Shown here: one piece after another, positions 1 to 33,032 of the stretch
How the letters are laid out: each line of letters starts with the position of its first letter
How positions within the stretch are numbered: the stretch's first letter is position 1
Program-made: the position numbers and the translations under genes
From: Malaciobacter halophilus
GTDB lineage: Bacteria; Campylobacterota; Campylobacteria; Campylobacterales; Arcobacteraceae
Assembly: GCF_002837275.1 (NCBI RefSeq)
Contig: NZ_NXIF01000028.1
Span: 1 to 33,032 of the forward strand
Length of the DNA: 33,032 nt
Direction of reading: 5' to 3'
Notes under the pieces: model-generated
Database searches by the model: none
The model's input: only the letters and a program-made list of their open reading frames with translations
Told to the model about the DNA's origin: nothing

Positions 1-77
1 TAAATTTTAAGAAACAAACGATTTGATTTATTTCATTTCGTTATGTTCGATTTGAAATATTAATGAAGTATTTTAAT

Positions 78-154
<77 letters not shown>

Positions 155-160
155 TCATAA

Positions 161-235
161 TGGATGGGATAGCAGGATTCGAACCTGCGAATGACGGTAC
201 CAAAAACCGTTGCCTTACCACTTGGCGATACCCCA
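161..235 (-). tRNA. tRNA-Gln (TTG)
   Basis: A 75-nt cloverleaf on the minus strand has anticodon TTG in a loop closed by an ACGGT/ACCGT stem, the T-loop GTTCGAATC and an encoded CCA. The U1-A72 acceptor pair is typical of tRNA-Gln. In Campylobacterota this tRNA is normally charged with Glu by a GluRS paralogue and then amidated by GatCAB, which is relevant to the odd GluRS-like gene at 14500-15780. Confidence 0.95.
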
Positions 236-251
236 ATTTTTAAGTGCCGAA

Positions 252-280
252 ATTATAGTAAAAAAAATTATAATTGTCAA
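252..280 (-). promoter_or_regulatory. sigma70 promoter of the tRNA-Gln/tRNA-fMet unit
   Basis: On the minus strand TTGACA (275-280) and TATAAT (252-257) are separated by exactly 17 nt. Both hexamers are perfect consensus, which is rare in Campylobacterota where the -35 box is usually weak. Transcription would start near 245, about 10 nt before tRNA-Gln. Confidence 0.9.
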
Positions 281-312
281 GATAATTTTATGTTTTTTTT
301 TAATTTTTACGA

Positions 313-318
313 TATAAT
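313..318 (+). promoter_or_regulatory. putative -10 box for ribBA
   Basis: TATAAT lies 40 nt before the ribBA start. No convincing -35 hexamer sits 16-18 nt upstream; that region is T-rich, as is common for Campylobacterota sigma70 promoters. It is back-to-back with the tRNA promoter. Confidence 0.5.
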
Positions 319-357
319 CAAGATTAATACAAAAATTTTATATAAAAAGAGTAAATA

Positions 358-1389
358 ATGTCAGCAATAAAAAGAGTACAAGAAGCTATTGAAGAGATAA
401 GAAAAGGTAATATGGTTATTATGTTAGATGATGAGGATAGAGAAAATGAAGGAGACTTAGTATATGCAGCAGCATTAAGTACTGCTGATAAAGTTAACTT
501 TATGGCTTCTCATGCGAAAGGACTAATATGTGTTTCTGTTACAAAAGAGACAGCAAATAAATTAGAACTAAATCCTATGGTTGAATCTAATACATCATCT
601 TATGAAACTGCTTTTACTGTTTCAGTTGATGCCGTTGATGCAGCAACAGGTATTAGTGCAGGGGAGAGAGATGATACAATTAAAATTTTAGCAAATCCTG
701 TTTCTAAGCCACAAGAGTTAGTAAGACCAGGACATATTTTCCCACTTATTGCAAAAGATGGAGGAGTATTAGTAAGAACTGGACACACAGAAGGAAGTGT
801 AGATTTATGTAAGCTTGCTGGGTTTAATGGAGAAGCTGTTATTTGTGAAATCATGAAAGATGATGGGACAATGGCAAGAAGAGATGATTTAGATATTTTT
901 GCACAAAAACATAATTTAAAACAAATTTATATTTCTGACTTAGTAGAGTATAGATTATCACATGAAAAACTTGTAGAAGAGATTTCTAGTAATGAAGTTG
1001 AATTCTTTGGTTCAAAAACTATAAAAAAAGAGTTCAAAGACCATTTAGGTAATATTCATACTGCAATAATATTTAAAGAATTAAGTGATATTTCTCATGT
1101 TAAATTCCATACAATTATTCCTGATATTGAGTTGTTTTTAAATAGTGATAAAATCAATTCAATGTTAAAAACAATTAATTTTTTAGAATCAAAAGGTGGA
1201 ATATTAATCTTTTTAAGTGATAAAAGAGCAAATAAAGAGTCACAAAAAGATTATGGTATTGGAGCACAAATTTTAAATAGTTTAGATATTAAAAAGATTA
1301 AGTTAATGACAAGTGGTGGTAAACACTCATTTGTTGGACTTCAAGGTTTTGGATTAGAAATCTCAGAAGAGATTCAAATAGAGGGTTAA
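358..1389 (+). CDS. ribBA: 3,4-dihydroxy-2-butanone 4-phosphate synthase with degenerate GTP cyclohydrolase II domain
   Basis: This enzyme converts ribulose 5-phosphate to DHBP plus formate for riboflavin synthesis in the cytosol. The RibB domain spans about residues 1-205 and has the acidic metal-binding motif DDEDRENEGDL (24-34) and the GHTEGSVDL block (142-150). Residues 206-343 match the tail of GTP cyclohydrolase II (DYGIGAQIL at 298-306, then a GLxGxGLEI-like stretch), but this half contains no cysteine, so the zinc-binding CxxxxxxxxxxCxC site of RibA is absent. Only the RibB activity is expected, and a separate ribA should exist elsewhere. The 343-residue length is somewhat short for fused RibBA. 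It is a single gene, convergent with pckA. Confidence 0.93.
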   Translation: MSAIKRVQEAIEEIRKGNMVIMLDDEDRENEGDLVYAAALSTADKVNFMASHAKGLICVSVTKETANKLELNPMVESNTSSYETAFTVSVDAVDAATGISAGERDDTIKILANPVSKPQELVRPGHIFPLIAKDGGVLVRTGHTEGSVDLCKLAGFNGEAVICEIMKDDGTMARRDDLDIFAQKHNLKQIYISDLVEYRLSHEKLVEEISSNEVEFFGSKTIKKEFKDHLGNIHTAIIFKELSDISHVKFHTIIPDIELFLNSDKINSMLKTINFLESKGGILIFLSDKRANKESQKDYGIGAQILNSLDIKKIKLMTSGGKHSFVGLQGFGLEISEEIQIEG

Positions 1390-1491
1390 TTAGGATTTTT
1401 CCTAATGCCTTAAATTTTATCAATTGTTTTTTATTGATAAACTCTTTTAAAAAGAATTTTATATCAACAAGATAGTTTGTAGTAAGAGTTT

Positions 1492-1530
1492 AAAGAAGTA
1501 GTAAAGTTTATTTTACTACTTCTTTTTATT
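1492..1530. terminator. bidirectional hairpin terminator between ribBA and pckA
   Basis: A perfect 14-bp stem (1492-1505 with 1512-1525) closes a 6-nt loop. It is followed by a T-rich stretch on the plus strand and preceded by A residues that serve the minus strand. The right arm ends just beyond the pckA stop codon. Two weaker hairpins without T-tracts lie nearer ribBA, at 1389-1406 and 1417-1440. Confidence 0.85.
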
Positions 1531-3111
1531 TTAAAGCTGTGGACCTGCAGCTGTAAAATCAAATTCACTTTCTAATGTAAGATACTTTTTAAAGTTTTCT
1601 ATATACATTCCAGCAAGTTTTTTAGCTGTTTCATCATATGCTTCTTTATCTTCCCATGTATTTCTTGGATTTAATACTTCTGTATCAACCCCACTTAATG
1701 TTTTTGGAATAGATAAATTAAAATATGGAAGTGTTTCAAAATCTGAAGAATTAATTGAACCATCTAAAATAGCATCAATACAAGCTCTAGTATTTTTAAT
1801 ACTCATCCTTGAACCAATACCATATGGACCACCAGTCCAACCTGTATTTACTAAAAATACATTAACATTATGTTTGTCTATTTTTTTACCTAATAACTCT
1901 GCATAAACTGTAGGGTTTAAAGGCAAGAATGCTTCTCCAAAGCAAGAAGAGAAAGTAGCAACAGGCTCAGTAATACCTCTTTCTGTTCCAGCAACTTTTG
2001 CTGTATATCCACTTAAAAAGTAATACATTGCTTGGTCTCTTGTAAGTTTTGCAACTGGAGGTAATACACCAAATGCATCAGCACATAAGAAAATGATATT
2101 TTGTGGATGTCCACCTCTCATATCAGGAGTGTGATTTTTAATGTGGTCTAATGGATATGAAACTCTAGTATTTTCAGTTTTACTAGCATCAGTATAATCA
2201 ACTACACCATTTTCATCACATACAACATTTTCTAATATTGCACCTTTTTTAATAGCATTAAAAATTTCAGGCTCAGAGTCTTTGTCTAAGTTGATAACTT
2301 TTGCATAACAACCACCTTCAAAATTGAAGATTCCATTATCATCCCAACCATGTTCATCATCACCAATTAATGCTCTATTTGGATCTGTTGATAGTGTTGT
2401 TTTTCCTGTTCCAGAAAGACCAAAGAATAAAGCAGTATCACCGTCTTTTCCAATATTAGCTGAACAATGCATAGAAAGTTTCCCTTCTAAAGGAAGCCAA
2501 TAGTTCATCATAGAAAAAACACCTTTTTTCATTTCACCTGCATACCAAGTACCACCGATGATTGCACAGTTTTCTTCTACATTAAATACTACATATACTT
2601 CAGAGTGCAAGTTATGACTTACATAAGATTTATCTATTGTTTTACAAGAGTTGTAAATTGTAAACTCAGGTTTAAAGTTGTCTAATTCTTCTTGAGTTTG
2701 AGGAACAATAAACATATTTTGAATAAAATGTGCTTGCCAAGCAACTTCTGTGATAAATCTTACAGATTTTCTACTATCTAAACTAGCACCACAATATACA
2801 TCTGTTACATACAAGTCTTTGTTACTTAACTGCTTCTTTGAGTTAGCTAATAAATCTTCATACACATCTTTTGAAACAGCATGATTAATATCCCCCCAAG
2901 CAATATATTTGTTTGAAGGGTCTTGATTCACGAAAAATTTATCTTTAGGGCTTCTTCCTGTAAAGATACCAGTATCAATCATAAGTGCACCAGTTGATGA
3001 TACTTTAGCACCTTCATTCTCTACGGCATGTGCAATTAATGTATCTACATCAAGGTTTCTGTACACTTTTCCTACGTTTTCAAGTCCAAGTGAGTTTTCT
3101 ATATCAGGCAT
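1531..3111 (-). CDS. pckA: phosphoenolpyruvate carboxykinase (ATP)
   Basis: The enzyme interconverts oxaloacetate + ATP and phosphoenolpyruvate + CO2 + ADP, the first step of gluconeogenesis from C4 acids. The 526-residue length is normal for the ATP-dependent family. Visible signatures are the substrate-binding TGRSPKDKF (51-59), the PEPCK P-loop GLSGTGKT (231-238) and the metal-binding GDDEHGW (250-256). An AGGAAAG ribosome binding site precedes the ATG. It is the last gene of oadG-oadA-oadB-pckA, 26 nt after oadB with no terminator between. The operon thus places two oxaloacetate-consuming routes, to pyruvate and to PEP, under shared transcription. Confidence 0.97.
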
Positions 3112-3137
3112 TTATACTCTTTCCTACTATTATATTA

Positions 3138-4472
3138 TTATTTAAAAATTGATAAAAGTACACCGGCAGCTACGGCAGAACCGATAACACCAGCAACATT
3201 TGGACCCATTGCATGCATAAGCATAACATTTGAAGGGTCATATTTTTGTCCCTCTTTACTTACAACTCTAGCTGCCATTGGAACTGCTGAAACACCAGCT
3301 GCACCAATTAGAGGGTTAATTTGATTCTCTTTAGAACTAAACTTATTCATAGTTTTTGCCATGATAAGGCCTGCTGCAGTACCTGCAGCAAATGCAACTA
3401 GTCCAATAACCATAATTCCCATAGTCTCAGCAACTAAAAATTGTTCAGCAGCTAATTTAGAACCAACTCCCAATCCAAGGAAAATTGTAACTATGTTAAT
3501 TAATGCGTTTTGCATTGTATCAGAAAGTCTCTCAACAACTCCTGATTCCTTAGCAAAATTACCAAAACAAAGTGCACCAATTAATGGAGAAGCATCTGGT
3601 AAAATTAGTAGAGTAAGAACTAAAACAACAATTGGAAAAACAATTTTTTCAAGTTTAGAAACTTTTCTCATTGAAGTCATTTTGATTTTTCTTTCTGCAT
3701 CATTTGTTAAAGCTCTCATAATTGGAGGTTGAATAACAGGAACTAATGCCATATAAGAGTAAGCTGCAACGGCAATTGCACCTAGTAATTCAGGAGCTAA
3801 TGCAGAAGCTATAAAAATAGATGTTGGTCCATCAGCCCCACCAATAATAGATATAGCAGCAGCTTGTTGTAAACTAAACTCTATACCAGGTATGTATTGA
3901 GAAAGTACAACTGCACCTACTAGTGAACCAAAAATACCAAATTGAGCAGCTCCACCAAGTAGGGCAGTTTTTGGATTTGCAAGTAGTGGACCAAAGTCAG
4001 TCATTGCTCCAACACCCATAAATATTAGTAAAGGAAAGAATTCATTTGCAATACCCATATTATAAATAATACCAAGCATACCATGATCCCCTGCAATATT
4101 TGCAATTGGAATATTTGCCAAAATTCCACCAAAACCAATAGGAATTAATAGTAGAGGTTCAAAGCCTTTTTTTATTGCTAAATAAAATAGAATGAAACAA
4201 ATTATAATCATAATAACTCTACCAAAGCTTTGTGCAAAAATTGTCATATCTTGACCGTGAGAGTCTTTTACTCCCTCTTTAGGATTAACAATTGCATTTA
4301 GACCAGTAGTGTGATAGAATGATTTAATTAGTTCTGTAAGAGTTCTTGATTCATATTCTGTTTTTTCAACTTGCGCAGTATTATCGTGTGCAGGAGCAGC
4401 TGCAAATGCGTTAACACTGCAGATGCTCATTAGAAAAACAAAAATTGATATAATTAAATTTTTCTTCATCAT
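3138..4472 (-). CDS. oadB: Na+-pumping oxaloacetate decarboxylase, beta subunit
   Basis: This membrane subunit decarboxylates carboxybiotin and couples the reaction to Na+ export. The 444-residue protein starts with a signal-like hydrophobic segment (residues 5-25) and a polar stretch to about 78, followed by multiple membrane helices. The family motif GGADGPT (211-217) holds the Asp (D214) that corresponds to the essential Asp of the Klebsiella subunit, and [11 protein letters not shown] (157-167) is also conserved. Two consecutive ATG codons follow GGAGA; the second (4469) is better spaced from the ribosome binding site, so the protein may start one residue later. It sits between oadA (11 nt upstream) and pckA. 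Confidence 0.95.
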
Positions 4473-4483
4473 TTCTCCAATTA

Positions 4484-6289
4484 TTAGCCAATTATAGCTA
4501 AAGGTTGTCCCTCATCAACTGCTTCATTTTGAGATACTAAAATTTTTGAAATTGTACCTGCTGCTGGTGCATTAATATCAATTTCCATTTTCATCGCTTC
4601 TAAAATCATTATTTTCTGATCTTTTTCAACCTTTTCACCCTCTTTAACTAAAATTTTCCAAACGTTTCCATTTACTGCTGCTGGAACTTCTTGTGCATCT
4701 CCAGAAACTTCAGTAGCTGAAGTAGAAGCTTCAGTTGCTGGTGTAATTTGAATATCTGCATCACCTTCAGCAACAGATACATTGAATTTTTGTCCATCTA
4801 CTACTACTGTGTAGTTTCCACTTGCGTTATTCATTTTTTTATTTTCTCCTTGTTCACAAACTTTATCATTTTCACAAACTTCTTCATTTTTTCTTACATT
4901 TAAAGGTCCATCACCTTTTAAAAATGTAATTCCTTTTTCATCACAAGCTGCTGCAATAAAAATATTTTCTTCAGTTGTTTCTATACCTTCTTCTTTTAAT
5001 CTATTTTCCCAAAAAGACATAGTTTTTCTTTCATCTCTATCTGCAATATCTAAAGGATTTTCAGTAGTTGGTTCTAATTTTAATTTTTCAGAAGCTAATT
5101 TAACAACTTCTTCATCAGGTTGTGTTGGAGTTTTTCCAAAATAACCAAGTACCATTTTTCCATAACCAGGAGCAATTTGTTTCCATGGTCCAAACATAAC
5201 ATTTGCATATGCTTGTTGCCAATAAAATTGTGAAACAGGAGTTACAGATGTTCCATATCCACCTTTCTCAACAACTTCTCTCATTGCTTTAATAACTTCA
5301 GGAAATTTATCTAAAGTACCATTATCTCTCATCATTTGAGTGTTTGCAGTTAAAGCTCCACCAGGCATTGGTGAAAAAGGTATTAAAGGTGATACTTGAG
5401 TAGCTTCAGGTGGTATAAAATAGTCTTTTAAACAACTATTTAAAACTTCTTGATATTTTAATATTTTTTCAACATCAAGACCACCTAAATCATAGTTTTT
5501 ACCTTTAACTGCGTGTAGCATTGTTAAAATATCAGGTTGTGATGTACCACCACTAACTGGACTTGCAGCTAAATCAATTCCATCTGCGCCTGCTTCTAAT
5601 GCAGCTAAATAACAAGCAATTGATACACCAGCTGTTTCATGCGTATGAAGTCTAATATGAGTATCTTCTCCAACTAATTTTCTTGCCATTTTGATAGTAT
5701 CAAATACTTTTTGAGGAGAACTAGTACCTGATGCATCTTTAAAACAGATTGAATCAAAAGGTACGCCACTATCTAATATGTTTCTTAAGGTTTTTTCATA
5801 AAAAGCAACATCATGAGCTCCAACACACCCTGGAGGTAAATCCATAAGTGTTACAACAACTTCATGATTTAAACCATATTTCTTGATGCACTCTGCACTG
5901 TATTCTAAGTTTTGTACATCATTTAAAGCGTCAAAATTTCTAATTGTAGAAACACCGTGTTTTGCAAACATTTTTGCATGCATTTCAACAAGTTCTCTTG
6001 AACCTGTATCTAACATAACAGTGTTTATTCCTCTTGCTAGAGTTTGTAAGTTTGCTTCTGGACCAACAATTTCTCTAAATTTGTCCATCATATCAAAAGC
6101 ATTTTCTCTTAAATAAAAGAATAGAGATTGAAATCTCGCTCCTCCACCAAACTCAAAATGAGTTATACCAGCATCTTTCGCAGCTTCAACAGCTGGAAAG
6201 AAGTCTTCCATTAGAACTCTACCACCAAAGACAGATTGAAATCCATCTCTAAAAGTAGTATCCATGACATCTATATATTTCTTCGCCAT
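4484..6289 (-). CDS. oadA: oxaloacetate decarboxylase alpha subunit (carboxyltransferase + biotinyl domain)
   Basis: This cytosolic subunit transfers the carboxyl group of oxaloacetate to its own biotin. The carboxyltransferase TIM barrel has candidate metal ligands D15 (TTFRDGFQS), H215 and H217 (HTHETAG) and the catalytic Lys K184 (FKDASG). A PYC/OADA-type domain follows, then a linker and a biotinyl domain with EAMKME, biotin on K567. The N-terminal half diverges from the Klebsiella-type sequence as I remember it. The linker carries an unusual [13 protein letters not shown] segment (C472, C478) before an Ala/Thr-rich hinge. PycB of a two-subunit pyruvate carboxylase is the main alternative, but flanking oadB and oadG argue for a decarboxylase pump. 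It starts 5 nt after oadG with AAAGG upstream. Confidence 0.92.
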
Positions 6290-6294
6290 TTATG

Positions 6295-6534
6295 TTAACC
6301 TTTAAGATTTTTGTGATGTTGAACAGCTGCTATTATTGCAGCTACTTTTGCAGAATTAGAAGCAGCAGGTGCTTGCGGTTTTTTTGCGGGTTGTTTTTCC
6401 TTTTCAGGAAAATACTTACTAAGTAAGGCGGCTTGCCCCTTTAGCACGAAAATTAAAATTATTAAAAATGAGAAAACAACTCCCATTCCTAAAACCATAA
6501 ATTTGAGTGCTTCAACGATTAAATTTTCTTCCAT
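6295..6534 (-). CDS. oadG: oxaloacetate decarboxylase gamma subunit
   Basis: This small membrane anchor assembles the alpha and beta subunits. The 79-residue protein has one N-terminal membrane helix (about 8-32) and a charged, Pro/Ala-rich cytoplasmic tail (KQPAKKPQAPAAS) typical of OadG, ending in a helix with a paired His. The start at 6534 is chosen because GGAGAG (6539-6544) lies 4 nt upstream; an in-frame upstream ATG at 6573 would add 13 residues but has no ribosome binding site. A short hairpin, GTGG-TAA-CCAC (6545-6555), abuts the Shine-Dalgarno sequence and could affect initiation. It is the first recognisable gene of the oad-pckA operon. Confidence 0.88.
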   Translation of the reverse strand: MEENLIVEALKFMVLGMGVVFSFLIILIFVLKGQAALLSKYFPEKEKQPAKKPQAPAASNSAKVAAIIAAVQHHKNLKG

Positions 6535-6585
6535 ATTACTCTCCGTGGTTACCACTGTAATTTGTAAGTACAATTTTATATTAAA

Positions 6586-6615
6586 GTAGCTTTATTAAAA
6601 TTTATAAATAGCCAC
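6586..6615 (-). promoter_or_regulatory. imperfect hairpin in the oadG leader
   Basis: On the minus strand GTGGCT and AGCTAC can pair (one G-U) to close an AU-rich hairpin about 50 nt before oadG. Its GTGG arm could also pair with the CCAC next to the oadG ribosome binding site, so alternative folds are possible. No known riboswitch class was recognised. Confidence 0.3.
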
Positions 6616-6656
6616 ATTTTGAGTAAAGTTTGAGATTTTTTTGAACTTTTTGATAT

Positions 6657-6752
6657 TTACAGAATTTTTTCTCCTATTTTATAAATAATTAAATCTAATT
6701 TATACACAATTTCTATTACATAATCAGTAAAAGTTAAGAATTTTTCTCCCAT
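6657..6752 (-). CDS. possible 31-residue leader peptide or small protein
   Basis: A 32-codon open frame starts with ATG at 6752, preceded by AAAAGGA at 6-7 nt spacing, and ends with TAA at 6657. A consensus TATAAT on the same strand lies 30 nt upstream, so it would be the first frame on the oad transcript. The product begins MGEKFLTF and ends KIGEKIL, giving a near-repeat (GEKFL/GEKIL) at both ends of a hydrophobic, lysine-dotted helix that could be amphipathic or membrane-bound. No family was recognised. Against it, a short frame can arise by chance in such AT-rich DNA. The case rests on the promoter and ribosome binding site. Confidence 0.45.
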   Translation of the reverse strand: MGEKFLTFTDYVIEIVYKLDLIIYKIGEKIL

Positions 6753-6781
6753 TTTTAATCCTTTTTGAAATTTTATGCCAA

Positions 6782-6787
6782 ATTATA
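6782..6787 (-). promoter_or_regulatory. putative -10 box of the oad-pckA operon
   Basis: TATAAT on the minus strand would start transcription near 6775, giving a leader of about 240 nt before oadG that contains the 31-codon ORF. The -35 region is weak. A second, poorer -10-like TATAAA lies about 40 nt before oadG, so an internal promoter is possible. Confidence 0.55.
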
Positions 6788-6806
6788 ATATTTTTTATCA
6801 AAACCC

Positions 6807-6835
6807 TTGAAAAATATTTCATTTTGTAATATAAT
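6807..6835 (+). promoter_or_regulatory. sigma70 promoter of the S24 regulator gene
   Basis: TTGAAA (6807-6812) and TATAAT (6830-6835) are separated by 17 nt, a strong match. Transcription would start near 6842. The box is divergent from, and about 20 nt from, the oad operon -10, so a protein bound here could affect both directions. ATTTT and AAAAT ends (6821-6845) form a loose dyad around the -10. Confidence 0.8.
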
Positions 6836-6865
6836 TATGTAAAATCTATGTTTGGAGCTATTTAG

Positions 6866-7522
6866 ATGCTATTTGTAAATGAAATCATTGAAAAATTAAA
6901 AGATGTAATCAGTGCTGACGGAAAAAAAGGCAAAGTTTTTGATAAAGATGTTGCAAATGAACTTGAACTAAGTCAAGCAAATTTTGCTACTATGAAAAAT
7001 AGAGGGAAGATTCCTTTTCAAAATATTCTTGATTTTTGTGCAAAAAAAAGAATTTCAATTAACTGGTTACTTTATAATCAAAATCCAAACTCTTTATTGG
7101 ATTCTACTGATAAATATTGGATAAAATATTATCCTGATATTAGAGTTAGTGCAGGAGGTGGTGCCTATGAAGATGATGAGAGTTCAGAAAAACTTGAAGT
7201 ACCTGAATATTTTATTAATATGTTAGGGGGAGAAGAGAATTTGAAAAATATAGATGCCATTAATGTAATAGGGGATTCTATGGAACCTACATTAAACTCT
7301 GAAAATATTATTTTTTTAGATAAAACAAAAACTGACTCAAGAAGAGAAGGTATTTATGCATTTACAACAGTTCATGGACTTTTTGTAAAAAGAGTTCAGC
7401 AAAGAGTTGATGGTAACCTTGATATTATTTCTGATAATAAAGATTACCCTAAGCAAGTATTGTCACCAACAGAAGTTAAAATTTTAGGAAAAGTTGTAGG
7501 TTCTTTTGGAACAGTATATTAA
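6866..7522 (+). CDS. CI/LexA-like transcriptional regulator with S24 peptidase domain
   Basis: The 218-residue protein has an N-terminal helix-turn-helix of the phage CI type (about 24-70, with NRGKIPF and SINWLLY) and a C-terminal S24 self-cleavage domain. The predicted dyad is Ser138 (GDSMEPT) and Lys175 (FVKRV), 37 residues apart as in LexA. A plausible scissile bond is A96-G97 in VSAGGGA. Such proteins repress transcription until RecA-stimulated cleavage or another signal; which applies here is unknown. GGAG lies 8 nt before the ATG. No phage genes surround it. Its gene diverges from the oad-pckA operon and converges with the MurF-N-like gene, sharing TTAA at the stops. Self-regulation is likely but inferred. 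Confidence 0.85.
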   Translation: MLFVNEIIEKLKDVISADGKKGKVFDKDVANELELSQANFATMKNRGKIPFQNILDFCAKKRISINWLLYNQNPNSLLDSTDKYWIKYYPDIRVSAGGGAYEDDESSEKLEVPEYFINMLGGEENLKNIDAINVIGDSMEPTLNSENIIFLDKTKTDSRREGIYAFTTVHGLFVKRVQQRVDGNLDIISDNKDYPKQVLSPTEVKILGKVVGSFGTVY

Positions 7523-8511
7523 AAAAGTAGAGTAGTTTGCATCTGTTTAGAGTTTAGAAGTTCAATAATTTGCTCATATTTAAAACCTATTAAATATGCA
7601 GCATTGAACTGATTTTGTTTTAAATACTCTTTTACTTCATTTATATCTTCAATAATTATCTGTTTTGCATAAAAATTATTTATATATCTATTTGTAATGA
7701 AAAGTTTTGTTCCAAATTTGTAGCTTCTTTTTAAATAATTAATCTCTTTTTCTATAAAGTCAATATTTTCTTGAATTATTAAAAATTTATTACTTTTACC
7801 AAATTCTACTTGATTTATAAATCTATCTACAAAAATAGGTCTTAAAAGTATTGAATTTTTCAATTTAGCAAAATCAACTTCTTCTTCAATAAACTCCCAT
7901 GCTGTAAGAAAATCACTTATATACAATTTTGAAACTCTTATTTTAGAAAAATATATATCTTTATATGTAAATGAAGTCTCAAATATAGTGTGTTCTATGA
8001 TATTTTTTATTTGATTTTTATCAACTGTTTTAAGTTGATGATTTTTTGGATATAACTTATTCATGAAACTATTATCACAAAAAACAAGTCTATCCTCATC
8101 TTCAATATTATCTAAAATTTTAAGAGCATCATTGATATTTCTAATAAGTTTTAAGCTACTATTAGAAGAGTTTTTTAAACAATGAATAAAACTAAAAACC
8201 GTATTTTTACAATTAAAAGCACTTAAGTCATAGTTTGAAAGTTTAAATCTAATTAATTTTATTAAAGCTTCATCTAAATTATCAACTTTAATCCAAGCTA
8301 TTTCAAAATCAGTAATAGTAACATTTGAATCAACAAGAATTAAAAAAGCCCCATTTTCAATTGCTAAATCTATATCTCCTAGATTTTTTGCAACAAATAA
8401 ATCTCCTTCTTTTACTCTTTTTGCTTCAAGTTTAATACTATAAATAAAAGATATTGATGGAGAGTTTAATTTTACTCCATCAACAATATCAATAATTGAT
8501 GATACTTTCAC
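7519..8511 (-). CDS. conserved protein with MurF/MurE-like N-terminal domain
   Basis: No firm family was recognised for this 330-residue protein. Residues about 25-90 resemble the UDP-substrate-binding N-terminal domain of Mur ligases: KRVKEGDLFVA, then LAIENGAFLILVD, then WIKVDNLDEAL. The rest has no GTNGKT-type ATP loop, so it cannot be a normal Mur ligase. The remainder is rich in Ile, Asn and Lys with no obvious motif. The GTG start overlaps the metG stop in TAGTG, which suggests translational coupling. It is the last gene of the mobB-fbp-metG unit; C. jejuni, as I recall, also has an uncharacterised gene after metG. A role in sensing or binding a peptidoglycan precursor is speculation. 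Confidence 0.8.
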   Translation of the reverse strand: MKVSSIIDIVDGVKLNSPSISFIYSIKLEAKRVKEGDLFVAKNLGDIDLAIENGAFLILVDSNVTITDFEIAWIKVDNLDEALIKLIRFKLSNYDLSAFNCKNTVFSFIHCLKNSSNSSLKLIRNINDALKILDNIEDEDRLVFCDNSFMNKLYPKNHQLKTVDKNQIKNIIEHTIFETSFTYKDIYFSKIRVSKLYISDFLTAWEFIEEEVDFAKLKNSILLRPIFVDRFINQVEFGKSNKFLIIQENIDFIEKEINYLKRSYKFGTKLFITNRYINNFYAKQIIIEDINEVKEYLKQNQFNAAYLIGFKYEQIIELLNSKQMQTTLLF

Positions 8512-10445
8512 TAGCTTATTTTTGTTCCCGAGATTTTTGTTTTTTCAGGTCTAATCAAACATAAACCATTTTCATCTTTTGCTGCTAGAAGCATACCTTC
8601 ACTTAACATTCCCATTAATTTAGCTGGTTTTAAATTTGCAACAATACAAGCTTGAGTTCCAACTAAGTCTTCTGCTTTATAAAACTCTTTAATTCCTGCT
8701 AATACTTGTCTATATTTATTCTCTCCTACATCAACTTGAAGTTTTAGTAGTTTTTTTGATTTTGGAACTTCAACTGCTTCTACAATAGTTCCAATTTTAA
8801 GTGTAGTTTCAAAAAATTTATCAATAGTAATTAAATTATCTGGTTCTTCTTCTTTTTGTTCTACTTCATTTTTGTCTTTTTTTACTTCTGGAGCTGTTTG
8901 TAATAAAGGCTCTTCAATTCTTGGAAATAGTTGTTCAACTTTTGTAATTATTGTATTTTGAATTAATCCTTTATCTACAATTAGTTCATTATAAAGTTTT
9001 GTATCTATATTAATACCTAAAGATTTAGCAATCATAGAGATTTTTTCAGGCATTACTGCTTGAAGTAAAATTGAACATTTTGCCATTATATTTGTAATTA
9101 ATGCTACTAAAGCCATAGCTTCATCATTTTTGCCTTCTTTCATCTTTGTCCAAGGCTCATAATCACCAATTGCTCTATTTGCAATAGTTAATACTTTCCA
9201 AATCTCTTCTAGGTATCTATTGATTTGCATATTAAAAATTAAATCTTCAACATTTTCTAAAATCTCATTAACTTCATCTAACTCTTTTTGATGATATTTT
9301 TGAACATCTTTTGAATCAATTTTAAAATCAAAATATTTTCCACTCATACCTGAAATTCTATTTAATAAATTACCTAAATCATTCCCCAAATCAGAGTTTA
9401 TTCTATCAATTAATGCTTTTTGAGAAAAATCTCCATCTTGTCCAAAAGGAACTTCTCTTAACATAAAATATCTAAAAGCATCTAAACCATAAGCATCTGC
9501 TACCTCTTTTGGATTTACAACATTACCTTTAGATTTAGACATTTTTTCACCATCTCTTGTCCACCAACCATGAGCTGCAATATGTTTTGGAAGAGGTAAT
9601 TCTAAGCTCATTAAGAAAGCTGGCCAATAAATAGAGTGAAATCTTAGTATATCTTTTCCTACTAAATGTACACTTGCAGGCCAAAAGTTAAACTCTTTTT
9701 CATCGCTACCATATCCTAATGCAGAGATATAGTTAATTAAAGCATCAAGCCAAACATACATAACATGTTTTGGTTCATTAATTGAGTCAGGAAGTTTAAC
9801 TCCCCATTCAAATGATGTTCTAGAAATAGATAAGTCTCTTAATCCACCTTTAACAAAATTAACAATTTCATTCTTTTTTGCTCTTGGTAGAATACAATCT
9901 TCATTCTCTTCATACCATTTTAAAAGTCTATCTTCATAAGCTGATAGTTTAAAAAAGAAACTCTCTTCTTTTACTATTGATGTTGGTTTACCACAATCTG
10001 GACAAAATTGTTCATCAATCAACTGCTTTTCTGTAAAAAATGTTTCACAAGATACACAATAAAAGCCTTCATATTCACCTTTATATATATCACCTTTTTC
10101 ATACATTTTTTCAAATGCTTTTTGAGCACCCAATTTATGTTCTTCGTCTGTTGTTCTAATAAACTTATCATAAGTAATATCAAAATCATCCCATAACTGT
10201 TTAAATTTACCAGATACTTCATCTGCATACTCTTTTGGTGTCTTACCTTTTGCTTGAGCACTTTGAGCAATTTTTTGTCCATGCTCATCTGTACCAGTTA
10301 AAAAGTAAGTATTGTGACCTGTAAGTCTAGAGTATCTTGCTAACATATCTGCAATAATTGTTGTATATGCATGACCTATATGAGCCACATCATTTACATA
10401 ATAAATTGGTGTTGTGATATATACATTTTTACAAGTTTCTTCCAT
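8511..10445 (-). CDS. metG: methionyl-tRNA synthetase
   Basis: This class I synthetase charges tRNA-Met, including the initiator tRNA encoded at 78-154. It has HIGH at 22-25, four zinc-binding cysteines (C130, C133, C148, C151), KMSKS at 301-305, an anticodon-binding helical domain, a Lys/Glu-rich linker around 515-540 and a C-terminal Trbp111-type OB domain (about 541-644) that aids tRNA binding and dimerisation. The 644-residue length fits the bacterial zinc-containing form with this appendage. It lies 14 nt after the four-Cys protein and overlaps the next gene by one base. Confidence 0.98.
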   Translation of the reverse strand: MEETCKNVYITTPIYYVNDVAHIGHAYTTIIADMLARYSRLTGHNTYFLTGTDEHGQKIAQSAQAKGKTPKEYADEVSGKFKQLWDDFDITYDKFIRTTDEEHKLGAQKAFEKMYEKGDIYKGEYEGFYCVSCETFFTEKQLIDEQFCPDCGKPTSIVKEESFFFKLSAYEDRLLKWYEENEDCILPRAKKNEIVNFVKGGLRDLSISRTSFEWGVKLPDSINEPKHVMYVWLDALINYISALGYGSDEKEFNFWPASVHLVGKDILRFHSIYWPAFLMSLELPLPKHIAAHGWWTRDGEKMSKSKGNVVNPKEVADAYGLDAFRYFMLREVPFGQDGDFSQKALIDRINSDLGNDLGNLLNRISGMSGKYFDFKIDSKDVQKYHQKELDEVNEILENVEDLIFNMQINRYLEEIWKVLTIANRAIGDYEPWTKMKEGKNDEAMALVALITNIMAKCSILLQAVMPEKISMIAKSLGINIDTKLYNELIVDKGLIQNTIITKVEQLFPRIEEPLLQTAPEVKKDKNEVEQKEEEPDNLITIDKFFETTLKIGTIVEAVEVPKSKKLLKLQVDVGENKYRQVLAGIKEFYKAEDLVGTQACIVANLKPAKLMGMLSEGMLLAAKDENGLCLIRPEKTKISGTKIS

Positions 10446-10459
10446 TTTTTACCTCTTAA

Positions 10460-10672
10460 TTAAAATTCAAATCCACCGCCTGAGCCTTTATTCATAGACT
10501 CATAAACAGCTAATACATATTTTTTTCTTAATTCGCACTCAAAAAACAAAGAACAAGGTTTGCAAGATTCAAGCTCTTTTGAATTTTGGCACTGTTTTAA
10601 CTCTTTTAAAGCTTCTTCAAGCTTTAAGTCCCATTCATCAATTACGATTTCCGTAGGATTACTATTTTGCAT
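10460..10672 (-). CDS. conserved 70-residue four-cysteine protein
   Basis: Function is unknown. The small acidic protein has cysteines C28, C37, C40 and C46 (CxxC with flanking Cys), which could bind zinc or an Fe-S cluster or form disulfides. The tail is Gly-rich (GSGGGFEF). Its ATG overlaps the end of fbp by 11 nt and it lies 14 nt before metG, so it is part of the same transcript. A small gene in the same position between fbp and metG is known to me from C. jejuni, which supports it being real. Confidence 0.85.
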
Positions 10673-11507
10673 TTTCTTTATATACTTTTAAAACTCTATT
10701 AATCTCTTCATTAGAACCAAAAAAACAAGGAGTTGTATCATGAATATGAGTAGTTTCCACTTCTAAGGCTCTTTTAAAACCATCAACTGCTTGTCCATTT
10801 GCTTTTTCATATATGTAAGCAAATGGAAAAACTTCAAAAAGCTGTCTTAATTTACCTTTTGGTCTATCAGTTGTTCCTGGATAAGAGAATAATCCACCAC
10901 CTTTTAATAAAATTTGGTGTAAATCAGGAACCATTCCGCCTGAATATCTTAATCTATAACCATCTTCAAAAATATCATCAATTAATTGCTTATGAAAAGA
11001 AGACCAGCAATTTTGTGTAGAACCAGGCGCATTTAATTTACCTTTTTCATTTAATTTAAGCTCTTGCATAAATTTAAATTCATTGTTTATTAGTCTATAC
11101 ATTTTTACATCTTCAGTTGCTATTACAAGTTCCACTCTTGGTCCATAAACAACATATGCAGCTGCAACTAAATTATTTGCTGTAAACTCTTTTTCGTAAA
11201 TACCAAAAATTGAACCAACTGAAAGATTTACATCAACCAGTGATGAACCATCTAGTGGGTCATATGCTATTAAATATTTTCCATTTTCATTTAAAGGAAC
11301 AATCTTCTCTTGTTCTTCACTAACAATAGCTTTAATACAAGAAACATTTTTAAAAATTGCTTCTATAATCTCATCACTTGCAATATCTAGTTTTAATTGA
11401 GTATCACCAGTTGAGTTTTCATTTGAACTTTTGCTAGTATCTCCAGTTTCAATTAAATTTTTTATATCTATTGCTGATTTTTTTATAGCATCAAAAATCT
11501 CTGTCAT
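10662..11507 (-). CDS. fbp: fructose-1,6-bisphosphatase class I
   Basis: The enzyme hydrolyses fructose 1,6-bisphosphate to fructose 6-phosphate, the committed step of gluconeogenesis. The metal-binding signature DPLDGSS lies at 83-89, preceded by the acidic VSEEQE segment (62-67); a Tyr/Gly-rich sugar-phosphate site (YSGGMVPD) follows. The 281 residues are shorter than the roughly 330 usual for class I, as in other Campylobacterota. AGAGAG precedes the ATG, 1 nt after mobB. With pckA in the same window it points to active gluconeogenesis. Confidence 0.95.
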
Positions 11508-11508
11508 T

Positions 11509-12015
11509 TTATACTCTCTTTGAATGTTTTTCTACCCATTGTATAACTTCGTCTGGGTTATTTAAATCAAGTTTATCAATATTTGAAGGAATGTCATCAC
11601 CATTGATAGTATCATCAAAAGCTATTGCATCTGTAACATCAAAATATTTTTCATCTAAAGAGTTTCTAAATATTGATATTCTAGGAAGGGGTAGGGTTTT
11701 AAGACCCTCTACTAATAAATAATCAAAATCACCAAAAAGTTCAATTAGTTCATCAATAGATGAACTTTGTTTTTTAAATAGAGTTGTTCTGTTTGGTGAA
11801 ACTACTGCAACATCTGCGCCTGTTTGGGAAAACTTATCACTATCTTTTCCTGGAGTATCAAACCTAGCTTTATCTTTTGGATCATGTTTTACAATACATA
11901 CTTTATTTCCTCTATCTTGAAGTATGTTTGATACTTTTACTATTAAAGTTGTTTTTCCGCTATTTGATGGGCCTGAAAAAGCAACAGCTAATTTTTTAAA
12001 TTTCTTATTATTCAT
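11509..12015 (-). CDS. mobB: molybdopterin-guanine dinucleotide biosynthesis adaptor MobB
   Basis: This P-loop GTP-binding protein assists formation of the Mo-bisMGD cofactor used by nitrate, formate or DMSO reductase-type enzymes. The Walker A sequence GPSNSGKT (15-22) follows a beta strand, and KHDPKD plus FLLVEG-like DYLLVEGLK match the MobB fold. ATG at 12015 (168 residues) is preferred; an in-frame TTG at 12033 would add MDKIQP. Neither has a clear ribosome binding site, and a TGGAT/ATCCA hairpin lies just before the ATG. It heads the mobB-fbp-metG unit and is divergent from the lipoprotein gene. Confidence 0.9.
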
Positions 12016-12095
12016 AGGCTGGATTTTATCCAAATGATGGTTAAAGTATCTTTAGTGTAAAATAACTTTCTTAAATAAATTTGGAGAGAAAATAT

Positions 12096-12578
12096 ATGAA
12101 AAAACTTTTAATATCTAGCCTTTTTGCTTCTAGCTTACTTATTAGTGGTTGTTCTACAAATCATGCACTACTAAACTTTAAAAAAGATAATACTAGAAAC
12201 TCAAATGCACTTCAGTTTACTAAAAAAAATGATATTAAAATAAACAACGAACCTAAAGTTCAATTTTTTGCTAGTTATTTAAATAAGATAAATAGAGATT
12301 TTAAAAACAGTAATGAAGAGTTTATCATAGGCGTTTATTTAATAAATAGTAAAACACAAGATTTTTTAAAAGAGGGCTTTACTTTAACATTAAATGGTAC
12401 AAATTTATTATCAAAAGTTGAGTTAGATGGAAAATCTGAAGAAATCAAAGCTTTACCAATAAAAAACCCATGGGGAAAATACTATAAAGTTAAGTTTGAA
12501 AAACAAGAAGAAGGTAGTTTGATATTAAAACTTGAAAAACCTACTTTTGGTCAGACTCAATTAAATTTTCAAAAATAG
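12096..12578 (+). CDS. putative lipoprotein
   Basis: The 160-residue protein begins with a lipoprotein signal peptide: two lysines, a hydrophobic core and the lipobox LISGC with lipidation on C19. The mature part is Lys/Asn-rich with likely beta structure and no recognised domain. The start at 12096 is used because GGAGAG lies 8 nt upstream; an in-frame TTG at 12081 would place the Shine-Dalgarno sequence inside the gene. Its last 38 nt overlap the end of slt on the other strand. A lipoprotein gene next to slt is also seen in C. jejuni as I recall, so a link to cell-wall turnover is possible but unproven. Confidence 0.85.
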   Translation: MKKLLISSLFASSLLISGCSTNHALLNFKKDNTRNSNALQFTKKNDIKINNEPKVQFFASYLNKINRDFKNSNEEFIIGVYLINSKTQDFLKEGFTLTLNGTNLLSKVELDGKSEEIKALPIKNPWGKYYKVKFEKQEEGSLILKLEKPTFGQTQLNFQK

Positions 12579-14223
12579 AAGAGAGTTTAAAACTACTCTT
12601 CTTATCTAAATAGTTTTTATAAATATAGTAGTTTGTTAAAACTTTTTTTCCATACTCTCTAGTTTCATCATAAGATATAAGTTCCATACTCATAAAAGGT
12701 TCAAAGTCACCTTTTTGTGTAAACAAACCTAATCTTTTTAAATATCTAAAATAGCCATAACCTCCATTATATGAGTATGCTATAAAAAGAGGATTATTTA
12801 GACTCTTTTCTAAGTTATTTAGATGAAAATTTGCATATTTTAAATTTGTTTGTACTTCAAAAAGTTTATATATATTATAGTTTTCATCTAGTTTTTTCGC
12901 GATATGTTTACTTAAAAAAGGCATTATTTGCATTACTCCTTGAGCAAAAGCAGTTGAAATTGAAGCTGGAATAAAACCACTCTCTTGTCTTGCAATGGAA
13001 TAAACTAAAGCCTGTCTATTAATAGAATACTCTTTTAAAAGATTTTTATAAGGAGTAATAAAATAGTTTTTACTGTATTTATTATACTTATTTAAAATAT
13101 ATACCAAATAAGGTTTTGTCTCTTCAGTTGTAAATATAGCTTTATATTTATTTACTTTTTCCTCATCTAAATTTTTTGAGTCTAATATTAAATTTACCCA
13201 TGAAAAAGGGTTATTTACATCAAAAGAGTTTACACTTTTATTATGTTGTAACGAAATATCATATATTATATTTTCAATTTTTTTATTTAAAAGTTCTTTT
13301 GCGTATATTGAATAGATATTCAAATTTTTAGAGTTTGATAACTTGTCTAAATATTTTTTATCGTAAGTTATTAAATATTTCCAAAAAGTTACCTTATCTT
13401 TATGATATTTATTATGTGATTTATGGTATGAATTTGTTAAATAGATTAAAGCTTGTTTTAAATTCTCATTTTTTATCTCATTTAGTGCTAAATAAAATGA
13501 TGTTTCAGAAGAGAATTTTTCATCGTTAATCTCTAAAAAAGAGCTACTTAAAAGATCAAGTTTTGGATTTGTAATAGCATATTTAATTAAAGTTTCTATT
13601 CTTTTATCAGCTACTATTTTATTTAGAGTACTTTTAGGAAGCTTATAATTTAAATAATCAATTTTAAATTGACTTCCAGTATTTAAATAAACTTCATAAA
13701 AATCATCTTTTGAAGATGAAATAACTTTTGTAAAAGGTATTGATGAGGCTAAGATATTTAAATGTTTTGCAAAAGTTGGGTACTTCTTTTTTACTTTTAA
13801 AATAGCTTCGTTTAACTCTACTTGTGATAATTTGGTTGCTTTATATAAAGTCAAACCAGCTTTAATACAATCATCATAAGTATTTATAAGCTCTTTTGCA
13901 CTTGCTTGCATACATTGTGCAACAGCAGTTGTTTCATCATGTTTAAATTTTTTTGCAAATGCATAAAAAATTTGATTAGATACGTATTTAACCATACTTA
14001 AAGCTTCTAAAGCTTCACTCTCATTTATATCTTGTTTTAAGTACTGTAAAATATAAAAATCTTTTGTGATTGTTTTTGGTTTATTTTTTAACCATTCAAG
14101 TGTTACTTTAAATTCTTCTTGGTTTGAAAAAGAGTCTTGAATAAGAGGTTTTTTATCAATTTGTACAGGATTTGCATACATAAGTGTAGATGCAAAAATT
14201 AGATAAAAAAACCTCTTTTTCAT
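12541..14223 (-). CDS. slt: soluble-type lytic murein transglycosylase
   Basis: This periplasmic enzyme cleaves the MurNAc-GlcNAc bond to form 1,6-anhydroMurNAc ends. The 560-residue protein has a signal peptide (cleavage near residue 18), a long helical repeat domain as in the Slt70 ring, and a C-terminal SLT domain. The catalytic Glu is E414 in RQESGF, followed by AQGVMQIMP and the downstream AYNGG-like motif YSYNGGYGYF. It starts 1 nt after yggT and is the last gene of the bamA unit. Its 3' end overlaps the lipoprotein gene by 38 nt. Confidence 0.93.
   Translation of the reverse strand: MKKRFFYLIFASTLMYANPVQIDKKPLIQDSFSNQEEFKVTLEWLKNKPKTITKDFYILQYLKQDINESEALEALSMVKYVSNQIFYAFAKKFKHDETTAVAQCMQASAKELINTYDDCIKAGLTLYKATKLSQVELNEAILKVKKKYPTFAKHLNILASSIPFTKVISSSKDDFYEVYLNTGSQFKIDYLNYKLPKSTLNKIVADKRIETLIKYAITNPKLDLLSSSFLEINDEKFSSETSFYLALNEIKNENLKQALIYLTNSYHKSHNKYHKDKVTFWKYLITYDKKYLDKLSNSKNLNIYSIYAKELLNKKIENIIYDISLQHNKSVNSFDVNNPFSWVNLILDSKNLDEEKVNKYKAIFTTEETKPYLVYILNKYNKYSKNYFITPYKNLLKEYSINRQALVYSIARQESGFIPASISTAFAQGVMQIMPFLSKHIAKKLDENYNIYKLFEVQTNLKYANFHLNNLEKSLNNPLFIAYSYNGGYGYFRYLKRLGLFTQKGDFEPFMSMELISYDETREYGKKVLTNYYIYKNYLDKKSSFKLSSIFENLIESDQK
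12577..12602 (+). terminator. possible hairpin terminator of the lipoprotein gene
   Basis: AGAAGAGAGTT and AACTACTCTTCT form an 11-bp stem with one bulged A and a 3-nt loop, starting in the stop codon of the lipoprotein gene. A T-rich run follows only about 10 nt later, so termination may be weak. The whole element lies inside the slt coding region. Confidence 0.4.
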
Positions 14224-14224
14224 C

Positions 14225-14506
14225 TTACATCATTCCCATAAATAGTTTTCCTAAAAAAGTTTCTAGGAATATAAGAATAAAAATAAGAATTAAAGGGGCT
14301 AAATCCATACCCCCAAATACAGTTGGAATATATTTTCTTATTAATGCATAAGCAGGTTCTGTTAATCTATATAACATCTGAACAATTGGATTATAAGGAT
14401 CTGGTCGAACCCAAGATAAAATTGCTGAGATAATAATAACCCACTTATATAAAAATATTATTCCTAAAATAACTGTAAAAACTGAACTTAATAATGCATC
14501 TAACAT
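14225..14506 (-). CDS. YggT family integral membrane protein
   Basis: The 93-residue protein has two hydrophobic segments flanking the conserved [21 protein letters not shown] region that defines the YggT family. The family's molecular role is not settled; it is associated with envelope or division functions and osmotic stress. The ATG lies within the last codons of gltX (7-nt overlap) and its stop is 1 nt before slt, so translation is probably coupled to both. Confidence 0.92.
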
Positions 14507-15780
14507 TTTACAATTTCTCCTAAATAGTTTTTAATAAATGGATAAATTTCATTTAAACTTGGTCCATTCTCTCTTTTTGTTAATAGATATTTTAATGCTT
14601 TAGATAAACTATCTTCTTTTAGTTTTGTTTCATTTAATAAATAAGCTTTTAATTCATCAAAATTTTCCATAAAAGGAGCATTTTTTAAACACTGAATAAT
14701 TATTTCACTCTCTTGTTCATATCCTTTACAAAGCTCTTTTTTACTAAAAATCAAATTTAGATTTTCTTTGATTTCATTTAATGTACTTGCTTCATTTAAA
14801 AATAGTTTTCCTAATTTTCCAATATCTGCATCTGCAAAGCCTAAAAGTTTTGATAATCTTAAATCATCAATTAATTCTAAATGCTTTTTATTAATAGTTT
14901 TTAATTCTTCTAAATCAAACTTTACTTCATTTGTAGAGATATTTTCAATCTCAAACCACTCAATTGCTTCTTCTAAAGTAAAGATTTCTGTTGGAGTTTT
15001 ATTACCTAAAAGCACAAGATAATTAGCAATTGCAACAGGTAAAAATCCTTGTTCAATTAAATATTTTACTGAAGTAGAGCTCTTTTTTTCATTTGTAATA
15101 GCTGGTAGATGAATATAATTTATTTGTTTTGTATATCCTAAAGAGTTTCTAATATGAATCTGTTTAGGTGTATTTGAAAGTTCTTTTTCACTTTTAAATA
15201 TAGTTGTAACATCGTGAAGCATATCATCAACTGCACATGCATAATTATAAGTAGGAGTTTTATCATGATTTAAAATAATAAAAGAATCTACATCTGTTGG
15301 AGTAAACTTTTGTTTGTTATTTAGTAAATCATCAAACTCGATATCTTTAGTTGGTCTTTTTATTCTAACAGTAAAAGAAGAGTTTACTTCTAAAACTGTT
15401 TCATCTGAAAGATTTGCACAAAAGTCATCATATGTATAAACTTTTCCTTCATTTTTTGCATTTTGTTTTAACTCATTAAGTTTTTCATCGCTGCAAAAAC
15501 AAGCAAAAGCTTTTTTTTGTGTCATTAGTTGCATTGCTAATTTTTGATGATATTTAATATTGTCACTTTGATATATTACCCTTGAATGTTCGACAGAAAA
15601 GAGATTTAAAAGTTCTAAAATCTCTTTATCTTTTCCTTCAAGAACATTTTTTTTATCAGTATCTTCTATTCTTACTATAAGCTCTTCATTCAACTTTTTT
15701 GACATAATATAGTTAAATAAAGCTATTCTAAGGCTTTGTATATCCATGTCTTTTGTTGGACTTGGTGCATATCTTAACAA
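14500..15780 (-). CDS. gltX: glutamyl-tRNA synthetase-like protein lacking HIGH and KMSKS
   Basis: The 426-residue protein is clearly a GluRS homologue: RYAPSPT (3-9), LFNY (21-24), RIEDTD (37-42), [12 protein letters not shown] (175-186), [10 protein letters not shown] and a helical anticodon-binding half are all present. However, where family members have GDMHIGN it reads KDMDIQS (10-16), where they have RGEDH it reads KSEKE (196-200), and the KMSKR loop is replaced by a shortened [10 protein letters not shown] (230-239). ATP binding and adenylation should therefore be lost. The frame is uninterrupted and the other blocks are well kept. Start is TTG with AAGGAAG 4 nt upstream, 1 nt after the M16 gene. 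Campylobacterota carry two gltX genes; an active copy must exist elsewhere. A new non-charging role is inferred. Confidence 0.85.
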
Positions 15781-15781
15781 T

Positions 15782-17080
15782 TTACTTCCTTACAATTGAA
15801 AATGATAAATCAACTATCTCTTCATGAGATTTAATATAGTCGTTTAACTCTTCAAGTTTTAAATTTTGTATTTTTTCTAACTCTTTTTGAGGATAATCTT
15901 GTTTTAATCCTTTATAATAAAGGTTAAAAGCTCTATTTAATCTTTGAGATAAAGTTTCAGTTCTTAAAGGCTCACTTCCTGTTAAAAAGTTTTTAGCTGC
16001 ATCAAGCTCTTCTTGTGTAACACCTTTTTTAACAAAATCTTTTACAATCTTTGATACTAATTCTTGTGCCTCTTTTGCACTTTCAAGTTTTGTTTGTAAA
16101 TATCCTGTAAAGTATGAATGAGATTTGTTTATCGATACATAACCATAAGCACTATAAGCTAAACCTCTTTTTACACGAATCTCTTCCATAAGTCTTGAAC
16201 CAAATCCAGAACCACCTAAAATAAATGAAGCTACTTTTGCTTTATAATTATCTTCATCTTGTGTTTGTGCATTGAATTTACTTCCAAAATAGATATACGC
16301 TTGTTCCGTAGGTTTTACTAACTCTTTTGTTGTAGGTTTTGCTAAAATTTCAACTCTTTTTAACTCTTTTTTCCCTTTCGTTGGAATTGAGTCTAATAGG
16401 ATTTTCAATCTTTGTTCAAGCTCTTTAAACTCTATATCTCCACCTGCAACTATAATAAGATTTGATAAATTAAATGTATTATTTATAAACTCTTTTATAT
16501 TTTTTAATTTAATCTTAGAAATAGATTCAATAGTACCTGAAGTTGGATGCTGTAATGCAGTACCTTTAAATAAAATCTCTTTTAATTGGTTTCTAGCAAC
16601 ATAATCATAATCATTTTGTTTTCTTTTTAAAGAACCAATTTGAATAGTTTTTATCTTTTCTACCACATCTTTATCATAGTTTGGGTCTTCTAATAATTTT
16701 TTTAATAATTTAAAAGCTTTATTATTTACCTCTTTTAGTGTTGATAGTTCAATAACAAAAGTCTCAAAACCATTTGCAACATTTAAAGAAATAGCATTAC
16801 TCTCTAATTTTGATGCAAACTTTGTAGAACCTAGTGTTTTTGTACCTTCATTTAATAATTTTGCTGAAAATGAAGCAATACCATTTAAATCTTTATCTTG
16901 TACAGAACCTGAATTTTGAAAAACTAACTGCATATTTAAAATTGGTAAACTTGTCTGTTTTTCAAATATTACAGGAATTTTTGTATTATTAATATCAATA
17001 TGTTTTATTTGTGCACTCATTAAAATTCCTTGTAAACTAAGTAGTGTAATAACACCTTTAAATAGTTTTATTGCTTTCAT
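15782..17080 (-). CDS. M16 family peptidase-like protein without the zinc site
   Basis: The 432-residue protein has an N-terminal signal sequence (about 1-23) and two M16-type halves, so it should act in the periplasm. At the position of the catalytic HxxEH it reads [14 protein letters not shown] (67-80): S70, A73 and K74 replace His, Glu and His, so zinc binding is not expected. The second half keeps [18 protein letters not shown], the R/Y motif found in the substrate-binding partner of M16 pairs. It may pair with a catalytic M16 protein encoded elsewhere or act as a scaffold. A related gene in C. jejuni, as I recall, lacks HxxEH too. It is 8 nt after mqnC and 1 nt before gltX. Confidence 0.87.
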
Positions 17081-17088
17081 AATTTGGT

Positions 17089-18156
17089 TTAATACCTCTC
17101 CATGATTTCATAAGCTGTATTTCTTTTAGCAGGATTTTCTCCTACATCTTTAATTAGAGTAATCATTTCATCTTGATTCATACAGTTACTAGCTCCTGCT
17201 GCTGCTACAACATTCTCTTCCATCATTGTACTTCCTAAATCGTTTGCTCCAAATTTTAAAGCAAGTTGACCAATATAAGAACCTTGTGTAACCCATGAAC
17301 TTTGAATATTTGGAACATTATCCAAAAAAAGTCTTGATACTGCTAACAATCTTAAGTATCTATTTGAAGATTGAGGTTTTAAATCTGGAATCTCTTCTTT
17401 TAGTTTTGTGTTTGCACTTTGAAATGACCACATAATAAAAGCTCTAAATCCATTTGTTTCATCTTGCAATCTTCTAACTAAGTCCCAATGTTCTATTATA
17501 TCTTCATCACTTTCAATAGTACCAAACATCATTGTAGCAGTTGTTTTCATTCCAATTGAGTGTGCAAGTCTATGAACTTCAAGCCAATCTTCAACATCAA
17601 TTTTTTTAGGAGCGATAATATCTCTTACTTTATCACTTAAAATTTCTGCTCCTGCTCCTGGAATAGAACTTAAACCTTTTGCTTGAAGTCTTTTTAAAAC
17701 TTCTAATTTAGATATCTTAGATACTTTTGCAATATAAGTAATTTCAATAGCAGAAAAACTATGAAGTGTAATTTGCGGAAATTTTGTATGTATGTGTTCT
17801 ACTAAATCTTCATAATAATCAATTTTTAAATTTGGATGAACACCACCTTGCATAAGTATCTGTGTACCACCAATAGCAAGCAATTCTTCAATTTTTTCAT
17901 CTATTTGTTCATATGATAAAACATAAGAATCTTCATCTCTTTTGTGTCTATAAAAAGCACAAAATTTACAATCAACCCAACATACATTTGTATAGTTGAT
18001 ATTTCTATCAACTACAAATGTTGTGATTTTATCTGGATGAAGTTGTGCTTTCTTTTGGCTTGCTAATCTTCCTAACTCATTTAAAGAAGCATTTTGAATT
18101 AAATCTAAGGCTTCTTCTTTTGATAATCTTTTATCTAAGTTAATTGGTTTAACCAT
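17089..18156 (-). CDS. mqnC: cyclic dehypoxanthinyl futalosine synthase (radical SAM)
   Basis: MqnC cyclises dehypoxanthine futalosine in the futalosine route to menaquinone, the only quinone of these bacteria. The radical SAM cluster motif is C59-x3-C63-x2-C66 in NVCWVDCKFCAFYR; the CAFYR ending distinguishes MqnC from MqnE (usually CAFSR). Glycine-rich GGTQILMQGGVHP and PGAGAEIL are conserved for the family. At 355 residues it is full length. The start codon overlaps the bamA stop (TAATG), so translation is coupled. The pairing with outer-membrane assembly has no obvious functional reason. Confidence 0.94.
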   Translation of the reverse strand: MVKPINLDKRLSKEEALDLIQNASLNELGRLASQKKAQLHPDKITTFVVDRNINYTNVCWVDCKFCAFYRHKRDEDSYVLSYEQIDEKIEELLAIGGTQILMQGGVHPNLKIDYYEDLVEHIHTKFPQITLHSFSAIEITYIAKVSKISKLEVLKRLQAKGLSSIPGAGAEILSDKVRDIIAPKKIDVEDWLEVHRLAHSIGMKTTATMMFGTIESDEDIIEHWDLVRRLQDETNGFRAFIMWSFQSANTKLKEEIPDLKPQSSNRYLRLLAVSRLFLDNVPNIQSSWVTQGSYIGQLALKFGANDLGSTMMEENVVAAAGASNCMNQDEMITLIKDVGENPAKRNTAYEIMERY

Positions 18157-20408
18157 TAAAAACTACTTCCTAATGAAAATTCAAATGATGATGTATCATC
18201 ACCAGATTCATCATCAATTGGTTGTGCAAAAATTAATTGAAGAGGACCAACTGGTGATACCCACTCAAAAACTGCACCTGTTGAAGATCTACTTACATCA
18301 TTGAAGTTCTCTTCACCAATCATCCCATAATCATAGAATACTCCCCATCTCATTTTTGCACTATCAACAAGAGGGAAACTTAACTCTAAAGAGTTTGCAA
18401 ACATTCTTTTATATGGGTCTTCATATGTTCCATTATCATTATCTGGACCAAATGCATATGATTTAAATCCTCTTAATGTTTTAGGACCACCTAAATATAA
18501 AGAGTCACCTTGATTAATTTGTCCATTATCAATTAAAACTCTTAAATTTGCTTTATATCTAAAAATCCAATCTAAATCAAATTTATCTTCTAATGAGTAA
18601 AAATATTTAAAATATGAACTTGATTTAAGATATTTAGAGTCACCTCCAACACCTGCAAACTCTAAAGAAGAACCAGCTTTAATACCATTTCTTGGAAGAT
18701 AAAAATCATCTGTATTATTAAAGTTTACATAAGGAGTAATAGAACTTGTAACATAATCAGTGTCTTCATAATATTTTTTACCACTTTGTTTTACAAATTC
18801 ATCATCATAATCATAATTCTCTTCAATAAAATCAAGTCTATATCTAGCACCTGCGTAAAAGTTTCTAAAGAACTCTTTTCCTGCACCTACTGAGAAACCT
18901 TTAGCATTTTTATCTAGTTCATACTCATCTCTATCAATCTCAGTATCAGTATTATGTATTTCAATATCACCATTATATTTGCTATCAGCAATAGCTGGAT
19001 TTTTTAAACTAAATTGAAATTTTGATTTTCTTGCAGATAATTCAGTTGATAATCCAAGACTAAGTCCTGAACCAAAAATATTGTTATCATTAATTGAAGC
19101 ATTTACCATCATTTTATCATAAGAACCATAACCACCACCAAGGATTAAGTTTCCTGTTCTTGCTTCAACTACTTTAACCATTAAATCCATTTTATCTTCA
19201 GAAACTCTTCTTTGTTGAATTTGTACATCATCAAAATATCCTGTTCTTTTTAGTTTTGAAACAGAATCATTATAATCTGTAAGATTAAATTTATCTCCAG
19301 GAGCTAAATATACATTTCTTCTTATAACTCTATCTAATGTTCTTGAATTTCCAGAAATTTTAACATCATTTATATAAACTTTTTTACCTGGTATTACATT
19401 AAATATAATATCTGCAGTTGCATTTTTTTCATCTTTTTTAATATCATATTTTACTTGTGCAAAAGCATATCCAAGATTTGCAACTTGAGTTTTAATATAT
19501 TCAACATCATCTCTTAATTTTGAAATATTAAAAGTTCTCTCTTTTTTAAGTTTTAATTCTGGGTATAACTCTTTAGATTTTAATATTGATTCATCAATAT
19601 AAATTGTAATTGAGTTTGTTGTATATTGTTGACCCTCTTCAATAAAAAAGTCAAGTCTTGCTTGATTTGATGCAAAATCAACTTTTAAAAATGGATCTTT
19701 TACTTTTGCATCTAAATATCCATTTTGAAAATATAATTCATTAATTCTTGGACTCTCATATGGTAATTGGTCTAATTTTAACTCACCATCATTTTGTCCA
19801 AACCACCATGAAGCAAACTCTTCTTGTTTATTTGCTGTTACATTTTCAAAGTCAGAATCATCAAGATTACTAGCTCCAACATAATTAACATCTTTGATAA
19901 TTATTTCATCACCTTTATTTACATTAAATGTAAGTGAAACAGAACCAGCAGTAATAGGCTCAACTTCAATCTCTACAATTGAATTAATGTACCCCTCTTT
20001 TTCTAGCTCTTTAAGTAATATCTCTTTTGCATTTTTTGCTCTTTGAGCAGAATACATACTACCTTTTCTAAGTCCCATAAGAACTTTTAAACTATCAATA
20101 TCCTCTTCTCTTGTTTTATAACCATATATATCTAAGTTTGCTATTGATGGCTTCTCTTTAAAAATAAATTGAAGCTTTCCATTATCTTCTTTTACTGAGA
20201 TATCATCAAAATAACCAAACTTATAAAACTCTTTAATTGCATTATTTATTTTGTTTATATCTAGCTCGTCACCAACTTTTAAAGCAAGTGTTTCACTTGC
20301 AATTTTAGATGAAATTTTTGTTAAATTAACATATTCAATTGAATCGATTTGTTCTGCATGAAGTATTGAAGCTAACGCCATAGATAGTAAGGTAAGTCTC
20401 TTTTTCAC
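18156..20408 (-). CDS. bamA: outer membrane protein assembly factor BamA
   Basis: BamA folds and inserts beta-barrel proteins into the outer membrane. The 750-residue protein has a signal peptide (cut after about A18), roughly five POTRA domains (about 20-420) and a C-terminal 16-strand barrel. The essential LRGF of the barrel loop is at 645-648, and the chain ends in Phe as a BAM substrate signal. The start is GTG at 20408 with AAGGA 6 nt upstream; an ATG-TGA pair in another frame overlaps it exactly. It leads the bamA-mqnC-M16-gltX-yggT-slt unit and diverges from tyrA, an arrangement I also recall in C. jejuni. Confidence 0.96.
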   Translation of the reverse strand: MKKRLTLLSMALASILHAEQIDSIEYVNLTKISSKIASETLALKVGDELDINKINNAIKEFYKFGYFDDISVKEDNGKLQFIFKEKPSIANLDIYGYKTREEDIDSLKVLMGLRKGSMYSAQRAKNAKEILLKELEKEGYINSIVEIEVEPITAGSVSLTFNVNKGDEIIIKDVNYVGASNLDDSDFENVTANKQEEFASWWFGQNDGELKLDQLPYESPRINELYFQNGYLDAKVKDPFLKVDFASNQARLDFFIEEGQQYTTNSITIYIDESILKSKELYPELKLKKERTFNISKLRDDVEYIKTQVANLGYAFAQVKYDIKKDEKNATADIIFNVIPGKKVYINDVKISGNSRTLDRVIRRNVYLAPGDKFNLTDYNDSVSKLKRTGYFDDVQIQQRRVSEDKMDLMVKVVEARTGNLILGGGYGSYDKMMVNASINDNNIFGSGLSLGLSTELSARKSKFQFSLKNPAIADSKYNGDIEIHNTDTEIDRDEYELDKNAKGFSVGAGKEFFRNFYAGARYRLDFIEENYDYDDEFVKQSGKKYYEDTDYVTSSITPYVNFNNTDDFYLPRNGIKAGSSLEFAGVGGDSKYLKSSSYFKYFYSLEDKFDLDWIFRYKANLRVLIDNGQINQGDSLYLGGPKTLRGFKSYAFGPDNDNGTYEDPYKRMFANSLELSFPLVDSAKMRWGVFYDYGMIGEENFNDVSRSSTGAVFEWVSPVGPLQLIFAQPIDDESGDDTSSFEFSLGSSF

Positions 20409-20459
20409 ATTAATCCTTATTACATTTATAATTAAAGTAGTTAATATATCTAAATAAAC

Positions 20460-20468
20460 TTTATAGCA
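20460..20468 (-). promoter_or_regulatory. extended -10 promoter of bamA
   Basis: The minus strand reads TGC-TATAAA, an extended -10 element, placing the start near 20453 and leaving a leader of about 45 nt before the bamA GTG. The -35 region is poor, as usual with extended -10 promoters. Confidence 0.55.
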
Positions 20469-20477
20469 TGTTTAAGA

Positions 20478-20483
20478 TATAAT
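20478..20483 (+). promoter_or_regulatory. putative -10 box of tyrA
   Basis: TATAAT on the plus strand lies 38 nt before the TTG start chosen for tyrA. No good -35 hexamer is seen. It is back-to-back with the bamA promoter, about 10 nt away. Confidence 0.55.
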
Positions 20484-20515
20484 TGTTTAAATAATTATTT
20501 TAGAAGGTGAAAATT

Positions 20516-21346
20516 TTGAATATAGGTGTAGTAGGATTAGGACTAATGGGAGGTTCTTTAGCAAAGGCTGTAAAACGATACGGCATTGCAAAGAAGGTTC
20601 TAGGATACATTAATAGTGAAAAAAATAAAAAAGATGTATTAGAGTTAAAACTTGTTGATGAAATTGTAGATTTAAAAACACTAAAAGAAGAGTCAGATAT
20701 TATTATATTAGCAATTCCTGTTGATGCAATAATTAAGATGTTTCCATCATTTTTAGATATTGACGAAAAAACTACAATAATTGATATGGGTTCTACAAAA
20801 GAGTATATTGTAAAAAATATTCCAGAACAAATAAGAGAAAATTTTGTACCAGCTCACCCTATGACAGGAACAGAAAAATCAGGTCCAAAAGCTGCAATTG
20901 ATGATTTGTATGAAGGTAAAACAGTTGTTTTATGTAATTTAGAAAAAAATGGAAATATGCATGTAAATAAAGCATTTCGAATATTCCAAGGTATAGGAAT
21001 GAGAATTGTAGTAATGGATTCTGATGAACATGATATTCATGCTTGTTTTATGTCTCATTTACCCCATGTAATATCTTTTTCTTTAGCAAATACAGTTATG
21101 GGACATGAAGATCCAAAATCTATTATTGCATTAGCAGCAGGTGGTTTTAAAGATATGAGTAGAATAGCTAAATCAAGTCCTAGAATGTGGACTGATATTT
21201 TTAAGCAAAATAGAAAAAATCTTTTAACTTCAATAGATTTATTTGAAGAGCATATGAAAAAAGTTAGAAAAATGGTTGAAGAGGAAAAATATGAAGAGTT
21301 AGAGGAATGGATGGCAAAAGCTAATACATTACATGAGATACTTTAA
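20516..21346 (+). CDS. tyrA: prephenate dehydrogenase
   Basis: TyrA oxidatively decarboxylates prephenate to 4-hydroxyphenylpyruvate for tyrosine synthesis. The N-terminal Rossmann fold has GLGLMGGS at 7-14; the substrate region has HPMTGTEKSGP and the catalytic-type SHLPHVIS. At 276 residues it is a stand-alone dehydrogenase with no chorismate mutase or ACT domain. The start is taken as TTG at 20516 because AGAAGG (20502-20507) lies 8 nt upstream; the in-frame GTG at 20507 overlaps that Shine-Dalgarno sequence. The 3' end shares TTAA with folP inside a perfect 20-bp palindrome. Confidence 0.93.
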   Translation: MNIGVVGLGLMGGSLAKAVKRYGIAKKVLGYINSEKNKKDVLELKLVDEIVDLKTLKEESDIIILAIPVDAIIKMFPSFLDIDEKTTIIDMGSTKEYIVKNIPEQIRENFVPAHPMTGTEKSGPKAAIDDLYEGKTVVLCNLEKNGNMHVNKAFRIFQGIGMRIVVMDSDEHDIHACFMSHLPHVISFSLANTVMGHEDPKSIIALAAGGFKDMSRIAKSSPRMWTDIFKQNRKNLLTSIDLFEEHMKKVRKMVEEEKYEELEEWMAKANTLHEIL

Positions 21347-21354
21347 AGTATCTC
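21335..21354. repeat. perfect 20-bp palindrome across the tyrA/folP stops
   Basis: GAGATACTTT is followed at once by its reverse complement AAAGTATCTC. As RNA it gives an 8-bp stem with a TTAA loop that contains both stop codons, and it makes both proteins end in Glu-Ile-Leu. It could act as a weak shared terminator or 3' stabiliser; there is no T-tract on either side. Confidence 0.7.
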
Positions 21355-22488
21355 TTGCTTATTTATTGCTTCTTGAACTTTTATTGCTTGATAATGCTCT
21401 TTTACATCATGACATCTTATAATTGATGCTTTATTATTTATTGCTTCTAAATGAATAGCCAATGTACCAGGTAATCTTTGTTCAATTGATGAAGATACAA
21501 TTTTATCTATCATAGATTTTCTACTTGCTCCAATTAGTAACTCAAAACCTAAATGTCTAAAGTGTTCTAAATTTCTTAAAAGTAATAAATTGTGTTCTAA
21601 AGTTTTACCAAAACCAATTCCTACATCTAAAATAATATCTTCAACACCAAAGCTTTGCGCTTTTTGTGCTTGTTTTTTTAAAAACTCTTCTACTTCTAAA
21701 ATAACATTTTCATAAGTAGGACTTTCTTGCATATTTGTCGGATTATTTTGCATATGCATAATAACTGCAGTTGCATTATATTTTGCAGTTAATTTTATTA
21801 CTTCTTCATTTTGTAAACCTGTAATATCATTTACTATTTTAAAACCTCTATTTAAAACATAATCAATTACTAAAGGTTCATATGAATCTATTGAAAAAGC
21901 TGCTTTTTCATATAGTTTTTGTTCATAAATTGAATCAACAATATTTTTCACTCTTTTTAATTCAATTTCTGGTTTTACAGGACTACTTCCTGGTCTACTT
22001 GATACTGCTCCAATATCGATAATATCTGCACCATCAGTTATTAAGGTTTCAATTTTAGATATTGCTTGAGACTCATTAAATCTACTATCTTTAAAAAAAG
22101 AGTCTTCATTTGCATTTAAAACACCCATTATCTTAGTTTTATATATTTTATTATTTATAAAAGAGTTTAGTTTTTTTGCAAGTGTTTTTAAATCAAAAGG
22201 TTGAGCTAACTCTTTTTTGCTTAAAGTTTCAAAATGTTTTGAAGTACCAATTAATATAGCATCAACATACTTTTGTTTTGCAGTAATAACTCCTGTTGGT
22301 ACTGCTAGGTCTGCACCAATAGATAAAGCATCTTGTTTTAGAATATTTGCAGCACCTACATGCAAACTCTTAATATATAAAGTATGTAAATTAGATTTTT
22401 TTGATAAAATTAAAGAACCTGTCTTATCACAACCTAGTTTGTTATATAATGATTTTGCATCATCTATTTTTAGTTTAAATATTTCCAT
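21343..22488 (-). CDS. folP: dihydropteroate synthase with N-terminal extension
   Basis: FolP joins p-aminobenzoate to dihydropterin pyrophosphate in folate synthesis and is the sulfonamide target. The TIM-barrel core starts at about residue 118: MGVLNANEDSF (121-131; usually NVTPDSF), IDIGAVSSRPGS (157-168), SIDSYEP, VNDITGL, MHMQNNP, DVGIGFGKT and IGASRKS. About 115 residues precede it, giving 381 in total against roughly 280 for most homologues; the extension has no domain I can name. The gene is last in the rppH-lysC-hobA-holB-folP unit, 2 nt after holB, and meets tyrA tail to tail. Confidence 0.94.
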   Translation of the reverse strand: MEIFKLKIDDAKSLYNKLGCDKTGSLILSKKSNLHTLYIKSLHVGAANILKQDALSIGADLAVPTGVITAKQKYVDAILIGTSKHFETLSKKELAQPFDLKTLAKKLNSFINNKIYKTKIMGVLNANEDSFFKDSRFNESQAISKIETLITDGADIIDIGAVSSRPGSSPVKPEIELKRVKNIVDSIYEQKLYEKAAFSIDSYEPLVIDYVLNRGFKIVNDITGLQNEEVIKLTAKYNATAVIMHMQNNPTNMQESPTYENVILEVEEFLKKQAQKAQSFGVEDIILDVGIGFGKTLEHNLLLLRNLEHFRHLGFELLIGASRKSMIDKIVSSSIEQRLPGTLAIHLEAINNKASIIRCHDVKEHYQAIKVQEAINKQEIL

Positions 22489-22490
22489 TA

Positions 22491-23132
22491 TTAAAACCTA
22501 TTTTTTCTATTACTTAATGTTAAAAGTAGGGTAGTTAACACATTAATTGGCCGAGAATTTAAATCTATTAATTTTATAGAGTTTGAAAACATCTCTAACT
22601 CTTTTTGTGTTAATTTAATATTTTGTTCTTTTACTTTTAGAAGCATTGATTCAACTAAATTTATAGCTTCACCTTTTGAAATCTTTTGATTCTGTTTTAA
22701 AAAAGAGTATATATCTTTTAAATCTAGCCTTAGCAAGTCTAATTCACAAGAGTTAATTGTTTGTGAAGTTTTTAAGTATTTATGAGGCATTCTTGAAAAA
22801 ATTGTTGGTAAAATAGTTGATTTTGTTGTTGTTACAATAATAAATACAATATTCTTTGGTGGTTCTTCTAAAGCTTTTAAAAGAGAGTTTTGTGCTTCAC
22901 TTCTAAAAGTTGTTCCACATAAAATTAGATATTTTTTATTATTTGAAGCAATATATGCTTCTTTTATAGCTGCATTTGCTTGTGCTAACAAAAACTCATC
23001 TTTTTGCTCATTTTTAATAATTCTACATGAGTGAGCTGGTAGCGTTGATAAAAGATATGAAAGAGTATCTTCTATACTATTTACTATTAATATAGTTGAT
23101 GTATCTACTTTAATATCGTTAAAGTTTGTCAT
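22491..23132 (-). CDS. holB: DNA polymerase III delta' subunit (short form)
   Basis: HolB is a clamp-loader subunit. At 213 residues it is far shorter than the roughly 330 of E. coli delta'. It has no P-loop, as expected for delta', but keeps the DnaX/HolB core AQNSLLKALEEPP (80-92) followed by a sensor-1-like strand and TILPTIFSR (106-114). Position after hobA and before folP matches the H. pylori and C. jejuni order as I remember it. Its ATG overlaps the hobA stop in TAATG. Confidence 0.85.
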   Translation of the reverse strand: MTNFNDIKVDTSTILIVNSIEDTLSYLLSTLPAHSCRIIKNEQKDEFLLAQANAAIKEAYIASNNKKYLILCGTTFRSEAQNSLLKALEEPPKNIVFIIVTTTKSTILPTIFSRMPHKYLKTSQTINSCELDLLRLDLKDIYSFLKQNQKISKGEAINLVESMLLKVKEQNIKLTQKELEMFSNSIKLIDLNSRPINVLTTLLLTLSNRKNRF

Positions 23133-23683
23133 TAGTTCTCTACATTTATCTCTGCAAATAGTGCAGCACTTAAAGTTTTATTATAAAGTCTAAACATTTG
23201 TAAAAGTTTCATATCAAGTGCATCATCCTTACTTCTTAAGTTAAAAGCATCTTGCATCTCTTCATCAAATAACCATAAAAAAGAGTTTTTAGAAACTTTA
23301 GGAATAATTGCTCTAACACTTTGACTTCTACCAATATACCAAAAACAGTATCCATTTGGAAAAGATATATTTAACATATCTTTTATATAATTAATATCAT
23401 CTTCAGATTTTACTTCATCTAAATATTTATAAAAGCCTTTTGCATCATAAAAAGGTAAAAATGGTCTATTTAAGCCTTGAGAGTTGATATTTGTAAATAT
23501 ATACTCTAAAAACCAATCTCTTTGTTTATCTGTAACAATAATTACAGAACAACCTTTTTCTAGTATATTTACTACTGATTTAGATACTAAAGGTGTCCAT
23601 TCGTATTTTTTTTCTTCAAGCCATGGAGAGAGAAGTTTATCCTCTCTTATCGTGTCTACTGTCCAATTTAAAAATTCTTGCAC
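23132..23683 (-). CDS. hobA: DnaA initiator-associating factor HobA
   Basis: HobA, specific to Campylobacterota, binds domain I of DnaA and promotes initiator assembly at oriC; it is the structural counterpart of E. coli DiaA. The call rests on length (183 residues, about 180 in H. pylori), on typical stretches such as WTVDTIREDKLLSPWLEEK and WLFDEEMQDAFNL, and on the lysC-hobA-holB-folP neighbourhood. Start is GTG at 23683, 2 nt after the lysC stop, with only a weak GGAT upstream, so translation is probably coupled to lysC. Confidence 0.92.
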   Translation of the reverse strand: MQEFLNWTVDTIREDKLLSPWLEEKKYEWTPLVSKSVVNILEKGCSVIIVTDKQRDWFLEYIFTNINSQGLNRPFLPFYDAKGFYKYLDEVKSEDDINYIKDMLNISFPNGYCFWYIGRSQSVRAIIPKVSKNSFLWLFDEEMQDAFNLRSKDDALDMKLLQMFRLYNKTLSAALFAEINVEN

Positions 23684-23685
23684 TA

Positions 23686-24894
23686 CTATTTATCCAAATT
23701 ATAAACTTCGTGTAAAGCTCTTACAGCCAACTCTGCATATTTCTCTTCAATAACCATTGAAATTTTAATCTCACTTGTAGAAATAATTCTTAGATTTATA
23801 TTCTCTTGAGCTAATGTAGAGAAAGCTTTTGAAGCAACACCTGTATGAGATTTCATACCTACACCTACAATTGATACTTTACAGATTGAATCATTATAAT
23901 CAATATTTCTAGTATCATCTTTAAATTTTTCCATAACTTTTTTACAAGATTCAAAGTCTGTAGTTGGAATTGTAAAATCTAAATCAGCTTTTCCATCAAC
24001 ACCAACAGTTTGAACTATCATATCAACATTTATGTTTTCATCTGCTAATGATGTAAAAATTGATGCAGCAATACCTGGTCTATCACTTACACCATACATA
24101 CCAACTCTTATTTGATTTCTATCTAATGCAATACCACTTACTACAGGTTTTTCCATAATATTCTCTTCCTTAGTTATTAATGTACCTTCAACTTCTGGCG
24201 TAAAGCTACTTCTTGATACTAAATTTACATTTAATTTTTTCGCCATTTCTACAGATCTATTTTGTAATACCTTTGCTCCAAGACTTGCAAGCTCTAACAT
24301 TTCATCATATGATATTTTATCTAACTTTTTTGCTTTTGGCTCTATTCTTGGATCAGTTGTATAAATACCATCTACATCTGTATAAATTTCACATACATCT
24401 GCATCTATTGCACCAGCAATTGCAACAGCAGTTAAGTCACTTCCTCCTCTTCCAAGAGTAGTTACTCTTCCTTCTTCACTTACCCCTTGAAAACCAGCAA
24501 CAATAACAGTTTTACCTTCTTTAATAGCAGTTTTCATAGCTTTTGTATCAATATATTCAATTCTTGCTTTTGTATGATAAGAATCAGTTGTTATGCCAGC
24601 TTCTCTACCACTCATTGAAGTTGCTTTATATCCTTGTTCATTTAAAGCAATTGATAGTAGTGCTGAAGTAACTCTTTCTCCAGAACTTAAAAGCATATCC
24701 ATTTCAGACCTATTTGGAGTATCTGAAAAATATTCTGCATACTCTATAAGTTTATTTGTTTCTCCACTCATTGCAGATACAACAGCAATAACATCATGCC
24801 CTTCATCGCGAATTTTTTTTATAATGTTGGCTACATTTTGGATTCTTTCTAAATTACCAACACTTGTTCCACCAAATTTTAAAACTTTTAACAT
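23686..24894 (-). CDS. lysC: aspartate kinase
   Basis: LysC phosphorylates aspartate for lysine, diaminopimelate, threonine and methionine synthesis. The 402 residues comprise the kinase domain, starting with KFGGTSVG (6-13) and containing TLGRGGSDLTAV, and two C-terminal ACT domains (about 265 onward; VDMIVQTVG and NLRIISTSEIKIS), so feedback control by lysine and/or threonine is expected. AAAGG lies about 12 nt before the ATG. It follows rppH by 15 nt. Confidence 0.97.
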   Translation of the reverse strand: MLKVLKFGGTSVGNLERIQNVANIIKKIRDEGHDVIAVVSAMSGETNKLIEYAEYFSDTPNRSEMDMLLSSGERVTSALLSIALNEQGYKATSMSGREAGITTDSYHTKARIEYIDTKAMKTAIKEGKTVIVAGFQGVSEEGRVTTLGRGGSDLTAVAIAGAIDADVCEIYTDVDGIYTTDPRIEPKAKKLDKISYDEMLELASLGAKVLQNRSVEMAKKLNVNLVSRSSFTPEVEGTLITKEENIMEKPVVSGIALDRNQIRVGMYGVSDRPGIAASIFTSLADENINVDMIVQTVGVDGKADLDFTIPTTDFESCKKVMEKFKDDTRNIDYNDSICKVSIVGVGMKSHTGVASKAFSTLAQENINLRIISTSEIKISMVIEEKYAELAVRALHEVYNLDK

Positions 24895-24909
24895 TTTTTC
24901 TATTACCTT

Positions 24910-25407
24910 TTAAATATAACCTTCTTTTCTAAAATATTTCAATACTTGTTTGTATACTGTTCTTTTAAAAAAAGTAATATAGTCATATATATTTTTTGTT
25001 GCTACAAACTTGTATTCACTAAACTCAGGCACTTCTGTATTAATATTGATCTTCGCACCTTTTTTTAGTTTTACTAAATAGTATCTTTGAATTTGTCCAT
25101 CATATGGTTGCATTTTTTTTGCAATAGCAGGAGGAAACTCATAGCTTACCCACTGCGGATACTCAGCAATAATCTCAATATCCTTTGTACCAATCTCTTC
25201 TTCAAGTTCTCTAAAAAGTGCTTCTTTAGATGATTCTCCCTCATCAATTCCACCTTGTGGAAACTGCCAAGCATTTTCTACATCAGTACGTGAAGCAATA
25301 AAAACTTCACATTTTTCAGGATATTTTGCTGATAGTACTATTGCCGCAACATTCGGTCTGTAATTTTTACCATCTTTTTTAGGTATTGTCTCTTTTTTAT
25401 CAGTCAT
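24910..25407 (-). CDS. rppH: RNA pyrophosphohydrolase (Nudix)
   Basis: RppH removes pyrophosphate from 5'-triphosphate RNA and so starts mRNA decay; members also cleave dinucleoside polyphosphates. The Nudix box runs from about 52 to 74 (G52, E58, REL at 66-68, EE at 70-71, G73). YRPNVAAI, WQFPQGGID and the C-terminal FKRxVYxxV-like FKRTVYKQV are RppH-specific. At 165 residues it is full length. AAGGG precedes the ATG. It heads the lysC-hobA-holB-folP unit. Confidence 0.95.
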   Translation of the reverse strand: MTDKKETIPKKDGKNYRPNVAAIVLSAKYPEKCEVFIASRTDVENAWQFPQGGIDEGESSKEALFRELEEEIGTKDIEIIAEYPQWVSYEFPPAIAKKMQPYDGQIQRYYLVKLKKGAKININTEVPEFSEYKFVATKNIYDYITFFKRTVYKQVLKYFRKEGYI

Positions 25408-25422
25408 AAATATATTTTCCCT

Positions 25423-25428
25423 TATAAT
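25423..25428 (+). promoter_or_regulatory. putative -10 box of hemW
   Basis: TATAAT lies 35 nt before the hemW TTG start, predicting a start near 25435. That start falls next to the minus-strand -10 at 25438-25443, so the two promoters overlap. Confidence 0.45.
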
Positions 25429-25437
25429 TAGCCGAAA

Positions 25438-25443
25438 ATTATA
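25438..25443 (-). promoter_or_regulatory. putative -10 box of rppH
   Basis: TATAAT on the minus strand predicts a start near 25431 and a leader of about 24 nt with AAGGG before the rppH ATG. Use of this promoter and the hemW one at the same time would require polymerases on the same 20 bp. Confidence 0.45.
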
Positions 25444-25462
25444 TTTAAATTAGGATTAAAAA

Positions 25463-26527
25463 TTGCTTTTATATATACATATTCCCTTCTGTGATAGTAA
25501 ATGTCACTATTGTGCGTTCAATTCTTACACAGATAAATTTCATTTAAAACATAACTATATGAAAGCCTTAGCAAAACAACTAAAGTTTGAATTACAGTAT
25601 ATTAAAAATAAAGATGAAAAACTTGAAACAGTTTTTATTGGAGGAGGAACACCTAGTTCTATAAAATATGAAGAGTATGAAGAAATATTTAAATTAATAC
25701 AACCATACTTAAAACAAAACTGTGAAATAACAACAGAAGCAAATCCAAACTCTGCAAGTGAAAAATGGCTTTTAAGAATGAAAAATCTAGGAGTGACTAG
25801 AGTAAGCTTTGGTGTGCAGAGTTTTGATGATATAAAGTTAAAAAAACTAGGAAGAGCGCATAACAGTAAAAGTGCTATAAGTGCTATACAAAAAGCCAAT
25901 TGTATAGGTTTTAATGGTATTAACTGTGATATAATTTATGGAGTTCAAGGAGATAGTTTTGAAACTTTAAAAAAAGATTTTGATACTGCTTTTTCTCTAC
26001 CAATTACACATTTAAGCGCATATAGTTTAACAATTGAAAAGGATACAAAATTTTATAAAAAACCAAAAATAAAAATTGATGATGAAGCATTATCTTATGA
26101 AATATTTGATTATATAAATAGATGTGGTTTTACCCAATATGAAATATCAAACTTTACAAAAGCAAAAGAGTTTGAATCAAAACATAATTATGGTTATTGG
26201 GAACATAAAGAGTATTTGGGTATTGGTGCTGGTGCTGTTGGATATAAAAATATGCAAAGATATTATCCCAAAAAAGATATACAAAGTTATATAGAGCAGC
26301 CATTAGATTATGAATTTGAAAATTTAACAAAAGAAGATATTAAAGTTGAGAAAATTTTACTTGGTTTTAGGTGTTCTACTGGCGTACAAATAGATATTTT
26401 TAACGATAATGAACTAATAAAATTACAAGATTTAATAGATGAAAAAAAAGTAATATTAAGAAATAATAGAGTTTATAATCAAAACTTTTTATTAGCAGAT
26501 GAATTGGCTTTATATATATTAGAGTAA
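25463..26527 (+). CDS. hemW: radical SAM heme chaperone HemW
   Basis: The protein belongs to the HemN-like radical SAM group. The cluster motif is C10-x3-C14-x2-C17 (CDSKCHYCAF). HNYGYW (241-246) fits the HNxxYW signature of HemW, a heme-binding chaperone, rather than true coproporphyrinogen dehydrogenase HemN. GGGTPS (60-65) and EANPNS are also typical. Length is 354. Start is TTG at 25463 with AGGA 8 nt upstream. It heads the plus-strand run hemW-prmC-prlC and is divergent from rppH, as in C. jejuni from memory. Confidence 0.92.
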   Translation: MLLYIHIPFCDSKCHYCAFNSYTDKFHLKHNYMKALAKQLKFELQYIKNKDEKLETVFIGGGTPSSIKYEEYEEIFKLIQPYLKQNCEITTEANPNSASEKWLLRMKNLGVTRVSFGVQSFDDIKLKKLGRAHNSKSAISAIQKANCIGFNGINCDIIYGVQGDSFETLKKDFDTAFSLPITHLSAYSLTIEKDTKFYKKPKIKIDDEALSYEIFDYINRCGFTQYEISNFTKAKEFESKHNYGYWEHKEYLGIGAGAVGYKNMQRYYPKKDIQSYIEQPLDYEFENLTKEDIKVEKILLGFRCSTGVQIDIFNDNELIKLQDLIDEKKVILRNNRVYNQNFLLADELALYILE

Positions 26528-26570
26528 ATTTCTTATAAAATAGGCAAAATATTTAATAAAGGTATTATAT

Positions 26571-27404
26571 TTGACAATAAAAGATTGTATAAAAAAATAT
26601 TCAAAACAATTAAGAGAAGTAACACATATACCCAATAAAGAGGTTGAAATTTTAATATTGCATATTTTACAAAAAAATGTAATATGGTTGCATTTAAATT
26701 ACAATAAAGAGTTTTTAGAAGAGAATATCTTAGAAAAACTAATAAAAAAAAGAGCTACAAACTACCCTATGGAGTATATTACAAAAAAAGCTTCATTTTA
26801 TGGAGAACTTTTTGAAGTGGCAGAAAATGTTCTTATTCCAAGGCCAGAAACAGAGCTTTTAGTTGAAAATGCTATTGAAATTTTAAAAGATAAATCTAAT
26901 ACAAATGTTTTAGAAATTGGTACAGGTTCAGGAATAATCTCAATTATGCTAGCAAAACTAGTTGAAAATATAAAAATAGTTGCAGTTGATATTAATGATG
27001 ATGCATTAGCTTTAGCAAAAAGAAATGCAAAAAAACATCAAGTGGAACATAAAATAGAGTTTATAAAAAGTGATTTATATGAAAATATTAAAAATAATAA
27101 ATTTGATATGACTATTTCAAATCCTCCATATATTGCAGATGATTATAAACTACCCTTAAATGTTGAGTTTGAACCAAGAAATGCACTATTTGGAGGCGAA
27201 ATAGGAGATGAAATTTTAAAAAAGATAATTGATGATACATATAAAAGTAAAATACCATATTTATTATGTGAAATGGGATATGATCAAAGAAAACCTTTAA
27301 TAAGCTACTTTCAAAATTTTGAGATTGAGAAATATGAGTTTTATAAAGACTACTCAGGCTTTGATAGAGGTTTTAGTATTAAATTTAAAAAAGGAGATAA
27401 ATAG
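26571..27404 (+). CDS. prmC: peptide chain release factor glutamine methyltransferase
   Basis: PrmC methylates the Gln of the GGQ loop of RF1 and RF2 to raise termination efficiency. The SAM-binding motif EIGTGSG is at 115-121 and the catalytic NPPY at 184-187; IPRPETE (89-95) is the family's conserved substrate-side motif. Length 277 is normal. Start is TTG at 26571 with AAAGG 9 nt upstream. The stop directly abuts the ATG of the next gene. Confidence 0.95.
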   Translation: MTIKDCIKKYSKQLREVTHIPNKEVEILILHILQKNVIWLHLNYNKEFLEENILEKLIKKRATNYPMEYITKKASFYGELFEVAENVLIPRPETELLVENAIEILKDKSNTNVLEIGTGSGIISIMLAKLVENIKIVAVDINDDALALAKRNAKKHQVEHKIEFIKSDLYENIKNNKFDMTISNPPYIADDYKLPLNVEFEPRNALFGGEIGDEILKKIIDDTYKSKIPYLLCEMGYDQRKPLISYFQNFEIEKYEFYKDYSGFDRGFSIKFKKGDK

Positions 27405-29378
27405 ATGTTTAAAGAGTTTAGTTTAGATAATTTTGAAGATAGTAAAAGTTTATTAGAAAAAAGAATTAAAGAGAGTAAAAGTAAAATAGAAAAGCTTTTA
27501 GAAATTGAAAATAAAACATATGAAAATTTTGTAATGCCTTATCAAGAAGTAGGGGAGAACTTAAGTGATTTTATTACACCAATTTTTCATATTGATTCTG
27601 TTAAGAATTCAAATATTACACAAAAAGTTTTAGAGGAGTGCATTCCTTTAATATCAATTTATGAAACTGAGATGTCGCAAAATGATAATATATATAGAGC
27701 TTTAAAAGATATACAAGATAAGAGTTATACATCTTTAAATAGTATACAAAAAAAAGTTTTAGAAAATGAGATAAAAGACTTTGAATTAAGTGGATGTCAC
27801 TTAAATAAAGATAAGAAAAATCGATTAAAAGAATTAAATTTAAAACTAAGCGAACTATCTCAAAAGTTTTCTCAAAACTTATTAAATGCAACAAATAGTT
27901 TTGAAATGATATGTGAAAATTTTGAAGATGTAAAAGAGTTGCCTAAATCAGATTTAGAGTTAGCAAAATTTGAAGATGAAAATGATAAAAAAATAAAATA
28001 TAAGTTCACACTTCAAATGCCTTCTTATTTAGCATATATTACTTATGGTTCAAATAGAGAAAAAAGAGAAGAGATTTATAAAGCTTATTGTACAAGAGCC
28101 CCTGAAAATGAAGATGTTATTAATGAAATACTTAAATTAAGAGATGAAAAAGTTAAACTTCTTGGATTTAGTAACTATTCACAATACTCTTTAAGTAGAA
28201 AAATGGCTAACAGTGAAGAAGAGGTTGTATCTTTTTTACAAGAGCTTGCAAGCAAAGGTAAGAACAGAGCAAAAGAAGAATTAGAACAGATAAAAGAGTT
28301 TGCAAAAAAAGATGGTATTGAAGATATTAAAAGCTTTGATTTAAGTTATTATAGTGAAAAAGTTAAAAAAGCTAAATATGATTTAGACCAAGAGTATTAC
28401 AGACCATATTTTGAGCAAAGTTCAGTATTAAATGGTTTTTTTAGTTTTTTAAATGATATTTTTGAAATAGAGTTTCAAGAAACACAAGCAAAAACATGGG
28501 ATGAAAAAGTAAAAGTATTTAATATTCTTGAAAATAAAAAAGTTATTGCTAGAATCTATCTTGATTTAGAAGCAAGAGAAGATAAAAGAGGTGGTGCTTG
28601 GATGAATAATTGGCATACTCATTTTATAGATTCTAATAAAAAAGAGCATTTACCTACTGCATATGTAGTTTGTAACTTTCCTCCTTCTAAGCAAACTACT
28701 CCTTCACTATTAAGACATGATGATGTTGTTACTCTTTTTCATGAAATGGGTCATGCATTACATCATCTTCTAAGCAAAGTTGAAGAGCCTTATGTTAGTG
28801 GTATCTCTGGTGTTGCTTGGGATACAGTTGAATTTCCTTCACAATTTTTAGAATATTTTGCATATGCAAAAGATGTTTTAAAAGTTTTTGCAAAACATTA
28901 TGAAACAAAAGAAGTTTTAGATGATGAAGCTATTCAAAGATTAATCGATGCAAGAAATTTCCAATCTTCATTAGCAATGATTAGACAAGTTGAATTTGCT
29001 TTGTTTGATTTTAAACTACATCAAAAATTATACAAAAATGCAGATGAAATACAAGGGCTATTAGATAGTATAAGACAAGAGTATAGCCCAATATTGCCAC
29101 CTGCATACAATAAATTTCAACACGGTTTTGCTCATATATTTGCAGGTGGATATGCAGCTGGATATTACTCTTATAAATGGGCAGAAGTTTTAAGTGCCGA
29201 TGCTTTTTATATGTTTATAGATTCAGAAAATTTATTTAATAAAGATTTAGCAATGAAGTATAAAGAACATATTTTACAAAAAGGTGGTAGTGAAAATATG
29301 GATAAATTGTTCTACAATTTTGCACAAAGAGAACCAAGTGTTGATTCTTTATTAAAAATTGATGGAATTATTAGCTAA
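27405..29378 (+). CDS. prlC: M3 family metallopeptidase (oligopeptidase A-like)
   Basis: This cytosolic zinc endopeptidase degrades short peptides, including signal peptide remnants in E. coli. The zinc motif HEMGH is at 446-450, with the third ligand E475 in WDTVEFPSQ. Tyr/Gly-rich FAGGYAAGYYSYKW near the C-terminus closes the active site. Length 657 and layout fit oligopeptidase A (PrlC) more than PepF. GGAG is embedded at the end of prmC, whose TAG is immediately followed by this ATG. Confidence 0.92.
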   Translation: MFKEFSLDNFEDSKSLLEKRIKESKSKIEKLLEIENKTYENFVMPYQEVGENLSDFITPIFHIDSVKNSNITQKVLEECIPLISIYETEMSQNDNIYRALKDIQDKSYTSLNSIQKKVLENEIKDFELSGCHLNKDKKNRLKELNLKLSELSQKFSQNLLNATNSFEMICENFEDVKELPKSDLELAKFEDENDKKIKYKFTLQMPSYLAYITYGSNREKREEIYKAYCTRAPENEDVINEILKLRDEKVKLLGFSNYSQYSLSRKMANSEEEVVSFLQELASKGKNRAKEELEQIKEFAKKDGIEDIKSFDLSYYSEKVKKAKYDLDQEYYRPYFEQSSVLNGFFSFLNDIFEIEFQETQAKTWDEKVKVFNILENKKVIARIYLDLEAREDKRGGAWMNNWHTHFIDSNKKEHLPTAYVVCNFPPSKQTTPSLLRHDDVVTLFHEMGHALHHLLSKVEEPYVSGISGVAWDTVEFPSQFLEYFAYAKDVLKVFAKHYETKEVLDDEAIQRLIDARNFQSSLAMIRQVEFALFDFKLHQKLYKNADEIQGLLDSIRQEYSPILPPAYNKFQHGFAHIFAGGYAAGYYSYKWAEVLSADAFYMFIDSENLFNKDLAMKYKEHILQKGGSENMDKLFYNFAQREPSVDSLLKIDGIIS

Positions 29379-29430
29379 CTTTTGTAATAATTACTTTTTT
29401 AATTACAAACCTAAAGAGGATTTAATAAAG

Positions 29431-29937
29431 ATGACTAATCAAGAAACTATTACAAAGTTAAATGAAGCTTTAAATACATTAATAAAAGCATATGAAGAAT
29501 TACAAAATGAGAATACATTATTAGAAGAAAAAATAGAAAAGCTTGAAGAAGATAAAAAAGCGCTTGAGGGAAAAGTAAGAGACCTAGAAGATACTAAAAG
29601 AAACTTAGAGGATAATGTTAATGAGTTAAATGACTCTACAGAAAAACAAAATAACAATATTAACTCTATGTTAGGAAAAATCGAGAGTCTTCTAGGTAAC
29701 AAGAAAAACTCAACGCATAATAATAAAGATGACAATAAAACTTTTAATGACAAAGAGAAAAATAGTTTTATTAAACATGAGGATAACTCATCCTCTAAAA
29801 ATGGAAGTTTAGATGAAATTTTAGAAGAAGAGTTAGATAATACATCTGCAAATTTTAAAGAAAGTTCTAATAGTAATAGTGAAAATAAAATTGATCTAAA
29901 TAGAATGGCTTCTTTATTAAATGGATTTAATAACTAA
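29431..29937 (+). CDS. coiled-coil protein of unknown function
   Basis: Not assigned to a family. The 168-residue protein has a long heptad-rich coiled coil (about 5-90, many Leu and Glu/Lys), an Asn/Ser/Asp-rich, probably disordered stretch (91-150) and a conserved-looking amphipathic end (KIDLNRMASLLNGFNN). The layout resembles small scaffold proteins such as ZapB, but that is only a resemblance. The ATG at 29431 is used because AGAGGA lies about 10 nt upstream; an upstream in-frame ATG at 29359 would overlap prlC. It lies 52 nt after prlC and 14 nt before the next small gene. Confidence 0.8.
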   Translation: MTNQETITKLNEALNTLIKAYEELQNENTLLEEKIEKLEEDKKALEGKVRDLEDTKRNLEDNVNELNDSTEKQNNNINSMLGKIESLLGNKKNSTHNNKDDNKTFNDKEKNSFIKHEDNSSSKNGSLDEILEEELDNTSANFKESSNSNSENKIDLNRMASLLNGFNN

Positions 29938-29951
29938 AGATAAAGATAGCT

Positions 29952-30224
29952 ATGACAAAACAGATTAATAAAAATACTCTTTTTAATACTTTTGGAATAG
30001 ATAATTTTAACTCATTGGAGGAGGTTATAAATAGTATGCCTCCTTCAATTGTTGAGTATCATTTAAATAGTTTAGATGATATGGAAAATGAAATATATTT
30101 AAATAAAAGAGATATTGAAAAGTCTGTAAATTTTGGTGAATATAATATCTATTTAGATTATAGTGAAAATATCTATTTAGAAGTTGAGTTTACAGAAGAT
30201 ACATTAACAAGTAGTTTTTTTTAA
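29952..30224 (+). CDS. hypothetical 90-residue acidic protein
   Basis: No family was recognised. The protein is rich in Asn, Glu, Ile and Tyr, with a helical first half and an aromatic strand-like second half (YNIYLDYSENIYLEVEF) that could form beta hairpins. The upstream AAAGATAG is a weak ribosome binding site. It follows the coiled-coil gene by 14 nt and ends with the terminator hairpin at 30206-30239, so it closes the hemW-prmC-prlC run. Its stop shares TTAA with the opposing GGDEF-EAL gene. Confidence 0.7.
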   Translation: MTKQINKNTLFNTFGIDNFNSLEEVINSMPPSIVEYHLNSLDDMENEIYLNKRDIEKSVNFGEYNIYLDYSENIYLEVEFTEDTLTSSFF

Positions 30225-30239
30225 CTACTTGTTGTTTTT
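30206..30239 (+). terminator. hairpin terminator inside the overlapping 3' ends
   Basis: AACAAGTAGTT (30206-30216) pairs perfectly with AACTACTTGTT (30223-30233) around a T6 loop, followed by GTTTTT. It suits transcripts on the plus strand. The stop codons of both converging genes lie at the loop and right arm. The minus strand side lacks a U-tract. Confidence 0.8.
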
Positions 30240-32455
30240 AAAAACTCTTTTAACTGCTCTTTTCTAAGAGGTTTTGAATAGTAGTATCCTTGATATAAAT
30301 CACAATTTAATGTATCAAGTAAATCTTTTTGTTCTTTTGTTTCTATACCTTCTGCTAATATTGACATATTTAACTGTTTTCCAATTGTTATAATAGATTT
30401 TGCCATATTTAATGAGTTTACATCATTTATAATATCATCTATAAAGCTTTTATCAATTTTTAATTCATCAATTGGAACTTTTTTTAATAGACTTAAAGAT
30501 GAGTAACCTGTACCAAAATCATCAAGAGAGATTTTTAGATTTTGTTTTTTCAAACGATTTAAAAGATTTACAATAAATTCAATATCTTCAATAAAAACAT
30601 TTTCTGTAACTTCTAATGTTATATACTCTTTTTTAAATTTTACTTTTTTTATTTGATGTAGTAAATCGTTAAAAAACTCTTTTTCAATAAACTGCTTCAT
30701 GGAGATATTTATTGAAAGATGAAACTGTTTTTTTAAGCTATCTTGGATATTTTTAATATCTTTTAAGGATTTACTTATAATATGATTTCCTAAACTAGCC
30801 ATGATTCCAGAGTTTTCTGCTATTTTTATAAACTCATCTGGCGTAACAAAACCTAACTTACTGTTTTCCCATCTAACCAATGCTTCAACTCCATGAAAAT
30901 TTAAGTTTGAATCAAATTGAGGTTGATACATCATATATATTTCATCATTTGTAATGGCTTTTCTTAGTTCTTGTTCTATTAAAGATTGTCTTAAATACTT
31001 ATCTTTTAATGAATTTTCAAAAAATACAAAAGTATTTTTAATTTTTTTAGCTTCATACATAGCTATATCTGCATATTTTTTTATCTCTTCTTGATCTCTT
31101 CCATTAATAGGATATTGAACAATACCTATACTTAAACTTAGTGTAAATTTAATTTTTCCGATATTATTAATAGATGAAAAATCTGTCAAAATATTTTTTG
31201 CTAAAATCTCAATCTCTTCTTTATTTGTATTATATGTTATTAATATAAATTCATCACCACTATATCTTACTATAAAATCATCTTCTTTTATAAAGCGTTG
31301 TAATCTAATACTAATTATTTTTAATATCTTGTCTCCATAAAAATGCCCAAAAGTATCATTTAATGTTTTAAAATTATCTATATCTAAAAAAAGTAAACTA
31401 TAAGGTCTATTTTTTTCTAATTTTTTTGTTAAATAGAATCTATTAAATAGTCCTGTTAAATCATCTTTTATTGCTTTTTCATATAAATGTTGTTGTTTAC
31501 TTTTTTCAATCTTGTAAATATGTCTTACAAGATAATAAACAAGCATTTGAATAGCTATAACGATAATAAGCATAAAAATAAAAGTTTTTAAAATTGGTGT
31601 ATATAACTCTTTTTTCGAGCTTTGTATTACAATCCAAAGGTCAAATCTTTTTAAATATTTAATTGTTGAAAAACTACTATTTTCTCTATTTTCAATAGTA
31701 ATAATCTTCTCTTTATCTTTTAATTGCTCTAGGGTTAAATCTGCTTTGTCTAAAATAGCTTCTTTAAACTCTTTTTGTTCATCTTTTATAATTGGTTTTT
31801 TAAAAGCTTTATCTTCTGATATTTCTAAAAAATAGTTATTTTGTTTAAAAAGAAAAGATTGCTTAAATTTACTATTTGTTAAAAGAATATTTCTAAAAGT
31901 ATAATTAAGGTCAATTGCACTTGAAATCACTGCAACTACATTATTATTTATTTTTATGGCTTTTCTAAGAGGTATTATATATTTTTGAAGTTTTTCATGA
32001 AAATAGCTTTTTCCTACAATCATCTTATTACAGTGTAAAGCTTCAATAAAACTTGATTTTGTTTGATTGTCATTTAGAAGATTTTTATATGAATCTTCTT
32101 TTTCATTTAATATAGTATTTAATAAGAATATTTTACCATCAGGAGAAGCTAAAGAAAAACCTAAAATTGAACTTTCATATTTTAATAAAGATTGTGTTGC
32201 ATATTTCGCTTTTTCTATAAATTTTTCATCTTTGCTATTTAATATTTGAAAACCCAATATATCAAGTAATATTTCATATTGTAAAAAAATAGAGTTTATT
32301 GCATTTGCTTTAATTTTTACTATATTTTTTTGTTTAGTTGTAAACTCTTTTTTTTCTATATGATAAAAAAAATAAGTTATAGAGATAAAACTAACTGTAC
32401 TTAAAAAACAGACCAAATAGAAAAGTGTCCAAATATTCTTTTTTATTGTTTTCAA
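30221..32455 (-). CDS. membrane sensor with GGDEF and EAL domains
   Basis: This protein probably makes and/or degrades cyclic di-GMP in response to an external signal. Two membrane helices (about 8-30 and 289-311) flank a periplasmic sensor region of about 255 residues, likely Cache-like. The diguanylate cyclase domain has SGDEF (399-403) in place of GGDEF, and the I-site position reads KEDD instead of RxxD, so product inhibition may be missing. The EAL domain looks complete: EALVRW (524-529), EVTEN, DDFGTGYSS (645-653), KIDKSFI and AEGIE, so phosphodiesterase activity is likely. Start is TTG with AAAGG upstream. It follows the chelatase gene by 63 nt but has its own promoter. Confidence 0.92.
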   Translation of the reverse strand: MKTIKKNIWTLFYLVCFLSTVSFISITYFFYHIEKKEFTTKQKNIVKIKANAINSIFLQYEILLDILGFQILNSKDEKFIEKAKYATQSLLKYESSILGFSLASPDGKIFLLNTILNEKEDSYKNLLNDNQTKSSFIEALHCNKMIVGKSYFHEKLQKYIIPLRKAIKINNNVVAVISSAIDLNYTFRNILLTNSKFKQSFLFKQNNYFLEISEDKAFKKPIIKDEQKEFKEAILDKADLTLEQLKDKEKIITIENRENSSFSTIKYLKRFDLWIVIQSSKKELYTPILKTFIFMLIIVIAIQMLVYYLVRHIYKIEKSKQQHLYEKAIKDDLTGLFNRFYLTKKLEKNRPYSLLFLDIDNFKTLNDTFGHFYGDKILKIISIRLQRFIKEDDFIVRYSGDEFILITYNTNKEEIEILAKNILTDFSSINNIGKIKFTLSLSIGIVQYPINGRDQEEIKKYADIAMYEAKKIKNTFVFFENSLKDKYLRQSLIEQELRKAITNDEIYMMYQPQFDSNLNFHGVEALVRWENSKLGFVTPDEFIKIAENSGIMASLGNHIISKSLKDIKNIQDSLKKQFHLSINISMKQFIEKEFFNDLLHQIKKVKFKKEYITLEVTENVFIEDIEFIVNLLNRLKKQNLKISLDDFGTGYSSLSLLKKVPIDELKIDKSFIDDIINDVNSLNMAKSIITIGKQLNMSILAEGIETKEQKDLLDTLNCDLYQGYYYSKPLRKEQLKEFLKTTSS

Positions 32456-32480
32456 AACTTACCTTTTATTGTAAAAATCT

Positions 32481-32489
32481 ATTATAACA
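32481..32489 (-). promoter_or_regulatory. extended -10 promoter of the GGDEF-EAL gene
   Basis: The minus strand reads TGT-TATAAT between the chelatase stop and the GGDEF-EAL start, an extended -10 element with a predicted start near 32474. No clear -35 box is seen. Confidence 0.6.
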
Positions 32490-32518
32490 GAAAAAAGTAA
32501 ATTTTTAATGTCTATAAA

Positions 32519-32875
32519 CTATACAATAGATAAAATCAATGACACTATTTCTTTATAATTACCTAAATGAGGAAGTAATTCAATATCTACTTTTTTAAAC
32601 TCTTTTTTTAAATTTTCAATTTCTTGAGGAATATCTTGCTTTACATGTTTACCTTCTGCTAAAAAATAAGGAAAAACTTTTATTTGGTTATAACCATTAT
32701 TAATCTGATTTTTTATTGCATTATAAATTGAGGGTTCACATAGTTCTAAAAATGCAGGGATAATTTTTAAACTTTTATCTTTACATTCACTATTTAGTTT
32801 TTTTGTTAAATTTATTATTTCATCATTTGAAGTTTTCACTCTGCTTCCATGAGCTACAATTACTAATAATTTCAT
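32519..32875 (-). CDS. CbiX/SirB-type chelatase, single domain
   Basis: The 118-residue protein matches half-length CbiX-family chelatases, which insert iron or cobalt into sirohydrochlorin for siroheme or cobalamin. The two family histidines are H9 (VAHGSR) and H77 (AEGKHVKQDIP), with an AFLELCEPS strand between. Short forms act as homodimers. Which metal is used cannot be told here, and no other siroheme gene is in the window. AAGGA lies about 10 nt before the ATG. Upstream (32876-33032) is very AT-rich; minus-strand TAAAAT (32902-32907) or TATAAT (33009-33014) could be its -10. Confidence 0.85.
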   Translation of the reverse strand: MKLLVIVAHGSRVKTSNDEIINLTKKLNSECKDKSLKIIPAFLELCEPSIYNAIKNQINNGYNQIKVFPYFLAEGKHVKQDIPQEIENLKKEFKKVDIELLPHLGNYKEIVSLILSIV

Positions 32876-33032
32876 ATATACAAATCCTTAAATTTTCAAA
32901 TATTTTACTAAAGTTTAATTAATTTTCATATAGTTTTTTTGATTTTCTAAAAAATTTCAAAAAAAAATTAACTTAATAATAATTTTTTAATTTATTTAAA
33001 ACCCTTCAATTATATGACTTCTTATTAAAAAG

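Follow-up and report, generated by a model that had tools for sequence, protein, structure and literature searches.

The window, a stretch of 33,032 nucleotides from Malaciobacter halophilus, carries on its reverse strand a gene for a putative dead-site GluRS2 (gltX2, 14500-15780), a pseudo-synthetase of 426 amino acid residues. The frame is open over all 426 codons and contains no internal stop. Its TTG start is preceded by a good Shine-Dalgarno sequence (AAGGAAG), and half of the orthologues with intact motifs also start with TTG; the suggestion in a sequence-only reading of the window that this start may lower expression is hence not upheld. The gene is flanked on the same strand by an M16-type peptidase gene (15782-17080), its conserved upstream neighbor in the family, and by yggT (14225-14506), the start of which overlaps the end of gltX2 by seven bases. 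A conserved gene for a slt-like lytic transglycosylase (12541-14223, reverse strand) follows. The order M16 peptidase-gltX2-yggT-slt represents the ancestral place of the gene, as the sequence-only reading had recognized for yggT and slt.

The same reading had described a full-length protein with all three ATP-site motifs changed, and comparison with orthologues bears this out. The HIGH position is DIQS (residues 13-16; 15733-15744), the RGEDH position is KSEKE (residues 196-200; 15181-15195), and the region of the KMSKR loop, a stretch of ten residues (15067-15096), has lost eight residues relative to canonical orthologues (all on the reverse strand). Judged by its ATP-site motifs (HIGH, GEDH and KMSKS), the product would not be a functional GluRS. 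Two conserved blocks of 25 and 10 residues named in that reading are both present. To the losses listed there we add the C-terminal motif LKGKxLFxPLRxxLTGxxxGP (21 residues; 14560-14622, reverse strand), which column comparison revealed as eroded, with damage in its LKGKxLFxPLR part (11 residues). The zinc-site module CxC-x20-Y-x3-C (C94, C96, Y117 and C121; 15418-15501, reverse strand), as defined in PMC4381286, is conserved. The pair D185-D186 (15223-15228, reverse strand) is invariant across family members, whether they have lost the ATP-site motifs (dead) or retained them (intact).

Against TIGR00464 (bacterial GluRS) the product scores 322.6 bits, above the curated cut-off of 289.95, and pipelines would thus name it a glutamate-tRNA ligase despite the loss of its ATP site. 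The catalytic-domain model is its sole match in Pfam. The predicted structure is a complete GluRS fold (pLDDT 93.7) and aligns to solved GluRS structures with Z values of about 34-36. With 47-71% identity to its orthologues and a conserved gene place (gltX2-yggT-slt), the protein belongs to the GluRS2 orthologous group of the phylum. It is a GluRS2-type paralogue and not the usual GltX copy of the lineage that it had been taken for; the search for further gltX-like genes in the genome, advised at that stage, yielded a canonical GluRS1 (466 aa, contig C89) and a GlnRS with a GatB_Yqey domain (GlnRS-YqeY fusion, 766 aa, contig C48). At locus L001, a GlnRS with this domain at its C-terminus is encoded at 205-2502 on the reverse strand. 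GlnRS proteins with a C-terminal GatB_Yqey domain were described for Deinococcus-Thermus and epsilon-proteobacteria (PMC3927822).

Orthologues were compared in a family sample (104 genomes of the window's own family, Arcobacteraceae to judge from gene content) and a phylum sample (397 genomes). All 104 family genomes gave matches, and about 102 of them contain a GluRS2 orthologue; the matches in G049 and G072 were of GluRS1 type or weak pieces only. Some 56 copies are dead and some 42 have intact motifs. Roughly half of the orthologues are fully canonical, while in the others HIGH, RGEDH and KMSKR disappeared by many different routes, the loop deletions varying in length. Within the window's own genus, five genomes are dead, each differently, and one further genome, G080, is canonical. 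Orthologues with different dead motifs also occur in single-contig genomes (e.g. G078 and G079), and a lone assembly artefact was consequently rejected. Intact orthologues from species lacking GlnRS have the HxGN form of HIGH, as reported for functional GluRS2.

The distribution of dead copies follows that of GlnRS, which is present in 60 of the 104 family genomes and in 90 of the 397 genomes of the phylum sample. In the family, 55 dead copies occur with GlnRS and one without, against 3 intact copies with GlnRS and 39 without. The combined table for the phylum sample gives 109 dead copies with GlnRS and one without, and 10 intact copies with GlnRS and 47 without, the canonical set outside the family being small (11 GlnRS-negative sequences) since few GlnRS-negative genomes were searched there. 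The single dead copy without GlnRS in the family stems from a genome that is 74% complete (G077). Among the family exceptions with intact motifs and GlnRS, RGEDQ and an altered F401 are already found in two (G043 and G047). The third, G045, was dismissed as a true exception, and is the one contaminant call among the ten: its GlnRS match (L149, contig C171) is about 42% identical to the GlnRS of the window's genome, has in-frame stops where Glu is conserved and is read as part of a ciliate-like contaminant contig. Outside the family, GlnRS-positive genomes mostly retain the GluRS2 frame with an eroded ATP site. The dead state thus follows a horizontally acquired GlnRS, in this family and in other families of the phylum, a relation that the sequence-only reading had missed together with its recurrence.

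The loss of the ATP site in GluRS2 was repeated and independent. In a gene tree calculated without the motif columns, the dead sequences of the family fall into nine separate clades and those of the whole phylum sample into 26. The counts (at least nine and about 26, respectively) hold under that single tree: they may be too low if several losses are merged in the large dead clade of 39, and too high through errors of the tree. Dead and intact species occur within one genus and are mixed in the GatB tree, e.g. G051 beside G052 and the dead group of g2 among its intact members. In the GlnRS tree, sequences of different families interleave, a pattern consistent with repeated transfer; the position of G417 was disregarded as an artefact, probably of frame choice.

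Codon models gave omega values of 0.057-0.079 for the dead clades of the family, 0.13-0.14 for two dead clades of other families and 0.017-0.077 for the intact groups (second run, all groups; 0.024-0.033 for two groups of the first run). Partial saturation of synonymous sites in the deep clades makes the absolute values rough, and the whole-gene values of dead and intact groups overlap at the edge. Fixing omega at 1 worsened the fit by 105-640 lnL units in the dead groups and by 105-720 over all groups. The members of each of the groups g10deadA and f7dead (tree length of f7dead 0.88) have the same dead motifs, inherited from an ancestor that was already dead. Because these motifs are common to each clade, all of their branches post-date the loss. 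No internal stops were found in the dead copies matched. The dead genes are under purifying selection and are not pseudogenes: neither a broken frame nor an omega near 1 was observed. The proposal that the gene is kept for something other than charging, for which a dN/dS analysis had been recommended, is thereby strengthened.

The columns that are near-fixed in intact copies and lost in both dead sets are almost confined to the ATP site (HIGH, GEDH and KMSKR together with T41, R45, R116, R171, S202, N203, L229 and S244) and to K386, G397, K398 and F401. Dead copies retained R3, C94, C96, Y117, C121, R139, D185, D186 and many core positions. The zinc ligands are present in all 56 dead family members and in 78-93% of the dead members of other families. 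Of the residues that we assign to the Glu pocket by reference to the Thermus enzyme (E39, Y178 and R196), each persists in only 48-77% of dead copies; glutamate binding, one of the tasks proposed earlier, is not supported as a general retained role. Outside the ATP segments, site rates correlated at 0.56-0.66 between dead sets, 0.29-0.54 between dead and intact sets and 0.64 between intact sets, the sets differing in depth. Dead lineages of independent origin have in common a constraint profile of their own, with the same reservation on depth. In the C-terminal region, residues 386-416 are relaxed in the dead sets (scan of ten regions, uncorrected), and F401 is already changed in six of the ten GlnRS-positive sequences with intact motifs; the sequences suggest that the C-terminal motif may go first, before the ATP site. 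Three further candidates were discarded. The zinc domain as a tightened module showed a negative shift that was not significant, alignments placed D235 of E. coli GlnRS (tRNA-contacting) near the RGEDH region and not at D186, and residues gained in dead lineages as the mark of a new role came down to a single weak column, A183.

Among the alternatives to a retained older function, the most serious, which we nonetheless regard as unlikely, is that GluRS2 became a regulator or subunit of GlnRS in the manner of HisZ, a role that would have arisen after the arrival of GlnRS. GlnRS adjoins gltX2 in most GlnRS-positive genomes of family f10 and in many of f7 and f4, and the first C-terminal helical bundle (reference positions 313-385) shows a relative tightening in both dead sets when set against intact orthologues (0.013 as the fraction of random windows, uncorrected for the ten regions scanned; omega 0.03-0.12 in dead against 0.007-0.077 in intact groups). 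However, GlnRS lies far from gltX2 in most genomes of the window's family, the adjacency elsewhere may stem from a few inherited insertions, only the one weak column looks gained, and a single old role is more likely than many independent recruitments to one new function. The two neighboring genes run in the same direction in f10; in f7 and f4 they are often divergent. The arrangement possibly reflects insertion in place.

A slow decay, in which gltX2 is a dying relic without a role that persists for now by chance, appears improbable. It would account for the clear relaxation of the ATP segments (omega 0.04-0.37 in dead against 0.006-0.023 in intact groups), and no GluRS2 was found in five of the 67 GlnRS-positive genomes outside the family (G147, G196, G205, G290 and G331). 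G442, initially counted among these, has a copy of 370 amino acids. Two dead copies are devoid of the C-terminal domain (L206 in G161 and L217 in G302). Against decay stand the omega of 0.06-0.14 with strong rejection of omega = 1, also in the clades that have been dead since their common ancestor, the lack of internal stops in the dead copies matched and the invariance of the zinc ligands and the DD pair in the 56 dead family members.

It is still less probable that the frame is kept only for translational coupling of the downstream yggT and slt, the protein itself being irrelevant. Besides the seven-base overlap, yggT lies next to gltX2 at almost every locus examined, dead and intact (the stretches compared frequently ended before slt or the peptidase could be assessed). 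Coupling would hold the frame open, but would not hold omega at 0.06-0.14 nor the same residues across independent lineages, and in G331 the GlnRS gene is located directly upstream of yggT with no gltX2 in between; coupling to gltX2 is therefore not essential. Least probable of all is that the protein still acts as a weak or unusual synthetase by means of its altered motifs. Although R3 on the Glu side survives in every dead family member, class I synthetases generally need H13, G197, K236, K239 and the positions of the KMSKR loop for ATP use; most or nearly all dead copies have lost these four residues (G197 is kept in none of the 56 dead family members), and the loop is deleted in most.

GluRS2 is a paralogue that misloads Glu onto tRNA-Gln, which is then amidated by GatCAB. 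In the explanation that we favor (probability roughly 0.78), a horizontally acquired GlnRS-YqeY would have taken over the charging of tRNA-Gln and rendered that of GluRS2 redundant, whereupon the ATP site (HIGH, GEDH and KMSKR) and part of the C-terminal motif were lost, and GluRS2 would have been retained as a folded pseudo-synthetase for a second role that needs no ATP. From the sequence comparisons we infer that dead GluRS2 has no charging activity and that such a second role exists. This role probably is older than the loss of the ATP site, because independent dead lineages keep the same residues.

What the second role might be is a separate matter. A partner or tRNA-handling aid of GatCAB is our leading candidate, put forward tentatively and with less than even odds, because nearly all these genomes keep GatCAB (GatB in 102 of the 104 family genomes), AsnRS is absent (found in none of the 104) and it is through the zinc domain that GluRS contacts GatCAB in the Thermotoga maritima complex, as cited in PMC4381286. 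GatCAB evidently is kept in these genomes to make Asn-tRNA, as they are without AsnRS. The five GlnRS-positive genomes in which no GluRS2 was found keep GatB and have no AsnRS, which counts against this candidate; the role hence is dispensable and not required for GatCAB. A link of GluRS2 gene loss with a gain of AsnRS or a loss of GatCAB was tested on these five genomes and rejected. On a broader scale, we would give an even chance to the view that Campylobacterota GluRS2 carries an old non-catalytic function, hidden behind charging and unmasked repeatedly upon the gain of GlnRS, with similarly constrained pseudo-synthetases arising in parallel across the phylum.

In these genomes a natural experiment has been repeated many times: the charging job is taken over, the same active site is lost and the enzyme is kept. 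It allows catalytic and non-catalytic constraint to be told apart at each residue, and whether GluRS2 has a second role becomes directly testable. Automatic annotation as glutamate-tRNA ligase is probably wrong for dead GluRS2 proteins. No report of a dead-site GluRS2 in this phylum was found in a literature search that covered few subscription papers, and the table of a 2022 review of duplicated synthetases appears to give only YadB for GluRS (PMC9437257). In a study from 2014, GluRS2 had been found alongside GlnRS in six of ten epsilon-proteobacteria, and GlnRS was considered possibly non-functional there (PMC3927822). Our comparison suggests the reverse, with GluRS2 and not GlnRS as the inactive partner.

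The tRNA-Gln-specific GluRS2 of Helicobacter pylori is the same type of paralogue as found in epsilon-proteobacteria, but the dead copies described here have lost the ATP-site motifs along with a portion of the C-terminal motif. According to PMC3927822, GluRS2 of T. maritima is a GluRS paralogue described as inactive and reported not to charge, yet it keeps HIGH and its catalytic domain derives from a gene duplication. Glu-Q-RS (YadB) shares the CxC..Y..C zinc motif with dead GluRS2 and is also a GluRS paralogue; in contrast, it is an active enzyme that consists of the catalytic domain only, without a C-terminal domain. HisZ, a HisRS paralogue and regulatory subunit of HisG, is similarly derived from a synthetase and devoid of adenylation (PMC9437257). 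It differs in belonging to another synthetase family and in having a known partner, whereas the loss in GluRS2 recurred many times.
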